Shown piece after piece: positions 1 through 64,000 of a DNA stretch of 64,000 nucleotides. This DNA is from Paenibacillus sp. HGH0039. Lineage in GTDB: Bacteria > Bacillota > Bacilli > Paenibacillales > NBRC-103111. Each line of letters begins with the position of its first letter. The first letter of the stretch is position 1. The notes beneath the pieces were generated by a model. That model searched no databases. It was not told the origin of the DNA and saw only the letters and a program-made list of their open reading frames with translations. The position numbers and the translations under genes were made by a program. The stretch covers positions 1,156,999-1,220,998 of the forward strand of contig NZ_KE150413.1 in the NCBI RefSeq assembly GCF_000411255.1, in the 5' to 3' direction.

Positions 1-31
1 CGTTTAGCTGCCTAGATGGAGGAGAACCTTT

Positions 32-868
32 ATGATTCAAAGAAAAATCATTCACGTGCTTTCCCATAATGTAGTCATGACGAAGCTTTCGACCGGCAAA
101 AATTCAATTGCGTTCGGCAAAGGAATCGGATTCAAAAAAGAACCAGGCATGATTATACAGGACGCCGATATTTCGCAGGAATTTCTGCTGCACACTTCGG
201 AAGTGCTGGAGCACTACGAGCACATTCTTCATGCCGTTGACGTCAAAATTATCGGGATTACGGAAGAAGTGATCGCATACGCGCAGGGGCATTTGGAAGG
301 GGAATTTTCCGAAACGATCCACGCCGCGCTGGTCGATCACATCAACTTTGCCGTGGAACGCTGCAAGCGGGGGGTTCATATCCTTAATCCGTTCGCTTAC
401 GAAATCAAGCACTTGTACGAGGAAGAGTACCGGATAGCCAGCAAGGCGATCGATTTTCTGAATCAGCATCTGGATGTGAGGCTGCCGGACGATGAAATCG
501 CTTTTCTCGCGATGCATTTCCATACCGCCCGGACCAAGGTGGAAAAAGGAACGGCGCTTGCGGTGGTCAGACTGGTCGCCCAGGTAATCGAGAGAGCCAA
601 GGAACTCGGTCTGGATTTTGACAATTCGTTCTCGACCGTCCGTTTTATTTCTCATTTAAAAGCGCTTATCGACCGGATCATGGAACAAAAAACGATACGG
701 AATCCCCTGCTGGGTAAAATCTGCGAGGAATATCCCCTGGCGTTTCAAAAAGCGGTCCTTTTGGCGGAACTGCTCAAGGCGAATCTCCAAAAACCGATTC
801 CGATGGATGAGATCGGCTTTCTGGCTCTTCACCTCGAACGGCAGATGCAGCGCTCCGGGATGGACTAA
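32..868 (+). CDS. PRD-domain transcription antiterminator (BglG/GlcT type)
   Basis: RNA-binding antiterminator of the BglG/SacY family, which stops early termination of sugar-PTS transcripts when its PRD domains are suitably phosphorylated. Residues 1-55 resemble the CAT RNA-binding domain (GKGIGFKK at 30-37). Two PRD domains follow, with the expected phosphorylatable histidines at about H103 and H162/H164 (PRD1) and H208 and H267 (PRD2). The 278-residue length is normal for the family. The SD GGAGGAG lies 11 bases before the ATG. The GKGIGF wording looks closer to GlcT than to LicT, but no PTS gene is visible because the window starts 31 bases upstream, so the regulated sugar is unknown. Confidence 0.88.
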   Translation: MIQRKIIHVLSHNVVMTKLSTGKNSIAFGKGIGFKKEPGMIIQDADISQEFLLHTSEVLEHYEHILHAVDVKIIGITEEVIAYAQGHLEGEFSETIHAALVDHINFAVERCKRGVHILNPFAYEIKHLYEEEYRIASKAIDFLNQHLDVRLPDDEIAFLAMHFHTARTKVEKGTALAVVRLVAQVIERAKELGLDFDNSFSTVRFISHLKALIDRIMEQKTIRNPLLGKICEEYPLAFQKAVLLAELLKANLQKPIPMDEIGFLALHLERQMQRSGMD

Positions 869-978
869 ACCGCTTCTCTGCTGCCGTAGGGAAAGTGGCG
901 GGCTCCGGTCGGAAGCGGCACCCCGCATTTTCTCGACGGCAGCAATCGTGATAAGATCGGAATGAGGAGGGATGAATC

Positions 979-1974
979 ATGACAGATTCCACATTCCGTG
1001 CCTTGCAGGTTGATAAGACCGGGCAGGGCGTTTCACTGGGTATACGCGAAATGACGGTGGAGGAGCTCCCTGAAGGCGAGCTGCTGGTGAAGGTTGCCTA
1101 CTCCGGCGTCAACTTCAAGGACGGTCTTGCCTCCACGCCGGAGAGCAAGACCGTCCGTTCTTATCCGATGGTGCTCGGCATCGACTTGTCCGGCACCGTC
1201 GTCTCATCGGCCGATCCGCGCTATAAGGAAGGGGACGAAATCCTCGTCACCGGCTACGCGCTCGGGACCGGGCATTTCGGCGGCTACAGCGAGCTGGCCC
1301 GGGTGCCGGCGGACTGGGCGGTGCCCGTACCGGTCGGCCTGACGCCGAAGGACGTCATGGCGCTCGGCACCGCGGGCTTCACGGCCGCTCTCTCCATCCA
1401 GCGGCTGGAAGACAACGGCCTGCGCCCGGGCCAGGGTCCCGTGCTTGTCACGGGAGCTACCGGCGGCGTGGGCAGCACCGCCGTCTCCATGCTGGCGGGT
1501 CTCGGCTACGAGGTAGCCGCCAGCACGGGCAAAAGCTCCGAGCACGCATACCTGCGCGGGCTCGGAGCAAGCGAGGTGCTGCCGCGCGAAGCGCTTGCGG
1601 CAGAAGACGGCAAGCCTCTCCGCCGCGAGCAGTGGAGCGCGGCGGTAGATCCTGTGGGCGGCGCGTCGCTTCCGTACGTGCTCGGCACGGTACGGTACGG
1701 CGGCTCCGTCGCCCTCAGCGGGCTCACCGGCGGCGGGGCGTTTCCCGCCACCGTGTACCCGTTCATCCTGCGCGGCGTGAACCTTCTGGGCATAGACTCC
1801 GTCTACTGCCCGGCCGATTTGCGCAGGAAGCTGTGGGAGCGGCTTGCCGGCGACCTCAAGCCGCGCAGCCTGGGGGACATGATCCAGCGGGAAATCACGC
1901 TGGAGGAAGTGCCTGCGGCGCTGCAGGACATCCTGGCGGGCCGCATGCGCGGACGCGTCGTGGTGCGCCTGTAG
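979..1974 (+). CDS. YhdH/YhfP-type quinone oxidoreductase (AcuI-like acrylyl-CoA reductase)
   Basis: Medium-chain dehydrogenase/reductase of the zinc-free YhdH/AcuI group; family members reduce acrylyl-CoA or quinone-like substrates with NADPH. A GroES-like half with NFKDGLAS near residues 45-52 is followed by a Rossmann half with the nucleotide-binding motif VLVTGATGGVGS near 154-165. No structural zinc cysteine cluster is visible. Length 331 aa is typical. The start is supported by GAGGAGGG seven bases upstream. It appears monocistronic, with a strong hairpin terminator about 90 bases after the stop. The true substrate cannot be told from sequence. Confidence 0.85.
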   Translation: MTDSTFRALQVDKTGQGVSLGIREMTVEELPEGELLVKVAYSGVNFKDGLASTPESKTVRSYPMVLGIDLSGTVVSSADPRYKEGDEILVTGYALGTGHFGGYSELARVPADWAVPVPVGLTPKDVMALGTAGFTAALSIQRLEDNGLRPGQGPVLVTGATGGVGSTAVSMLAGLGYEVAASTGKSSEHAYLRGLGASEVLPREALAAEDGKPLRREQWSAAVDPVGGASLPYVLGTVRYGGSVALSGLTGGGAFPATVYPFILRGVNLLGIDSVYCPADLRRKLWERLAGDLKPRSLGDMIQREITLEEVPAALQDILAGRMRGRVVVRL

Positions 1975-2061
1975 CGCACACGGGCCGATGCGGCGATGCT
2001 CGCCGCGTATCATCTGCAGGGGTGCGCACCTAAACGCTCCGCCAAACAGCGGACGCCCGTT

Positions 2062-2104
2062 AAAAAGCAGTCAGATGCGGATTCCCGCGGCTGACTGCTT
2101 TTTT
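2062..2104 (+). terminator. Rho-independent terminator after the oxidoreductase
   Basis: A perfect 13-bp stem (AAAAAGCAGTCAG at 2062-2074 pairing with 2091-2103) closes a 16-base loop and ends in a T-run. It serves the + strand gene ending at 1974. The left arm starts with A5, so it could also stop - strand transcription leaving the regulator that ends at 2240. Confidence 0.85.
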
Positions 2105-2239
2105 GTCTATTTATCTTCCTTGCACGGCGGGGCTGCTCCCGTACATCGCCGTTAGAGGCTCCATGCCACAAGCACATATTTCCCCTGGGATAAAATGCAC
2201 CACCCGGCGCTGCCGCTCTCCCGAGCTCAGCGTCTTTTT

Positions 2240-4147
2240 TTACGGCCGTTCGTCCGCGGAATCCCGGAGACCGCTCTCGTTAACGGTTCTATCTCCCTCG
2301 TCGGCTCTCTCCCTTAAGAAAAGATGACGGTAATCGACCCATCCCTGGCGCTCTACGCGAACGCCTCCGATCGAGGAGTGAACGGCGACCCGGAACGTTT
2401 TTTTTAATAAAAAAAGCAGAGCCGTTTCCGCGTGGAGCATGTCCTCGATCTTCAGCAGCTCCGCAGCCTGCCGTTCAAGGGAGGCCTCCCGCTGGATTTG
2501 TCCCACCGCGTTTTGTATGCGGCTTTGGAGGGCGGAGCTCATATGCCTGTGGATATAGTTGGTCGTCTGAAGGAGATAGCCGAGAAAACCTAGCGGAGAA
2601 GATGAGACAGGCATGAACATGCACATGTCTGCCTGATGGACATAGTCCCGGTCTGTAAAAGCGGCGATAGGCATCGTTTCGACTTTCACGCTCAGGCCGG
2701 CTTCCGTAAGTTTTCCGGCTATCCAGCGGGCATCTTCACCGTGCTGGGCGTATGCAAGGAGCAGCAGCGTCTCACCCGCGTATCCCGATGTCCGGATCAG
2801 CTCGTCCACGGACGAAGACGCGTTGTCACGCGCATATCCGGCGTTCAAATCCGGATCTTCCGGAAGCCGTGAACCTTGCCTCAACTGAAAATCCCGCATA
2901 ATGCCGGACGAAGGACCGACCCGGTTATCTCCGAGCTCCCGCGCCATGGCTTGCCGGTCGATAAGCCGGTCGATAGCCTGGCGGAGGAGCCGGCTGCGGC
3001 ACGGACCGCGTCTGGCGTTGAATGTGAGCACAGTGCTTCCGTCGAATACATGCTCTTCTTTGGCAAGGAAACCTTGATGTTTATACTCTTCCGCAGGCAT
3101 CGGGACATCCCCGTGGGAGACGATGAGCTTATCATTCCCTTTCGGACGATAGGCGGCAAGCTGTTCCGGTAAAATCCACATCTCGATCACATCCAGATGA
3201 GGCCGTACGCCGTAATAGCCGTCAAAGGCATGAAGCCGACAAATATATTTGTCATAAAACTCCATCCGGAAAGGTCCTGTACCTATAGGGGAGCGCCCGA
3301 AAAGGGAGGGACTGTCCCTGACGATATCTTCCGGCACGATAGAAGCCGCCGGAAACGTCAGGAAGAAAGGCAGCAGATGATTGGGCCGTTTGAGCCCGAT
3401 CCGAAGCATGTAAGGGGTTATCGGAGTGAGAGACACCACATCCTGGATGAACCAGGACCAGCTGGAGCCGCTGGCGGGATCGGCAAGCCGTTCCAGCGAG
3501 TATTTCACATCCCCCGCATCCATTTCCCGGCCGTGATGGAAGCACACTTTTTTGCGCAGATAAAAGGTCCACTCGGTGCCGTCCGCACTGCATTCCCAAT
3601 AATGGGCAAGCTGGGGGAGCAGATTTCCCGTTGCGGGATCGAGTTCGAGCAGCGTCGAGAACACATGGCTGATAAGTTGGCAGTCCGTGGCAAAAATGGC
3701 ATGGGCGGGATCGAGCGAAACGGGGTGCCGGAACAAGGGCAGACGCAGAGTATCCAGGACGGCTCCCTCGGAGGAGGCGGTAGTAAAGCCGAAATATCCG
3801 GACATCCAGTCCAGAAAACTGTCCTTAAGGGCATAGTGGCGCCCGTAGGTGTGGATCAATTCGACGGCGGCTTTGAAGTCGCCTTTGCGAGTCAGGTCCA
3901 TCGCGGTCCGGGAGATGAGCTCCGGAGCCGGGATCACGAAAGTAAGCAGCGAAGAACGGCCGCGTCCGCAGCCCGGCTGCCAGCGGATCCAGTCCAGCTG
4001 GGTCATTTTCTTAAGCAGCAGCTTCACATTCCGTACGGTGCAGAACCAGTGGCCGGCCAGCAGGTCCAAGGTGATCGGAATCGGCTCGCCTTCGCGCGCA
4101 TGCGGCTGGCTGACGCGCAGCTGCAGATAATAATCATAAAGCTGCAT
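2240..4147 (-). CDS. SgrR-like regulator: DNA-binding domain fused to solute-binding protein domain
   Basis: About 635 aa. The N-terminal ~110 residues resemble the winged-helix SgrR_N domain (LLAGHWFCTVRNVKLLLKKM). The rest resembles an SBP_bac_5 oligopeptide/solute-binding fold (KVCFHHGREMDAGDVKYSLERL and RSPIGTGPFR style motifs) without a signal peptide. This fused architecture is typical of cytoplasmic ligand-sensing regulators that usually control an adjacent transporter. The open frame reaches 4321, but the start MQLYDYY at 4147 has AAGGAG nine bases upstream, so I prefer it. Divergent from the 55-aa ORF at 4277. No transporter gene is adjacent, so the target is unclear. Confidence 0.82.
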   Translation of the reverse strand: MQLYDYYLQLRVSQPHAREGEPIPITLDLLAGHWFCTVRNVKLLLKKMTQLDWIRWQPGCGRGRSSLLTFVIPAPELISRTAMDLTRKGDFKAAVELIHTYGRHYALKDSFLDWMSGYFGFTTASSEGAVLDTLRLPLFRHPVSLDPAHAIFATDCQLISHVFSTLLELDPATGNLLPQLAHYWECSADGTEWTFYLRKKVCFHHGREMDAGDVKYSLERLADPASGSSWSWFIQDVVSLTPITPYMLRIGLKRPNHLLPFFLTFPAASIVPEDIVRDSPSLFGRSPIGTGPFRMEFYDKYICRLHAFDGYYGVRPHLDVIEMWILPEQLAAYRPKGNDKLIVSHGDVPMPAEEYKHQGFLAKEEHVFDGSTVLTFNARRGPCRSRLLRQAIDRLIDRQAMARELGDNRVGPSSGIMRDFQLRQGSRLPEDPDLNAGYARDNASSSVDELIRTSGYAGETLLLLAYAQHGEDARWIAGKLTEAGLSVKVETMPIAAFTDRDYVHQADMCMFMPVSSSPLGFLGYLLQTTNYIHRHMSSALQSRIQNAVGQIQREASLERQAAELLKIEDMLHAETALLFLLKKTFRVAVHSSIGGVRVERQGWVDYRHLFLRERADEGDRTVNESGLRDSADERP

Positions 4148-4276
4148 AAAGTCCGGTCTCCTTGTAGTTGTAAAAAAGGGGAAAATATTAAAGGTAATTA
4201 TACTCTTTTTGTTCCTCTTATTCCATCTATAATCAAAGGTAGCCGGCCGCTTCACACAAAGAAAGGGGTTTGACGC

Positions 4277-4444
4277 ATGTATCCGCAACCATATTATCTG
4301 GAAAAAGAAATGGAACAGCACAACCGGGACCTGGATCGCAGACTCCGGGACTATACCAAATTCGGACGTTTTCTCTGCTCGAAGCTTATGAGCAGCAAGG
4401 ACGGAACGAAGAACGCCAGTACAACCGCTAAATCCGCCGTATAA
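4277..4444 (+). CDS. Small hypothetical protein (55 aa)
   Basis: Short ORF beginning MYPQPYYLEKEME and ending TTAKSAV, charged and without membrane segment. GAAAGGGG lies eight bases before the ATG. It starts 129 bases from the divergent SgrR-like regulator, so the two probably share a regulatory region. Tyr/Pro at the N-terminus followed by an E/R-rich stretch; no family recognised. Coding status rests only on SD, position and codon usage. Confidence 0.5.
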   Translation: MYPQPYYLEKEMEQHNRDLDRRLRDYTKFGRFLCSKLMSSKDGTKNASTTAKSAV

Positions 4445-4567
4445 AACGTACTCATAAAGCTCCTGAGCCTGTCATAGGATGAAGTACAGGGCGGCATGTC
4501 CTTCAAGCTGCTTCGGGCAGAGGCTCGAGGGCGGGATGCCGTCACTTCAGGGGGAGCGTGAACAGCC

Positions 4568-4843
4568 GTGAAAGGATTCAAAAACGTGATTTTTATGAGC
4601 CTCGCGCTTGGTATGCTGCTGTACTCCGTACCGCAGCTTGATATTGGGGGAGGCTTTACTCTGCCGACGGTGTTCGGTGCGATTTGGATCTGTTTCGCCC
4701 TGCTTATCATCGCGGCTCATCTGCACGAGCTTCTCGGTGTCGATGAGGAGACCCGGCAGGAGATCGTCCGCGTCAAGCGGATGAAGCGCTGGCGCATGGA
4801 GCAGCGGCTGCAGGGGAAGAAATTGCTGGGCCTGCGCAAGTAA
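4568..4843 (+). CDS. Small membrane protein, unknown function (91 aa)
   Basis: GTG start with GGGGGAG about 11 bases upstream. Two predicted membrane helices (residues ~5-24 and ~33-52) separated by a Gly-rich turn (IGGGF), then a strongly basic cytoplasmic tail (RQEIVRVKRMKRWRMEQRLQGKK). The basic tail suggests both termini are cytoplasmic. It may follow the 55-aa ORF in one transcript. A terminator at 4938-4992 ends the unit. No family recognised. Confidence 0.65.
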   Translation: MKGFKNVIFMSLALGMLLYSVPQLDIGGGFTLPTVFGAIWICFALLIIAAHLHELLGVDEETRQEIVRVKRMKRWRMEQRLQGKKLLGLRK

Positions 4844-4937
4844 AGTATCCGGCGGGCCCAGCGACGGGGTACCGCGAATACCGCAGACACCGCAGACAAC
4901 GTAGGTCCCGTGGACACGCGGAGATAACACAGGCAGC

Positions 4938-4992
4938 GAAGAAAAACCAGACGGACGGCGCTTTCCGCGCTTTTCGTTTGGTTTTTCTTCGT
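4938..4992 (+). terminator. Rho-independent terminator upstream of ytoI
   Basis: Long inverted repeat: 4938-4953 (GAAGAAAAACCAGACG) pairs with 4975-4990 with a single mismatch. The U-rich 3' arm and flanking bases make it a likely terminator for the membrane protein transcript. It also isolates the following TTG-start gene. Confidence 0.8.
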
Positions 4993-5043
4993 CTATAATA
5001 AACTTAACAGACTAATACAGCGAATCGGACGGGGGTAGTACAG

Positions 5044-6381
5044 TTGGATGAAACGGGAACAGAATCGTTAACGAAGCACGAACAGATTCTTCGCCATATC
5101 GAGAGCCTGAAGATCGGAAGCAAGATCAGCGTCCGCAAAATTGCGGACCAGCTCGAAGTGAGCGAAGGCACCGCTTACCGCGCCATCAAAGAAGCGGAAA
5201 ATCAGGGCCTCGTTTCCACGAAGGAAAGGGTCGGCACGGTCAGGGTCGGCAAGCGGGAACGCCGCAATATCGATAAGCTGACCTTCGAGGAAGTCGTGAA
5301 CATCGTGGACGGCGAAGTGCTCGGCGGCATGAACGGCCTAGAGAAGACGCTGCACAAATTCGTGATCGGGGCTATGGAACTCGATGCGATGATGCGGTAT
5401 GTGGAGGCGGGCTCGCTCCTTATCGTGGGCAACCGGGAGGAAGTGCACAGGCTGGCTCTGGAGCAGGGTTCCGGCGTACTGATCACGGGCGGCTTTCACA
5501 CCAGCCCCGAGATGACGAAGCTGGCGGATAAGCTGGAGCTTCCCATCATATCGAGCAGCTACGATTCCTTCACCGTGGCTTCGATGATTAACCGGGCCAT
5601 TTACGACAGGCTGATCAAGAAAAAAATTCTTCTCGTCGAGGATATTTTGACGACGAATCCCCATGTTTTCGCTTTGAAAGCGAACAGCTCGGTCAAGGAA
5701 TGGCGCGCGCTGGTCGAAGAGACGGGGCACAGCCGCTTTCCCGTCACGGACGAGTGGAACCGCGTTATCGGACTTGTGGCCCCAAAAGATATGCTGGGCG
5801 CCGATGCCGGCCAGACCGTCGACCGCCTGATGACGCGGAATCCTCTGACGGTCAGCCCGCAGACCTCCGTCGCTTCCGCCGCCCATATGATGGTGTGGGA
5901 AGGGATCGAGCTGCTACCGGTCGTGGACGGCAACCGCAAAATGCTCGGCGTGATCAACCGCAACGACGTGCTCAAGGCGATGCAGTATATCCAGAAGCAG
6001 CCGCAGAACGGGGAAACGTTCGAGGATCTCATCTGGGGAAGGTTCGAGGAATTCCGGGACGAACAAGGGAACGTGGTGTTCCGCGGAACGATAACGCCCC
6101 AGATGACGAATCACCTGGGGACGGTATCGGAAGGGGTCCTGACCACTCTCATGACGGAAGCGGCGTACCGCGTCGTGCAGACCGTCAAGAAGGGGGACCT
6201 CGTGATGGATAACATGTCGACGTACTTTATCAAACCGGTGCAGATCGAAAGCGAGATCCAGATCCGGCCCAACATTCTGGAAGTGAGCCGTAAATTCGGC
6301 AAAATCGATGTGCAGATCTACCATGCGGGCACTTTGGTGTGCCGGGCGATGCTGACGGCCCAGTTTATCGACGGCGTCTGA
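5044..6381 (+). CDS. ytoI: YtoI-like protein: HTH, DRTGG, CBS pair and hotdog domains
   Basis: 445 aa with the domain order of B. subtilis YtoI: an N-terminal winged-helix segment (RKIADQLEVSEGTAYRAI, ~26-43), a DRTGG-like domain (~100-190), two CBS repeats (~195-315; ligand-binding adenosyl modules) and a C-terminal hotdog domain (~335-440). Suggests a regulator sensing a nucleotide or acyl ligand; the ligand is unknown. The start is TTG at 5044 behind a G-rich SD (GGGGG, eight bases upstream); the ATG at 5048 is in another frame. Its stop abuts the convergent ytpI stop with no gap, matching the ytoI-ytpI neighbourhood of Bacillus. Confidence 0.9.
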   Translation: MDETGTESLTKHEQILRHIESLKIGSKISVRKIADQLEVSEGTAYRAIKEAENQGLVSTKERVGTVRVGKRERRNIDKLTFEEVVNIVDGEVLGGMNGLEKTLHKFVIGAMELDAMMRYVEAGSLLIVGNREEVHRLALEQGSGVLITGGFHTSPEMTKLADKLELPIISSSYDSFTVASMINRAIYDRLIKKKILLVEDILTTNPHVFALKANSSVKEWRALVEETGHSRFPVTDEWNRVIGLVAPKDMLGADAGQTVDRLMTRNPLTVSPQTSVASAAHMMVWEGIELLPVVDGNRKMLGVINRNDVLKAMQYIQKQPQNGETFEDLIWGRFEEFRDEQGNVVFRGTITPQMTNHLGTVSEGVLTTLMTEAAYRVVQTVKKGDLVMDNMSTYFIKPVQIESEIQIRPNILEVSRKFGKIDVQIYHAGTLVCRAMLTAQFIDGV

Positions 6382-6678
6382 TCAGCGGGACATGCGGGAG
6401 AAGTACGAATAATTGCGGATTCCCGCAAACAGGTTAAACAGTCCGAGCAGCAGGCAGATCGTCCCGAATATTCGACGCACCGGCGTGTCCGAGAGGAAGA
6501 AAAGCTGCGTCACGGCAATAAGAATAAGCATCAGCCCCATACTGATATTCATCAGCGCGGCGTTGGTGCCTCTTTGCTTTGGATCGGTTTTCCGGCGGGA
6601 GCGGAAGCTGAAGACGACCGAGAAGAGCAGGGTAATAAAAATAAGCGTAGACAGTACGATTTGAACCGTTTCTAACAT
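6382..6678 (-). CDS. ytpI: YtpI-like small membrane protein
   Basis: 98 aa from the start MLETVQIVLSTL; the frame opens further upstream, but the G-rich SD (GGGGGG) fits this ATG. Three hydrophobic helices (about 4-22, 42-62, 67-86) separated by a basic loop (SRRKTDPKQRG). Corresponds in size, topology and position to YtpI of B. subtilis, an uncharacterised membrane protein. Convergent with ytoI, the stops being directly adjacent. Confidence 0.75.
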   Translation of the reverse strand: MLETVQIVLSTLIFITLLFSVVFSFRSRRKTDPKQRGTNAALMNISMGLMLILIAVTQLFFLSDTPVRRIFGTICLLLGLFNLFAGIRNYSYFSRMSR

Positions 6679-6845
6679 GTACGGAAAGCCCCCTACAGAT
6701 TGTTTTGCCTTAACTGTACCGATTTTTCTTGGAAAAAGCAACGAAGCCGGGGCCTCCAAGGGCAACCGGCTGTCATGAGTAAAGAAGGGATTCAATTCTT
6801 TCTGTCGAATACATGTCCTGATTATTAAAGAAGACACAACACGGG

Positions 6846-6989
6846 TTAGTTGCTTATCTCTAATTTCTGCTGCAGTTTCTCCCAGGAGGATTCCAGCTGC
6901 AGCCGTGGTACTTCCACAGTTTCGAACTTTTCGATCAGCGTATCTTTGAGAAGATCTTCAAAAAAGTTATCGAATTGGTACTGGGTCAT
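6846..6989 (-). CDS. Small acidic hypothetical protein beside the com-like locus (47 aa)
   Basis: Short ORF on the - strand, absent from long-ORF calls, starting MTQYQFDNFFEDLL and ending KLEISN. TTAGGAGTG precedes the ATG at good spacing. The peptide looks helical and amphipathic, with a single Trp eleven residues from the end and no signal peptide. It sits downstream of the candidate ComX gene on the same strand but is separated from it by a strong terminator, so it needs its own promoter. It occupies a position reminiscent of degQ (46 aa) beside Bacillus comQ, but I see no sequence similarity. Function unknown. Confidence 0.6.
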   Translation of the reverse strand: MTQYQFDNFFEDLLKDTLIEKFETVEVPRLQLESSWEKLQQKLEISN

Positions 6990-7342
6990 AAATAACACTC
7001 CTAAGTTCTGGTCTATGGATAAAAATGTATACTTTTATATTATCTTTAAAACCTTACAGATTCAGCGCAATTTTGTTTCGCAAGGATGCAAAATAATTTT
7101 CACTGATGCGCAAGAAAGAAGGATAATAATGGAAAAAAACGCGTTCTGCTTTAAAGACGTACCCGGGATTGCATGTCTTAAAGTCGTATCCGGTAGTGCA
7201 AGCATCCCTGTTTCCTTGAACAAGTACGCAATCCGGCTTGCGCACATATGCAGTCTAGTGCATACGAACCATAAAAAAAGATTGCCTATCAGCTCACTGC
7301 TGATAGGCAATCTTTTTGTTTTTTGCTATGATGTGGATAGGT
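6990..7342. other. Intergenic region between the 47-aa gene and the ComX-like gene
   Basis: 353 bases, noticeably AT-rich in its first 100 bases. It holds the terminator at 7275-7317 and an imperfect 22-bp direct repeat at 7152-7173 and 7179-7200. A + strand ORF from 7131 has an acceptable SD (AAGGAT) but runs through the terminator stem, so I do not call it. Nothing else recognised. Confidence 0.6.
7275..7317 (-). terminator. Strong terminator of the ComX-like gene
   Basis: Perfect 18-bp stem (7275-7292 with 7300-7317), seven-base loop, flanked by A/T runs on both sides, so it can work in either direction. It lies 25 bases after the stop of the 55-aa precursor gene and makes that gene a single-gene transcript. 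Confidence 0.92.
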
Positions 7343-7510
7343 TTACCACATAATATATCTTACTTCTGGTTTTTCGCTTGCCAAAGCTTTCTGCAAGGAA
7401 TTCACTTCAATCTTTGTTAAAGATTCGGAGGATGCGGATGCGGATTTGGAACCAACTGCTTCTTTAACAGCTTGTTTCAGTTCGCGGGACCATAGTACTG
7501 CCGTTTGCAT
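7343..7510 (-). CDS. Candidate ComX-like pheromone precursor (55 aa, C-terminal Trp)
   Basis: A 55-codon ORF on the - strand, starting MQTAVLWSRELKQAV and ending KPEVRYIMW. GAGGTG lies eight bases before the ATG and an 18-bp-stem terminator follows the stop. ComX precursors are about 55 aa, lack a signal peptide, and carry near the C-terminus a Trp that ComQ prenylates; here Trp is the last residue, preceded by Tyr-Ile-Met. The divergent operon encodes ComP-, ComA- and ComQ-like proteins, the full set needed to mature and sense such a peptide. Differences: Bacillus comX lies between comQ and comP on the same strand, and its Trp is usually a few residues from the end. No homology to a specific ComX can be asserted from sequence alone. 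Confidence 0.68.
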   Translation of the reverse strand: MQTAVLWSRELKQAVKEAVGSKSASASSESLTKIEVNSLQKALASEKPEVRYIMW

Positions 7511-7528
7511 GACAGACACCTCGCTTTG

Positions 7529-7557
7529 TTCAGAATATATAACTTATTACCTATACT
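7529..7557 (+). promoter_or_regulatory. Probable promoter of the comP-like operon, overlapping the comX-like promoter
   Basis: TTCAGA (7529-7534), 17-base spacer, TATACT (7552-7557) reads as a vegetative promoter 35 bases before the kinase ATG. On the other strand TATATA at 7541-7536 could be the -10 of the ComX-like gene, though its -35 is poor. Only 81 bases separate the divergent start codons, so the two promoters must overlap or interfere. Confidence 0.5.
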
Positions 7558-7591
7558 ACAATAAAAACTGGAAATAGAAAAGGTGATTTTA

Positions 7592-9919
7592 ATGAATTAC
7601 AAAAAGAAATGGGTCATCTTGCTTTTATTAGTAATCGTTTTCCTGCAGGTTTCTTTTTTTAAAGTAGCCTACCGATACCCGTATTTAGGAATACTGGCGG
7701 AACAGAATGCAGTGGGACAGTGGTACATAGCAGGATTAGAGAAGATAAGCATCGGCGATAAGGTTGGTTTTAAAACAAACGATATTGTAATTTCCATTGA
7801 CGGTAAAGATCCGTCGGAACATGCGACTGTACAAAAGTATCACAGTATAGAGCAAGCGGACAAAATCACTATTCAAAGAGACGGCCAAACCTTGGAGTTT
7901 TCCTTGAAAGAATACTCCACGTCGATGACGATTGATATTCTTTCATTGATCGGAGAAATCTTTGCTTTTTTGTTTGCTTATTTCTTATATACTCGAATAG
8001 CAAATTCAGTATCGGCTTCCATGCTTTCCGTAGTATTTGCAAATATTGCGCTGATCTTCATGGCCATAGGCGCCTCGACACGGGCGGACATTCTGGCTAA
8101 AGGAGTGACTATGACCCTGGTCGCTGCCCTCCCTTTTGTGTTTCTTCACTTTCTTATTATGTTCTTTAAAGAGAGATCAAGCTTCAGCTTGCCGACCTAT
8201 TTTATGAAATATGTTTACGTAGGACTGATTATTTTTACCGGGATACAGGCAGTCATGTTTCTGCCCTCTGCCGAATTTGAATTTTATTCGGAAGTTTATT
8301 ACGGAACCATTTTTATTTTCATCCTGGGATTTACACTGAATCTCGCGCTGCTGGCTTACTTATACATTAAGTACCGAAAAACGAATGATTATTTGTTTAC
8401 AGTGATTAGGACAGTTGTAATTGCTCTCATCTGTTCATTTTTTCCACTGGTATTTCTTACTTTCCTGCCAAGGCTAATTCTTAAACAAGAGCTCGCGTTT
8501 TCATATTACAGCGGGTGGTTTGTGATGATCTTTCCGGTTGTTTTCGGTTATTTGATGATGTCCAAGCAGCTCTACGATCTGGATATTCTTATAAGAAGGG
8601 TCTACTACACCGCTTTTATTTCCACTCTGCCCAGCGGAGTATTGGTAATTGTCAATTACTTCATCTTTCAGAAGGATGCAAGTCTCAAGCATTTGGTCAT
8701 CAGCTTCTTGACGACTTTAATCGTGCTTACTTTCGTCACCTATTCTCTCGAATACTTCGCCACCAGGCTCGAGAAGATTATGTTTCCCAGGAAATATTAC
8801 CTGCAGCAGGCGCTGAAAAAGATCGCGAGCGATCTTGGCGGAATTACAAACTTTCGTGAGTTGAGAGACATTGTCCTGGTTGATATTGTGGATACCTTGC
8901 AGGTGCTCGGGGGAGCGATCGTGATCCAATACGCGGATGGAAATCTGGAAATTATCAGCGAGGGCAGCATTGACGAGAAGGAAGTGCGACGCCGGATTGT
9001 GGGGAACGACTGGTTTGATTCTGATTATACGCGAACGCTCATCAAGGGGCATGAAGAGTATATCTCTTTTCTGGTCATGACCAAGAAAAAAACGAATACG
9101 TTCATGAACCGGGAAGAGAGCGAATGGCTGAGCCTCATTATCTCGTATTTGTCCGTCAGCCTAGAAAACCTGTATCTGATCCGCAAGCTGAACATGAAGC
9201 TCCTGGAGCTGGCCTCGGAGCTTCCCAACCAGGAAGGCAGCGAAGAATACGTCTGGTTCCGCAAGACCATGTTCGATCTGCAGGAAAAAGAACGGACGCG
9301 GATCGCGACCGATTTGCACGATACGACTATGCAGGATATTTTCTTCGTTCAACGGAAATTAAAAAATCTTCAGAAACAGCTGCTTAATCCCGATGAGCAC
9401 CGGCAGCTTAAAGATATTTTGAACCATCTGGAACTGATCAATATGAATTTGCGGCAGTGCTGCTTCGAACTGAATCCTTATCTGCTTAAAAATATCGGGC
9501 TTGTCCGGGCCCTGCAGAACCTCGTGGATACCGAATCGAGTCTCGGCGATTACGAAATTCAGTTCGTGACGGAAGGAAAGACGACGGCGATGGAGAATCT
9601 CGATTATGAGGCGAAACGCCATATTTTCCGAGTCATTCAGGAATTGATTACAAATGCGAAGAAACATTCGCAGGCCAGCCGGCTTTTCATCCGGCTTGTC
9701 GCAAGCGGAAGCGAGGTTAGCATTCGCTATGAGGACGATGGTATCGGGTTTAGACCGAATTCGTCGTCAGGCAAGACAGTCGGCCGTTCCGGTATGGGCC
9801 TGGAGCAGATGAAAGGCCGGGTCTTGCATTTAAACGGGCAGTTCACAATGGAGTCCATGACGGGTAAAGGCGTTGAAGTCAGAATTCAGATCCCTATAAA
9901 GGAAGGCATACCGACATGA
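7592..9919 (+). CDS. comP: ComP-like pheromone-sensing histidine kinase
   Basis: 775 aa from the ATG at 7592 (AGGTG six bases upstream). Layout as in B. subtilis ComP: TM helix ~7-25, an extracytoplasmic PDZ-like segment (KTNDIVISIDGKDP, ~60-75), then a multi-helix membrane block to ~residue 395. A GAF-like linker follows, then a HisKA_3 dimerisation domain with EKERTRIATDLHDTTMQD (phospho-acceptor H576) and a HATPase domain (VIQELITNAKKHSQ; EDDGIGF; GMGLEQM). Several stretches line up with remembered ComP wording, such as RYEDDGIGF versus HYEDDGVGF. It should sense the modified peptide and phosphorylate the ComA-like regulator, whose gene overlaps its stop (ATGA). The first ~1.2 kb is clearly more AT-rich than the rest. 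Confidence 0.85.
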   Translation: MNYKKKWVILLLLVIVFLQVSFFKVAYRYPYLGILAEQNAVGQWYIAGLEKISIGDKVGFKTNDIVISIDGKDPSEHATVQKYHSIEQADKITIQRDGQTLEFSLKEYSTSMTIDILSLIGEIFAFLFAYFLYTRIANSVSASMLSVVFANIALIFMAIGASTRADILAKGVTMTLVAALPFVFLHFLIMFFKERSSFSLPTYFMKYVYVGLIIFTGIQAVMFLPSAEFEFYSEVYYGTIFIFILGFTLNLALLAYLYIKYRKTNDYLFTVIRTVVIALICSFFPLVFLTFLPRLILKQELAFSYYSGWFVMIFPVVFGYLMMSKQLYDLDILIRRVYYTAFISTLPSGVLVIVNYFIFQKDASLKHLVISFLTTLIVLTFVTYSLEYFATRLEKIMFPRKYYLQQALKKIASDLGGITNFRELRDIVLVDIVDTLQVLGGAIVIQYADGNLEIISEGSIDEKEVRRRIVGNDWFDSDYTRTLIKGHEEYISFLVMTKKKTNTFMNREESEWLSLIISYLSVSLENLYLIRKLNMKLLELASELPNQEGSEEYVWFRKTMFDLQEKERTRIATDLHDTTMQDIFFVQRKLKNLQKQLLNPDEHRQLKDILNHLELINMNLRQCCFELNPYLLKNIGLVRALQNLVDTESSLGDYEIQFVTEGKTTAMENLDYEAKRHIFRVIQELITNAKKHSQASRLFIRLVASGSEVSIRYEDDGIGFRPNSSSGKTVGRSGMGLEQMKGRVLHLNGQFTMESMTGKGVEVRIQIPIKEGIPT

Positions 9920-10539
9920 ACAAAATACAACATATCCTAATAGTTGATGACCATCCCGCCATGGCTTACGGCACGAAGTTTATTCTGGAGCAGGAGGAGA
10001 ATATTCAAGTGGTCGGCGTCGCGACGACGGGGGAAATGGGCGTCGAAATGATGGTGCAGTTGAATCCTTCCATCATTTTTCTCGATTTTCACCTTCCGGA
10101 TTTAACGGGCATGGAAGTTGCCGTCAAGATGAAGGAATTGAATAAGGACGTTCAGATCGTGATTTTTACGGGCATTGATTATATGCCGATTCTGAACAAC
10201 CTTCTGGAGCTCGGCGTTTGCGGCATCATGTCCAAAGACTCGAGCGAGGATCAGATCCGCAACATGATGAGGGCCTTGAAGGAAGGCCAGTCCGTCATTC
10301 CGATCTCCCTCCTGCATCAGATGAGGCTCAGCCACCCGGATGATGATTTGTCGAGCTTGACCGACGAGGAAATCAACATCATGAATCAGATCGTCAAAGG
10401 CGCCACCAATGAGCAGATTGCCGATGAGATTCATATGAGCAAGCGATCGGTGGACAACTACGTGCGCAAGATCTACGACAAGTTCGGGGTGAAATCCCGG
10501 GCTCAGGCTATCGAGAAGTTTTTACAAATCAAGCGTTGA
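9916..10539 (+). CDS. comA: ComA-like response regulator (NarL/LuxR type)
   Basis: 207 aa: a receiver domain with acidic D11/D12, phospho-acceptor D57 (IIFLDFHLP) and K at ~107, then a LuxR-type HTH (LTDEEINIMNQIVKGATNEQIADEIHMSKRS, ~145-190). The opening ILIVDDHPAMAYGTKFILE closely resembles ComA. In the Bacillus system phosphorylated ComA activates srfA, degQ and others; no target operon is recognisable here. ATGA overlap with the kinase gene indicates translational coupling. Confidence 0.85.
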   Translation: MNKIQHILIVDDHPAMAYGTKFILEQEENIQVVGVATTGEMGVEMMVQLNPSIIFLDFHLPDLTGMEVAVKMKELNKDVQIVIFTGIDYMPILNNLLELGVCGIMSKDSSEDQIRNMMRALKEGQSVIPISLLHQMRLSHPDDDLSSLTDEEINIMNQIVKGATNEQIADEIHMSKRSVDNYVRKIYDKFGVKSRAQAIEKFLQIKR

Positions 10540-10563
10540 CCAATCCCGAAAAGGCGGTGCAGC

Positions 10564-11502
10564 ATGAAGGCTGAAGTTTGGAGCGATATTCAGAATCTCA
10601 TTGAAACTTATTTTACCGTACCTTCCTTGAAAGAACTGCTGTTGAAAAGCGTGGCGGACAAGAAAGAAGAGCACTCCATCTGGGGAGAGCTCACCTGGAG
10701 TGTTCACGATCTGCTGGGCGGAAGCAATCCGGCCATTCACCGGGCCGCCGCATTGACCGAGCTTATGCTGCTTGCGCTGGATATTATGGACGATATCCAG
10801 GATCAGGACAATACGGAGAAGCCGTGGATGACCGTGCCCCAGGAGCAGGCGCTGAACGTATACACGGGACTCGTGACGGCGTCCGTCTCCGAATTGGGAG
10901 CCCTCCGACGCCAATACCCGGCCTCTCCTCTGCCCGATCCCGCCAAAGTATGCGAATTCATTACGGAGGCGATTAACGGACAGCATCTGGATGTGACGAA
11001 TGCCGTGCAGACGGAAGAAGACTACGTGGGAATGGTTCAGCGTAAATCCGGTACGCTCGTTCAGCTGGCTTTGTATATGGGCTACGCCTGCACGGATGCG
11101 AACGCCGATGAAGATACCGTAGGCAAGCTGAATCGTCTGGCCGTCTATATGGGACTGATGGCTCAGCTCGACAACGATTTGAGCGATCTGCTCCGTTTCG
11201 ATTACAAGAACGATCTCGTTCAGAAAAAGAAAACCATCCCGGTCCTGTTTCTTCTGGACGAGGAAGATGCGGAATTCCCGGTTATCCAGCAGTATTACAA
11301 CGGTGAAATCGACCAGCCCCAATTTTTAAAACATAAGCCGCAATGCGTCCAGTATGTCGTGGACTCCGGCTGTATCGAATACACGCGCACGATTCAGAAC
11401 TTGTATCTGCACCATGCGGACGAGCTGTTTGCCGAAATTCCGGCCGCTTCCGCGAATAAAGAGGCTTTCCGGGAGATCGCACTGGCCCGTTTCGAGCTGT
11501 AA
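10564..11502 (+). CDS. comQ: ComQ-like polyprenyl transferase
   Basis: 312 aa of the isoprenyl diphosphate synthase fold. First Asp-rich motif DIMDDIQDQD near residues 78-87 and second Asp motif LDNDLSDLL near 203-211, the pattern used by ComQ to bind a prenyl diphosphate for Trp prenylation. SD AAGGCGG precedes the ATG, 24 bases after the ComA-like stop, so it is the third gene of the operon. Bacillus comQ comes first in the operon, so the order is permuted here. A true trans-prenyl synthase for isoprenoid or quinone biosynthesis is the alternative, but the neighbours argue strongly for pheromone modification. Confidence 0.82.
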   Translation: MKAEVWSDIQNLIETYFTVPSLKELLLKSVADKKEEHSIWGELTWSVHDLLGGSNPAIHRAAALTELMLLALDIMDDIQDQDNTEKPWMTVPQEQALNVYTGLVTASVSELGALRRQYPASPLPDPAKVCEFITEAINGQHLDVTNAVQTEEDYVGMVQRKSGTLVQLALYMGYACTDANADEDTVGKLNRLAVYMGLMAQLDNDLSDLLRFDYKNDLVQKKKTIPVLFLLDEEDAEFPVIQQYYNGEIDQPQFLKHKPQCVQYVVDSGCIEYTRTIQNLYLHHADELFAEIPAASANKEAFREIALARFEL

Positions 11503-11543
11503 CGCCCGGTTTCAGCCTTTTCTACCTATTTTAATAGGAAGGG

Positions 11544-12095
11544 CTAGTAAGAGCCTTTAAAGGCGTCATGATCCGGCACGATCGTTCCTTTGTCGGGAAG
11601 AGCCTGCTTCTTCGGTTCGTCCGCCGTAATCCACACGGTCAGCTCCGATTGTACGAGCGCCATCGCTTTGACATTGACGATGTAGTCTTTATCGATTACG
11701 CCGTAATACGTTTTGCTCGCGATGAGGCGTTCGTACAATTGGGGCGAATCCCGGATTTCCCCCAGCTTCTGTCCTTCGACGATTTTCAGGTCCCTTTTGA
11801 CCCGGTCCTCCAGCGCTTTCTGAACATGGCTTTCCAGCGGATGCTGAATATCATTGTACAAATGGACGGTCACACGCGTGATCAGTCCCTGTTTGTTCTT
11901 GAATTTGTTCAGCGTTTCGATATCCAGTTGAAGCCCGTTGTTTTCTTTTTTCAGGTTCCAGTTCTCGATCACGAGCACGTTGTAGGTATGATGATACAAG
12001 CTTAGAAACACGGCGCTGCCCACAATCCCTCCCGCCAAAAAAAGCCCGATACCCGCGAGGAAGCGGGGATAACGGTCGAAGCTGGGCATTTTCAA
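11544..12095 (-). CDS. ytrI: YtrI sporulation membrane protein
   Basis: 183 aa. One membrane helix near residues 11-32 (FLAGIGLFLAGGIVGSAVFL), a short coiled segment (ENWNLKKENNGLQLDIETLNKF) and an extracytoplasmic C-terminal domain (~70-183). Matches B. subtilis YtrI, a sporulation-associated protein next to ytrH. I use the TTG at 12095, which overlaps the ytrH stop and lies ten bases from AAGGGGGG; the ATG two codons later (12089) is the alternative. Second gene of the ytrH-ytrI pair. Confidence 0.85.
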   Translation of the reverse strand: MKMPSFDRYPRFLAGIGLFLAGGIVGSAVFLSLYHHTYNVLVIENWNLKKENNGLQLDIETLNKFKNKQGLITRVTVHLYNDIQHPLESHVQKALEDRVKRDLKIVEGQKLGEIRDSPQLYERLIASKTYYGVIDKDYIVNVKAMALVQSELTVWITADEPKKQALPDKGTIVPDHDAFKGSY

Positions 12096-12424
12096 GACTG
12101 CCCGCCCCCCTTGCAGATCAGCTGGATGAGCGATGTACCCATGTGCGCCCCGATATAGGCGCTGATGATCAGCAGAATTTGCTTGAAAGCGGGAGAAAGC
12201 TGCCCGTCCTGAAAGTTGTCCTGGATCATCCGGATGGGGTCGATCGTGCCCCCGATTGCGGCGACCATCGCCCAAATTTTAATGTTCTCGGCGATAAGCA
12301 GCATCTTATAGGTTGGGGGCTGGAGCGAAAGAACCGAGCCGATTCCCGCCAGCATGCTGCCTCCCATAACGACGCCGAAAGCTACGAAGAAATTGAGTAT
12401 CGCGGAAGTGACAAAGCCCGTCAC
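12092..12424 (-). CDS. ytrH: YtrH sporulation membrane protein
   Basis: 110 aa, GTG start with AGAAGGGA seven bases upstream. Three or more hydrophobic segments (FVAFGVVMGGSMLAGIGSVL; MLLIAENIKIWAMVAAIGGT; ILLIISAYIGAHMGTSLIQLI). Matches YtrH, a small integral membrane protein in the sigma-E regulon of B. subtilis. Overlaps ytrI by 4 bases. Divergent from hisC with about 230 bases between them. Confidence 0.87.
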   Translation of the reverse strand: MTGFVTSAILNFFVAFGVVMGGSMLAGIGSVLSLQPPTYKMLLIAENIKIWAMVAAIGGTIDPIRMIQDNFQDGQLSPAFKQILLIISAYIGAHMGTSLIQLICKGGGQS

Positions 12425-12653
12425 CTGATTCCCTTCTTTCTTTTTTGGACTTCTGTGCGGTTTTAATAGGGTCCCTTTGGTAAAGTCTATGAAGTTCCGT
12501 GAGCGTTTATGATAGAGAAAAGAGACAAAGCCCGCGATTCTTGCAGAACGGCTCCGGTCTCTATTTTTTTTGCTAGAATCTCCGGAAAATTGCGTTATAC
12601 TGATTAAAAAGAAATTTCACCGGAGATCACAAAGAGCAAAGGAGGCAGGTTTC

Positions 12654-13748
12654 TTGTACGCCAAAGCCCACATTCGCAGCATGGCTCCCTACATACCCGG
12701 CTTTCAGCCGGAAGCGGAGCAGCAGGTCATCAAGCTCAATTCCAACGAAAATCCTTATCCGCCCTCACCCGATGTGAGGAAGGCGCTGGCTGGTTTCGAT
12801 TACGCTCTGCTGAGGCGTTATCCCAATGCGACGGCCGAGCCCGTAAGGGAAGTGCTGGCGGACATCTACGGTGTGAACCGCAATCAGGTGTTCTGCGGCA
12901 ACGGTTCCGATGAGATCATTTCCCTCCTGTTCAAAGCGTTTCTGGAGGAGGGAAGCACCATCGCCCTGCCGTATCCGACTTATTCGCTTTACCGGACCGC
13001 GGCGGACATCCACCGGGTGCACTGCGAATTCGTACCGACCCGGGAAGATTTCAGCATCGATACGGAAGCTCTGCTCGCCGTGCCTTCCCAGGCCATCATT
13101 CTCGTAAATCCCAATGCCCCTACGGGATTGCTAGTGTCCGTGGATGCGATTGAAGAGCTTGCCGGCCGTTACAAAGGGCTTCTGATCGTCGATGAAGCCT
13201 ATATCGATTTTGCCGATGGAGAAGCGAGCGCCTTGAGGCTGATCGGCCGCTGTCCGAACCTGCTGATTCTGCGCACGTTATCTAAATCGTATTCGCTTTG
13301 CGGAATTCGCTTCGGCTATGCGTTTGCGGACGAGGCTCTGATCGAGGCGCTCGACAAATGCAAAGATTCCTACAATGTGAGCATGCTCACGCAAACAATC
13401 GCGGCCGCCGCGCTGAGGGACCGGTCCTATTTCGGCGAGACCGTCGGCCGTATCCGCGCGTCCAGAAGCAGCTTAGGCGGCAGTCTTCGCAGCCTCGGGT
13501 TTGCCGTTCCCGATTCGGAGACGAACTTCCTGCTGTGCACGCCTCCGGCCGGATCGGGTTTATCCGCACGAAGGATTACGGAGTGGCTCGCGGAGCGGTA
13601 CGTGTACATCCGGCATTTCGATTCCCCGCTGCTTGAGGACAAAATCCGAATCAGCATAGGCACGGAAGAGGAAAACCTTAAGCTGCTGACACTCCTTAAA
13701 GAACTGCTTAACAGGCCGGAGGACGAAACGGCTCCATCGGAGGATTAA
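12654..13748 (+). CDS. hisC: Histidinol-phosphate aminotransferase
   Basis: 364 aa, class II PLP aminotransferase that transfers an amino group to imidazole-acetol phosphate in histidine synthesis; in Bacillus it also acts on aromatic keto acids. Visible: LNSNENPYPPSP near the N-terminus, GNGSDEII, NPNAPTG, VDEAYIDF and the PLP lysine in TLSKSYSLCGIRFGYAF. The frame is open from 12570, but TTG at 12654 has AAAGGAGG nine bases upstream and gives the normal N-terminus (MYAKAHIRSMAPYIPG). No other his gene is nearby. A second aminotransferase follows 47 bases later, probably cotranscribed. Confidence 0.9.
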   Translation: MYAKAHIRSMAPYIPGFQPEAEQQVIKLNSNENPYPPSPDVRKALAGFDYALLRRYPNATAEPVREVLADIYGVNRNQVFCGNGSDEIISLLFKAFLEEGSTIALPYPTYSLYRTAADIHRVHCEFVPTREDFSIDTEALLAVPSQAIILVNPNAPTGLLVSVDAIEELAGRYKGLLIVDEAYIDFADGEASALRLIGRCPNLLILRTLSKSYSLCGIRFGYAFADEALIEALDKCKDSYNVSMLTQTIAAAALRDRSYFGETVGRIRASRSSLGGSLRSLGFAVPDSETNFLLCTPPAGSGLSARRITEWLAERYVYIRHFDSPLLEDKIRISIGTEEENLKLLTLLKELLNRPEDETAPSED

Positions 13749-13795
13749 ATCTTCTTTTCGTTTACAAAAATAAAATGTACCAAAGGAGCAACGCT

Positions 13796-14995
13796 ATGAC
13801 ATCTCCAGCGAAAGGCGCAATTTCTGAAAAACTCGCAGGCCAGCTTGAAAAGGGCTCCTGGATCCGCAAGCTCTTCGACGAAGGGAAGCGGCTGATCGAC
13901 ATTTACGGAGCCGATGAAGTGTATGATTTCTCGCTTGGAAATCCGGTAGTCGAGCCGCCCGAGGCTTTCCTGAAAGCACTAGCCGATACGGTAAACAGCG
14001 GCGAGCTGGGCAAGCACCAGTACATTCCGAACCAGGGGCTGCCTTCGGCAAGGCAGAAAGTGGCGGACTATCTCAACGGCCGGTACGGGGGCAGCGTCAA
14101 GCCCGAACATATCGTCATGACGGTCGGAGCGGGCGGAGGGCTGAACGTAGTCCTGAAAAGCATCCTGAATCCGGGCGATGAAGTGATTCTGCTGACGCCT
14201 TACTTCGTGGAATACGACTACTATGCCGACAATCACGGCGGCGTCGCGGTTCATGTTCCCCTCGCCGACGATTTCAGCGTCGATACGGAACGTGTCGCCC
14301 GGGCGATCACGGAGAGGACCCGCGCGATCATTATCAACACCCCGGGCAATCCGACCGGCACGCTTCTTACGCAGGACAATTTGAACGAACTGGGAAAAGT
14401 GCTTGCCGAAGGCGAGAAAAAACACGGCGGCCTGATCTACATGGTGTACGACGATCCGTACAGCCAACTGGTTTACGACGCGGTTCCGCCGAACCCGTTT
14501 GCCGCATACGGGCGTACGATCCTCGTCAGCTCGTTCAGCAAAGACCTCGGAATCGCCGGAGAGCGTCTCGGTTATGTCGCGGTCGACGCTTCGGCAGACG
14601 ATGCGCAGCTGCTCGCCCAGGCGTTCGTTTTCAGCAACCGCACGCTCGGATTTGTCAACGCGCCGGTTATGATGCAGCGTGTCATTACGCGTATGGATAC
14701 GCTCGCCGTCGAGCAGCAGGAATACCGCAAGCGGCGTGATCTTATGGTCGGCGTGCTGCAGGAGGCCGGGTATGAATTCACCGTGCCGCAGGGAGGCTTT
14801 TTCATCTTCCCGAAGGCACCGATTGCAGACGACGTCGAGTTCTGCCTGAAAGCGGTGCAGGAGCATCGTCTTCTGATCGTGCCGGGAAGCGGCTTCGGGC
14901 GGGGCGGGCATTTCCGTCTGTCCTACAGCGTGCCCATCAAGCAGATCGAGCGCTCCGGCAAAGTATTTAAGGCGCTTCTGGATTCTTACCGGTAA
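13796..14995 (+). CDS. PLP-dependent aminotransferase (aspartate aminotransferase-like, class I)
   Basis: 399 aa fold-type I aminotransferase. Motifs: DFSLGNPVVEPP near 45, VGAGGGLNV, NTPGNPTGT, YDDPYSQL and the PLP lysine in SSFSKDLGIAGERLGY. Substrate cannot be assigned. Start ATG 13796 has AAAGGAG seven bases upstream; an in-frame ATG at 13775 has no SD. Follows hisC by 47 bases and is closed by the terminator at 15160-15195. Confidence 0.87.
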   Translation: MTSPAKGAISEKLAGQLEKGSWIRKLFDEGKRLIDIYGADEVYDFSLGNPVVEPPEAFLKALADTVNSGELGKHQYIPNQGLPSARQKVADYLNGRYGGSVKPEHIVMTVGAGGGLNVVLKSILNPGDEVILLTPYFVEYDYYADNHGGVAVHVPLADDFSVDTERVARAITERTRAIIINTPGNPTGTLLTQDNLNELGKVLAEGEKKHGGLIYMVYDDPYSQLVYDAVPPNPFAAYGRTILVSSFSKDLGIAGERLGYVAVDASADDAQLLAQAFVFSNRTLGFVNAPVMMQRVITRMDTLAVEQQEYRKRRDLMVGVLQEAGYEFTVPQGGFFIFPKAPIADDVEFCLKAVQEHRLLIVPGSGFGRGGHFRLSYSVPIKQIERSGKVFKALLDSYR

Positions 14996-15296
14996 TCAAG
15001 CGGCGAGAGAGAAGAGTACGGAGAAAGCGGGAGAGGCAGGCTGCTAGCCGTTTCCAGCGTGTTCGGCCGCCGGGTGGCATTCCGGCACGTAGTGCCGCGC
15101 GATCGACCCCCAAGCAAAGAGAAGCTCCTGCTGCTGCATGGCAGCAAAAACAATAAATAACCGTCTGTGTCCCTACGGGTGCAGGCGGTTTTTTTAAGAT
15201 AAAAACGGGCCGGGGGCGAGATTTTTTCGGGGCGAACGCATTTTCGCCTTTTTGAAAATTGTGATAGAATAGAAGAAAGGAAGTTTCGGAGGAGTA
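14996..15296 (+). other. Intergenic region before dnaE
   Basis: 301 bases with the aminotransferase terminator and, near 15256-15280, a possible dnaE promoter ending in TAGAAT. No ORF with a credible SD. Confidence 0.5.
15160..15195 (+). terminator. Terminator of the hisC-aminotransferase unit
   Basis: Stem ACCGTCTG / CAGGCGGT (one G-U pair) closed by an inner CCC..GGG pairing, followed by seven T. Confidence 0.85.
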
Positions 15297-18200
15297 ATGG
15301 CCATGAATTCGTTTATACATCTGCATGTTCACAGTGAATACAGCCTGCTTGACGGGGCCGCCCGCATTCAGGACCTCGTGGAAACCGCCTCGCAGTTGGG
15401 CATGAAGTCACTTGCGCTGACGGATCATGGCGTCATGTATGGGGCGGTACCGTTTTATAAGGCGTGCCGGGCCAAGGGCATCAAGCCTATTCTGGGCTGC
15501 GAAGCTTATTTTACGGAAGGGACGATCCGCACCAAGGGAACGCGGCAGGAGCAGCCGATCTATCATCTCATTCTGCTGGCCAAAAATATGCAGGGCTATC
15601 AGAACCTGATGAAGCTGTGCTCGGTCGGTCATCTGGAAGGATTCCACTATAAACCGCGCATTGATCACGACCATCTCGCCCGTTATTCGGAAGGGCTTGT
15701 TTGTCTGAGCGCATGCCTGGGGGGAGAGGTGTCCCAGCATCTGCTCCATGACCGCAAGGAACAGGCAAAAGCGGCCGCCGAGCGGTATCGTTCTATTTTC
15801 GGCGAGGACTTTTACCTTGAAATTCAGGATCACGGTTCCATCGAGCAGAAAAAAGTCATGCAAGGCATGATCGAGCTCAGCCGGGAGACGGGCATCCCGC
15901 TTGTCGCCACCAACGACGTGCATTACGTCAGGGAACAGGACCATGTGGTGCAGGATGTGCTTCTGTGCATCGGAACCGGCAAGACGGTGGACGATCCCCA
16001 GCGCCTTAAGTTCGAGACGAGCCAGCTTTACCTGAAAAGCGAAGACGACATGCGCAAACTGTTCGCACATGTACCCGAAGCGCTTGACAACACGCTGCTT
16101 GTGGCGGAGAAGTGCGAACTGGTTTTGAATTTCGACCAGTCCATTTTGCCGAAATTCAAACCGATCCCCGAGGGGCTCGGCGCGGGGGAATACCTCAGGG
16201 AGCTGTGCACGGAAGGTCTTGCCCGGCGCTATGAGAACCAGCCGGGCTGGAATGACCTGCAGGGGGAATACCGGCAGACGCTGGAGACGAGGCTTTCATA
16301 CGAGCTTGGCGTTATCGAGAGCATGGGCTTCTCGGATTATTTTCTCATTGTCTGGGATTTTATCCGTTTCTCGCATGAGCACGGTATTATGACGGGGCCC
16401 GGAAGGGGGTCTTCCGCAGGAAGCCTCGTTGCGTACGTGCTCCGGATTACCGATGTGGACCCTATCCGGTATAAGCTGCTTTTTGAGCGTTTTCTGAACC
16501 CGGAGCGGATCACGATGCCGGATATCGATATCGACTTTAACGACGAACGGCGGGACGAAGTTATCGATTATGTCGTGGCGAAATACGGGCAGGAGCATGT
16601 TGCCCAGATCATCACCTTCGGGACGATGGCCGCCAAGGCCGCCGTACGCGATGTGGGCCGGGTGCTGAACGTTCCGTACAACGAAGTGGACCGCGCCGCG
16701 AAGATGATTCCGGGACAGCTCGGCATGACGCTTGAAGCGGCCCTGAAGGTGAACCCGGATCTGAAAGATCTGGCCGAGAAGCAGCCTAAAACCGCGGAAC
16801 TGCTGAATATGGCGAAACGTGTCGAGGGCATGCCCCGTCATGCTTCGACACATGCCGCGGGAGTTGTCATTTCGCGCGAACCGCTGACCCATTATGTTCC
16901 CTTGCAGGAGGGAACCGGCCAAACGCCCCTGACCCAATATTCGATGGAGCATCTGGAAGCCATCGGCCTGCTCAAGATGGATTTTCTCGGCCTGCGGACC
17001 TTGTCCATCATCGAACGGACCTTGAAATCCATTGAGGAGCAGGAAGGCATCAAACTGGATCTGGCGAAGCTGGACATGGATAACGATCCTCTGACGTACG
17101 AACTTCTGGAAAAAGGGGAGACGACGGGGATTTTCCAGATGGAGTCACCGGGAGTACGCAAGGTGCTGCGGGATTTGAAGCCCTCGGGCTTTGAAGATAT
17201 CGTCTCCGTTATCGCCTTGTACCGTCCGGGACCGATGGAGTTTATCCCCCGGTACATCGAATGCAAGCACGGGCTGACACAGCCGCAGATCCCGCATGAA
17301 GCGCTGGTTCCGATCCTTAAGGATACGTACGGTATTATCGTTTATCAGGAGCAGATTATGCAGATCGCTTCGGCAATGGCGGGCTTCTCGCTAGGGGAAG
17401 CGGACCTGCTCCGTCGTGCCGTTTCCAAGAAGAAGCGCGAAGTGTTGGACGAGCAGCGCGCGCACTTCGTGGAAGGAAGCGTCGGGTTAGGCTATAAGGA
17501 GGAAGAGGCGAACGGCGTCTACGACATGATCGTGCGGTTCGCGGATTACGGCTTCCCGCGTGCGCATGCCACTGCCTACGGTGTGCTGGCTTTCCAGACA
17601 GCGTACTTGAAGGCACATTATCCGCGGCATTTTATGGCTTCCATGCTGACGGCCGTCGTCGGGAATCACCGCAAAACGGCCGAGTATGTCGACGAATGCA
17701 GACGGATGAAGCTTGAAGTACTTCCGCCGGATGTGAATGAGAGCGGCGTTAATTTTACGCCTGTCGCTCCTAAAGCATCTTTGCCGGCTGCAGAAGGGGC
17801 AGGCGAAGGGCACGGAGGGACGGACAACGGAGATAAGGGCCTCGAGGGGGCCGCCGTTACGGCCGGAAGCGGTCATTCGAAGGGTGAAGATGGGGGGAGT
17901 GGAGATTCCGGGGAATCCGCCAAGAGCGATGCCGGCGCTTCTCCTGCCGGTAAGGGTGCCATCCGCTTCGGTCTGGCCGCGATCAAAAACGTCGGCACGA
18001 ACGCCATCGAAGCGATCCTCAAGGAGCGGCGTGAGAAGCCTTACGAGAGCCTGCTCGATTTCTGTCGGAGAGTGGATCTGCGCGTCTGCAACAAACGCGT
18101 GATCGAATCGCTCATCCAGGGAGGGGCGCTTGACGGCTTTCCCGGTCACCGCGCCCAATTTGTCGCCATGCTGGACGATACGGTGGAGGCGGCGGTGAAA

Positions 18201-19496
18201 TGGCGGAAAGAGCGGGATGATCTGCAGCTTCACTTATTCGGCTTCGTGGAGGAACCGAACTGGGAAGTGGAGATTCCGGAGGTTGCCAGGCTTTCCCGCA
18301 CACAGCAGCTGGAGTATGAACGTGAATTGCTGGGACTCTATATATCCGGTCATCCGCTCGATGACCATCAAGAGCTGCTGCAGGAGCTGGAAGCGGACCC
18401 TCTGCATTATTTGCAGGATTATGCCGATAACAGTGAAGTTATCGTGGCGGGTATGGTTGTCTCCAGCAAAACGATCGTCACGAAGAAAGGCCAGCCTATG
18501 GCCTTCATGGATCTGGAAGATCGGATAGCGCGGGTCGAAGTGGTTTTATTCCCCGAAGCGTGGAAAAAACATGCTCCGCTCGTGCAGAAAGGCAGCGTCG
18601 TGCTTGTCAAAGCGAAGCTTCAGCTGCAGGACGAAGACCCGCCGAAGCTGCTGGCGGAGGCAGTGGCCGCGCCGGACGATCCGGCCGTCCGCCGCTGGCA
18701 GCGCCGTCCGCTGCGTCCGGGCGGCCAGTCCGCCTCCGGCGGCAGTGCGCCGCGGGGAGCCGGGGCTGCGCCGCAAGGAGGGCGCGCCGGAGAGCGCGGC
18801 GCTGCGGCCGGGAACGCCCGCAGCGGGCAGCCGGGCGGAAGCCCGGGAGCAGGCAGCGGCGCGAACGTGAGCCCGGGCGCCGGCACGCGCCCCGGCGGAG
18901 AAGGCGGCGCCCAAGCGGGCGTAAGCGGCAGCGCACGGCCTGCCGATGGCAGCAGCCGTGCGGACGCGGCCTCCGGACGCGCACAGGCGCCCGGCCGTGC
19001 CGCAGGCTCTGCGCGCAGCTCCAGCGTGGTGCGCGAGACGCGCCGCGGAGCCGCTGGCTATGGCGCCGGAGAGCCCGGGCCTGCAGCCGGCGAAGCCCGC
19101 AGCGGGCAAGACGGCGGCCCGGGTCCGGGCGGCGAAGCCACTGCCCACGCGGGCTCGTCCGGACGCGCCGCAGACCGCGGCAGTGCGGCCCCGCAGCGCT
19201 CATCCGCAGCCAAGTCTGCGGATGAGCCACGGCGCCCCGCCGCGCAGGGCACACCCGCCGGGGCGTCCCGGCAGCGGGTGTACGTCAAGATCGCGGCTCA
19301 CCTGGAGGAGCCGCACAACCTCGTGAAGCTGCAGGAGCTGCTGCAGCTTCACGCGGGTCCGCTGGAGGTCGCGCTGTTCTACGAGCGCACCCAGCGGCTG
19401 CTGGCTTTGAGCGGCCAGTACCGCGTCAAGCCTTCTCCGGAACTGTTCCGTTCGATCGAACAGCTGATGGGCAAAGATTGTGTAAAGGTGAAATAA
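15297..19496 (+). CDS. dnaE: DNA polymerase III alpha subunit DnaE with disordered inserts
   Basis: 1399 aa replicative polymerase alpha subunit of the DnaE class. PHP domain at the N-terminus (IHLHVHSEYSLLDG, LALTDHGVMYG). Catalytic aspartates D409, D411 and D413 in PDIDIDF. Finger region with FQMESPGVRKVL and YRPGPM, helix-hairpin-helix region, then OB-fold (VIVAGMVVSSKTIVTKKGQPMAFM). Much longer than the ~1100 residues of Bacillus DnaE because of two low-complexity inserts: about residues 822-886 (Gly/Ser/Asp-rich) and about 1140-1322 (Gly/Ala/Arg/Ser-rich, very GC-rich). A recognisable C-terminal domain resumes after the second insert (VYVKIAAHLEEPHNL), so the gene is intact. Start: ATG 15297 (SD spacing 4) or ATG 15303 (spacing 10). 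Confidence 0.93.
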   Translation: MAMNSFIHLHVHSEYSLLDGAARIQDLVETASQLGMKSLALTDHGVMYGAVPFYKACRAKGIKPILGCEAYFTEGTIRTKGTRQEQPIYHLILLAKNMQGYQNLMKLCSVGHLEGFHYKPRIDHDHLARYSEGLVCLSACLGGEVSQHLLHDRKEQAKAAAERYRSIFGEDFYLEIQDHGSIEQKKVMQGMIELSRETGIPLVATNDVHYVREQDHVVQDVLLCIGTGKTVDDPQRLKFETSQLYLKSEDDMRKLFAHVPEALDNTLLVAEKCELVLNFDQSILPKFKPIPEGLGAGEYLRELCTEGLARRYENQPGWNDLQGEYRQTLETRLSYELGVIESMGFSDYFLIVWDFIRFSHEHGIMTGPGRGSSAGSLVAYVLRITDVDPIRYKLLFERFLNPERITMPDIDIDFNDERRDEVIDYVVAKYGQEHVAQIITFGTMAAKAAVRDVGRVLNVPYNEVDRAAKMIPGQLGMTLEAALKVNPDLKDLAEKQPKTAELLNMAKRVEGMPRHASTHAAGVVISREPLTHYVPLQEGTGQTPLTQYSMEHLEAIGLLKMDFLGLRTLSIIERTLKSIEEQEGIKLDLAKLDMDNDPLTYELLEKGETTGIFQMESPGVRKVLRDLKPSGFEDIVSVIALYRPGPMEFIPRYIECKHGLTQPQIPHEALVPILKDTYGIIVYQEQIMQIASAMAGFSLGEADLLRRAVSKKKREVLDEQRAHFVEGSVGLGYKEEEANGVYDMIVRFADYGFPRAHATAYGVLAFQTAYLKAHYPRHFMASMLTAVVGNHRKTAEYVDECRRMKLEVLPPDVNESGVNFTPVAPKASLPAAEGAGEGHGGTDNGDKGLEGAAVTAGSGHSKGEDGGSGDSGESAKSDAGASPAGKGAIRFGLAAIKNVGTNAIEAILKERREKPYESLLDFCRRVDLRVCNKRVIESLIQGGALDGFPGHRAQFVAMLDDTVEAAVKWRKERDDLQLHLFGFVEEPNWEVEIPEVARLSRTQQLEYERELLGLYISGHPLDDHQELLQELEADPLHYLQDYADNSEVIVAGMVVSSKTIVTKKGQPMAFMDLEDRIARVEVVLFPEAWKKHAPLVQKGSVVLVKAKLQLQDEDPPKLLAEAVAAPDDPAVRRWQRRPLRPGGQSASGGSAPRGAGAAPQGGRAGERGAAAGNARSGQPGGSPGAGSGANVSPGAGTRPGGEGGAQAGVSGSARPADGSSRADAASGRAQAPGRAAGSARSSSVVRETRRGAAGYGAGEPGPAAGEARSGQDGGPGPGGEATAHAGSSGRAADRGSAAPQRSSAAKSADEPRRPAAQGTPAGASRQRVYVKIAAHLEEPHNLVKLQELLQLHAGPLEVALFYERTQRLLALSGQYRVKPSPELFRSIEQLMGKDCVKVK

Positions 19497-19589
19497 TCCT
19501 CCTTTTTCCGGCATACATTTGTAAATCCGCCAAAAGCGGCAGCCTGTCCGCAGCTGCGCGGTAACAGCCGGATAAGGGAGGAATGAAGC

Positions 19590-20124
19590 ATGAGTACAGA
19601 GCTGGTGCTGCAAATGCTGCGGGAAAGGGGAGTGACCGCGGAGAGTGTTGCCGAAATTGTTCTCCAGCTCCAGAAGCCGTATAACAAGGCTTTAACAATA
19701 GAGGTTTTGCCTGGAGAGCGTGATGACCGTGCTTGCCAAACGCGAAGTGCAGTACACCCTGATGACCGGTATCGCACTGGACGAGCTGGCGGAACGCAAG
19801 CTTCTTCCCGAACCGCTGCAAAGCATTCTGGAAGCGGACGAGCCCCTCTACGGGGTGGACGAGACGCTGGCTTTGGGAATTGTACATGTGTATGGTATGA
19901 TCGGGCTGACGAGCTTCGGTTATCTGGATAAGCAGAAAATAGGCGTGATCCGCGATCTCAACGACCATCAGCGGGAGATTCACGTGTTTCTCGACGATCT
20001 CGTGGCCGGGCTGGCCGCAGCGGCATCCGCCAGAATCGCTCATCAAAACAAACCCGTTTCGACTTATTTCGAGGAACTTTGCGAAACCGGCGAAACCGGC
20101 GTGGATACGAAAGAGCCCGCATAG
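19590..20124 (+). pseudogene. yutG: YutG/PgpA-like phosphatidylglycerophosphatase A family gene with frameshift
   Basis: Two frames together encode one PgpA-family protein. The first (from ATG 19590, SD GGGAGG) reads MSTELVLQMLRERG to IEV. The second supplies MTVLAKREVQYTLMTGI, LDELAERKLLPEPLQ, DEPLYGVDETLALGIVHVYG and FLDDLVAGLAAAAS. Removing one T from the TTTT run at 19705-19708 joins them as IEVCLESVMTVLAKREVQ, giving 177 aa, the normal size, with a stop at 20124. As given, translation from 19590 goes out of frame after about 39 residues. The break may be a real inactivating indel or a sequence error. The family hydrolyses phosphatidylglycerol phosphate or related lipids; the B. subtilis YutG role is less certain. 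Confidence 0.75.
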
Positions 20125-20219
20125 CCCGGCTTTTATCTGCGGCAGGCGCTCGAACGTTCAGGCGCCGTCTCGGCGAATCGGTCGGGACCGCGGCGATAGC
20201 GTCCGCGTGTCCGATTCAC

Positions 20220-20258
20220 AAAAACTTCACCAGCCCGTGGGCGTGGGAAGTTTTTTTT
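20220..20258 (+). terminator. Rho-independent terminator after the yutG-like gene
   Basis: AAAACTTC (20221-20228) pairs with GAAGTTTT (20247-20254) around an inner GCCC/GGGC pairing, followed by eight T in total. Confidence 0.85.
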
Positions 20259-20430
20259 GTCGGGCTGATAGGGTCCAGGGAATATTTTACAGAGGAAATG
20301 CCTTGGTATCCGGGCGGCGGAAAGCGGTTCGCGGCATGCTCCATCCTTCTTTTTCCATGTTTAATCTCAGGTGTCAGCGGAGCGGAAGCCTCTTAGGGAA
20401 GACAACCCTTCCTTGCGGGAAAATTAGAGG

Positions 20431-20458
20431 TTGTGTTATCATTATTCCATTGTATAGA
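20431..20458 (+). promoter_or_regulatory. Probable sigma-A promoter of the acc-pyk operon
   Basis: TTGTGT (20431-20436), 16-base spacer, TATAGA (20453-20458). It lies after the terminator and about 100 bases before the first gene of the 20560-24416 cluster. Confidence 0.5.
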
Positions 20459-20559
20459 ACTTGAGAGAACGGAAAGTGAAGGCTAGAGATACGCTGCCGC
20501 GTCATTTTCATTTTGGCGCTATCCATTTTACCCGGGTACTGTTGAGGAGGTATATCCCC

Positions 20560-20748
20560 ATGTGGACCGTGATTTATATTGCCCCCACCGCCAAAATTGC
20601 GGAGCGTATAAAGCAACGCCTGTCGGAGGAGGGGTTTCTGGTCCAAATTCGAGCAATCTCCATGACCAAGAACCAATTTGAAATCGTGGTTCCCGAGGGT
20701 GAAGTGGAAGAGGTTCAAGAAGTACTCAACACCATTTTACATCGCTGA
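20560..20748 (+). CDS. Small conserved-looking hypothetical protein upstream of accD (62 aa)
   Basis: 62 aa, starting MWTVIYIAPTAKIAERIKQR. GAGGAGG lies nine bases before ATG 20560, so I prefer this start over the open frame upstream. The alternating pattern (beta strand, helix AERIKQRLSEEG, strand FLVQIRAI, strand FEIVVPEGE, helix VEEVQEVLNTIL) suggests a compact ferredoxin-like alpha/beta fold. No membrane segment. It ends 84 bases before accD and probably heads the accD-accA-pyk transcript. Function unknown. Confidence 0.75.
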   Translation: MWTVIYIAPTAKIAERIKQRLSEEGFLVQIRAISMTKNQFEIVVPEGEVEEVQEVLNTILHR

Positions 20749-20832
20749 CCGCAGCGGTTGCGAAGGCGTGTTTTACGAAACCTCCGCAGCGAGACGGCTG
20801 GAGCGGAAATTGTAAGCCAGAGAGGTGCAAAT

Positions 20833-21699
20833 GTGCTAAAGGATCTTTTTCAGAAACGCAAATATGCAACGATCCCTTCCGAGAAAGCGAAACGCGATAT
20901 ACCCGAAGGGCTGATGAATAAATGTCCGCGCTGCGGAACTATTCAATACAGTAAAGAGCTTGAGAAAAACTTGAAAGTCTGTACGTCCTGCAATTATCAT
21001 TACAAATTAAATGCGATGGAACGTATGACGATGACCCTCGATGAAGGGCGTCTGTTCGAGTATGACGAGAATATGATTTCGGAAGACCCGCTCGGATTTC
21101 CGGATTACGAGAATAAAATCACCAAAGCGAAGGACAAGACCGGCCTGAAGGATGCCATCGTTACCGGTGAAGGTACGATCGGCGGATATCCGGTCGTCTT
21201 TGGCGCGATGAGTTTTGACTTTATGGGCGGCTCCCTGGGCTCTGTCGTAGGCGAGAAGCTGACGCGCGCCATTGAGAGCGCCATCCAGAAGAAGTATCCG
21301 CTCATTCTGTTTTCGACTTCGGGCGGCGCCCGCATGCAGGAGAGTATTCTCAGTTTGATGCAAATGGCAAAAACGAGTGCGGCTATTCAGAAGCTTGACT
21401 CGGAAGGCGGCTTGTTTGTCTCCGTCATTACCGATCCGACTTTCGGAGGGGTTTCGGCAAGCTTTGCCATGCTCGGCGATATTATTATCGCGGAACCCGC
21501 GGCATCGTTCGGCTTCACCGGCCGACGTGTCATCGAGCAGACGATCAAGCAGAAACTGCCCGACAACTTCCAAACCGCGGAATTCAACCTTCTGCGCGGA
21601 CAGGTGGACAAGGTTGTGGCACGCAAAGATATGCGGACAACGCTGATCAAACTGCTTGACATGCACGTGATGAAAGGGGATGCGAATTATGGCGGGTGA
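20833..21699 (+). CDS. accD: Acetyl-CoA carboxylase carboxyltransferase subunit beta
   Basis: 288 aa. Forms with AccA the carboxyltransferase that moves carboxyl from biotin-BCCP to acetyl-CoA, giving malonyl-CoA for fatty acid synthesis. N-terminal four-Cys zinc finger (C31, C34, C50, C53; KCPRCG and VCTSC), then the crotonase-like fold with [15 protein letters not shown] and [10 protein letters not shown]. The frame is open from 20758; the GTG at 20833 with AGAGGTG five bases upstream gives the usual N-terminus [10 protein letters not shown]. Overlaps accA by 11 bases. Confidence 0.95.
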
Positions 21700-22663
21700 A
21701 TTGTCATTTGAGCAGCCACTGACTGAGCTTCGCAGCAAAATTGACGAACTGAAGCGTTTCGGTGAAGAGAAGAAAATCGATTTCACGGATGAAATCAGAC
21801 GTCTGGAGGAACGGTATGCCGAGCTGCAGCAGGAATTGTATTCGACGATGTCCGCATCGGAGAAAATGCAGTTGGCCCGGCATCCGCAGCGTCCGACGAC
21901 CATCGACTATATAGAGAGAATCTTTACGGACTTCGTAGAGCTTCACGGAGACCGTCTGTATGGGGACGACCTCGCCATTATCGGAGGCGTCGCCAAGCTG
22001 GACGGGCTTCCCGTTACGGTCGTCGGTCATCAGAAGGGCAAGGACACGAAGGACAACATTGCCCGCAATTTCGGCTGTCCGCATCCGGAAGGTTTCCGTA
22101 AAGCGCTTCGTCTGATGAAACAGGCGGACAAGTTCGGCCGTCCTGTCATTACGTTCATCGATACGAAAGGGGCGTTTCCCGGCAACGCCGCCGAAGAGAG
22201 GGGCCAAGGGGAAGCGATTGCGCGCAATCTGCTTGTCATGGCCGGTCTTCGCGTGCCTGTCGTCTGCGTCGTGATCGGCGAAGGAGGCAGCGGCGGAGCG
22301 CTCGCGCTTGGCGTCGGCAACCGGGTGCTGATGCTTGAGAACGCCATTTACTCAGTTATCAGTCCCGAAGGGGCCGCATCCATTTTGTACAACGATGCAT
22401 CCAAATCCCTGCATGCCGCGGAAGCGATGAAAATCACCGCCAAGGATATTGCGGAATTGGGCGTTATCGATAGCATCGTCTCTGAACCGCAGGGTGGTGC
22501 CCATCGTGATCTGGAGCTCCAGTCAGCGAATATTAAAGCGGCCGTTCTGGAGCACATGCAGCCGCTGTTAGCGATGTCGGAAGAGGAACTCAAAGAAGAC
22601 AGGTACCTCAAATTCAGACAAATAGGCAGATATACATTTACTCAGGAGGGTAACCATGCGTAA
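21689..22663 (+). CDS. accA: Acetyl-CoA carboxylase carboxyltransferase subunit alpha
   Basis: 324 aa partner of AccD. An N-terminal helical segment ([30 protein letters not shown]) precedes the carboxyltransferase core with [46 protein letters not shown] and [18 protein letters not shown] 21689 has AAAGGGGA eight bases upstream and lies inside the accD end. The end overlaps pyk by 8 bases, so the three genes are tightly coupled. The pfkA gene that follows accA in B. subtilis is missing here. Confidence 0.95.
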
Positions 22664-24416
22664 GACAAAAATTGTATGTACGATCGGACCGGCAAGCGAG
22701 TCCAAAGAAAACCTCAAGAAGCTCGTAACGGCAGGAATGAACGTGATGAGACTGAACTTCTCTCACGGCGATTTTGAAGAGCACGGCGGCCGGATCAATA
22801 ATCTCCGCGCTGCCTGCGAAGAGCTCGGAGGCCGCAATGTATCCATTTTGCTGGATACGAAGGGGCCTGAGATCCGTCTCGGCAAGCTGAAAGAAGAGCC
22901 GATCGAACTGGCCGCAGGCGAGATGATTACCCTGACGACCGAAGAAATTCTCGGAGATCGTGAACGCGTGTCCGTAACCTACGAAGGTCTGGCGGAAGAC
23001 GTTAAGCCCGGCGACACGATTCTGATCGACGACGGTCTGATCGGTCTGACGGTTGAGGCCGTTCAAGGAAACGATATCAAATGCCGCATCGTGAACAGCG
23101 GTCCGATTAAAAGCAAAAAAGGCGTGAACGTTCCGGGCGTCAGCATCTCGCTGCCGGGTATTACGGAAAAAGACGCTAACGATATCGTATTCGGTATCGA
23201 GCAGGGCATCGATTTCATCGCCGCTTCTTTCGTCCGTAAAGCTAGCGACGTGCTTGAAATCCGCGAGCTGCTTGAGCGCCATAACGCTTCGCACATTCAG
23301 ATCATCTCCAAGATCGAGAACCAGGAAGGCGTTGACAACCTGGATGAAATTTTGGAAGTTTCCGACGGTCTGATGGTTGCCCGCGGCGACCTTGGCGTGG
23401 AAATTCCGCCAGAGGACGTGCCGGTTGTGCAGAAGCAAATGATCAAGAAGTGTAACTTGGTCGGCAAACCGGTTATTACCGCTACGATGATGCTTGACTC
23501 CATGCAGCGCAATCCGCGCCCGACCCGTGCCGAAGCAAGTGACGTGGCCAACGCCGTGTTCGACGGCTCCGACGCGATTATGCTGTCCGGCGAAACGGCT
23601 GCCGGGAAATATCCGGTTGAAGCGGTAGAAACCATGTCCCGCATCGCACAGCGTGCGGAAGCGGCTCTGGAATACCGCGAGATTTTCCTGCGTCAAGCGC
23701 ACGCGCTGCAAACGACGGTAACGGAATCCATTTCCCAATCCGTCGCGAACGCCGCTCTTGAACTGGATGCCAAAGCGATCGTAACCGCTACGGAAAGCGG
23801 CTATACCGCAAGAATGGTATCCAAATACCGTCCGAAGGCGCCGATCGTTGCGGTAACACGCAACCCGCAGGTTATGCGCCGTCTGAACCTCGTCTGGGGC
23901 GTGCAGCCTGTCCTTCTCCACGGGGACGCGCAAACGACGGACGAGCTGTTTGAGCAAGCGGTCGACGGAAGCATCCGCGAAGGCTATGTGGATCTCGGCG
24001 ATATCGTCGTGATCACGGCCGGCGTGCCGATCGGAAGCTCCGGTACTACGAATCTGATGAAGGTTCACCAGGTCGGCGAAATGATCGCCAAAGGAACCGG
24101 TATCGGCACCCAGCACGCGAAAGGTATTGTCGTGACGGCAGAAACAGCCGAAGAAGCCATCAGCAAAATGAAAGACGGCGCTATTCTGGTCACCAATACG
24201 ACCGACAAGGAATATATGCCGGCTATCGAGCGTGCGGCGGGTCTGATCACGGACGTGGGCGGGATCACATCCCACGCCGCGGTAGTAGCTCTCAGCCTGG
24301 GCATCCCGGTTATCGTCGGTGTTGACCGTGCCCTTGACCTGATCAAGGACGACATGGAAATTACCTTGTTCCCTGAAGTAGGGATTGTGTACTCGGGACG
24401 TGCGCGCGTCCTGTAA
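22656..24416 (+). CDS. pyk: Pyruvate kinase with C-terminal PEP-utiliser domain
   Basis: 586 aa. Makes pyruvate and ATP from phosphoenolpyruvate and ADP. Starts [13 protein letters not shown]; the active-site stretch [32 protein letters not shown] is present, with [26 protein letters not shown]. Residues ~480-586 are the extra PEP-utilisers mobile domain ([19 protein letters not shown]) found in Bacillus-type pyruvate kinases. SD CAGGAGGG is seven bases before the ATG. Last gene of the acc-pyk unit; terminator follows. Confidence 0.96.
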
Positions 24417-24434
24417 GCGATTCGGATAAGAAAG

Positions 24435-24470
24435 GAGTGAGTCCGCCTGGTGCGGGTTCACTCTTTTTTT
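24435..24470 (+). terminator. Terminator after pyk
   Basis: GAGTGAGTCCGC pairs with GCGGGTTCACTC (two G-U pairs) around CTGGT, followed by seven T. Confidence 0.88.
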
Positions 24471-24526
24471 CAAACTATAAGGACAGAGCCTCGAAACCGC
24501 TGAAACAAAAGATAGGAGGATGAATC

Positions 24527-24958
24527 TTGCCGAATGAAGCAACGAATGAGCGCGAATGGTTTCCATACGGCGTCCGGGTCAGGTATCAGGAAACCGACCA
24601 GATGGGAGTCGTGTACCATGCCAATTATTTGACCTGGCTGGAAATCGCCCGAACGGAATATATCCGGGACAGAGGATTTCCGTACAAGCGGATGGAGGAG
24701 CTGGGACTGCTGCTGCCGGTCGTCGGTGCCGAACTGAAGTATGTGCGTCCGGCCCGCTATGACGACGAGCTTACGATTCTGACCCGCGTTACAAGCTACA
24801 CGACGGTGAAACTGGAGTTTGAGTACGAAGTGCGGCGCGGAGAAGAACTTCTTGTTACGGGCATCACGAGGCATGCTTGGGTGAATCTTTCCTGGAAGCC
24901 TGTACGTATAGATAAAGAAGTGCCTGAATTATACGAATGGCTGCAAAGGGGTGGATAG
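24527..24958 (+). CDS. YbgC-like acyl-CoA thioesterase (hotdog fold)
   Basis: 143 aa hotdog-fold thioesterase of the 4-hydroxybenzoyl-CoA thioesterase/YbgC group. Signature VRYQETDQMGVVYHANYLTWLEIARTEYIR near residues 17-46 includes the catalytic Asp-x-x-Gly-x-x-Tyr-His pattern. TTG start 24527 follows AGGAGG; the nearby ATG at 24520 stops after five codons. Three bases from fxsA, so cotranscribed. Natural acyl-CoA substrate unknown. Confidence 0.88.
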   Translation: MPNEATNEREWFPYGVRVRYQETDQMGVVYHANYLTWLEIARTEYIRDRGFPYKRMEELGLLLPVVGAELKYVRPARYDDELTILTRVTSYTTVKLEFEYEVRRGEELLVTGITRHAWVNLSWKPVRIDKEVPELYEWLQRGG

Positions 24959-24961
24959 CCG

Positions 24962-25357
24962 GTGTTACGCATAGCGCTTGCCGTCTTTATTATCGTTCCG
25001 GTCCTTGAGATCGCTTGTATCATCGGTATGGCTCATCTGATAGGGGGCTGGATGACGTTCGGGCTGATTCTGCTGACGGGTCTTCTGGGGGCTCTTATCG
25101 TGAGAAAGGAAGCGTCCCGTTTCCTGCCTTACGCCCGCAATCAACTGTCTATGGGCCAGAATCCGTCGGATTCCGTGCTGGACAGCGTCTGCGTCTTTGT
25201 CGGCGGACTGCTGCTGATCGTTCCGGGCTTCCTTACCGATTTGGCGGGTCTGCTTCTGGTGCTCCCATTTACACGTTCCTTGTTTAAAATGGGGCTACTC
25301 GTCCTGCTGCAGAAGCTAATGAGAAACGGACGGTTCATGTTTATTAACCGCAGGTAA
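24962..25357 (+). CDS. fxsA: FxsA family membrane protein
   Basis: 131 aa, GTG start with GGGGTGG upstream. FxsA-type membrane protein: three to four helices (about 4-22, 26-45, 75-95, 98-118) with VPVLEIACIIGMAHLIGGW and the loop ALIVRKEASRF typical of the family. E. coli FxsA overproduction modifies phage T7 exclusion by F plasmid; its normal role in Bacilli is unknown. Corresponds by position to ytwI of B. subtilis. Confidence 0.88.
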   Translation: MLRIALAVFIIVPVLEIACIIGMAHLIGGWMTFGLILLTGLLGALIVRKEASRFLPYARNQLSMGQNPSDSVLDSVCVFVGGLLLIVPGFLTDLAGLLLVLPFTRSLFKMGLLVLLQKLMRNGRFMFINRR

Positions 25358-25366
25358 AACGAAAAA

Positions 25367-25412
25367 CGAAAGCGTCGAAACAGCAGCAAACGGTGCCGTT
25401 TCGACGCTTTCG
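25367..25412. terminator. Perfect inverted repeat between convergent fxsA and ytvI
   Basis: A 15-bp perfect stem (CGAAAGCGTCGAAAC at 25367-25381 with 25398-25412) and 16-base loop. It lacks a clear T-run on the + strand, but an A-rich stretch precedes it, so it suits transcripts from the - strand (ytvI). Confidence 0.75.
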
Positions 25413-25431
25413 ATTAAGCAGGTCGAAGAAA

Positions 25432-25476
25432 AGCCCGGTCAGCGAACCTACGTGTTCGCGGCCGGGCCATTTTTTA
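25432..25476 (+). terminator. Second terminator, overlapping the 3' end of ytvI
   Basis: GCCCGG..GCGAAC pairs with GTTCGC..CCGGGC, followed by six T on the + strand, so it should stop fxsA transcription. It overlaps the last codons of ytvI. Confidence 0.75.
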
Positions 25477-26572
25477 TGTAACGGGCAATATCGTGGAAGA
25501 CGTTCGCTTTATAGACTGCCGTCAGGACCACCATGAGCACGGGGCCGAGGATAAGTCCTACGACGCCGAACAGCTTAAGTCCCACAAACAGGGCGATCAG
25601 GGCGGCGAGCGGATCCAGCCCTACACTTGAGGCGAGCACTTTGGGCTCCATTATCTGCCGCACGATGACGATCAGACCGTACAGGACGGACAGTCCGATT
25701 CCGAGGAAGAGGTTGCCTTTGAAAAAGCAGTAAATGATCCATGGAACGAGGACGGCGCCGGTGCCGAGATAAGGCATCAAATCGCACAAGCCGATCAGAA
25801 GGCCGATGGTGACGGCGAAATCCACACGCAGAATAACCAGCCCGATAATGACCGCGACCGTTGTCAGGGAAATCAGAATAAGCTGAGCGCGCATAAAGCC
25901 GAACAGCGCCTTCTGCAGATCGCTGGAAATGAGACGGGTCGCTTTGCGGACGGTTTCCGGCACCAGTACGGTGTAGCGCATCACGAGACGGTACCAGTCT
26001 TTGCTGATAAAGAAGGTCGCCATCAACACGATAATCGATACGGTCGCGATGTTAGGCAGGGACTGGATGATATGAATCAGCGAGTTGACGATATATTTCA
26101 AGGCATTGGAGCTAAAATCGGCAATCGTTCCCGTAACGGAGCTGAGGTTGCTGCTGAGATCCAGATTGTTGGCTCTCATGAAATCATTAAGCTGTCCGAC
26201 AATCCCTTGAAACCAGGCCGAATTCAAAAATCCGGTCGCCTGATCTTTCCAGCCATTGATCATACTTTGTAAATTTTCAGCCAGTGTTCCCAGCTCTACG
26301 ATCACTTTCGTCACCAGCAGGGTCATGGCTGTAACCGTGATGGCGATCAATAGAAGGATGACCAGCGTGGCGGACAGCCAACGCGGCATTTTGGCCTTCC
26401 GCTGCAGCATGTTGACGATCGGATTGAGCACATAGGCCAGCAGCCAGCCGATGATAAAGGGATAAATCAGCGGGGACACGTACCGCAGCAGCAGCCAGCC
26501 CGCCACGAGGCACAGCAGGACCAGAGCTCCCCGGAAAATTTTGTGCAGCAGGTACGGATTGAACACTCTCAT
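25448..26572 (-). CDS. ytvI: YtvI, AI-2E/PerM-type membrane protein
   Basis: 374 aa with about eight membrane helices. The first pair is near 15-50, a soluble-looking segment follows (~85-150), and the signature DLMPYLGTGAVLVPWI lies near 265-280. AI-2E transporter superfamily (PF01594). In B. subtilis YtvI is a sporulation-associated membrane protein; transport function unproven. AGAGGAAG lies upstream of the ATG. Convergent with fxsA. Confidence 0.88.
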   Translation of the reverse strand: MRVFNPYLLHKIFRGALVLLCLVAGWLLLRYVSPLIYPFIIGWLLAYVLNPIVNMLQRKAKMPRWLSATLVILLLIAITVTAMTLLVTKVIVELGTLAENLQSMINGWKDQATGFLNSAWFQGIVGQLNDFMRANNLDLSSNLSSVTGTIADFSSNALKYIVNSLIHIIQSLPNIATVSIIVLMATFFISKDWYRLVMRYTVLVPETVRKATRLISSDLQKALFGFMRAQLILISLTTVAVIIGLVILRVDFAVTIGLLIGLCDLMPYLGTGAVLVPWIIYCFFKGNLFLGIGLSVLYGLIVIVRQIMEPKVLASSVGLDPLAALIALFVGLKLFGVVGLILGPVLMVVLTAVYKANVFHDIARYIKNGPAANT

Positions 26573-26755
26573 AGGCTTCCTCTTTCTCGCTCGAAATGAG
26601 TTTACTACAGGACGGGATGAATCCCTAAATCACAAGGAGCAAGTATAGTGTTTCTCTGAACTTCCTTGATTATAGGACCGTGCCTGCCTTAAGTTCTGAC
26701 TTAAGTTCTGAGAACCAATACCCGCAATAAGCCTCTGCTGAATCTGCCGGCCGCC
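26573..26755. other. Intergenic spacer with a 12-bp tandem duplication
   Basis: 183 bases between ytvI and the S66 peptidase end. CTTAAGTTCTGA occurs twice without a gap (26688-26711). Promoter signals for ytvI are presumably here but none is convincing. Confidence 0.6.
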
Positions 26756-27799
26756 TTAGACGAAGGACATCTTGACGTTTCCGGCTCCTCCCGACGCTTT
26801 AACTTTCGCAAAAGCTCCGTTCACGAGAGTCAGTTGGGGAGGGACGTGCCCGATGTCGAGGTCATAAAGTACAGGGATGCCGAGCCCGTCGAATACGTGA
26901 TGAAGCGCATCCTGAAGAGCGAAATTTTTGACGGGGCCGTAGCCGGCGGGTCTTCCGATCAGGATGCCTTTTGCGTGCTCGAACCACCCGCACTGCTTCA
27001 TCTGCCACAGGTGCCGGTAAATGTCGGCCGCGTTCATTTCACAGCTTTCCAAGTACCAAAGCACGCCTTCCTCGCGGCAGTAGCTCCGGACGAACGGCCG
27101 GACGGGAGCGTAGGGAGTGCCGGCAAGGATGGACAGCGTGTCCATGCAGCCTCCCAGCAGACGGCCTTCGAGACTTATCTCATAAGCGGGATCGTCTTCG
27201 CTGCCGAGTATTTTCCAGGAAGTCGGGGTATCCAGTTGGAAACCGGGTTTGGAAAAATCCCAGGCCGACTGGAATTTCTCCGACGAGGCTTGTTCCACCG
27301 TTTCCCCCTCAGCCGTGCTTAAAACCGCCTCCCATCGTGCGGATGTCCCGTCCAGTTGTCCGGAACTCATGTCGATATAGTTCGTCCCGTGCGCGGTGGC
27401 GTGTCCGGTCAGCAGCGTGTACGCAAACATAAACGTGCTGATATCGGAATAGCCGAGAACCCACTTGGGCTTCCGGTTCGCCTTCAATAAGTTCCAGTCC
27501 AGCAGCGGCAAAATGTCCATAAGGAACTCACCGCCCCACGGGGGGATTACGGCCGCAACCGTATCGTCCAGCAAAAAGCTTTGAAGCTCGCGGGCACGTT
27601 CTTCTTTCCCCGTGCTGACGCACTTGTCGTTGGTCCGGATAGTTTGACCCTCCAAAATACGGTATCCCGAATTTTCGAGCGCTTCCTTCGATGCCTTGAG
27701 AAGATGATGGAGAGGCTCCTCCACTCCGCTGGAGGGGGCTGTCACGGCGATGCGTCCGCCCTTTTTTAATGGCTGCGGATAAACTATGCGCTTTTTCAT
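26756..27799 (-). CDS. S66 family peptidase (LD-carboxypeptidase/MccF-like)
   Basis: 347 aa from ATG 27799 with AAGGAG seven bases upstream; the longer open frame has no SD. S66 family serine peptidase: N-terminal GGRIAVTAPSSGV, nucleophile serine region VLGYSDISTFM near residue 115, LLGGCMDTLSILAGTPY and a C-terminal domain with LDIGHVPPQLTLVNG carrying the Glu/His of the triad. Members cut L,D-peptide bonds of recycled murein or detoxify microcin C-type compounds (MccF). Which applies cannot be decided. It lies divergent from ppk across a 254-base region. Confidence 0.85.
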   Translation of the reverse strand: MKKRIVYPQPLKKGGRIAVTAPSSGVEEPLHHLLKASKEALENSGYRILEGQTIRTNDKCVSTGKEERARELQSFLLDDTVAAVIPPWGGEFLMDILPLLDWNLLKANRKPKWVLGYSDISTFMFAYTLLTGHATAHGTNYIDMSSGQLDGTSARWEAVLSTAEGETVEQASSEKFQSAWDFSKPGFQLDTPTSWKILGSEDDPAYEISLEGRLLGGCMDTLSILAGTPYAPVRPFVRSYCREEGVLWYLESCEMNAADIYRHLWQMKQCGWFEHAKGILIGRPAGYGPVKNFALQDALHHVFDGLGIPVLYDLDIGHVPPQLTLVNGAFAKVKASGGAGNVKMSFV

Positions 27800-27943
27800 A
27801 CGGATATCTCCTTTCTTGTCATTTATTTTGCCTGAAAAAAACCGTGAAGGCTCTGCTTCGTTCTTTTCGCCGTTACCGGAGTAAATCCTTGCCTGAACGC
27901 CGAAACATGCGAATTTAATACGGAGAAAACATTCCGCGAAACT

Positions 27944-27960
27944 TTTACATAAAATTAACA
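27944..27960 (+). promoter_or_regulatory. Possible PhoP box ahead of ppk
   Basis: TTTACA (27944-27949) and TTAACA (27955-27960) are spaced 11 bases start to start, the spacing of PhoP boxes in B. subtilis. Only two units are clear and the nearest -10-like element (TACAAT, 28003-28008) is rather far, so this is a candidate only. Confidence 0.45.
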
Positions 27961-28053
27961 AAGCAAAAATACAGCGCAAACATGCCCCCCGAACAACCCT
28001 TGTACAATAGAGGTATAGAATAGAAATTGCAGATAAGTGGGAGCTGGGGTTTC

Positions 28054-30159
28054 GTGGAAAACAATCAAAAGCCGGAAGGCGTTAAAAGCAACGATTGCTA
28101 TAAGTATGTAAACCGTGATTTGAGCTGGATCGAGTTTAACCGCCGCGTGCTGGAAGAAGCTCAGGACCCGACGGCTCCGCTGCTGGAAAGAGCAAAATTT
28201 CTGTCCATCGTATCCAGCAATCTGGATGAGTTTATGAGTGTAAGGGTAGCGGGAATTCTGGATCAGATGAAAGCGGGCTATCATAAAAAAGATTTTACCG
28301 GCTATACGCCGTCCGGTCTGCTCAAGCGCCTGCTGAAGAGAGCGAACCGCATGGTGGCGGACCAGTATAAAGCTTTTCGCGATTTGACGCGCCAACTGGC
28401 CCGCGAGGGAATTTTTTTCCCTTCCTACGATGAACTCAACAGCACTCAGCAGAAGGAAATGGACACCTATTTTCATGAAATCGTGTTTCCCGTACTGACG
28501 CCGATGGCCGTGGACCAGAGCCGTCCTTTTCCGCTGGTGCATACGCAGTCCAATTATTTGGCCGTCGTTCTGGAAAGCTGTGTGCCGACGGACCTCCGCA
28601 CGTATTTTGCTATTGTGAGAGTTCCGCTTAATCTGGGTAGGCTTGTCCGGGTGCCCGTGCGCACCAACAGCAAGAAGCTGGAATTTATCCGGATGGAGGA
28701 GCTGATCAAGCATCATATCGAGTCTTTGTTCAGCGGGTATAAGCCCATCGCCGTCAACGGCTTCCGGCTCACACGCAATGCGGACCTGACTCTGAACGAG
28801 GAAGGCGCGGAGGATCTTCTGGAAGAGATCGAGAAGGAGCTCAAGCAGCGCAGATGGGGGGCGCCTGTCCGTCTCGAGGTGGAGAAAGGAATCCACCCTT
28901 ATGCCCTGGAGCTATTGCGGGACGAGTTTGAAATCGGAGAAGGCTGTTTCGAAATCGACGGCCCGATCGATTTGACCTATCTGATCAAGCTCCCTCAGTT
29001 GGTCGGCGGGCGCGCGCATTTGTACTACCCCGCCCTGGAACAGGTTTACGCCGAAGAGTTTGAGCATACGGACGATTTTTTCGAGGTGATCCGGGAACGG
29101 GATGTGCTTCTTTATCATCCGTACGAGTGCTTCGATACGGTGGCGGATTTTATTTTGCAGGCTTCCGACGATCCCTTTGTGCTTGCCATCAAAATGACGC
29201 TGTATCGCGTCAGCGGCAATTCTCCGCTCATCGGGGCGCTGGCCAGAGCGGCCGAATCGGGCAAGCAGGTGACGGTCGTCGTCGAGCTTAAAGCCCGTTT
29301 TGACGAGGAGCGGAATATCGCCTGGGCCAGGAAGCTGGAAAAGTCGGGGTGCCACGTCGTGTATGGTCTGGTCGGACTCAAGACCCATGCCAAAATCACG
29401 CTGGTCGTCCGGCAGGAGCAGGAAAGCCTCCGGAGATACGTCCATGTCGGAACCGGCAATTACAACGACAACACGGCCAAGCTGTACACGGATGTGGGTT
29501 TGTTTACGAGCCACCAGGTGATGGGCGAAGACGCTTCGGCCTTGTTCAACGAAATGACCGGCTATTCGTCGCCTCATGACTGGCAGGCGTTTATCGTCGC
29601 CCCCGCGGACATGAAGACGCGGCTTATCGAGCTTATCGAAAGAGAAGGACGCCACGCGCTTGCGGGCAAGCCTGCCCGTATCGTGGCCAAGATGAACTCG
29701 CTCTCGAACCAGGAAGTGGTGGACGCGCTGTACGAGGCTTCGCAGGCGGGCGTGAAGATCGACCTCATCGTGAGAGGAGTCTGTGTCCTTCGTCCCGGCG
29801 TTGCGGATCTGAGCGAAAACATCACCGTGCGGAGTATCGTCGACCGTTTTCTGGAGCATTCGAGACTGTACTGGTTCGAGAACGGAGGCAGTCCCGACGT
29901 CTACTTGTCGAGCGCCGACTGGATGACCCGCAACTTGACGCGGCGGATTGAACTGATGTGCCCCGTCCGGGATGAGGAGCTGCAGCAGAGTGTGATCAAT
30001 CTGCTTGAATTGTGTCTGCGGGATAATGTAAAAGCCCGTTTCCTGCAGCCCGGAGGGAATTATATCCGGGCGGCTGAAAACGGGCCTAAGGTGAGAAGCC
30101 AGTTCGATGCGATGACTATTAATCGGTGGAAAGTGCGGAAGCGTGAATATACGCGGTAA
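28054..30159 (+). CDS. ppk: Polyphosphate kinase PPK1
   Basis: 701 aa. Makes inorganic polyphosphate from ATP, reversibly. N-terminal domain begins YVNRDLSWIEFNRRVLEEA. The phospholipase D-like catalytic domains carry LKARFDEERNI, GLKTHAKITLV (catalytic-type His) and YVHVGTGNYNDNTAKLYTD, with MTRNLTRRIEL near the C-terminus. Start: GTG 28054 behind GGGAG; a TTG at 28027 in the same frame would add nine residues. Its 3' end overlaps the convergent ppx gene by 41 bases. Confidence 0.95.
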   Translation: MENNQKPEGVKSNDCYKYVNRDLSWIEFNRRVLEEAQDPTAPLLERAKFLSIVSSNLDEFMSVRVAGILDQMKAGYHKKDFTGYTPSGLLKRLLKRANRMVADQYKAFRDLTRQLAREGIFFPSYDELNSTQQKEMDTYFHEIVFPVLTPMAVDQSRPFPLVHTQSNYLAVVLESCVPTDLRTYFAIVRVPLNLGRLVRVPVRTNSKKLEFIRMEELIKHHIESLFSGYKPIAVNGFRLTRNADLTLNEEGAEDLLEEIEKELKQRRWGAPVRLEVEKGIHPYALELLRDEFEIGEGCFEIDGPIDLTYLIKLPQLVGGRAHLYYPALEQVYAEEFEHTDDFFEVIRERDVLLYHPYECFDTVADFILQASDDPFVLAIKMTLYRVSGNSPLIGALARAAESGKQVTVVVELKARFDEERNIAWARKLEKSGCHVVYGLVGLKTHAKITLVVRQEQESLRRYVHVGTGNYNDNTAKLYTDVGLFTSHQVMGEDASALFNEMTGYSSPHDWQAFIVAPADMKTRLIELIEREGRHALAGKPARIVAKMNSLSNQEVVDALYEASQAGVKIDLIVRGVCVLRPGVADLSENITVRSIVDRFLEHSRLYWFENGGSPDVYLSSADWMTRNLTRRIELMCPVRDEELQQSVINLLELCLRDNVKARFLQPGGNYIRAAENGPKVRSQFDAMTINRWKVRKREYTR

Positions 30160-31654
30160 AGGACCAGTATTTTCCGGTCTCCTCCGCGGTTTCTTCGATC
30201 GTTCCGATTTCCGACGGGTCCTGCTCTTTGCAGAGCAGATGCAAGTGCAGCTCGCCCGGAACGGAACGCACGTCCAGTTCGGCGACGTTCCCGTTCTCGC
30301 CGTAATCCAAGGAGGTGGCCAGGCGGAGAAGAGAGCCGAGCTTGGCCGCGATGTCTTCATCGGACCTGTCCAGCACGCTTGCGTAAGGAAGCGCCTGCTG
30401 ACGGGTCCGGTTTTTGTTTTTGAAGGTGGCGATCAGGGCGCAAAGCACGATCTCCCGGTGGGTCAGCCCGTCGATGCGGGATTCCGTGATGAGATGGAAC
30501 GTATGGCGCCAGTGCTGGTAGCTGCTCACCGTGTAGCCTATCCGCTGCAGCAGCGCTGCGGCGTGAAGAAGTGAACGGTGGCGCGGCTGCAGCTCGGGCG
30601 CGCTATCCGCCAGCACATCGTACAAGGCTGCCGCATGGGCGGCTGCGCGGCGGAGATGATCGTGCGGCAGGGGCGTATGCAGCTTCAGCATGTTTTCCAC
30701 GCTGAATTCCAGCACATCGGTGATGGGCAGCCGGTCCGGCATGGCCGTTTCGTAGAACAGGCCGTCGCGGAGCCCCGCACTGCTCACGATAATCCGTGAA
30801 GCGGCCGTCTGCCGGTAAACGGAGTGAAGGAGGACGACTCCGGCAACAATAATATCGGCGCGTCCCTTGGACAGGCCGTCGAGCTTTTTGCGCTTCTCCA
30901 CGGGAAGGGACGGGAGAAGGTCCATGTAGTTCTGGAGGTCGTTTTCCTCCAGCTCGTAGTTGTGCATCACCGGGAGCGGGTAATCCACACGCTTCTGGTT
31001 AAGCTTCGCCAGCGCCCGCCCGGCTCCGCCCAAGCTGATCAGGGGCAGCTCCGCATGCTCCCGGATCCAGGGGTGAAGGTCGATCGTATCCCGGACGAGC
31101 GCCTTGAGCGCCTCGATCCGTTCCGGCCGGACGATTCCGCCCGGAGTGTACTCGCGGGCAGCCGTCACGGCGCCGAACGGGAAGGAAACGCTGTTCACCC
31201 GTTTGCGGTCCAGGAAGAGGGTGATCTCGGTGCTTCCGCCGCCGATATCCACGATGAACCCGTCCCGGACGTCGAGCGTGCTGACCACGCCTTGAAACCC
31301 GAGGCGGGCTTCTTCTTCGCCGGAGAGGATGTCGATGACGATGCCTGAACGCTCCGCAAGCTCCCGCGCGATATCTTCGGCGTTCGCGGCATTGCGGATA
31401 GCGGCCGTAGCGGCGGCCTTCACCGAATCGACGGAATAGGCGCCGCATATCCGTTTGAAACGGCGCAGCAGCGGCACGACGGACAGGATGCCGTCGTGAG
31501 TCATCGCTCCGTCTTCGCCGATGCGCTCGGACAGCCGGGCCGTCTCTTTCGTTTCATGCAGAATCCGGTAGGCGCCCGGAGGCGTCACTTCGTAAATGAC
31601 CAGACGGACCGAGTTCGATCCGATGTCGATAATGGCGTAGCGGCTGCTGTTCAT
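30119..31654 (-). CDS. ppx: Exopolyphosphatase/GppA family protein with HD-type C-terminal domain
   Basis: 511 aa. Ppx/GppA phosphatases remove terminal phosphate from polyphosphate or pppGpp. ASKHA-fold motifs: AIIDIGSNSVRLVIYE at the start, AAATAAIRNAAN, SGEEEARLGF and FIVDIGGGSTEI near 135. Residues ~310-511 form the helical C-terminal domain (HAAALYDVL, HAAALLQRIGYTVS). TAGGAGC precedes the ATG. Tail-to-tail with ppk, overlapping by 41 bases, so synthesis and breakdown genes of polyphosphate face each other. Confidence 0.92.
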   Translation of the reverse strand: MNSSRYAIIDIGSNSVRLVIYEVTPPGAYRILHETKETARLSERIGEDGAMTHDGILSVVPLLRRFKRICGAYSVDSVKAAATAAIRNAANAEDIARELAERSGIVIDILSGEEEARLGFQGVVSTLDVRDGFIVDIGGGSTEITLFLDRKRVNSVSFPFGAVTAAREYTPGGIVRPERIEALKALVRDTIDLHPWIREHAELPLISLGGAGRALAKLNQKRVDYPLPVMHNYELEENDLQNYMDLLPSLPVEKRKKLDGLSKGRADIIVAGVVLLHSVYRQTAASRIIVSSAGLRDGLFYETAMPDRLPITDVLEFSVENMLKLHTPLPHDHLRRAAAHAAALYDVLADSAPELQPRHRSLLHAAALLQRIGYTVSSYQHWRHTFHLITESRIDGLTHREIVLCALIATFKNKNRTRQQALPYASVLDRSDEDIAAKLGSLLRLATSLDYGENGNVAELDVRSVPGELHLHLLCKEQDPSEIGTIEETAEETGKYWSFTAYIHASALSTD

Positions 31655-31929
31655 ATGCGTTCGGGCTCCTATTTACGAGAAAATTTGTGAATAATATGGT
31701 ATGATGAATGAATGGCCGATTTTGTTGGCTGCTCTGGTTCCTATTGTACCAATACCGAGTATAGACCACAAACCGGGCGAATGTGCACGAATGATGCAAG
31801 AAAGTTTATTTATTGTACTGATAATGAAGTTTTATGGGCTTTTGTTTCACATAATGGTCAAAATCCTTTATTATTAGTAAGAAAGCTACCGCAGTTTTTG
31901 TCAATCCAGTGAAATAAGGAGAGGTTTCC
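31655..31929. other. Divergent regulatory region ppx/citZ
   Basis: 275 AT-rich bases. An inverted TTAT-N7-ATAA element at 31810-31824 recalls half-site spacing of CcpC-type operators, which control citZ in B. subtilis, but the orientation is inverted and I am unsure. The short + strand ORF here lacks an SD. Confidence 0.35.
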
Positions 31930-33042
31930 ATGACAGCTACCAAAGGCTTGGAAGGTATTGTTGCGACAACATCGTCGATCAGCTCCATCGTGGACGGTGT
32001 GTTAACTTATCGCGGATTAGATATCGATGATTTGGCTGAGAATGCCTCCTTTGAAGAAGTCATTTACCTGCTCTGGTTCGGTAAATTGCCCAACCAGGCC
32101 GAGTTGGACCAGCTCCGCAGCGATTTAAATGCGAGTTCTTCCATTCCGGATCAGGTTCTTGAACAAATTAAATTGTATCCTTCCGATACAAACGCGATGG
32201 CAGCGCTCCGTACGGCTGTATCCGCTCTTGCTTTGTATGATAAAGAAGCTAACGAGATGAGCCGCGAATCCAACGTTCGCAAGGCCATCAAGCTTCAAGC
32301 TCAAATTCCGACGATTATCGCGGCTTTCGCTCGCATCCGTGGAGGCAAAGAGCCTCTTGCTTCCAAAGGATACCCGTCCCTGGCTGCAAACTTCCTCTAC
32401 ATGCTTACTGGAGAAGAGCCGGATGAAACCGCTATCACCGCTTTGGATAAGGCGCTTGTGCTTCATGCCGACCATGAGCTCAACGCTTCCACGTTCGCGG
32501 CACGCGTAACCGTGGCGACGCTGACGGACATCTACTCCGGCATCACTTCCGCAATCGGCACCCTCAAAGGGCCTCTGCACGGCGGCGCGAACGAAGCCGT
32601 AATGGCGATGCTCGAGGAGATCGGCGAAGTGGAAAACGTCGTTCCTTACATCAACAAGAAGCTGGAAAACAAAGAGAAGATCATGGGCTTCGGACACCGC
32701 GTTTACAAGAACGGCGATCCGCGCGCGAAGCATCTGCAGGAGATGTCCCAGCAGCTCACGGAATCGACGGGTCTTGGCAAGTGGTACCAAATGTCCATTC
32801 AAATCGACGAGCTTATTACGAGCCTCAAAGGTTTGAAGCCGAACGTTGACTTCTACTCCGCTTCCGTTTATACGTCCTTGAAAATCCCTCGTGATCTGTT
32901 CACGCCGATTTTCGCCATCAGCCGCGCATCCGGCTGGACTGCTCACATCTTGGAGCAATACGACAACAACCGTCTGATCCGTCCTCGCGCCGAATACACA
33001 GGCCCTACGAATCAGAAGTACATTCCGATCGAAGAACGTTAA
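31930..33042 (+). CDS. citZ: Citrate synthase
   Basis: 370 aa type II-like citrate synthase that condenses oxaloacetate and acetyl-CoA. Motifs: EGIVATTSSISSIVDGVLTYRGLDIDDLA, LHADHELNASTF, GPLHGGANEAVM and the active-site GFGHRVYKNGDPRAK, with the C-terminal Asp in FYSASVYTSL. AAGGAGAGG lies six bases before ATG. First gene of the TCA group citZ-icd-mdh; the gaps of ~150 bases with hairpins suggest several transcripts or processing sites. Confidence 0.97.
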   Translation: MTATKGLEGIVATTSSISSIVDGVLTYRGLDIDDLAENASFEEVIYLLWFGKLPNQAELDQLRSDLNASSSIPDQVLEQIKLYPSDTNAMAALRTAVSALALYDKEANEMSRESNVRKAIKLQAQIPTIIAAFARIRGGKEPLASKGYPSLAANFLYMLTGEEPDETAITALDKALVLHADHELNASTFAARVTVATLTDIYSGITSAIGTLKGPLHGGANEAVMAMLEEIGEVENVVPYINKKLENKEKIMGFGHRVYKNGDPRAKHLQEMSQQLTESTGLGKWYQMSIQIDELITSLKGLKPNVDFYSASVYTSLKIPRDLFTPIFAISRASGWTAHILEQYDNNRLIRPRAEYTGPTNQKYIPIEER

Positions 33043-33190
33043 TTAAGCAGGGCCGGCAACGAAGACGGGCGGCAGCGGAAGAAATGGCTGAGCCATCCCC
33101 CGCCCGGACAATCCGGCTTTCTCTTTGCGTGCGCCCGCGTTAAACCGGGTGCGCAACCATGATCTTATAATCGATTAGGAGGATATTAAC

Positions 33191-34489
33191 ATGCCGAAAT
33201 TTGAAAATTATGCACTGCCTACCGAAGGACAAGCGATTACGATTGAAAACGGTAAGCTGAACGTTCCGAACAACCCGATCATCCCGTTCATCGAAGGTGA
33301 CGGCACAGGTCCCGATATCTGGGCAGCTTCCCAACGCGTTCTTGACGCTGCTGTCGAGAAAGCCTACAAAGGCGAGAAGAAAATCGCATGGTACGAAGTA
33401 TTTGCCGGCGAAAAAGCGTTCAACACCTACAACAGCTGGCTGCCGAACGATACGCTCGAAGCTATCCGCGAGTACATCGTAGCCATCAAAGGACCTCTGA
33501 CTACACCGGTAGGCGGCGGTATCCGTTCCCTGAACGTAGCGCTTCGCCAAGAACTCGATCTGTACACTTGCCTGCGTCCTGTTCGCTACTTCAACGGTGT
33601 GCCTTCCCCGGTAAAACACCCTGAGCTGGTTGACATGGTTATTTTCCGTGAGAACACGGAAGACATCTATGCGGGTATCGAGTATCAAGAAGGTTCCGCA
33701 GAAGTGAAAAAAGTGATCGAGTTCCTTCAAAACGAAATGGGCGCGAACAAAATCCGTTTCCCTGAAACTTCCGGTATCGGCATCAAGCCGGTTTCCAAAG
33801 AAGGTTCCGAGCGTCTGATCCGCGCGGCTATCGAATATGCAATCAAACACGGCCGCAAGAGCGTTACCCTCGTTCACAAAGGCAACATCATGAAATTCAC
33901 CGAAGGTGCTTTCAAAAACTGGGGTTACGCGCTTGCCGAGAAAGAGTTCGGCGATAAAGTATTCACATGGACAGAATACGACAGAATCAAAGAAGAGAAA
34001 GGTACCGACGCTGCTAACCAGGCTCAAAAAGAAGCCGAAGAAGCCGGCAAAATCGTCGTGAAAGACGCGATTGCCGACATCGCCCTCCAGCAGGTTCTGA
34101 CTCGTCCGACCGATTTTGAAGTTATCGCAACGCTGAACCTGAACGGCGACTACCTGTCCGACGCTCTGGCGGCACAAGTTGGCGGTATCGGTATCGCACC
34201 TGGAGCGAACATTAACTACATGACAGGCCACGCTATTTTCGAAGCCACTCACGGTACGGCTCCGAAGTATGCCGGACTTGACGTTGTTAACCCGGGTTCC
34301 GTTATTCTGTCCGGCGTTATGATGCTTGAGCACCTGGGCTGGCAGGAAGCGGCCAACCTGATCTATAAAGGCATCGAGTCCGCAATCGACGCTAAAACCG
34401 TTACTTATGACTTCGCACGTCTGATGGACGGCGCGACTAAAATCAAGTGCTCCGAGTTCGGCGACGAAATCATCAAGCACATGGGTTAA
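33191..34489 (+). CDS. icd: Isocitrate dehydrogenase (NADP type)
   Basis: 432 aa. Oxidative decarboxylation of isocitrate to 2-oxoglutarate. [34 protein letters not shown] (regulatory Ser region), [25 protein letters not shown] and [21 protein letters not shown] are all present; the length and the KYAGLD segment fit the NADP-dependent E. coli/Bacillus group. AGGAGG is seven bases before ATG. Confidence 0.97.
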
Positions 34490-34645
34490 TTGGTAGTTGA
34501 ATAAAAGGACCAGCCGGGCTTGCCCGGCTATTCCTTCTTGTTCCGGCTCCGCTAGCGGAACGGCAGGTAAGGCTGTTTTTACATGTTCCTAAAAACCATG
34601 CCCGCTTGTCCAAAGCGTGCAACAATGATCAGGAGGTAACTAAAA

Positions 34646-35590
34646 ATGGCTATCCGTCGCAACAAAATTACGGTTGTAGGTGCAGGTTTCACAGGAGCGA
34701 CAACGGCTCTTATGCTGGCTCAAAAAGAACTCGGTGACGTTGTCCTCGTTGATATTCCGCAGCTGGAAAACCCGACAAAAGGTAAAGCGCTGGATATGAT
34801 GGAAGCTAGCCCGGTCCAAGGGTTTGACAGCAACATCGTAGGCACTTCTTCTTATGAAGATGCTGCCGGTTCCGATATCGTGATCATTACGGCAGGCATC
34901 GCCCGCAAACCGGGAATGAGCCGTGACGACCTCGTGAATACCAATGCGGGAATCGTAAGATCCGTTTGCGAAAACGTGAAAACACACTGCCCGGATTCCA
35001 TCGTTATTATCTTGAGCAACCCGGTTGACGCCATGACTTACGTGGCTTACGAAGCACTCGGCTTCGAGAAAAACCGCGTAATCGGCCAATCCGGCGTTCT
35101 GGATACAGCCCGTTACTGCACGTTTATCGCGCAAGAACTGAACGTATCCGTAGAAGACGTTCGCGGCTTCGTGCTTGGCGGCCACGGCGACGATATGGTT
35201 CCGCTCGTTCGTTACTCCAACGTAGGCGGTATTCCGATCGAGAAACTGATTCCGTCCGAACGCATCGAGGCGATCGTACAGCGTACACGTACGGGCGGCG
35301 GCGAAATCGTGAACCTGCTCGGCAACGGCAGCGCATATTACGCTCCGGCAGCTTCCCTGGTTCAAATGGCTGAAGCTATCCTGAAAGACAAAAAACGCAT
35401 TATTCCGGCTATCGCTCTCCTCCAAGGCGAGTACGGCTACGAGAACTTGTTCATGGGCGTACCGACCCTGCTGGGCGCGGGCGGCATTGAGAAAGTATTC
35501 GAGCTGGAACTCACAGGAGAAGAGAAAACGGCGCTGGACAAATCCGCGGATTCCGTTCGCAACGTAATTAAAGTCGTAACAGGCGCTTAA
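34646..35590 (+). CDS. mdh: Malate dehydrogenase
   Basis: 314 aa lactate/malate dehydrogenase fold, LDH-like MDH group. NAD-binding [17 protein letters not shown] near 12-28, the catalytic loop [14 protein letters not shown] (Arg residues binding malate), substrate Arg in [14 protein letters not shown] and the catalytic His in [17 protein letters not shown]. Makes oxaloacetate for CitZ. CAGGAGG precedes ATG. A perfect terminator follows at 35626. Confidence 0.97.
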
Positions 35591-35625
35591 TTTAAGCCCG
35601 GTTAGCGCATATAACCCGAACATTC

Positions 35626-35654
35626 AAGAAAAGAGCCGATCCGGCTCTTTTCTT
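35626..35654 (+). terminator. Terminator after mdh
   Basis: Perfect 13-bp stem AAGAAAAGAGCCG / CGGCTCTTTTCTT with a three-base loop. Confidence 0.88.
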
Positions 35655-35688
35655 CTGCCCGGGTTCAAACGGGTGGAATTCCGGAAGG

Positions 35689-36114
35689 ATGGGTCGTATT
35701 GTGCTTTTTCTGCAAACTCTATTGTTTTTGCACGTGACAGGAGCTATTACGCTAGGCTTCTATCTGCTGCTTCCGCTTCTGCTGCATTCCAGCCTGAAGC
35801 AGACGGAGGACGCCAGGCTGGGGCAGCTCCGACTGATCCGTCACTTGAACCGGATCGGTCAGTATATTCTGCTTGCGCAGCTTGCGACAGGCGGTTACCT
35901 GCTCAGCCTGGGTACCTACTCTACAGCCTGGATGACAGCAGTCATAACGCTGTTTATCGGGGTCGGCGCTGCCGGAGGCATGCTTGGTGTGGCCCTCCGC
36001 CGCGTCATCAACGGGCGGGCCGAAGCGATGCGCCAGGCTTTCTGGTACAGCGCGGCCGCGGAGCTGGCTTTTGTGCTGCTTCTGGTGCTGAAGAAGTTCC
36101 CGCAGATTTTGTGA
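35689..36114 (+). CDS. Membrane protein of unknown function (141 aa)
   Basis: Four hydrophobic helices (approximately 5-30, 55-75, 80-100, 115-135), the first with histidine (LFLHVTGAITLGFYLL), the general look of small four-helix membrane proteins of the DUF2269/CopD-like kind, but no family is certain. The ATG at 35689 sits directly after GGAAGG, leaving no spacer, so GTG 35701 may be the real start. Convergent with yfbR. Confidence 0.65.
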   Translation: MGRIVLFLQTLLFLHVTGAITLGFYLLLPLLLHSSLKQTEDARLGQLRLIRHLNRIGQYILLAQLATGGYLLSLGTYSTAWMTAVITLFIGVGAAGGMLGVALRRVINGRAEAMRQAFWYSAAAELAFVLLLVLKKFPQIL

Positions 36115-36175
36115 GAGACCTGCCGGGGATGAGGCGAGAGCGAGGCCCAAGCAAAAAAACGAGCGGTCCGGTTAA

Positions 36176-36757
36176 CTAATCGGACAGCTCGTCTAGGGTT
36201 TTCTCCAGGCTCGGAGCGAGACGCGTCAGGAAGTACTCGACTTCCGGCATGTTCAGCTCCGTGATGGACTGCTCGATCTGCTTCTTGGCGGTGCCGAACT
36301 CCCGGTTGCCCGCCGACAGCTCGGCGGTGCATTTGAGGTAGGCATCCAGCAGATCGGCGGCTTTGACAATCCGCGCAAGCTCGGGGTCCGACGGGCCGAG
36401 TATAAGCGGCTCGTAAGCATGCCGGAGCTCGTCCGGAATCATCTGGACGAGCTTATCGGCCGCCAGCTGCTCCAGCTCGCGGAAATTCCGCAGAATGTGC
36501 GGGTTGTGATGCTTCACCGGCGTAGGAATATCGCCGGTGATGACTTCCGTCGCATCATGGAACAACGCCATGGATACGACGCGGTCGGTCGGCCAGCTTC
36601 GGCCGAACACTTCGTTGCCGATGGTGCAGAGCACGTGGGTGAGAAGAGAGACGTGGAAGGAATGTTCCGCCACGTTCTCCCGCACCGTGCTCCGCATCAG
36701 GCTCCATCTTTCTATGTAGCGCATCCGGTACAAGTAGGCGAAAAAATGATGGTCCAT
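36176..36757 (-). CDS. yfbR: YfbR-like HD-domain 5'-deoxynucleotidase
   Basis: 193 aa HD phosphohydrolase. Metal-binding His of RENVAEHSFHVSLL (~27-40), HD pair in ALFHDATEVITGDIPTP (~64-80) and the downstream Asp of KAADLLDAYLK. This pattern matches YfbR, which dephosphorylates deoxynucleoside 5'-monophosphates. ATG 36757 with GGGAGG upstream; the stop of the deacetylase gene at 36759 is next to it, so the two are cotranscribed. Confidence 0.85.
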   Translation of the reverse strand: MDHHFFAYLYRMRYIERWSLMRSTVRENVAEHSFHVSLLTHVLCTIGNEVFGRSWPTDRVVSMALFHDATEVITGDIPTPVKHHNPHILRNFRELEQLAADKLVQMIPDELRHAYEPLILGPSDPELARIVKAADLLDAYLKCTAELSAGNREFGTAKKQIEQSITELNMPEVEYFLTRLAPSLEKTLDELSD

Positions 36758-36758
36758 C

Positions 36759-37940
36759 TTACGGCGTTCCTCCCTGATGACTCTTACTGTCTTGGGACGT
36801 CAGGATTCGGGGTTCCTGCCGCCAATAGATCTGGCCGGTGGAGCGGTTGTAGGTCACTTCGCGCCCGAGCAGCCGCTGGAGATCGGACAGGCTGATGACC
36901 AGCTCGCCGTGCTCGCGGCGCACGGGTTCGGACAGCTCAACGACGGAGGCGGCGGTTTTGAACCGGCGGCTGCCCACCGAACCCGAAAAGACGCGGTCGT
37001 CCGAGCGGATCGTCACCGACTGCCCGTCGTCGGTAACGGTACCTCCCAGACGGTCGACGGCATCGGACAGAAGGACGGAGCCGGACGTCTGGGGCTGGGC
37101 GACAGCCCGCCGTTTGAGTGTGGTGTGCAGCCGTTCCGGCGTGATCCATGGGCTTCCCGCATTGATGCGCGGAATGTGCATCCGGTCGGCATCGCGTGTC
37201 GCCATCTGCGGAATGATCGTAAAGCCGTAGCGGAAGCCGGCTTTGCTGTACATCTCCGCGCCTTCATCGGCGATGATGCCGTAAGGATAGGCAACCGTAT
37301 CGACGGGGAGCTCCTGCAGCGGAGACAGGTTAGATGCGCAGGCGGCGGCATCGTTATAAATCCGGCTGCGGTACTGCTCGTCCGTTTCCTGAACGCCGTT
37401 TACCGTTTCGCGGCCGACGAGGGCGGCTTCCCCGCTGTCCAGCTTCCGGTGGGAAGCGTTGGTGTGGCACTGATTTTCGATAAAATTCGTCTCGTGCGAC
37501 ATCCGGGTCAGTTCTTCCTTGGACATGGACGGAATCATGGTCGCTTTGGGATCGGCCAGCGTTTCGGTAATGATGAAGTTGACGGCGGGAATTTTCAGTT
37601 CCTTCAGTACGGGATAGGCGTGCGAATACACGCTCTCATAACCATCGTCGAAAGTGACGAGAACGGCATTATCCGGGACGCTCGCACCCGCCAGATACTG
37701 TTTGAATTCCTGCAGTGTAATAAAATGATAGCCTTTGGCGAGCAAATAATTCATCTGATCGCGGAACAGCTTGCTTGTAATGGTGCTGCTGCTTGTGTCC
37801 TGATCATGGATGTGGTGGTACATCAGTACGGCTACCTGATCCCTGTACCACAGTTTGTACCGGTCGGCACCGGTAGGTATCAGCAGCGCGCTAAGCCCGA
37901 AGACGGCAAGCAGCAGCGCGCTCAGAAGTCTTTTGTACAT
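36759..37940 (-). CDS. Membrane-anchored polysaccharide deacetylase with copper-amine-oxidase-like domain
   Basis: 393 aa from MYKRLLSALLLAVFGLS. Signal anchor ~4-22, then a NodB-homology domain with LMYHHIHDQ, the metal-binding TFDDGYES near 103-110, HTNASHRKLD and YPYGIIADE. Residues ~290-385 resemble the Cu_amine_oxidN1 repeat domain often attached to Paenibacillus envelope enzymes. Probably removes N- or O-acetyl groups from a wall or surface polysaccharide. AAGGAG is 11 bases before this ATG; another in-frame ATG lies eight codons upstream. First gene of the pair with yfbR. Confidence 0.85.
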   Translation of the reverse strand: MYKRLLSALLLAVFGLSALLIPTGADRYKLWYRDQVAVLMYHHIHDQDTSSSTITSKLFRDQMNYLLAKGYHFITLQEFKQYLAGASVPDNAVLVTFDDGYESVYSHAYPVLKELKIPAVNFIITETLADPKATMIPSMSKEELTRMSHETNFIENQCHTNASHRKLDSGEAALVGRETVNGVQETDEQYRSRIYNDAAACASNLSPLQELPVDTVAYPYGIIADEGAEMYSKAGFRYGFTIIPQMATRDADRMHIPRINAGSPWITPERLHTTLKRRAVAQPQTSGSVLLSDAVDRLGGTVTDDGQSVTIRSDDRVFSGSVGSRRFKTAASVVELSEPVRREHGELVISLSDLQRLLGREVTYNRSTGQIYWRQEPRILTSQDSKSHQGGTP

Positions 37941-38092
37941 GAATGGCCATGCTCCTTGTATCATATTTCCGTGGTAACAAGCGGCGTGAACGGTGTGTTA
38001 TAATTAAAGCATAGTAAGAATAGCGGTGACTACCACAGAAATCACGGTCTTACGGTTGTTCTGATGCGACAAGAGGAGAGGAGACTAACACC

Positions 38093-39676
38093 ATGCAGCA
38101 TTTTCTACAAAGTGTATATGATTTGATTGTGGAAACGTCCACTAACCTTCCGGCCGACGTCCGCCGGGCGATCCGCAATGCCCAGTCCCTGGAGGATAAG
38201 GGTACTCGTGCGGCGCTTTCGTTAAGCACCATTGCGCAAAACATCGAAATGGCGGAAACGAACGTATCGCCGATTTGCCAGGATACGGGAATGCCTACGT
38301 TTATTATACACTGTCCGGTCGGAGCTGACCAAATCACGATGAAGCGTCAAATCCGTGAAGCTGTCGCTCAAGCGACCAAAGACAGCAAATTACGGACGAA
38401 TTCGGTCGATTCCCTGACAGGCGCCAACACGGGCGACAACTTGGGTCCCGGCACCCCGGTCATTCATTTCGAGCAGTGGGAACGCGACGATATCGAAGTC
38501 AAGCTCATTCTGAAAGGCGGCGGCTGCGAAAACAAAAACATCCAGTACAGCCTTCCGGCGGAAATTCCCGGCCTGGGCAAAGCGGGACGAGATCTGGACG
38601 GAATCCGCAAATGCGTCATGCATTCCGTATATCAGGCGCAGGGTCAAGGATGCAGCGCGGGTGTGATCGGAGTCGGCATCGGGGGCGACCGCACGACCGG
38701 CTACGAGCTGGCCAAGCATCAGCTGTTCCGTTCCCTGGACGATGTGAATCCGAACGAAGATCTCCGCAAGCTGGAAGATTACGTGATGGAGAACGCCAAT
38801 AAACTCGGCATCGGCACGATGGGCTTCGGCGGCCAAGTTACGCTGCTCGGCTGTAAGGCCGGTGTGATGAACCGTCTCCCTGCAAGTTTCTTCGTTTCGA
38901 TCGCGTATAACTGCTGGGCCTACCGCCGCCAAGGGGTTGTCCTAAACGCCCAAACCGGCGAAATCCAGGATTGGGTGTACGAGCGCGGTTCCGACCAGCC
39001 GATGAACGAGGCGGCTCAACCGGTAGCTGCAGCGGAAGCTTCGCAGCCGGAGGCCGTAGCTGCCGCTCCTGATGCCGACGAATCTGACGAGCGTCGTGAG
39101 ATCGTTCTGCAGACGCCGATCAGCGAAGAGCAGATCCGTCAGCTGAAAGTGGGCGACGTGGTCATCATCAACGGAATGATGCATACCGGGCGCGACGCGC
39201 TTCATAAATATTTGATGGATCACGACTCGCCGGTCGATCTGAACGGTGCGGCCATTTATCACTGCGGGCCGGTTATGAGCCAAGATCAAGCGGGCAACTG
39301 GAAAGTGAGAGCGGCAGGCCCTACCACAAGTATCCGTGAGGAGCCTTACCAAGGAGATATTATTAAAAAGTTCGGCATCCGCGCCGTCATCGGCAAGGGC
39401 GGTATGGGCCCCAAAACGCTGGCTGCCTTGAAGGAACATGGCGGTGTTTATCTGAATGCGATTGGCGGAGCCGCGCAATACTATGCGAGATGCTTCAAAA
39501 AAGTAGAAGGCGTGGACTTTATGGAATTCGGGATTCCGGAAGCCATGTGGCATCTGCAGACCGAGGGTTTTGCGGCCATCGTAACGATGGATTCTCACGG
39601 AAACAGTCTCCATGCGGATGTAGAGAAAAATTCGCTGCAAAAGCTGGAGCAGTTCAAGGAGCCTGTTTTCGCCTAA
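38093..39676 (+). CDS. fumA: Fumarate hydratase class I (alpha and beta domains fused)
   Basis: 527 aa iron-sulfur fumarase. The alpha part (1-~300) has SPICQDTGMPTF and NKNIQYSLPAE with candidate [4Fe-4S] cysteines. The beta part (~340-527) has INGMMHTGRDALH, GPTTSIREEPYQ, GKGGMGPKTLAAL and FGIPEAMWHLQ. The two are joined by an Ala/Glu-rich linker (~306-340). Hydrates fumarate to malate; completes a TCA neighbourhood with citZ-icd-mdh. B. subtilis uses class II fumarase (CitG) instead. GAGGAGAGG SD. Divergent from the deacetylase. Confidence 0.93.
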   Translation: MQHFLQSVYDLIVETSTNLPADVRRAIRNAQSLEDKGTRAALSLSTIAQNIEMAETNVSPICQDTGMPTFIIHCPVGADQITMKRQIREAVAQATKDSKLRTNSVDSLTGANTGDNLGPGTPVIHFEQWERDDIEVKLILKGGGCENKNIQYSLPAEIPGLGKAGRDLDGIRKCVMHSVYQAQGQGCSAGVIGVGIGGDRTTGYELAKHQLFRSLDDVNPNEDLRKLEDYVMENANKLGIGTMGFGGQVTLLGCKAGVMNRLPASFFVSIAYNCWAYRRQGVVLNAQTGEIQDWVYERGSDQPMNEAAQPVAAAEASQPEAVAAAPDADESDERREIVLQTPISEEQIRQLKVGDVVIINGMMHTGRDALHKYLMDHDSPVDLNGAAIYHCGPVMSQDQAGNWKVRAAGPTTSIREEPYQGDIIKKFGIRAVIGKGGMGPKTLAALKEHGGVYLNAIGGAAQYYARCFKKVEGVDFMEFGIPEAMWHLQTEGFAAIVTMDSHGNSLHADVEKNSLQKLEQFKEPVFA

Positions 39677-39828
39677 GTTTATCCGTTGGACGGGCAAGCG
39701 ATGCCGGTTAGTTCCCGAAAGCGAACGAATCGGGTGAACGGTACGCGAGGATTGCTCAGATTTGTTCGTGAGTTTATGCTATTCATAAACGGACTTATTT
39801 CGCGGGTGGAAGCCTTCTGCCCGCGGGG

Positions 39829-39856
39829 CCGGAGGCGGGGAGCCTCCGGTTTTTTT
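39829..39856 (+). terminator. Terminator after the fumarase gene
   Basis: CCGGAGGC / GCCTCCGG 8-bp perfect stem, five-base loop, seven T. Confidence 0.9.
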
Positions 39857-39888
39857 GCATGCTTATACTGCCGGTCCTCCGGGATTCC

Positions 39889-39914
39889 TTTACATAATCT
39901 TTACTTTTTTTACG
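39889..39914 (+). promoter_or_regulatory. PhoP-box-like repeats upstream of phoR
   Basis: TTTACA (39889) and TTTACT (39900) are 11 bases apart; a third TTTACG-like unit follows at 39909. Matches the TT(A/C/T)ACA direct-repeat pattern of PhoP boxes, about 100 bases before the kinase start. Confidence 0.55.
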
Positions 39915-39995
39915 TGCGGGGGAAGCGTACACTAAGGATTGATCTCCTGAAGAAAACCGTTAGGATGACCTCATGTTTGGAGTGAAGGTAAACTT

Positions 39996-41795
39996 ATGCT
40001 CAAATTTAGAGCCCGCTTGACGCTCATTCTTATGCTGATGATCGGAGTTTCCATGCTGATCGCCGGTATTTTCATGGCAAAGCTGCTGGAAGATTCACAT
40101 ATTAAGGAACTGGAATCCAATCTGGTGCGCGAACTTCGCGTGATCGAGATGACCGGCGACTGGAACAAGGCCGGGGATTTGGCTTTCCTTGTGCCGTATT
40201 ATACTTCCCAGACAAAGCGGCTGAAGGAATTTACGGATGCCCGAGTGACGTATATCCGGGAAGACGGCAAGGTGCTGGGAGATTCGGATGAAAATCCCGA
40301 AGAGCTGGACAACCACGCGGGCCGCAGCGAAATTCAACAGGCAAACCGGGAAGGCGTCGGGTACGCGATCCGGTACAGCGACACGCTTAAACGCAACATG
40401 CTGTATGCAGCTATCCCGGTACAGACAGCGGGCGAAGAGAAAACGGGATATCTGCGTCTGGCCATAAGCCTCGAGCAGGTGGAGAATACGATTCGCCATT
40501 TATGGCTGTTCCTTCTTATCGGTCTAGGTATCCTGTTCCTAATTGCAGGTGCGACCAGCTACCGGATTGCCAAAGGGCTGACCCGGCCGATCGAGAACAT
40601 AACGAATGTGGCGAAGCAGATTACCAACCGCAACTATAAAGCGCGTGTGGAAACGAAAAGCTTAGACGAAGTGGGCCAGTTGGGTCAGGCTATCAACCGG
40701 ATGGCGGACAGTCTGCATATGCAGATGAACCGGATTCTGGAGAACGAAGGCCGCCTCAAAGGCGTGCTGGAGAATATGGGAAGCGGTATTCTGATGGTAG
40801 ACCGCGACCAGAGAATCGTGCTCGTCAACCGTTCGGCCGAAGATATTCTCGGTTTTTCTTCCAATGAATTGTACGGAAAAAAGTACGACGAAGCGAAGCA
40901 GCAGTTCGAGCTGACGCGGCTCATTCAGGAATGCATCGAAACGAACGAGCATATCCGCGAGGAAATCATTTTCTATTATCCGTCGGAACGGATTCTGGAA
41001 ATCAACTTGAGCCCCATCTCGCAAGCGGATGGAGAATGGTCGGGCGCGCTCGTCGTTCTGCATGATATTACGGCGATGCGCCGGCTGGAACGGATGCGCA
41101 GCGAATTTGTCGCGAACGTTTCCCATGAGCTGAAAACGCCGATTGCCGCGGTGAAGGGCTTTTCCGAAACGCTGCTGGCCGGAGCGCTGGATGACAAGGA
41201 AACGGCGAGATCGTTTCTGCAAATTATTTTCGATGAAAGCGAGCGGCTCAACCGGCTGGTCGGGGATATTCTGGAGCTGTCGAAAATCGAATCGAAGCGC
41301 ATTCCTCTGCAGTTGTCGCCGACTCATCTCCAAAGCATTATTCAAAAATCGCTTCACATGATGGAAGCGGAGGCGGACAAGAAGAAGATCGCGCTCAGCA
41401 TGAATGTGGATGAAGCGCTGTTCCTGGAAGCGGATGAAGACCGTCTGAGGCAGATTCTGATCAATCTGATGGCGAACGGAATCAACTACACGCCGGAAGG
41501 CGGCCGGGTCTCGGTCGCGGCCGAACTAGCGGGATCGGGAACCGAAGGAGAGGACGAGCGGATCCGGATATCCATTAAAGATACGGGAATCGGAATTCCT
41601 AAAAAAGATCTTCCGCGGATTTTCGAACGATTTTACCGGGTGGACAAAGCGCGCTCCCGGAGTTCAGGCGGAACGGGCCTCGGTCTGTCGATTGTGAAGC
41701 ATCTGGTTGAGATGCATCACGGAACGATCCGGGTCGAGAGCGAGGTCGGCTACGGCACGGAATTTATTATCGAGCTTCCGGTGATTCATCCGTAA
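39996..41795 (+). CDS. phoR: Phosphate-sensing histidine kinase PhoR
   Basis: 599 aa. TM1 ~7-28, extracytoplasmic sensor ~30-165, TM2 ~167-187, HAMP (LTRPIENITNVAKQI) to ~240, PAS (~250-350). HisKA domain with VANVSHELKTPIAAVKG (H377), then HATPase domain (INLMANGINYTPEGG; IKDTGIGIPKKDLPRIFERFYRVDK; GGTGLGLSIVKH). Same architecture and size as B. subtilis PhoR. It controls the PhoP-like regulator encoded next. The kinase gene comes first, unlike the phoP-phoR order of B. subtilis, and each gene has its own PhoP-box-like region. Confidence 0.87.
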   Translation: MLKFRARLTLILMLMIGVSMLIAGIFMAKLLEDSHIKELESNLVRELRVIEMTGDWNKAGDLAFLVPYYTSQTKRLKEFTDARVTYIREDGKVLGDSDENPEELDNHAGRSEIQQANREGVGYAIRYSDTLKRNMLYAAIPVQTAGEEKTGYLRLAISLEQVENTIRHLWLFLLIGLGILFLIAGATSYRIAKGLTRPIENITNVAKQITNRNYKARVETKSLDEVGQLGQAINRMADSLHMQMNRILENEGRLKGVLENMGSGILMVDRDQRIVLVNRSAEDILGFSSNELYGKKYDEAKQQFELTRLIQECIETNEHIREEIIFYYPSERILEINLSPISQADGEWSGALVVLHDITAMRRLERMRSEFVANVSHELKTPIAAVKGFSETLLAGALDDKETARSFLQIIFDESERLNRLVGDILELSKIESKRIPLQLSPTHLQSIIQKSLHMMEAEADKKKIALSMNVDEALFLEADEDRLRQILINLMANGINYTPEGGRVSVAAELAGSGTEGEDERIRISIKDTGIGIPKKDLPRIFERFYRVDKARSRSSGGTGLGLSIVKHLVEMHHGTIRVESEVGYGTEFIIELPVIHP

Positions 41796-41824
41796 CGACG
41801 GAAGAGTTTCTTTTTTCGGACAAG

Positions 41825-41863
41825 TTTACGCGGCGTTAATATTTTATTTACATTCGATTTACA
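41825..41863 (+). promoter_or_regulatory. PhoP-box array and promoter of phoP
   Basis: Four units at exactly 11-base steps: TTTACG (41825), TTAATA (41836), TTTACA (41847), TTTACA (41858). A -10-like TATGAT (41873-41878) follows, about 45 bases before the start codon. The arrangement is that of an autoregulated PhoP promoter. Confidence 0.7.
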
Positions 41864-41922
41864 TTCCACTGCTATGATAAACTTAAGATAGTAGTATAAG
41901 ACGTTCAAGCGTGGGGGACACG

Positions 41923-42642
41923 ATGTCACAAAAAATTTTGGTTATCGAGGACGAGCCTACGTTAGCGAGGCTGCTCTCTTATAATTTGACTCAGGAAGGT
42001 TACGAAACGAAGGTCGTGGATCACGGGGGAGACGGTCTGCAGGCGGCTATGCAGCAGCCGTACGACCTGATCATTCTGGACATTATGCTTCCGGGGTTGA
42101 ATGGGTTTGAGGTGCTGTCCAAACTGCGGCAGAAGGGCAATGCGACGCCGGTGGTGATTCTGACGGCCCGTAATGCCGAGGAAGAAGTCGTGCAGGGACT
42201 GAAGCACGGAGCGGACGACTATATTACGAAGCCGTTCGGCGTCGCCGAGCTTCTGGCGCGCGTGGCGGCGGTTCTGCGCCGCACGCAGGCGGACGAGCCC
42301 GGCGGCGAAGGCAAGAAATCGACCGACAAGGTGATCGCGGTCGGCGATCTGCAAATCTTCCCCGAGAAGTACGAAGTCTATCTCGGAGAAGAATCCATCC
42401 CGCTGCGCCCGAAGGAGTTCGAGGTGCTGCTTTATCTCGTGCAGCGCCCCGGAGTCGTGATTACGCGGGATGACCTGATGAACATCGTCTGGGGCTTCGA
42501 TTATATCGGAGGCCAGCGGACGGTGGATGTTCATGTAAGCTCGCTTCGCAAGAAGCTGGAGATGAACCAGCAGTCGGTTCAGATCGAATCCATCCGCGGC
42601 GTGGGGTACAAGCTCGTTGCCCACCAGGGCCGCAAGGTGTAG
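41923..42642 (+). CDS. phoP: Phosphate response regulator PhoP (OmpR family)
   Basis: 239 aa. Receiver domain with E9/D10, phospho-acceptor D53 (LIILDIMLPG) and K near 102 (DDYITKPFG). Winged-helix OmpR domain with RPKEFEVLLYLVQRPG and RTVDVHVSSLRKKLE. It activates or represses phosphate-starvation genes through TTTACA-type repeats. The ATG at 41923 is preceded by GGGGG five bases upstream; the GTG at 41911 would include the SD in the coding region. A strong terminator follows. Confidence 0.88.
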   Translation: MSQKILVIEDEPTLARLLSYNLTQEGYETKVVDHGGDGLQAAMQQPYDLIILDIMLPGLNGFEVLSKLRQKGNATPVVILTARNAEEEVVQGLKHGADDYITKPFGVAELLARVAAVLRRTQADEPGGEGKKSTDKVIAVGDLQIFPEKYEVYLGEESIPLRPKEFEVLLYLVQRPGVVITRDDLMNIVWGFDYIGGQRTVDVHVSSLRKKLEMNQQSVQIESIRGVGYKLVAHQGRKV

Positions 42643-43133
42643 ACGGGACCGGTGCGGCTAAGCGCCGCCGGTCTTGAGATCGCGCCGCGCGAGCGATGCG
42701 ATGGCGCGGCCGATACGGAAAGCCCCGGGCTATTGCCGGGGCTGTTCCGCGCGGCGGCGCAGTAAGAAGAAAAGGCAGGCCCTATGCGGGCCTGCCTTTC
42801 TTCGGTTTGTCTGCGGCGCGCTGGGCTGTCCGCAAATGCCGCGGTTCTGCCGGTCCGTGGAGACGGCTGCGTGAAAGCGGCGGGTCCGGCCGAGTGTCGC
42901 AGCCGCAGAGCGTGGCATGAGGTAGCCCCGCTGCCGGTCGCGGAGACGCGCGTGGGGCCTGCCGGTAAGTGCAGGGGCGCAGGCTTGACCTGTGCGGCTC
43001 CGTTAGGGGCGTCCGGCAAGCTCCCAAACGCCTGGGTTAGTACCCAGCCGCATCAAGCGAGCTCTCATTCTGCGTTGCTTCAGCATGACGGTGAGCAACC
43101 ACGGCTTGCCCGCCTGAAAGCCCATATCCGTCC
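42643..43133. other. GC-rich intergenic region between phoP and the AraC gene
   Basis: 491 bases, very GC-rich. Contains hairpin AGCCCCGG / CCGGGGCT near 42721 and the terminator at 42771. ORFs exist on both strands but overlap each other and have no SD or family resemblance. The last 100 bases, where both genes are convergent, hold nothing recognised. Confidence 0.6.
42771..42803 (+). terminator. Terminator after phoP
   Basis: Perfect 12-bp stem (AAAGGCAGGCCC at 42771-42782 with 42788-42799), five-base loop, A-rich before and T-rich after. Confidence 0.85.
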
Positions 43134-44033
43134 TTACCGGTTCCACTCCAGCATTTTTTTGCGGAACTCATGGGGGGAGCAGTGGTTGATCTTTTTGAAG
43201 GTTTTATAAAAGTGAGCCATGTTCGGCATGCCGATCTGTTCGCCGACCTGGGCGACGCTTATATCCTGAGTCAGCAGGATTTTCTCGGCTTTTTTGATTT
43301 TTTTGAAGTTCACGTAATCGAGGAAAGAAATGCCGAGTACTTTTTTGAAATATTTCACAAAATAGTAGTAGGAAATGTTGGCCGCCTTGCTGGCTTCATC
43401 CACGTAAACCTTGCCGTCGATATTCCGGTCAATGTACTCGAAAACCGGCTTCAGCCGGATCAGATCGGCGCTGTTGCCGTAATCGAGCAGGCGCTTCTCA
43501 TCGCTGCGGAGCAGAGAGAGCACGATCTGTTTCACGAGGATGGAGATGGCGATTTCATAGCCGACTTTTTTGCCGGCGTACTCGGTATAAATGTTGCGGA
43601 TGCACGCAAATACCTCGTCGCGGATAGCGGGATTTTCCCGGAAAATATAATTCAGCTTGCTTAGTGCGGACTGGGTCTCCGAAAAATAACGCAAATAAGC
43701 GATCCCGCTTTCGTCAAAGTAATGCTCCAGGTCGAACTGGAACACATAGTAGACGAGTGTGGTATCTGCCGACGAACGGTCCCGGTGGAGCTCGGAGGAA
43801 CCGATGAGGACAACGTCTCCGGCTTTCAGGCTCACTCTTTCATTTTCAAGGTAAACGTCGAGTTCTCCTTCGACAATGGCGAGCATTTCGACTTCTTTGT
43901 GGTAATGCCACGGACTCATCCGCTCGTCGTCACGACGGGCTTGAAAGACCCGCATGGACAAAAAAGGGTTTTCATAATTAATCTGTTCGTTATAGATTTC
44001 CACCAGCTCTGCCCCCGAATGACAAAATCGCAT
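43134..44033 (-). CDS. AraC family transcriptional regulator with cupin sensor
   Basis: 299 aa. N-terminal cupin-type effector domain (MSPWHYHKEVEMLAIVEGELDVYLENERVSL, ~38-70) and two C-terminal HTH motifs (VDEASKAANISYYYFVKYFKKVLG; ISVAQVGEQIGMPNMAHFYKTFKK). This type commonly controls sugar or sugar-alcohol catabolism. ATG 44033 has only a weak SD; GTG 44003 is an alternative. Divergent from the Gfo/Idh/MocA gene, which it may regulate. Confidence 0.87.
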   Translation of the reverse strand: MRFCHSGAELVEIYNEQINYENPFLSMRVFQARRDDERMSPWHYHKEVEMLAIVEGELDVYLENERVSLKAGDVVLIGSSELHRDRSSADTTLVYYVFQFDLEHYFDESGIAYLRYFSETQSALSKLNYIFRENPAIRDEVFACIRNIYTEYAGKKVGYEIAISILVKQIVLSLLRSDEKRLLDYGNSADLIRLKPVFEYIDRNIDGKVYVDEASKAANISYYYFVKYFKKVLGISFLDYVNFKKIKKAEKILLTQDISVAQVGEQIGMPNMAHFYKTFKKINHCSPHEFRKKMLEWNR

Positions 44034-44209
44034 ATAAGTATCGCCATATCTGTGATTTTATTTTGGCGAGGTATCTTCTATACTTTATTGTAGTACGATC
44101 GAGCAGGCAGGGGAAGCCGCTAAATTTTAGAACGCGCGTACATTTTGCCGCCATCCTGTCTGATTGTTAGTTACATACCCATGTTTACCCATTTGAAGGA
44201 GGAACTGCA

Positions 44210-45301
44210 ATGTCACAAAAGTACCGGATCGGAATTATCGGATGCGGAGGGATTGCAAACGGCAAACACCTGCCGAGTCTGGCGAAACTGCCTAACGTTG
44301 AATTGGTCGCATTCTGCGATATTGTCATCGAACGGGCGGAAAAAGCCAAGGAACAATACGGTTCCGGCGATGCTTGCGTTTACCAAGATTACCGTGAACT
44401 GCTGAAAGATTCCTCCCTTGATATAGTTCATGTCTGCACACCGAACGATTCTCACGCGGACATTACCATCGATGCACTGGAAGCCGGCAAACACGTCATG
44501 TGTGAAAAGCCGATGGCTAAAACGTCCGTGGACGCCCGCCGCATGGTGGACGCCGCCAAACGGACCGGCAAGAAACTGACGATCGGATATAACAACCGTT
44601 TCCGCTCCGATTCCCAGTATTTGAAAAAGCTTTGCGAAGACGGCGAGCTTGGGGAAGTTTACTTCGCCAAAGCACACGCTATCCGCCGCCGGGCCGTTCC
44701 GACTTGGGGCGTATTCCTGGATGAAGAAAAGCAGGGCGGAGGCCCGCTGATCGATATCGGGACTCACGCGCTCGACCTCACGTTGTGGATGATGGACAAC
44801 TACAAACCGAAGGTTGTGCTTGGAACCTCGTACCACAAGCTGTCTCACCGGGCGAACGCGGCGAATGCTTGGGGCCCTTGGGACCCGGCGAAGTTCACGG
44901 TTGAAGATTCCGCTTTCGGTATGATCACGATGGAAAACGGCGCGACTATCATGCTTGAATCGAGCTGGGCGCTGAACACCCTTGAAGTCGACGAAGCGAA
45001 ATGTACGCTGAGCGGAACCGAGGGCGGAGCCGACATGAAGGACGGCCTGCGCATTAACGGCGAGAAAAACAGCCGCCTGTACACACAGAATATCGAGCTT
45101 TCCAGCGGCGGCGTAGCCTTCTACGAGGGTGCTTCCGAGAACGCGCCCGATCTGGAGATGCGCATGTGGATCGACGCGATCGAAAACGACAAAGATCCGG
45201 TAGTCACGCCGGAACAAGCACTTGTCGTATCGGAAATTCTCGAAGCCATCTACGAATCGGCGAAAACCGGCAAAGCGGTTTACCTGAACGAAGAGAAGTA
45301 A
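44210..45301 (+). CDS. Gfo/Idh/MocA family oxidoreductase
   Basis: 363 aa NAD(P)-dependent sugar or inositol dehydrogenase type. Rossmann motif IGIIGCGGIANGKH near 6-19, the family signature VMCEKPMAKTSVDARRMV with the catalytic-site Lys near 98, and the C-terminal beta-sheet domain with GGGPLIDIGTHALDLTLWMM. GAAGGAGG SD. The substrate is unknown; the divergent AraC regulator suggests an inducible sugar pathway, but no transporter or kinase is adjacent. Confidence 0.88.
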   Translation: MSQKYRIGIIGCGGIANGKHLPSLAKLPNVELVAFCDIVIERAEKAKEQYGSGDACVYQDYRELLKDSSLDIVHVCTPNDSHADITIDALEAGKHVMCEKPMAKTSVDARRMVDAAKRTGKKLTIGYNNRFRSDSQYLKKLCEDGELGEVYFAKAHAIRRRAVPTWGVFLDEEKQGGGPLIDIGTHALDLTLWMMDNYKPKVVLGTSYHKLSHRANAANAWGPWDPAKFTVEDSAFGMITMENGATIMLESSWALNTLEVDEAKCTLSGTEGGADMKDGLRINGEKNSRLYTQNIELSSGGVAFYEGASENAPDLEMRMWIDAIENDKDPVVTPEQALVVSEILEAIYESAKTGKAVYLNEEK

Positions 45302-45330
45302 GAGCGGCCGCAGTCTGCTTAAAACAAAAA

Positions 45331-45361
45331 AGTCCGCCTCGTTTTACGGGGCGGCTTTTTC
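45331..45361 (+). terminator. Terminator after the oxidoreductase
   Basis: CCGCCTCG / CGGGGCGG stem (45334-45354, one G-U pair) with a five-base T-run. Confidence 0.8.
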
Positions 45362-45382
45362 TTAAAGTGTCCAACAAAAATA

Positions 45383-45416
45383 AGCTCGTTTCCATTAGCG
45401 GAGAACGGGCTTTTTT
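45383..45416. terminator. Bidirectional hairpin terminator
   Basis: AGCTCGTTTCC pairs with GGAGAACGGGCT and is flanked by A5 and T6, so it can serve as a second terminator for the oxidoreductase or end the - strand mini-gene at 45508. Confidence 0.6.
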
Positions 45417-45507
45417 GCCGTTTGGAAGGAAGAGGCATACACGTCAAACAGGAGAGAGTGGACAGAAGAAACGGGGTTCACATTCATGGGGGCCGCACGA
45501 GGGCTAC

Positions 45508-45570
45508 TTATTCTTCCTTCTCGTCGGCTGTATCGTCTTCAAACGGTTCGCGATCTTCTTCGTAGTACAT
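45508..45570 (-). CDS. Candidate very short acidic peptide (20 aa)
   Basis: MYYEEDREPFEDDTADEKEE. The reason to list it is a near-perfect SD (GGAAGGAGGTG) eight bases before the ATG. Upstream there is a promoter-like pair: TTGCAG at 45632-45627 and TATGTA at 45608-45603, spacer 18. A hairpin with T-run lies downstream. Over half of the residues are acidic. No known family; it could instead be a leader peptide or chance. Confidence 0.4.
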   Translation of the reverse strand: MYYEEDREPFEDDTADEKEE

Positions 45571-45664
45571 CTAGTCGGCACCTCCTTCCGGTAATCTATT
45601 CTTACATACTAGTTTATGATCGTTTTCTGCAAATTATCACCATGTAAGCGGCAGGTAAAATAAA

Positions 45665-45697
45665 AAAGGCGATTCTCTTACGGGAATCGCCTTTCTT
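45665..45697 (-). terminator. Terminator of the cyd operon
   Basis: AAAGGCGATTC / GAATCGCCTTT stem with A6 on the left, which becomes a T-run for - strand transcripts, 55 bases after the cydS stop. Confidence 0.85.
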
Positions 45698-45751
45698 TTC
45701 GCGAGTGATAAGAAGGGTATGGCTGATCGGCACGGTTAGAGCAGAGAAGGT

Positions 45752-45886
45752 TCAGCGCATACGCTGCGGACGATCGCCTTCCGGCTCGTCCGTAACATCT
45801 TTGGCGCGGGGCGTCCACAGAAACAAGAAGAGCAGCGAGACCGCAACGACAATCGGAGGAGCATACATGATCATAAAATGTTCCAC
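45752..45886 (-). CDS. cydS: Cytochrome bd small subunit CydS
   Basis: 44 aa, GTG start, AAAGGA ten bases upstream, seven bases after cydB. Begins MEHFMIMYAPPIVVAVSLLFLFLW: a single membrane helix with the MYAP-VVV pattern remembered from the small CydS subunit of Geobacillus bd oxidase, followed by a charged C-terminal tail (~25-44). Assembles with CydA and CydB and lies at the heme face of the complex. Too short for many gene finders, but context and motif are convincing. Confidence 0.85.
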   Translation of the reverse strand: MEHFMIMYAPPIVVAVSLLFLFLWTPRAKDVTDEPEGDRPQRMR

Positions 45887-45893
45887 GGCGTCT

Positions 45894-46919
45894 TCATCCT
45901 TTCTTATCCCGGTTTCCTTGAACATAGCTGGCATCAAACAGGAACAGTCTCATCAGCAGAACAAGCGAAGGAATGAGAATCAGCAGGCCGGCGATAAAAG
46001 CGATGATAAGCGCCGTGCCCATGGCGGGATTGGTGAAGTTTTCATGAATCGTGATGTACGGATACAGAATGTAAGGCAGATGGGAGGCCCCGTACCCGAA
46101 AAAAGCAAAGGCGAACTGAAGCAGGACGAAGGTGAAGCCGAGGCCCAAATGTCTTTTTTTCCAGACGGCATAGACGGCAATCAGGAAGCAGAGGAACGAG
46201 ATAACGAACATCCAGGCGAGATCGAGCATTTTTGTGAAATGTTCGGGGTTATGCCGGGAGATCGCGAAAAAGACGAGTACGCTGGCCAGAATGGTCGGAA
46301 CGCTCCAGAAAAGCGCATACCCGCGTACGATTTCAAAAGCGGCCTTGTCCTTCGCTTTATGCGCATAGTAGGCCAGGAACATGGCGGAGATGTACAGCAC
46401 GCTGACGATAGCGATCAGCACGACCGACCAGGTATAGACGCTGCCCAGGAGAGCGCTCCAGTCCAGCGTGATTTGGCCGGCGGTTTCCACGATCAGGCCG
46501 CCTTCCGAAATGGCCAGCACGGTCGATAAAGCGGCGGGGATCAGCAGCCCGGTAGCTCCGTAGATCAGCATGTACCACTGGTTGTCTTTGGACCCGTACG
46601 TGCTGAACGCGTAGTAGGAACCCCGCAGAGCGAGAAGAATGAGCGCCAGGGACCCCGGGACAAGCAGTGCCGTGCCGTAATAGCGGGCGGTTTCCGGAAA
46701 AAATCCGACCAGGCCGATGTAGAAGAAGACAAGAAACACATTGGTGACTTCCCAGACGGGAGAAAGATAGCGTTCGATGATGCGGTGCGTGATATTTTTG
46801 CTGCCCGTAACGACGGAATAGTAGCTGAAAAAACCGGCTCCGAAGTCAATGGAAGCCACGATCAGGTAGCCGAACAGAAACACCCACAGAACGGTAATGC
46901 CGAGCAGCTCCAGATTCAT
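45894..46919 (-). CDS. cydB: Cytochrome bd ubiquinol/menaquinol oxidase subunit II
   Basis: 341 aa, about nine membrane helices starting LELLGITVLWVFLFGYLIVASIDFGAG, the typical CydB N-terminus. Second core subunit of cytochrome bd, an oxygen reductase used at low oxygen. ATGA overlap with cydA; cydS follows seven bases downstream. Confidence 0.95.
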   Translation of the reverse strand: MNLELLGITVLWVFLFGYLIVASIDFGAGFFSYYSVVTGSKNITHRIIERYLSPVWEVTNVFLVFFYIGLVGFFPETARYYGTALLVPGSLALILLALRGSYYAFSTYGSKDNQWYMLIYGATGLLIPAALSTVLAISEGGLIVETAGQITLDWSALLGSVYTWSVVLIAIVSVLYISAMFLAYYAHKAKDKAAFEIVRGYALFWSVPTILASVLVFFAISRHNPEHFTKMLDLAWMFVISFLCFLIAVYAVWKKRHLGLGFTFVLLQFAFAFFGYGASHLPYILYPYITIHENFTNPAMGTALIIAFIAGLLILIPSLVLLMRLFLFDASYVQGNRDKKG

Positions 46920-48271
46920 TCCAGCGGCCCCCTTTTCTCGAAAACGCCGAATGCGATCAATTCATCCGCGACGTCGTTGTTTTTGAACAGCTTGGACAGC
47001 ACTTTTATCGCGGTCAGCCCCAGGACGAGATACAGCAGACAGAACAAGAGCAGCATCTTGTCCACATGGGCCGACGTCGTGGCCGCTTCGGCCACTTTCA
47101 TGTAGCCGCGGAGAATCCACGGCTGCCGGCCTACCTCGGCATAGAACCAGCCGAGCCAGATGCCGAGCATGGAGAGCGGTCCGCAGGCGACGATCACCCG
47201 GAGCAGCCAGCGCGGAGCCGGCTTCGAGGCGCGTTTGCTGCGGCTGAGCCACAGGTAGAGAGCCGCGATCACGATGGTGAACATCCCGATGGTGACCATG
47301 CCGTCGAAGAAGTAGTGCACATAGAGCGGAGGCTCCAGCTCATCGGGAATCTGATCCAGCCCTTTGACTTCAAAGCCGGGATTGCTGCCGGCGAGGATGC
47401 TCAGGGCGTACGGGATTTTCAGCCCGTATTTGATTTCTTTGTCCTCTGTCAAAATTCCGCCGAACACCAGCGGAGCTTTGGTCTGCGTCTCGAAATGCCA
47501 TTCGGCCGCAGCCAGCTTCTCGGGCTGATAAGCCGCCAGAAACTTGCCCGAGAGGTCGCCGATCGCAGCCGTTGCCAGCGCGAACACAAGGCCTGCGGAT
47601 AGCGTAAGCTTGAGCGCCTTCTTGGCGTAAAGCCGGTCTCCTTTGCGGCGCAGCAGCGAGAAGGCCGCTATGGCCGCGAGAATGAACGCGCAAGTCATGT
47701 AAGCCGATGCGAGGACGTGGGAAACTTTCGTGGGCGTCGCCGGGTTGAACATGGCCGCAATCGGGTCCACGTTCGTGATTTTGCCGTTTTCAAGCGTAAA
47801 GCCTTGCGGCGTGTTCATAAATGCGTTCACGGTCGTAATGAAAAAGGCCGAGGCGGAAGATCCGATGGCGACCGGGATGAGCAGCATCAGATGCCGCTTC
47901 GGTTTGAACCGGTCCCAGGTATACAAATAAATGCCGAGGAAAATCGCTTCGACGAAGAACGCGAACGTCTCCATAAACAGCGGCAGCGCGATGGCCTGCC
48001 CGGCGATTTCCATAAAGCTCGGCCACAGCAGACTCAGCTGTAGACCGATGGCCGTTCCGGTCACGACGCCGATGGCGACGGTGATGACGAAGCCGCGCGC
48101 CCAGCGGCGGGCCAGCAGTGTGTAGTACCGGTCGTTCTTGCGGATGCCCGTCCATTCGGCCAGAGCGATCATCACCGGAACGCCGACACCGATCGTGGCG
48201 AAAATAATGTGGAACGCGAGCGTGACTTCGGTGAGTATGCGGCTGTACAATACAGGATCATAATGAAACAC
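46916..48271 (-). CDS. cydA: Cytochrome bd oxidase subunit I
   Basis: 451 aa with about nine helices. Binds hemes b558, b595 and d. Heme-ligand His near the N-terminus (VTLAFHIIFATIGVGVP) and in LPLFMETFAFFVEAIFLGIYLYTWDRF; the quinone loop is short, as in Gram-positive CydA. GTG start 48271 with GGGGGAG ten bases upstream; the nearby ATG is out of frame. Under a probable Rex operator 260 bases upstream. Confidence 0.95.
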   Translation of the reverse strand: MFHYDPVLYSRILTEVTLAFHIIFATIGVGVPVMIALAEWTGIRKNDRYYTLLARRWARGFVITVAIGVVTGTAIGLQLSLLWPSFMEIAGQAIALPLFMETFAFFVEAIFLGIYLYTWDRFKPKRHLMLLIPVAIGSSASAFFITTVNAFMNTPQGFTLENGKITNVDPIAAMFNPATPTKVSHVLASAYMTCAFILAAIAAFSLLRRKGDRLYAKKALKLTLSAGLVFALATAAIGDLSGKFLAAYQPEKLAAAEWHFETQTKAPLVFGGILTEDKEIKYGLKIPYALSILAGSNPGFEVKGLDQIPDELEPPLYVHYFFDGMVTIGMFTIVIAALYLWLSRSKRASKPAPRWLLRVIVACGPLSMLGIWLGWFYAEVGRQPWILRGYMKVAEAATTSAHVDKMLLLFCLLYLVLGLTAIKVLSKLFKNNDVADELIAFGVFEKRGPLE

Positions 48272-48307
48272 GGTGCATCAACTCCCCCTGGAATGTTCTT
48301 GTTTCGG

Positions 48308-48358
48308 ATGCATGCGGGTGCATGCAAGCTTATGCAGGCTCATACAGGCTCATGCAAA
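48308..48358. repeat. Short degenerate 10-11 bp tandem repeats
   Basis: Units of the form TGCATGCGGG, TGCATGCAAGCT, TATGCAGGCT, CATACAGGCT, CATGCAAACA follow each other between the 32-aa ORF and cydA. May form stem structures in the leader; otherwise unexplained. Confidence 0.5.
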
Positions 48359-48448
48359 CAACCTGCGCAGAAAGGAAAGCAGCATAACGGCGGCCACGAC
48401 GAACATGAGAATCATCAGCCGTTTCTCCTGACGTTTAAACGGTTTCAT
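48350..48448 (-). CDS. Candidate small single-helix membrane protein leading the cyd operon (32 aa)
   Basis: MKPFKRQEKRLMIL followed by a hydrophobic helix (MFVVAAVMLLSFL) and RRLFA. GGGGCGGTGA is a few bases before ATG. It lies between the Rex-type operator (48532-48549) and cydA on the same strand, so any transcript from that promoter includes it. Size and topology resemble accessory bd subunits (CydX/CydS-like), but the basic N-terminus is different and cydS is already present. Unrecognised; function inferred only from position. Confidence 0.55.
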   Translation of the reverse strand: MKPFKRQEKRLMILMFVVAAVMLLSFLRRLFA

Positions 48449-48531
48449 GCTTTCACCGCCCCGGTACATAATGTAATCACGACCCTAGATTACTTAAACC
48501 AAATGATTCTATTTTTATCTTACACACTTGG

Positions 48532-48549
48532 ATGTGATTATTTTCACAA
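48532..48549 (-). promoter_or_regulatory. Rex-type operator upstream of the cyd operon
   Basis: On the - strand it reads TTGTGAAAATAATCACAT, matching the Rex palindrome TTGTGAA-N4-TTCACAA in 12 of 14 positions. Rex represses cyd genes when NADH is low in relation to NAD+; B. subtilis cydABCD is a known target. Confidence 0.75.
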
Positions 48550-48605
48550 TATCTGTGAGTAAACGGTGAAGAATGGTTGACAAAATATTGACGGGTGACC
48601 AAAAG

Positions 48606-48659
48606 AAGAAGCACCGTCCGGAAGCACGGGAAACGTGCGTCTGGAAGGTGCTTCTTTTT
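48606..48659. terminator. Hairpin terminator of the 48664-49518 gene
   Basis: AAGAAGCACC pairs with GGTGCTTCTT around an inner GCACG/CGTGC hairpin, flanked by A and T runs on both sides. Confidence 0.75.
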
Positions 48660-48663
48660 ACAG

Positions 48664-49518
48664 CTATTCCTGCACTTTCTGGATTTTAGCGGGATTGTTG
48701 ATTTTGTAAGGCACGGGATAGCGCGTCAGCTTCTTGGCCACGATCTTGGCTTCGAACGTGATCGTATCGCCGACTTCGAGCTCCAGCTTTTTCAGCGTCG
48801 CGCTGTGGCTGGACCAGGCGGTGCCGATATCCGTTTCCGGCTCCACAATGGTGACATTTTCGTAAATGATGACCTCATCGTCGTTATCGGAAAAGTGATT
48901 GGGAACCGTCGTGAAATCCTGTACCTTAGCGGTCATCTTCACTTTTTCTTCCGGAAGCTGAAGCTTGGGCGCTTTTTCTTTCTTGGCCTTCGCCTTAGGC
49001 GCATCGACGGCTTCGGATTCGGCGTCGGGCTTGTCCCGATCGGCGGAAACCGCGGCTTGCCCAGGCTCTGCCTCCGTCTGTGACGTCAGCGCCGGCTCTG
49101 CGGCAGCCTGCTTCTGCGGGATGGCGGCTGCCGTAGTCTCAGCGGCCGAATCCGCCGGAACTTCACCTGCAGGCTCCGCATTCCCGGCCGCATCGTTTCC
49201 TTCCGAAGCATCGGCTTCAGTGGCGTTTTCGCTGGAGGACCACTGCCTCTGCCCGTAGTTCGCCGCTTGCATTTCCTTCAAATAGGAGGGATGGATGCAG
49301 TGCTGCTGCTTGTTGTCAAATTCGATGACAGCCGTCATTCTGTCGGTGTACCCGACGATGGTGCAGGGAACGTTCAAGCCGTTTCCCTTATAGAAAAAGG
49401 CTTTGGTTTTGGTTGCCTTACCGGACAGCAAGCCCCATTCCTTGCATTGTTCAATCTGCTCCGCCTCGTCTTCGAAGGCGTGGTAGATACCGGGCTGAAT
49501 CGTAAACGCGTATACCAT
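48664..49518 (-). CDS. Hypothetical protein with Ala/Glu-rich linker (284 aa)
   Basis: Three parts: an N-terminal domain (1-~90, MVYAFTIQPGIYHAFEDE; FYKGNGLNVPCTIVGYTDRMTAVIEFD), an Ala/Glu/Ser-rich disordered linker (~95-195) and a C-terminal beta-rich segment (~195-284; VIIYENVTIVEPETDIGT, GDTITFEAKIVAKKLTRYPVPYKINNP) that could be OB-like. No signal peptide or TM. GGCGGAG SD. It lies between the cyd operon and a two-component system with its own terminator. Function unknown. Confidence 0.75.
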   Translation of the reverse strand: MVYAFTIQPGIYHAFEDEAEQIEQCKEWGLLSGKATKTKAFFYKGNGLNVPCTIVGYTDRMTAVIEFDNKQQHCIHPSYLKEMQAANYGQRQWSSSENATEADASEGNDAAGNAEPAGEVPADSAAETTAAAIPQKQAAAEPALTSQTEAEPGQAAVSADRDKPDAESEAVDAPKAKAKKEKAPKLQLPEEKVKMTAKVQDFTTVPNHFSDNDDEVIIYENVTIVEPETDIGTAWSSHSATLKKLELEVGDTITFEAKIVAKKLTRYPVPYKINNPAKIQKVQE

Positions 49519-49546
49519 CGCTTCTCCGCCTTTCTGTTTATCCCGT

Positions 49547-51073
49547 TTATTTTAACATTTTTCCGCCGTTAATTTCACCGATTTCAGGGAAGGTGAGCAC
49601 GAAAGTCGAACCGGCGCCTTCCCGGCTCCGGACCGAGATCGTACCGCCGTGGGCTTCGACGATCGACTTCGTGATCGACAGCCCGAGTCCGGCTCCGCCG
49701 TGCTTGCGGGTTCTGGAGGAATCGCTGCGGTAAAAGCGCTCGAACACATGAGCCGCGTGTTCTTCGGGGATGCCCGGACCGTTGTCCTTGACCTTCAGCG
49801 CGATTCCGTCCCTGTCCGCGGATAAAATGACCGTGATGACGCCGGTTTCCGGGTCCGTATGCTGGACCGCGTTATGAAACAGATTCAGGATCACTTGTTT
49901 CATTTTGTCCGGGTCGAAGGTTCCGCTTATGCCCGCGGTCAGGTCGATATGAACCGTGCGGGTACCCGCCAGCATCCGGAGATGAGGCTCCATCTCCAGA
50001 AGAAGCCGATCCAGCCGCGTGTCCGAGAGCTGGAGCTGGGGAGCGCGGTCGAGCTTGGCCAGCGTGAGCAGGTCCTCGACCAGCTTCTTGATGCGGGTCG
50101 ATTCGCCGTGCATGCTCGTCAAAGCGGCATAGAGCTGCTTCGGATTGTCCGCCGCCCCGCGGAGCAGCACTTCGAGAAAGCCGTGGATCGAAGTCAGCGG
50201 CGTGCGCAGCTCGTGGGAGGCGTCGGCGATGAAGCGCCGCATCTGTTCTTTCGCATCGCGTTCCGCGATGAAAGAAGTCTCCAGGCGCTGGAGCATGCCG
50301 TTGAACGATTTCGCGAGGGAGTCGATCTCCAGTTGGCCCTGCGTCTCGGGAAATCGTTCGTTCAGGTTGCCGGCGTCGGTCTGTTCGACGGCCTCGACCA
50401 TTTTGTTCAGCGGCTGGAGCGTACGTCGGAGCACGGGAATATTCAGCGCGAGGCCGCCCGCCAGGGCAAGCACGATGAGTGCCCCGTAAATCCAGAGCTG
50501 CTGGAGCACGACGGCCTGTAGCTGGGCCGTGCCCGTCCCCATCTGGATAATACCGCCGAAGCTGCCCGACCGTTCCGCCGGCCGGAAGACGACGAGCTGC
50601 TCGGTTCCCACGGCATCCTGCACGATTTTGTAGGAAACGGGCCGCCGGGGAGCCATCTCTTCTCGGACGGCGGTGTATTCCTCGGCCGGGAGCTGCGGGG
50701 AGATCATCCCGCTTTCTTTCGTCAAATCCGTGAAGGTTCCGTCGGGAGCGATATAGGCAAGCGACGTGTCCGGAAGGAACAGCACCGGACCGCGCGGGCG
50801 CTCCGATCCCGGCTGGACCTCTTCGTTTTTGCCGCGCCTTTCCGGAAGCAGGGAGGAGTGGTCCAGCAGGTCGCGGGGAAGTCCGTTCAGCTGAATGGAC
50901 ATCGTCTCGGCCCGGTTGCGGTACAGGAAATTTTTCATCCATATAGATTGAAGAGCGCCGACCAGGACAAGAAGCGCGGCCAAAATATAGAGCGACCGCG
51001 ACAACAGCTGGAACTGAAGGGAGCGGGGGGCCAACAGGCGCGCGGCGCGGGTCAGAGGCCGGCCTTGTTTCAT
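49547..51073 (-). CDS. Sensor histidine kinase of an OmpR-type two-component system
   Basis: 508 aa. TM1 ~25-45, extracytoplasmic region ~46-195, TM2 ~196-216, HAMP (RTLQPLNKMVEAVEQTDAGNLNERFPE). HisKA with RRFIADASHELRTPLTSIHGF (H287), HATPase with LFHNAVQHTDPETG, VKDNGPGIPEEHAAHVFERFYR and GGAGLGLSITKSIVEAHGG. Start overlaps the regulator stop (ATGA). The signal is unknown; the shared control region with a glycosyltransferase operon suggests an envelope stimulus. Confidence 0.9.
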   Translation of the reverse strand: MKQGRPLTRAARLLAPRSLQFQLLSRSLYILAALLVLVGALQSIWMKNFLYRNRAETMSIQLNGLPRDLLDHSSLLPERRGKNEEVQPGSERPRGPVLFLPDTSLAYIAPDGTFTDLTKESGMISPQLPAEEYTAVREEMAPRRPVSYKIVQDAVGTEQLVVFRPAERSGSFGGIIQMGTGTAQLQAVVLQQLWIYGALIVLALAGGLALNIPVLRRTLQPLNKMVEAVEQTDAGNLNERFPETQGQLEIDSLAKSFNGMLQRLETSFIAERDAKEQMRRFIADASHELRTPLTSIHGFLEVLLRGAADNPKQLYAALTSMHGESTRIKKLVEDLLTLAKLDRAPQLQLSDTRLDRLLLEMEPHLRMLAGTRTVHIDLTAGISGTFDPDKMKQVILNLFHNAVQHTDPETGVITVILSADRDGIALKVKDNGPGIPEEHAAHVFERFYRSDSSRTRKHGGAGLGLSITKSIVEAHGGTISVRSREGAGSTFVLTFPEIGEINGGKMLK

Positions 51074-51756
51074 GACCAGTCGAGCCGGTATCCGGCTCCC
51101 CGGAGCGTACGGATCAACCGGTGCTCCTTGTCTCCCAGCTTGTCCCTCAGAGAGCGGATATACACTTCCACGATGTTTTCTTCCCCGCCGAAGTCATACC
51201 CCCACACCTTGTCCAAAATCTTCGTCTTGCTGAGCACGATGCCGTGGTTAACGACGAGAAACTTCAAAAGCTCGTATTCCGTTGGCGAAAGCTCCAGCGA
51301 TCTCTCTCCGAAAATAATTTCCTTCCTCGGATCGTCGATCCGGAAAGGGCCGATGGCGATTTCCCGGAAAACGCCGGGAAACTGGTTGCGCAGCCTGGCC
51401 TCGATCCGGGCCAGAAGCTCCTCGAAGCTGAACGGCTTCACGAGGTAATCGTCCGCGCCTATGGTCAGTCCCTTGACGCGGTCCTCGACCTCGTCCTTGG
51501 CGGTCAGCATGATGACGGCGATATTGCTGCCGTTCTTCTTCAGCAGACGGCACACTTCGAAGCCGTCCATGCCGGGCATCATGACGTCGAGCACCACGAC
51601 ATGCGGCTGAAATTCCCGGACCAGATTAATGGCGCTCATGCCGTCCGGGGCCGTTTTAATTTCAAAGCCTTCATTAACAAGGCCGAATTCGAGAAATTGC
51701 AAAATGTGCGGCTCGTCATCGACAAGCAGGATACGGATGTCTTTACCATTTTTCAT
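51070..51756 (-). CDS. OmpR-family response regulator
   Basis: 228 aa. Receiver with D13/D14, phospho-acceptor D57 (HVVVLDVMMPG) and K107-like DDYLVKPFS; C-terminal winged helix (LSPTEYELLKFLVVNHG; ENIVEVYIRSLRDKL; RTLRGAGYRLDWS). First gene of the two-gene unit with the kinase. Divergent from the GT39 operon at 52101; the intergenic region has seven spaced half sites, probably its operators. Confidence 0.9.
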   Translation of the reverse strand: MKNGKDIRILLVDDEPHILQFLEFGLVNEGFEIKTAPDGMSAINLVREFQPHVVVLDVMMPGMDGFEVCRLLKKNGSNIAVIMLTAKDEVEDRVKGLTIGADDYLVKPFSFEELLARIEARLRNQFPGVFREIAIGPFRIDDPRKEIIFGERSLELSPTEYELLKFLVVNHGIVLSKTKILDKVWGYDFGGEENIVEVYIRSLRDKLGDKEHRLIRTLRGAGYRLDWS

Positions 51757-52100
51757 GCGGGATCACCTCTCGGGTCTTCTTTCTATTAGCTATACACGGA
51801 TTATCCGTCACGAAACTGAATGGAGTCTGAACGCAGCCTGAGCTTCCGCTTAATCATGGGGGCGCCCGCCGGACTTTCAGCAAACATTCAGCCAGCCTTC
51901 AAGAAGGGTTCAGGCACACATTGCACAATACAAGCATGTCAGGTGACTAGCCGGCTGCGCTGCAAGAGGCTTCTGGCAGATCATTTGGCTGGCGCAGGCC
52001 GGCAATGGGCATGGCGCTTTTATTTCTTTCTCGATGGTAACGTTTTTGCCGGGGGATGTAAATTTCATTTTCGCAAGTGACAATTAAGGAGTGGAGAACC
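51757..52100. other. Divergent control region, two-component system / glycosyltransferase operon
   Basis: 344 bases with no gene. Holds the repeat array listed next. Candidate promoter elements (for example TTGCAC near 51920) are weak, as expected for activator-dependent promoters. Confidence 0.65.
51816..51913. promoter_or_regulatory. Array of seven TTCAG-type half sites at 11-bp spacing
   Basis: Left group, reading on the - strand: CTGAA (51816), CTGAA (51827), CTGAG (51838), each 11 bases apart. Right group on the + strand: TTCAG (51876), TTCAG (51887), TTCAA (51898), TTCAG (51909), again each 11 apart. CTGAA is the reverse complement of TTCAG, so each group points toward one of the divergent genes. 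Direct repeats at one helical turn are how OmpR/PhoP-family dimers bind. Confidence 0.72.
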
Positions 52101-54482
52101 ATGATAAGCACCAAACGATTCCGGGTCGATCTTCCGCTAGTTTTCATTTTACTGCTCGGCGTCTTTCTGAACACCTACAACATTTGGCTCGATACATACG
52201 CCAATACGTACTATACGACGGCCGTAGCGAGTATGCTGCAAAACTTTCACAACTTTTTCTTCGGTTCCCTCGATTCAGCGGGTTCCGTAACCGTCGACAA
52301 ACCGCCCGTAACGTTCTGGATTCAAACGGTGAGCGCCTGTATCTTCGGCCTTCACGGATGGAGCGTCATTCTGCCTCAGGCCCTTGCGGGCGTCGGGTCG
52401 ATCCTGCTGATCTACCTGCTCGTTAAACCTTCCTTCGGAGCGGCGGCGGCTAGGATAGCGGCCCTCGTTATGGCGTGCACACCGGTTGCGGTGGCGGTCA
52501 GCCGGACCAACAACATTGATAGTATGCTTGTTTTTACCCTTCTTCTCGGCACCTGGTTTCTGTTCAGAGCCGTTAAACGAAACAGCGTCTTCAGTCTGCT
52601 TGGCGCATTTGCTCTTATCGGGCTCGGTTTTAATATGAAAATGCTTCAGGCTTATATGATTTTGCCTGCCTTTGTTCTCTTCTACTTATTCGCGTTTAAA
52701 AGCACCTGGAAAAAGAAAGCCGGCGTACTGTCCGGCGCAATCGCCCTTATGCTGATGATCTCCGTCTCCTGGGCGGTCATCGTGGATTCCATTCCGGCAA
52801 GCGAGCGGCCTTACATCGGCAGCAGCGAAACCAATTCCGTCCTGGAGCTGGCTTTCGGTTATAACGGCGTTTCGCGCTTGACGGGCAATCAGGGCGGCGG
52901 TCCGGGTGGCGGCGGTGACCGCGGCGGTATGCCGATGGGAGAGCGACGTGCGGCTGACGATGGCGCCAACGCCGGGGGCGGCATGACGCCGGGGGCTGCG
53001 GGCTCGGACAGCGGCAGCGCCGGAACAACCGGCGGCCAGAGTGCCGCAGGAAGCGACCCGCTGCCGGGCGGGAGCGGAGCCAGCGGCGGCAGCGCGGCTG
53101 TGCCGGGTGGAGCCGACGGCGGCGGAATGCCCGGCGCACCGGGCGCAGACGGCCAAGGCCAACCGCCGGGATTCGGCAGCGGAGGCCCCGGCGGGGGCAG
53201 CGGCGGCATGTTCGGCACGGGCGAGAAAGGCCCGCTGCGCCTGTTCCAGTCGGCGCTGTCCGGCCAGGCGAGCTGGATGATTCCTTTCGCGGCCGTGGCG
53301 TCCGTCGCCCTGCTCGCCGGCCTGCGCCGGAACAACTTCACCCGGAAGCATAAAGAGAGCCTGTTCTGGCTCGCCTGGCTTCTTCCGGGGATGGCTTTCT
53401 TTAGTGTGGCGGGCTTCTTCCACCACTACTATCTGATCATGCTGGCGCCTCCGATTGCCGCGCTTGCAGGTGCGGGCTGGTCCGAGATGTGGAGCGCTTA
53501 CCGTGGCAAATCGGGGTGGCTCTCCTGGCTGCTTCCGGCAGCCGTGGCGGTGACGGCGGCATTTCAAGTGTTTATTATGGCGCCCTACAACGGCACAATC
53601 GGCAGCGGCTGGACCTATGGCGTCGGCCTGACCGGCGCGGCGGCGGCACTTGTGCTTATTGCCCTGAAATTCAGGACAACGCGCTTCTCCTATGCGGCAG
53701 CCGTGGCGGGACTTCTCGTCCTGCTCATCGGACCCTCGTATTGGGCGGCGACCCCGATTACTTACGGACTCAACAGCATGATTCCGCAGGCGGGACCTTC
53801 CGGCGGCAACGACCGCGGCGCGATGGGTCAGGGACCGGGCGGCGGAATGATGCCCGGCGACGGCAGCCGCGATGGCGCAGGCTCCGGCTCGCAGAACGAG
53901 GACGGCGCAAGTCAGGGTACGGACCCGGGGGCTTTGGAAGCCGGGAACGGAAACGGCCCTGACGCCTCGGCGGACGGTACCGGCACGGGCAGCGAAACGG
54001 ACCGCAGCGCCGGAGGCTGGGGAGCACCCGGTGCAATGGACGGCGGCATGGGAGGCCGAAGCGTGAACGAAGCGCTTCTCGCTTACATGAAGGCCCACAT
54101 CGGCAGCACGACATACTTATTCGCAACATCCGACTATAATACAGCGGCGCCTTATATCATCGACAAAGGGGAAAAAGTCGTCACCCTCGGCGGATTCTCG
54201 GGCAACGATCCGGTTTACACAACGGCTCAGCTGGAGGACATGGTCAAAACCGGGAAATTAAAATATTTCCTGATTTCCGAAGGCGGAGGAGGACGAGGAG
54301 GCAATGCGGAGCTGGCTCAATGGCTCGCGCAGCACGGCAAGAAAATTTCGTCCGAAGAATGGCAGTCCGGGTCTGCTCAGACACAAACCGGCACTAGTGC
54401 GGCAAACGGCGGTGAGGGGGGCCGCGGCGGAAGCATGACTCTGTATGAAGTAACCATAGAGGATGGAGGGAACGCGTCATGA
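52101..54482 (+). CDS. GT39-type membrane glycosyltransferase (YkcB/ArnT-like) with Gly-rich loops
   Basis: 793 aa from ATG 52101 (AAGGAGTGG upstream). N-terminal half is a multi-helix GT-C enzyme of the ArnT/PMT superfamily: LDTYANTYYTTAVASML, the PPVTFWIQ motif (DKPP, ~72) and RTNNIDSMLVF. Transfers a sugar from a polyprenyl-phosphate donor outside the membrane. Two Gly/Ser-rich inserts, about residues 262-375 and 561-653, break the protein in loops; the C-terminal soluble domain (~655-793; LATSDYNTAAPYIIDKGEKVVTLGGFSG sense) ends with a second Gly-rich tail. Similar in organisation to B. subtilis YkcB, followed by a YkcC-like partner. Confidence 0.85.
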   Translation: MISTKRFRVDLPLVFILLLGVFLNTYNIWLDTYANTYYTTAVASMLQNFHNFFFGSLDSAGSVTVDKPPVTFWIQTVSACIFGLHGWSVILPQALAGVGSILLIYLLVKPSFGAAAARIAALVMACTPVAVAVSRTNNIDSMLVFTLLLGTWFLFRAVKRNSVFSLLGAFALIGLGFNMKMLQAYMILPAFVLFYLFAFKSTWKKKAGVLSGAIALMLMISVSWAVIVDSIPASERPYIGSSETNSVLELAFGYNGVSRLTGNQGGGPGGGGDRGGMPMGERRAADDGANAGGGMTPGAAGSDSGSAGTTGGQSAAGSDPLPGGSGASGGSAAVPGGADGGGMPGAPGADGQGQPPGFGSGGPGGGSGGMFGTGEKGPLRLFQSALSGQASWMIPFAAVASVALLAGLRRNNFTRKHKESLFWLAWLLPGMAFFSVAGFFHHYYLIMLAPPIAALAGAGWSEMWSAYRGKSGWLSWLLPAAVAVTAAFQVFIMAPYNGTIGSGWTYGVGLTGAAAALVLIALKFRTTRFSYAAAVAGLLVLLIGPSYWAATPITYGLNSMIPQAGPSGGNDRGAMGQGPGGGMMPGDGSRDGAGSGSQNEDGASQGTDPGALEAGNGNGPDASADGTGTGSETDRSAGGWGAPGAMDGGMGGRSVNEALLAYMKAHIGSTTYLFATSDYNTAAPYIIDKGEKVVTLGGFSGNDPVYTTAQLEDMVKTGKLKYFLISEGGGGRGGNAELAQWLAQHGKKISSEEWQSGSAQTQTGTSAANGGEGGRGGSMTLYEVTIEDGGNAS

Positions 54483-55459
54483 CGCAGAAGGTAAAGTATT
54501 CCATTATCATTCCGATGTATAACGAGGAAGCGGTCATTCAGGAAACTTACAGGCGCCTGAAAGTGGTGATGAGCGGAACCTCCGAAACTTACGAGCTGAT
54601 TTTTATCAATGACGGGAGCAGGGACCGGAGCGCTGAAATCATCAAGGAGTACGCCACCTGGGACGAAACGGTGAAGCTGATCGATTTTTCCCGCAATTTC
54701 GGTCACCAGATCGCGATTACGGCCGGTATGGATTACGCTTCCGGCGATGCGGTCATCATTATCGATGCCGATTTGCAGGACCCGCCGGAGCTGATTTTGC
54801 AGATGATCGAGAAATGGAAGGAAGGCTTCGAAGTCATCTATGCGAAACGGGTGAAGCGGAGCGGAGAGACGTTATTCAAAAAATGGTCGGCCAGCCTGTT
54901 CTACCGCGTGCTCCGGGCATCGACAGACATCAATATACCCGTGGATACGGGAGATTTCCGGCTGATGGATCGGAAGGTTTGCGACGAGATGAGGAAGCTT
55001 CCCGAAAACAACCGTTTTGTCCGCGGGCTGGTCAGCTGGGTAGGTTTCCGTCAGACGGCGATCGAGTATGAGCGGGACGAACGCCTTGCAGGAGTGACGA
55101 AGTATCCGCTGAAGAGGATGATCAAGCTCAGCTTGGACGGCATTACGTCTTTCTCTTACAAGCCACTGAAGTTGGCTGGATATCTTGGGGTTCTGCTTTC
55201 GGGCTCGGGATTTCTCTACCTTCTCTATGTGGTATACCTTGCCTTGTTTACGGACGCGACGTTAAAGGGCTGGCCGTCGGTCGTCGGCATTATGCTCATT
55301 TTTAACGGATTTGTGCTGCTTATGCTGGGCATTCTGGGCGAATATATCGGCCGTATCTACGATGAGACGAAAGGCAGACCGCTGTATATCGTGAGGGAAT
55401 GCCATGGTCTCCAAAAGCAGGAAGGGCCGATGCCCAAAAGGCTGGCCGGTTATGAGTAA
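54479..55459 (+). CDS. GT2 polyisoprenyl-phosphate glycosyltransferase (YkcC/GtrB-like)
   Basis: 326 aa. GT-A domain 1-~225 with SIIIPMYNEEAVI, the donor-binding FINDGSRDRS, DADLQDPPELI (metal-binding D-x-D type) and GDFRLMDRKV. Two C-terminal membrane helices follow (~232-255, 266-290). Makes a polyprenyl-phosphate-linked sugar from a UDP/GDP sugar, the donor for the GT39 enzyme. ATGA overlap with the preceding gene; overlaps gtrA by 8 bases. Confidence 0.92.
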   Translation: MTQKVKYSIIIPMYNEEAVIQETYRRLKVVMSGTSETYELIFINDGSRDRSAEIIKEYATWDETVKLIDFSRNFGHQIAITAGMDYASGDAVIIIDADLQDPPELILQMIEKWKEGFEVIYAKRVKRSGETLFKKWSASLFYRVLRASTDINIPVDTGDFRLMDRKVCDEMRKLPENNRFVRGLVSWVGFRQTAIEYERDERLAGVTKYPLKRMIKLSLDGITSFSYKPLKLAGYLGVLLSGSGFLYLLYVVYLALFTDATLKGWPSVVGIMLIFNGFVLLMLGILGEYIGRIYDETKGRPLYIVRECHGLQKQEGPMPKRLAGYE

Positions 55460-55931
55460 CTCTGGGAACCTTAGTAAGCAGAGCGGCCCGGGCGGACTGA
55501 GCAGTCCGGACAGATTAGGCAGCCGGGGTAACCGCCTTCTGCCGCTCGTGAAGTTCGGGCTGGTCGGTCTGTTGAACACCGGTGTCGATTTCGCAGCCTT
55601 CTTGCTCTTGACGGAAGCGGGCGTGCCCTATTTAACGGCACAGGTTATCGCTTTCCTGCTCGGGGTGCTGAACAGCTATTTTCTCAACCGGAGCTGGACT
55701 TTCCGCAGCCGGACGGGGCGAGGCACTCGGGAAATCGCAAGATTTTTCCTGATCAATCTGATTTCGCTGGCCGTATCGACCGTTCTGCTCCAGTGGGCGC
55801 ACAGCGGGCTGGGCTGGCCGCTCGTAACCGGCAAACTGGGGGCAACATTTGCCAGCTCATGGATCAACTACGCGGGGAGCCGATACTGGGTTTTCCGCTT
55901 ACCAACACCTACAGGGAGTGAAAAGTCATGA
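55452..55931 (+). CDS. GtrA-like membrane protein (polyprenol-phosphate-sugar flippase type)
   Basis: 159 aa from ATG 55452. Four helices of the GtrA family: VKFGLVGLLNTGVDFAAFLLL, TAQVIAFLLGVLNSYFLNRSWTFR, FFLINLISLAVSTVLL and a last hydrophobic pair ending INYAGSRYWVFR. Family members are thought to flip polyprenyl-phosphate sugars. ATGAGTAA overlap with the GT2 gene and 4-base overlap with galU, so it is translationally coupled. Confidence 0.9.
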   Translation: MSNSGNLSKQSGPGGLSSPDRLGSRGNRLLPLVKFGLVGLLNTGVDFAAFLLLTEAGVPYLTAQVIAFLLGVLNSYFLNRSWTFRSRTGRGTREIARFFLINLISLAVSTVLLQWAHSGLGWPLVTGKLGATFASSWINYAGSRYWVFRLPTPTGSEKS

Positions 55932-56839
55932 CGATCAAAAAAGCGGTTATCCCGGCAGCGGGGCTGGGTACGCGTTTTCTGCCCGCGACTAAAGCACAAC
56001 CCAAGGAGATGCTGCCGATTGTCGATAAACCGGCCATCCAATATATTGTGGAAGAAGCGGTCCAGTCCGGGATCGAAAGCATTATCATCGTAACCGGGCG
56101 CAACAAGAAGTCCATCGAGGATCACTTCGACCGGTCGGTTGAACTTGAGCAGACTTTAAGCGAGAAAGGCAAAATGAAACTGCTGAAAGAAGTGCAGGCG
56201 ATCAGCGAGATGGCCAAGATCCATTTTATCCGCCAGAAGGAGCCGCTCGGACTCGGACATGCCATTCTGTGCGCGAAGCAGTTTATCGGCAGCGAGCCTT
56301 TCGCCGTTCTGCTCGGGGATGATATCATGGTTTCCGACCCGCCCGCACTCCGGCAGATGATCCACCTCTATGAGGAGACGGGCCGGCAGGTGATCGGGGT
56401 CAAACCCGTACCGGACTCCGAGGTGGACAAATACGGGATCATCGACTCGGCCGGAGGGAGGAACCGGATTCACCGCGTAGCGGGTCTGGTGGAGAAGCCG
56501 TCTCTCGGCAGCGCCCCTTCCAATGTGGCCGTCATGGGCCGGTACATTCTGGAGCCGACTATTTTCCCCATACTGGAAAATATCGAAAAAGGAGCCGGCG
56601 GCGAATACCAGCTGACGGATGCGCTGCACGAAATCGCGAAACGGGAGGAGCTGCTCGCCCTGGAACTGGCCGGAAACCGCTACGACATCGGGGATAAGCT
56701 CGGTTATCTCAAGGCAGTGCTGGAAATCGGGCTGAACCGGGAGGAGCTTGCGGCGCAGCTTCTTCCCTATCTGAAAAATCTCGTGTACCAGCAGGAAGCC
56801 GAGGCTTGGAAGCTCCAACGCGAGCGGCGGAGGGCGTAA
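55928..56839 (+). CDS. galU: UTP-glucose-1-phosphate uridylyltransferase
   Basis: 303 aa nucleotidyltransferase making UDP-glucose. AVIPAAGLGTRFLPATKAQPKEMLPIVDKP at the N-terminus is the GalU/GtaB signature; EKPSLGSAPSNVAVMGRYIL follows near 195. Start overlaps gtrA (ATGA) with GGGAGTG upstream. As last gene of the GT39-GT2-GtrA operon it could supply UDP-glucose for the lipid-linked donor. Confidence 0.95.
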   Translation: MTIKKAVIPAAGLGTRFLPATKAQPKEMLPIVDKPAIQYIVEEAVQSGIESIIIVTGRNKKSIEDHFDRSVELEQTLSEKGKMKLLKEVQAISEMAKIHFIRQKEPLGLGHAILCAKQFIGSEPFAVLLGDDIMVSDPPALRQMIHLYEETGRQVIGVKPVPDSEVDKYGIIDSAGGRNRIHRVAGLVEKPSLGSAPSNVAVMGRYILEPTIFPILENIEKGAGGEYQLTDALHEIAKREELLALELAGNRYDIGDKLGYLKAVLEIGLNREELAAQLLPYLKNLVYQQEAEAWKLQRERRRA

Positions 56840-56934
56840 GAAGGTCCGAGGGGAAGACACCTAGCGACAATCTATAGAGACATACGGTAATGAAAAAGGC
56901 GGCAAAGAATTAACGGGTGCGGGAGACGTGAATC

Positions 56935-57933
56935 ATGAAAAAGATAACTCTTGTAAAATTAATGCTCGATCTTGCCATGGCGCTTACGCTGGTCTTATTG
57001 TTCAATAAAAGAGTTTTTGGCGGATTGACGTTTCACGAAATAGCGGGCTTGGCGATTTCGTTCGCCCTACTCACCCATATCCTGCTGAATCTGCAGTGGG
57101 TGAAAAAAGTAACCTTGCGCATTATGGACCGGAGCCTGCCGGGAAAAACGCGCTTCGGCTATCTGCTCAATGTTCTGCTGCTTGTCACGATGACCTTCAT
57201 CATCATAAGCGGCATTCTTATATCCGAAGTCGTATTCCGGGGAATACGACTCGGTGAAGAGCGCTGGTTCAAAATGGCACATATCAGCATTTCATACCTC
57301 GTGCTGGTTCTGATTGGCGTCCACGTGGGGATGCACTGGCAGTGGGTCATCCAGGTGACGGGCCGGATATTTTCCGGAAAAGCACCGGGGAAAGCGGGAG
57401 CTGCGGCGGCCAAAATCGCGGCTGCGGCCATCGTTGCATTCGGAGCCTACGAGATGTACGCGACGAATTTTCTTGCCCGGGTGGAAGGAGTCGGCAGCGT
57501 GTTCGGCATCACGACCGCATCTTCTCCGATGCAGGAGGGCGGCGGCCGGCAACGGCCGCAGAACGCGGCCGCAGGAGAGAGCGGTCAGCCGCCGGGCGGC
57601 TTTGACGGGGAGCGGCAGTCCTCGTCCACCGGCGACACCTCCGGAGCCGGCGAACCGTCCGGCGAGGGACAGGGTGCCGGAGGACAAGATCGCGGGGCGC
57701 CTCAAGGCGGAGGCGGACTGGGAGCGGAGCGGGCGGCGGGTCCGGGCGGCTTTCACCCCGGCGAAGGAAGAGGGGGCGTAGGCTTCGCAAGCCCGAATCC
57801 GCTGGGAGTCATCGCCGTTTATTCGGCCATGATGGGTGTATTCGTCGCCGTAACGTATTACACGGAGAAGCGGGGCAGAAGAAGGAAACACGCGGGCAGC
57901 GGAACGGCGCAGTCTAGACCGAAAGTGGTATAA
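56935..57933 (+). CDS. DUF4405-like membrane protein with Gly-rich region (332 aa)
   Basis: Helices about 5-25, 35-55, 75-100, 115-140 hold spaced histidines (FHEIAGLAISFALLTHILL; MAHISISYLVLVLIGVHVGMHWQWV), the pattern of the DUF4405 four-helix domain, possibly heme b binding. A fifth helix near 160-175 is followed by a Gly/Gln/Ser-rich segment (~195-285) and a last helix (~288-312). SD GGGAGA. Starts 96 bases after galU, so may belong to the same transcript. Function unknown; a redox role is only inference. Confidence 0.78.
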   Translation: MKKITLVKLMLDLAMALTLVLLFNKRVFGGLTFHEIAGLAISFALLTHILLNLQWVKKVTLRIMDRSLPGKTRFGYLLNVLLLVTMTFIIISGILISEVVFRGIRLGEERWFKMAHISISYLVLVLIGVHVGMHWQWVIQVTGRIFSGKAPGKAGAAAAKIAAAAIVAFGAYEMYATNFLARVEGVGSVFGITTASSPMQEGGGRQRPQNAAAGESGQPPGGFDGERQSSSTGDTSGAGEPSGEGQGAGGQDRGAPQGGGGLGAERAAGPGGFHPGEGRGGVGFASPNPLGVIAVYSAMMGVFVAVTYYTEKRGRRRKHAGSGTAQSRPKVV

Positions 57934-57945
57934 ACAGATATAGAA

Positions 57946-57988
57946 GACCGGAAACTTGAGGGGGAAACCTTCGGGGCGGCCGGTTTTT
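57946..57988 (+). terminator. Probable terminator after the DUF4405-like gene
   Basis: ACCGG/CCGGT outer stem with a GAGGG/CCTTC inner pairing and an eight-base T-run; imperfect but well placed. Confidence 0.6.
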
Positions 57989-58145
57989 TTTACTATTGCG
58001 GTGTGTTATTTTTGTATTTAGATTTAAGATTTGCTTTCGACAAAATCTCCTAATGTTCTACTGATAATTATTTTATATGATGGCTGTAAGAGTTATATCC
58101 GATAATAAAGATCTGCGTTAGATTACGTTAAAATGGAGTGAATTA

Positions 58146-58502
58146 ATGACGATTAAACATTTGTTACTGGAATTGTATTGTTCGCAAACCTGGTCTAATG
58201 CCAGAGCGGTTGCAACGCCTTCCTTTTGCAAAAATGGCGTAGGAGACCCTGGCTATCACTGTTTGGATAACCATTGCAAGCACATCGGTTTTACCTACGC
58301 CCCTCATGAAATTGCATATACAGGAGCACATGGGGAAGTACCTGATTCGGATGCATGGATTGGATTTGGCGGTGAAATGATTCCGGCTGACGCAGATGAA
58401 ACCAGAATCTTAGAACTTAAAAAAATATGGGAAGAAGTTTGCCGGAAAAAAATTCATGAAGCATATGAGGAGTATTTAAAATTACTGGGGAACCAGCCTT
58501 AA
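58146..58502 (+). CDS. Hypothetical Cys-rich protein in an AT-rich pair (118 aa)
   Basis: 118 aa, GGAGTG eight bases before ATG. Cysteines at about 12, 28, 39, 44 and 94 and the CLDNHCKHIGF cluster suggest a possible metal site; the C-terminal third is helical and charged. No membrane segment or signal. Base composition is clearly more AT-rich than the neighbours. The size and the small partner gene downstream recall orphan immunity genes, but no toxin gene is seen. Confidence 0.68.
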   Translation: MTIKHLLLELYCSQTWSNARAVATPSFCKNGVGDPGYHCLDNHCKHIGFTYAPHEIAYTGAHGEVPDSDAWIGFGGEMIPADADETRILELKKIWEEVCRKKIHEAYEEYLKLLGNQP

Positions 58503-58525
58503 AAATATGGAGGTAAAGAACGAAT

Positions 58526-58741
58526 ATGCTAACGGTTTTCTTATTACAACATAGCTATGAATGGAATCAAATCGAAAGTACGAAAGTAATCGGCATTTAT
58601 TCTTCCAAAGATAAAGCCGACGCTGTGATAGAGAAATATAAAGAATTGCCGGGCTTTAAAGAATTTCCGGATGATTTTTACATAGATGCTTATCAAGTCG
58701 ATGAAAATGAGTGGACGGAAGGATTTATGTTTGAGTTATAA
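58526..58741 (+). CDS. Small hypothetical protein, DUF7336-like (71 aa)
   Basis: 71 aa with GGAGG before ATG, 23 bases after the preceding stop. Reads VFLLQHSYEW, then KVIGIYSSKDKADAVIEKYKELPGF, then YIDAYQVDENEWTEGF, the layout of a short beta-alpha-beta domain found as DUF7336 proteins. Function unknown. Cotranscribed with the 118-aa gene and closed by a terminator. Confidence 0.7.
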   Translation: MLTVFLLQHSYEWNQIESTKVIGIYSSKDKADAVIEKYKELPGFKEFPDDFYIDAYQVDENEWTEGFMFEL

Positions 58742-58758
58742 TTATCGAAACAAGGTTA

Positions 58759-58800
58759 AGAACCTTCCCATCCTTTCACCGGACGGAAGGTCCTTTTTTT
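58759..58800 (+). terminator. Terminator after the AT-rich pair
   Basis: GAACCTTCC pairs with GGAAGGTCC with a 15-base loop and seven or more T. Confidence 0.75.
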
Positions 58801-58809
58801 TACACACGT

Positions 58810-59352
58810 TTACTGTTTTGGCGGGAATTCCCCGGATAAACAAATAATAAAATTCATTGCAAGGAAAGGCTGCATGTTGTTATGCGGCTGGCTGCCGCCG
58901 GTAACGGAAAGATTGACCGGACTCATTTGTACGGTGGGAGTGGGATCGTATAGATTCCGCTGCTTTTCCCTGCCGGGACGGCCTTCTGCCGGAGATTGCG
59001 CCCAGAAATTACCGGTCGGGTTTGTGTCGCTGCCTACGGCATTCACCGATTGGGGAACGTGAGTATGCGAAGGGATTTCCGTCGTGAGCAGAGTTTCGGT
59101 AGGCGAACCGACGGACTGCCCGACAACGCGGGGAGTTAGTCCCTGCCCGGCGCCTTGGTGCATGGGAGCTTTGCCCATTAGATTCGGCAGGGCGAAAGTT
59201 GTTTTGCCGTCCCCGCCGTACTGCGTACCCAAGATGGCGAAAAGGGCGGTATACTGTCTAACCTGCATAAGTTGCCCGTTGCAAAACGCCCAATCCCTTG
59301 GAGCATAATTACCTGCGAATATACGGATTTCTCCTAAGTAAGCGTCAGCCAT
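58810..59352 (-). CDS. Phage-tail-collar domain protein 1 (MdpB-like)
   Basis: 180 aa. YLGEIRIFAGNYAPRDWAFCNGQLMQV at the start is the tail collar (PF07484) signature; the rest has ALPNLMGKAPMH, EIPSHTHVP and the C-terminal SQPHNNMQPFLAMNFIICLSGEFPP. Similar to stand-alone collar proteins named after the microcystin-dependent protein MdpB, not linked to a prophage here. Third and last collar copy in the operon; GGAGC SD, 18 bases after the preceding stop. Confidence 0.87.
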   Translation of the reverse strand: MADAYLGEIRIFAGNYAPRDWAFCNGQLMQVRQYTALFAILGTQYGGDGKTTFALPNLMGKAPMHQGAGQGLTPRVVGQSVGSPTETLLTTEIPSHTHVPQSVNAVGSDTNPTGNFWAQSPAEGRPGREKQRNLYDPTPTVQMSPVNLSVTGGSQPHNNMQPFLAMNFIICLSGEFPPKQ

Positions 59353-59370
59353 AAAAGTAATGCTCCTTTC

Positions 59371-59871
59371 TTAGCTCCTTGAAGGATAGATGCCGACTAG
59401 GGCGATGGCATAATTAGCGACCAGATACGGCTGCATGTTATTGTGCGGCTGACTTTGACCGGCGACGGATATGGTGCCCGCATTCATCGGAACGGTAGGG
59501 TCCGAAAGCGGCTCGTACAGTGCCGTTTCATCGGCCCATACGTTGGCTGCGGGAGCAAAGGTGGAACCGGGATTCCCCGAAGCGGACACTTGATGTGTAT
59601 GAGCAGGCATCTCGTTAACGGTAAGCGTATGAGCCGCCTCTCCTGCGGATTGGCCCAAAGGATTGGTAGGGCTTACGTGAATCGGGACACGGCCGCGAAG
59701 ATCGGGAAGTTGAAAGTTTGTTCTGCCGTCGCCTCCGTAAACGGTGCCGATCAGAGAGTAAAGAGCCTGGTATCCGTTAATAGGCAGGGTTTGTCCCTCG
59801 CAGAAAGCCCAGCCGCGCGGAGCGTAATTGTTTGCAAACAACCGGATTTCCCCCACAAATGGTTCGGACAT
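59371..59871 (-). CDS. Phage-tail-collar domain protein 2 (MdpB-like)
   Basis: 166 aa from ATG 59871 (AAGGAGG upstream); the ORF is open to 59895 but that start lacks an SD. FVGEIRLFANNYAPRGWAFCEGQTLPI, LPDLRGRVPIHV, EMPAHTHQVS and SQPHNNMQPYLVANYAIALVGIYPS match the two paralogues beside it. Function unknown; the proteins usually form trimeric beta structures in phage tails. Confidence 0.87.
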   Translation of the reverse strand: MSEPFVGEIRLFANNYAPRGWAFCEGQTLPINGYQALYSLIGTVYGGDGRTNFQLPDLRGRVPIHVSPTNPLGQSAGEAAHTLTVNEMPAHTHQVSASGNPGSTFAPAANVWADETALYEPLSDPTVPMNAGTISVAGQSQPHNNMQPYLVANYAIALVGIYPSRS

Positions 59872-59901
59872 AGTTAGTTCCTCCTTATATATCAACTGTG
59901 T

Positions 59902-60402
59902 TTAAGGCTGCGGCGGGAAGACCCCGTATAGAGAGATGATAAATGTAATAACAGCCGATGGCATCACATTGTCGTGCGGCTGATTGCCGCCGACGGAGGA
60001 AAGGGTCTGCGGATTCATGGGCGTTGTCGTGCCGGAAGTCGCATAGTTCTGGGTGATGGCGGTTGCCCAAGTGTTATTGGCCGGAGAGTTTGCCGTAGCG
60101 GGGCTTGCTGTCGCATAGGGGATATGGGTATGTTGAGGCAGCTGAGACTGGGTAAGCGTCACGGTTTCGGTGCCGGCTTTCGATCCCCGGATGTACCCTT
60201 GAGTCGGATGAACCGGGATGCGGCCCTGCAAATCGGGCAGCCCGAACGTGGTCTGTCCGTCTCCTCCATAGGTCGTGCCAAGCAAAGCATAAAGAGCCTC
60301 GTTCTCCGCAATGCTCAAAATCTGGCCGTTGCACAGCGCCCATCCTTGCGGCGGGTAATTGCCTCCAAACATCCGTATTTCGCCTAAATAAGATTCACTC
60401 AT
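59902..60402 (-). CDS. Phage-tail-collar domain protein 3 (MdpB-like)
   Basis: 166 aa. YLGEIRMFGGNYPPQGWALCNGQILSI, LPDLQGRIPVHPTQG, QLPQHTHIPY and a Thr/Ala-rich middle. First collar gene of the operon; ATGA overlap with the GNAT gene. The three paralogues are in tandem, diverged mainly in the Ala/Thr-rich loop. Confidence 0.87.
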   Translation of the reverse strand: MSESYLGEIRMFGGNYPPQGWALCNGQILSIAENEALYALLGTTYGGDGQTTFGLPDLQGRIPVHPTQGYIRGSKAGTETVTLTQSQLPQHTHIPYATASPATANSPANNTWATAITQNYATSGTTTPMNPQTLSSVGGNQPHDNVMPSAVITFIISLYGVFPPQP

Positions 60403-60884
60403 GAGCTGTCACCTTCTTTACAAGTTTCGTGATTCCATTCCATAGCCAGATACATGTCGTTCTCTCCCGCGTTATGAAAGCCCAGCCGTTCATACAGGGC
60501 CAGCGCTCTGCCGGTTCTAAGTACGGAAAGCCGGAGCGGAAGGTTTTGTTCGCGGGCTTCTTGCATAAAGGTTTGAAGCAGCTTTGTACCGAGTCCTTGA
60601 TTGTGGAATTGCGGGAGGAGGGTAATATCCACAATTCTTATACAGTGTGGCGTCCGGTGGATCAGAATTCTTCCGGCCCGTTGACCGTCTTGGCAGACGA
60701 TGTACGACTCCGCTTCGGGATACTGCTGCCGGTAAGAGCCGCTCTGGGCGCTGTACTGCATGTCAAGAAAAGACCGCAGGGTTGCTTCGTCCCAGCCCCA
60801 AGCCTGTACTTCCGCCATCCGGGAGCTGCAATAAAGCTCGAATAGAAACGGCTGGTCTTCCGGCTCGGACATTTTTTTTAACAC
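60399..60884 (-). CDS. GNAT family N-acetyltransferase
   Basis: 161 aa from GTG 60884 (GGGAGG upstream); the frame is open to 60971 but without SD. GNAT fold: RAGRILIHRTPHCIRIVDITLLPQFHNQGLGTKLLQTFMQEA includes the acetyl-CoA-binding Q/R-x-x-G-x-G pattern (HNQGLGT), followed by LYERLGFHNAGEND. Acceptor unknown; being the first gene of the collar operon and coupled by ATGA to it, it may acetylate a collar protein. Confidence 0.85.
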   Translation of the reverse strand: MLKKMSEPEDQPFLFELYCSSRMAEVQAWGWDEATLRSFLDMQYSAQSGSYRQQYPEAESYIVCQDGQRAGRILIHRTPHCIRIVDITLLPQFHNQGLGTKLLQTFMQEAREQNLPLRLSVLRTGRALALYERLGFHNAGENDMYLAMEWNHETCKEGDSS

Positions 60885-61157
60885 AGGGGACCTCCCTCTT
60901 AAGGAGTTAAGAACTATTTTCCATTTCAGAATACCACAAGGTTTCTCCAAAATATATACATTTTGTGACATGCAATAGGCTGTTTGTCTTTATTTTTTTG
61001 GTGAGTTTTTCTTCTTTTTCTATTAAAATGTAATTAGGTCTCAAAACGAAGGCTTGTATTCCGATGAACTTATGGGGGGATGAGAATTATTAGCATTTTT
61101 AAACATCCAGATGACATATATTCAGTCACCATTTATAAATCGATATAGGAGGTTCAC
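60885..61157. other. Divergent promoter region, GNAT-collar operon / repeat protein
   Basis: 273 AT-rich bases. CATATATT near 61112 recalls a sigma-E/K -10 element, but no confident -35; GATATAGGAGG SD precedes the repeat protein. Nothing else recognised. Confidence 0.4.
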
Positions 61158-64000
61158 ATGAGGGAGCTGGGTAAAACGGGATTTTGGGGCCGCTTTCTGC
61201 GGATAGCCCTGGTGTTCCTGCTCGTTGCCGGTACCGGCGGTGCGGGGAACTGGATTGGCAGAGCGGAGGCGGCAGGCACATGGGATAACGTTCCTAACAA
61301 TGCGGGAACGGATTTAAACCAAGTTGCTTACGGAAATGGAAAATGGGTGGCCGTCGGTAACTTGGGTACGATTATGACGTCGTCAGACGGGCTGAGCTGG
61401 AGCAAGACAACCATTGCTCTTTCGTCGGCGGTAGGGGTAACCTACGCCGGAAGCCAGTGGATTGTTACGGGAGCGGGCGGTAAAATCGCGACCTCGCCCG
61501 ATGCCGTAACCTGGACGGTCCGCTCGACGGGAACATCCGCCAATCTGAGTGCGGCTGCCTATAACGGTACCGTATGGGTCATCGCGGGGTATAGCGGGGT
61601 GATTCTGAGCTCTCCGGACGGTATCGCTTGGACCCCCAGGACTTCGGGAACTGCGGCCAATTTTTACAGCGTTACGTATGGAGGCGGTTTGTTCGCTGCG
61701 GTTGGGAGTGCAGGCACGATACGAACTTCTCCCGACGGGATCACCTGGACGACGCGTTCGGGCAGCCCGGAAGACTTGATGGGCGTTAATTACGGAGCCG
61801 GCCAATTCGTTGCCGGCGGGTCAAATCAGAGGGTGCTTACTTCCTCCGACGGAATCACCTGGACGCCCAGAACGGTCTCCGTGGCCGGGATGAACTTATA
61901 CGGCATTGCTTATGGCGCGAACAAGTTTGTAGCCGTAGGCGATACAGGAGGGGGACCTGGAGCGATAGCCTCCTCTCCCGACGGCATTACATGGAGTGCG
62001 GAGAAAACGGGGCTCGGCGATTTTTTAAATCATGTGGGTTTTGCTAACGGAAGGTTTATCACCGTTGGGGGAGCCGGCGCTATGCTGACGCAGTATAACA
62101 CGTTTTCCACGAACGCCAATCTGAGCAATTTAACGTTAAGTGCGGGAACGCTCAGCCCTGCGTTTGCATCCGGGACAAGCGGCTATACGGCCGATGTGTC
62201 ATACGGCACGGTAAGTATTAATGTGACCCCGACGGTTGCAGACGGCACGGCGACGGTTAAATTAAACGGCAGCACGGTGGCCAGCGGCAGTCCGTCGCCC
62301 GTATCGCTGAACGTGGGTGCCAACACCGTCACTGTTCTCGTAACGGCGCAGGACGGCACGACCAAGAAGACTTACACGGTCTCGGTAACGCGAGCGGCAT
62401 CCACTAATGCCGATCTTAATAATCTGACCCTAAGCGGGACGGCACTGGCTCCGGGATTCGCTTCCGGTACGACGAGCTACACGGCCAGTGTGGCTAACAA
62501 TGTGACGAGCGTCGACGTAACGCCGACCCTTGCGAACGGCACGGCAGCGGTTAAAGTGAACGGCAATGCGGCCGTCAGCGGCAGTCCGTCATCCGTACCG
62601 CTGAATGTGGGCTCCAATACCATCACCGTCCTGGTAACGGCACAAGACGGCACGACGCAGAAAACCTACACGGTCACGGTAACGCGAGCGGCATCCAATA
62701 ATGCGAACTTGAACGGCTTAACGCTAAGCGCCGGTTCTCTTAGTCCGGCCTTCGCTTCCGGTACGACGAGCTACACGGCCAGTGTGGCGGACAGCGTAGC
62801 GAGCGTCGACGTAACGCCAACCCTTGCGGACGGTACGGCAACGGTTAAAGTGAACGGCAATGCGGCCGTGAGCGGCAGTCCGTCGCCCGTATCGCTGAAC
62901 GTGGGCGCCAATACCATCACCGTTCTGGTAACGGCGCAGGATGGCACGACGCAGAAGAGCTATACGATAACGGTAACGCGGGCGGCACCATTATCCGGCA
63001 ATGCCGATTTAAGTAACTTGGTCCTGAGCGGAGCCACCTTAAATCCCGGATTTGCATCCGGTACGACTACATATACGTCCAGTGTGGCCTATGGAGTCAC
63101 TACTCTTGACGTAACGCCTACAGTGGCGGACAGCCATGCTGCGGTTACAGTGAACGGCCATACTGTCGCCAGCGGGACTCCATCTTCCGTACCGCTGAAT
63201 GTTGGACCGAATACGGTCACCCTTCTCGTTACGGCAGAGAATAGTACAACGAAGACTTATACGATCACGGTAACGCGTGCGGCGGGCTCCAATAACGCCA
63301 ATCTGAGCGGAATCACGCTAAGCGGAGGCGCAACGCTCAGCCCCGTTTTTGCGGGGGGAACGACACTTTATACGGTTGATGTTCCGAACAGTGTCTTCGG
63401 TTTGGACGTAACGCCGTCGGTGGCGGACGGCACGGCGACGCTTAAAGTCAACGGCACAGCAGTGGCAAGCGGCACTCCGGTTCCCGTCTCCTTGAACGTG
63501 GGAAGCAATACGGTTACGCTGCTCGTCACCGCACAGGACGGCACGCCCAAAACGTATACGTTGACGATAAACCGGGCACCATCCGACAACGCGCTCTTGA
63601 ACAACTTAACGCTAAGTGCGGGAACGTTAAGCCCGGTCTTTGCCTCCGGCACTACAAGCTATACGGCGCAAGTGGCAACCGGCGTATCGAGCATTGATGT
63701 GACGCCGGTAGTCGCGGACGGCACGGCAACCATGACCATGAACGGTCAATCGGTGCCAAGCGGCACGGCGGTTCCGATGTCGCTCAACGTCGGCGACAAC
63801 ACGGTCACCGTTATAGTGACGGCACAGGACGGAAGGACTAGCGAAACGTACACGGTGACGGTAAAACGCGCCGCACCGCTATCGGGCAATGCGGATTTAA
63901 GCTCCCTGGCCCTAAGCGCAGGCACGCTCAACCCGGCCTTCGCAGCGGGAACTACGGCCTATACGGCAAGTGTGGCCAACGCTGTGAGCACGGTTGACGT
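61158..64000 (+). CDS. Large secreted repeat protein: beta-propeller-like domain and cadherin-like beta-sandwich repeats (partial)
   Basis: Open to the window edge, over 947 residues. Signal peptide ~1-40 (LRIALVFLLVAGTGG..., likely cleavage after AEA). Residues ~45-310 contain six repeats ending in S(P/S)DG-x-x-W (SSDGLSW, TSPDAVTW, SSPDGIAW, TSPDGITW and so on), a propeller-like sialidase/BNR-style fold. From ~315 follow cadherin-like beta-sandwich (PF12733-like) repeats of ~95-100 aa, NANLSNLTLSAGTLSP... VTVTRAA, six complete and a seventh begun. AGGAGG SD before ATG 61158. Probably surface-exposed adhesion or carbohydrate-associated; the C-terminal anchor (for example SLH domains) would lie outside the window. 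Confidence 0.88.
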   Translation, partial: MRELGKTGFWGRFLRIALVFLLVAGTGGAGNWIGRAEAAGTWDNVPNNAGTDLNQVAYGNGKWVAVGNLGTIMTSSDGLSWSKTTIALSSAVGVTYAGSQWIVTGAGGKIATSPDAVTWTVRSTGTSANLSAAAYNGTVWVIAGYSGVILSSPDGIAWTPRTSGTAANFYSVTYGGGLFAAVGSAGTIRTSPDGITWTTRSGSPEDLMGVNYGAGQFVAGGSNQRVLTSSDGITWTPRTVSVAGMNLYGIAYGANKFVAVGDTGGGPGAIASSPDGITWSAEKTGLGDFLNHVGFANGRFITVGGAGAMLTQYNTFSTNANLSNLTLSAGTLSPAFASGTSGYTADVSYGTVSINVTPTVADGTATVKLNGSTVASGSPSPVSLNVGANTVTVLVTAQDGTTKKTYTVSVTRAASTNADLNNLTLSGTALAPGFASGTTSYTASVANNVTSVDVTPTLANGTAAVKVNGNAAVSGSPSSVPLNVGSNTITVLVTAQDGTTQKTYTVTVTRAASNNANLNGLTLSAGSLSPAFASGTTSYTASVADSVASVDVTPTLADGTATVKVNGNAAVSGSPSPVSLNVGANTITVLVTAQDGTTQKSYTITVTRAAPLSGNADLSNLVLSGATLNPGFASGTTTYTSSVAYGVTTLDVTPTVADSHAAVTVNGHTVASGTPSSVPLNVGPNTVTLLVTAENSTTKTYTITVTRAAGSNNANLSGITLSGGATLSPVFAGGTTLYTVDVPNSVFGLDVTPSVADGTATLKVNGTAVASGTPVPVSLNVGSNTVTLLVTAQDGTPKTYTLTINRAPSDNALLNNLTLSAGTLSPVFASGTTSYTAQVATGVSSIDVTPVVADGTATMTMNGQSVPSGTAVPMSLNVGDNTVTVIVTAQDGRTSETYTVTVKRAAPLSGNADLSSLALSAGTLNPAFAAGTTAYTASVANAVSTVD
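62109..64000 (+). repeat. Seven tandem cadherin-like repeats within the secreted protein gene
   Basis: Units begin near 62109, 62400, 62693, 62997, 63291, 63582 and 63885, about 288-305 bases apart. Repeats 2 and 3 share long identical stretches in their second half (around GTGAACGGCAATGCGGCCGT), showing recent duplication. Confidence 0.85.

Follow-up and report, generated by a model that had tools for sequence, protein, structure and literature searches.

A putative ComQXPA-like pheromone locus of permuted layout in Paenibacillus, with coupled variation of signal and receptor

Paenibacillus sp. HGH0039 is a soil bacterium related to Paenibacillus chitinolyticus, with a genome of 6.36 Mb (labelled G000); a stretch of 64,000 nucleotides of it, here called the window, was analysed. 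A first-pass annotation had described four open reading frames, for a ComP-like kinase, a ComA-like regulator, a prenyltransferase and a 55-aa product ending in Trp, and had arranged them as comX<->comP-comA-comQ. All four are present as noted (Table 1): comP, comA and comQ follow one another on the plus strand, and comX lies divergently upstream of comP, 81 bp separating it on the minus strand from the comP ATG. The layout had also been read correctly, and it is conserved in dozens of genomes. The proposed extent of 6846-11502 was too wide, since the locus proper starts near 7275, at a hairpin, and the frame at 6846-6998 is a separate conserved gene.

Table 1. Features of the com locus, in positions of the window.
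Feature	Position	Strand	Basis
comX-like precursor, 55 aa	7343..7510	-	ORF call, family alignment, Ka/Ks, control regions
comP-like sensor histidine kinase, 775 aa, ATG at 7592	7592..9919	+	domain matches, profile alignment
PDZ-like sensor segment of ComP, residues 27-112	7670..7927	+	profile alignment, model pLDDT 92, PMC9620489
comA-like NarL-type response regulator, 207 aa, 4-bp overlap with comP	9916..10539	+	ORF call, domain match
comQ-like tryptophan prenyltransferase (putative), 312 aa, motifs DIMDDIQD and QLDNDLSD	10564..11502	+	Pfam, tree, motifs
divergent intergenic region common to comX and comP	7511..7591	.	genus-wide conservation, promoter-like sites
terminator-like hairpin, 19-pair stem, T-rich tail on both strands	7275..7317	.	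3' of comX
type-specific block: comX and sensor/linker part of comP	7356..9155	.	DNA identity to P. chitinolyticus

One flank of the locus holds ytpI and an SpxR-like gene; the other holds ytrI, ytrH, two aminotransferase genes and a DNA polymerase III alpha gene. The first-pass annotation had placed the locus where B. subtilis has nrnA, which may be so: the window genome has two frames of the DHH family, 337-338 aa long, at other sites. They would fit an nrnA that has moved, but relatives without com genes at the ytpI-ytrI site were outside the comparison. At the same site in three loci (L037 in genome G018, L040 in G033 and L055 in G017), comQ stands alone: comXPA is missing there and comP genes are found elsewhere in the genome. 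The separate gene ahead of ytpI is a frame of 47 aa (6855-6998, minus strand, ATG at 6998) that is identical in two sister species and 74% identical in two more, with relatives at other ytpI sites. Its Trp, 11 residues before the end, made it a candidate ComX. This was rejected: the frame is identical between species whose ComX differs, it is not beside comP, and one relative lies at a site that has comQ but lacks comXPA.

How widespread is the arrangement? Among 80 named loci from Paenibacillus, Cohnella and Chengkuizengella, 66 have a divergent Trp-ended frame beside comP together with comQ, in the order X<- P A Q in 59 and X<- P Q in seven. The median gap between comX and comP is 72 bp, and the 4-bp overlap of comP and comA recurs in 52 of 62 loci. 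When a profile of the precursor was used for searching, a Trp-ended divergent frame was found at 61 of 68 comP upstream regions, as against one of 249 control regions, and the sole control match proved to be the true comX of a split comP. The profile was built from 15 precursors, to which some of the 68 contributed; recall is thus somewhat flattered, the control rate not. Judged by gene order and recurrence, a ComQXPA-like system is real and conserved in these three genera. A locus of Paenibacillus sp. Soil522 (L153) combines a precursor of the window type, with a WSPQL leader, with the order comQ-comX-comP-comA; it is possibly a reversal or an intermediate.

The window precursor reads MQTAVLWSRELKQAVKEAVGSKSASASSESLTKIEVNSLQKALASEKPEVRYIMW and is served by the ribosome site GAGGTG. 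A leader of about residues 1-20 is followed by a variable C-terminal tail ending in RYIMW, and it is from this tail that the signal peptide is predicted to come. Members of the precursor family, found in many genera, are frames of 50-71 aa that lie divergently upstream of comP. They share the leader M-x-x-x-x-W-S-P-x-L-x-x-x-V, the middle motif L-S-x-x-E-x-x-A-L-x-x-x-F and a Trp that is last or next to last (final in 17 of 69 precursors, next to last in 51). The ComX hallmark of a Trp within the last ~10 residues of a short precursor (~50-75 aa) is present in the window, where it is the final residue. That the 55-aa frame is a real gene, as first supposed, is supported by the recurrence of the arrangement and by purifying selection on the leader (Ka 0.022 and Ks 0.349 between species). 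The Pfam ComX family (PF05952) does not match the window frame, and among relatives' precursors it matches only one of 24 (E 0.0025), compared with all 14 canonical precursors. Aligned by hhalign, the precursor profile and canonical ComX show weak similarity, with 80.6% probability and in the C-terminal half only.

The ComP-like kinase consists of a PDZ-like outer segment, a membrane block, a linker, HisKA_3 (2.6e-6) and HATPase_c (2e-13); the PDZ_2 match (0.0023) is below Pfam's cut-off. It has the multi-helix N-terminal membrane block and large outer loop that precede HisKA_3 and HATPase_c in ComP. The suggestion that it also has the ComP sensor region is supported by its end-to-end alignment with ComP of canonical loci, the PDZ-like segment included. 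In profile comparisons with canonical ComPs, E ranges from 4e-69 to 4e-28 over the sensor half (residues 1-400) and from 1e-24 to 2e-8 for the outer PDZ-like segment alone. This segment was modelled by itself, because a fold search with the whole of ComP is dominated by the kinase domains. The model is confident and has the PDZ-bearing protease CtpB as its best PDB match, consistent with a PDZ-like sensor, and B. amyloliquefaciens ComP is likewise reported to resemble CtpB (PMC9620489). PDZ binding to a free C-terminus would suit a signal with Trp as its last residue; such binding is inferred. A ComA-type NarL/LuxR response regulator adjoins comP, and the window genome has only one close copy of it.

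In Chengkuizengella, extra ComP-like kinases with a kinase core divergent from the ComP profile are found upstream of comP (L060:90-2384, L052:210-2462 and L062:8972-11206). The idea that ComP paralogues of this genus, which match mainly residues 3-533, carry a swapped output domain was rejected, as HisKA_3 and HATPase_c are present.

The ComQ-like protein matches Pfam polyprenyl_synt (1.2e-14), and a search of 60 related genomes gave a ComQ-like set at E <1e-40 against housekeeping synthases near 1e-6. Its identity to ComQ of the strains closest at this locus is 99% in P. chitinolyticus NBRC 15660 (G003), 98% in Paenibacillus sp. UNC499MF (G002), 78% in P. lutrae (G001) and 76% in Paenibacillus sp. 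FJAT-26967 (G004), and it is 19-23% to the sampled housekeeping synthases. These synthases split off at 100/100 in a maximum-likelihood tree of 60 sequences, which bears out the earlier preference for ComQ over a housekeeping prenyl synthase. In the same tree, 34 window-type enzymes form one clade (100/99) nested within ComQ, and the ComQs around this clade come from loci with a Pfam ComX gene, mostly ordered comQ-comX-comP-comA. The final tree omits a synthase row for which the wrong ORF had been chosen (L188) and a long-branch row (L186). Both Asp motifs had been reported for the enzyme. The first stands; the second is degenerate, with Asn in place of the first Asp, which is the ComQ pattern. 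QxxND is found at this position in nearly all enzymes of the permuted clade and in the listed canonical ComQs, as opposed to QxxDDxLD in the sampled synthases. DDxxD at both motifs and grouping with housekeeping synthases are not met by the window enzyme. By tree and motif, it is placed inside the ComQ family and apart from housekeeping synthases.

The nearest canonical neighbour of the permuted clade, its sister at 88/88, is locus L175, where comX is reversed between comQ and comP. This position suggests that the inversion of comX preceded the relocation of comQ, which is not proven. A distant ComQ-like match (26.5%) occurs on two plasmids labelled Stenotrophomonas rhizophila (CP065518.1 and CP031730.1); the two records are of nearly equal length and are possibly Gram-positive contamination.

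Which parts of the locus vary between species? In DNA, the window is 91-98% identical to P. chitinolyticus across comQ, comA and the 3' part of comP, and about as close along most of the flanks; identity drops to 55-66% in the sensor region of comP and 77-78% at comX (55-82% over the block). The window ComP sensor is 51-61% identical to that of the sister species P. chitinolyticus and 70-78% identical to that of the more distant P. lutrae; the tail RYIMW is common to the window and P. lutrae, while P. chitinolyticus has RYMMW. In the P. tyrfis group, P. ehimensis and P. tyrfis MSt1 have the same tail, DPLSKWD, and sensors 98% identical; P. tyrfis YSS-72.2.G2 and P. elgii both have QPLSGWE, and their sensors are 100% identical. 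Sensors fall to 65-82% in pairs with different tails. ComA (94-100%) and ComQ (93-98%) stay close in every pair of this group, independently of the tail.

In partial Mantel tests of the precursor core on the sensor, given the kinase, r was 0.83-0.89 in four groups, one of which had r 0.85 and p 0.0016. The p values were 0.0016 and 0.017 in groups of seven genomes and 0.067 in groups of five. No significant relation of the core to ComQ was found in the four groups. Two of the groups have only five genomes each, most comparisons rest on one genome per species, and linked inheritance alone adds to the correlation, as comX adjoins the sensor end of comP. In these alignments, the ComX tail and the ComP sensor are seen to change together and to be shared across species, while ComA and ComQ are constant.

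Such a pattern might in principle be hitch-hiking only, with a recombination hotspot replacing comX and the 5' half of comP jointly and no ligand-receptor specificity involved. The adjacency of comX and the 5' end of comP, which a single tract spans, allows for this, as do the two Mantel groups that are too small for firm p values. However, four species groups and a second locus all show the boundary at the sensor portion of comP, sensors are 50-82% identical compared with 90-100% for the rest, and types cross species as they do in balanced pherotypes. Hitch-hiking alone is therefore considered unlikely. Under the preferred reading, the exchange of matched signals and receptors, the layout itself is of consequence: because comX adjoins the 5' end of comP, a single recombination tract can replace signal and receptor together and spare comA and comQ. 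In the permuted layout, comQ is at the far end, outside the exchanged tract.

A second ComP (G000:C1:2617570-2619903, corresponding to L201:6568-8910, minus strand) is found in the window genome. It has 780 aa, is 43% identical to the first and has its own divergent ComX-like frame of 51 aa with the tail IYKLAWC. No comA or comQ is present near this locus, whose neighbours are a recQ-like helicase gene and a 99-aa frame resembling pterin dehydratase, and the genome has only one close copy of ComQ. At the second locus, the window genome and P. chitinolyticus are of the same type (sensor 97%), and UNC499MF differs (kinase 95%, sensor 50%, tail VRYFWY); at the first locus, it is the window genome that differs in type from the other two. 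Thus, the type differences fall in different genomes at the two loci, which indicates that the cassettes switched type independently. In related genomes, 24 of 41 comPs away from comQ have a divergent ComX-like frame. The other 17 yielded none, and some of them may respond to a different stimulus.

Three things escaped the first-pass annotation: that comX and the sensor vary together, that the genome has another comX-comP cassette, and that there is only one ComQ. Since a cassette of this kind also stands by itself at another site in the genome, several channels are probably served by one ComQ, and perhaps by one ComA; sharing of ComQ in trans is the simplest reading and has not been shown. 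A wider proposal, to which the evidence leans only slightly, is that Paenibacillales have a modular network in which one prenyltransferase, often with one ComA, would serve several independently exchanged comX-comP cassettes, so that the type of a strain would be its combination of channels.

Some genomes are richer still in these genes. Locus L245 (G017:C34:371300-390000) has four comP-like genes within ~13 kb, two of them adjacent, and two comA-like genes; several further ComPs and five ComQs are found in the same genome. Genome G029 has four separate comX-comP cassettes (L250-L253) whose tails differ and which have no adjacent comQ, and its comP next to comQ appears truncated (L059).

What might the locus do? 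The precursor encoded by the comX-like gene would be recognised by ComQ through its conserved leader, and ComQ would attach a prenyl group to the C-terminal Trp. The short tail, freed by an unidentified protease, would be exported as a lipopeptide, and the sensor half of ComP, with its PDZ-like segment and membrane part, would bind it on the outside of the cell. The kinase would then phosphorylate ComA, and ComA would regulate genes that are as yet unidentified. Leader recognition, prenylation, processing, binding, phosphotransfer and targets are all inferences, in the absence of data on chemistry, expression, secretion or phenotype. The observations beneath them are the conserved gene order, the placement in the ComQ family, the ComP-type sensor and the coupled variation of tail and sensor. 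The locus had been called a full pheromone system. Layout, ComQ placement and ComP sensor support this, and prenylation, activity and targets are unproven; with that reservation, a ComQXPA-like locus for a Trp-prenylated pheromone, permuted in layout and built of exchangeable signal-receptor cassettes, is held to be a highly probable reading.

Could the peptide instead be chiefly a secreted bioactive compound, for example an antimicrobial, with the kinase as a self-sensor that tunes its production? In P. alvei, the gene for the prenyltransferase PalQ lies with those for a histidine kinase and a precursor, and the enzyme prenylates a C-terminal Trp in vitro (PMC10853753), and the window likewise pairs a Trp prenyltransferase homologue with a kinase and a Trp-ended precursor. 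However, no NHLP-type leader family was matched by the window precursor in the family search, and the adjacent genes examined include none for transport, immunity or further modification. Many cassettes are made up of just comX and comP, and it is typical of pheromone specificity that tail and sensor are swapped as a matched pair between species. A RiPP cluster of the PalQ type is thus very unlikely. Hardly tenable at all is the view that the 55-aa frame is fortuitous and that a common prenyl diphosphate synthase happens to adjoin a two-component system with which it has nothing to do. The polyprenyl_synt match speaks for this view; against it, the tree and the ComQ-type motif set the enzyme apart from housekeeping synthases, other and stronger polyprenyl synthase matches exist in the window genome, and the frame is conserved, shows selection and occurs far more often than in the control regions.

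A prenylated-Trp pheromone locus in these genera would matter for several reasons. Quorum sensing by prenylated Trp is known mainly from Bacillus, and here its genes are rearranged and conserved in dozens of genomes, in a group about whose quorum sensing little is understood; for P. polymyxa, two papers report no comQXPA genes (PMC4209062, PMC6052121). The separation of the enzyme from the type-specific signal-receptor block offers a natural test of the role of ComQ in signal specificity, and the data predict that ComQ recognises the leader regardless of the tail. If the extra comX-comP cassettes are indeed served by one ComQ, they would amount to multi-channel communication with a shared modifying enzyme.

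How does the locus compare with known systems? PalP-PalX-PalQ of P. alvei resembles it in having a histidine kinase, a Trp-ended precursor and a trans-IDS-like prenyltransferase in a Paenibacillus (PMC10853753). It differs in the NHLP leader of PalX and in the lack of a response regulator among its three described genes. The SARM position is Asp in PalQ (D200) and mostly Asn in the window clade, and PalQ needs Trp at the very C-terminus, whereas the 51 window-type precursors noted above carry one more residue. A search with the core peptide DNVRRFFW did not find PalX/PalQ in 104, 395 and 396 genomes (overlapping sets), and PalQ is absent from the ComQ tree for want of a match.

A ComQXPA relative outside the Bacillus group was indeed found, but the interest ascribed to it was overstated, as loci beyond the B. 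subtilis group, one of them in a Paenibacillus, had already been reported. Dogsa et al. 2014 described unusual com-like loci in B. cereus VD102 and others, Lysinibacillus fusiformis and Paenibacillus curdlanolyticus (PMC4008528). Like the window, these have a hypothetical comX whose product carries a C-terminal Trp and does not resemble known ComX; in the first group this gene is on the opposite strand. Their comX lies between comQ and comP, in contrast to the window, where comQ follows comA; L175, with its reversed comX between comQ and comP, may resemble an intermediate. The layout comX<->comP-comA-comQ, cassette duplication and the decoupling of comQ were not found described in the open-access literature (subscription papers were outside the search).

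The closest parallel is ComQXPA of B. subtilis and its relatives (PMC4008528), which has the same four kinds of protein, one ComQ family, a short Trp-bearing precursor, a ComP with a PDZ-like segment and multi-helix membrane block, and comX and comP sensor that co-vary by type. Window-type loci differ in their divergent comX upstream of comP, in having comQ last, in a W-S-P-x-L leader that PF05952 does not match, in a Trp that nearly all precursors carry at the final or penultimate position, and in additional comX-comP cassettes that lack comQ. The comQ gene of B. subtilis is strongly polymorphic, its nucleotide identity between clusters being 65-70% (PMC4408185), and it varies together with comX and the 5' half of comP; in window-type loci, comQ stays outside the variable block (ComQ 93-98% across the P. 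tyrfis group types). The single-strand order comQ-comX-comP-comA is absent from the window and is present at loci elsewhere in the same taxonomic order and class. Since this order and the Pfam ComX match are lacking and comQ is outside the polymorphic block, the locus is, on its gene content and layout, a ComQXPA-like variant and not a canonical member. Otherwise, every feature that sequence can show points to a ComQXPA-like working.
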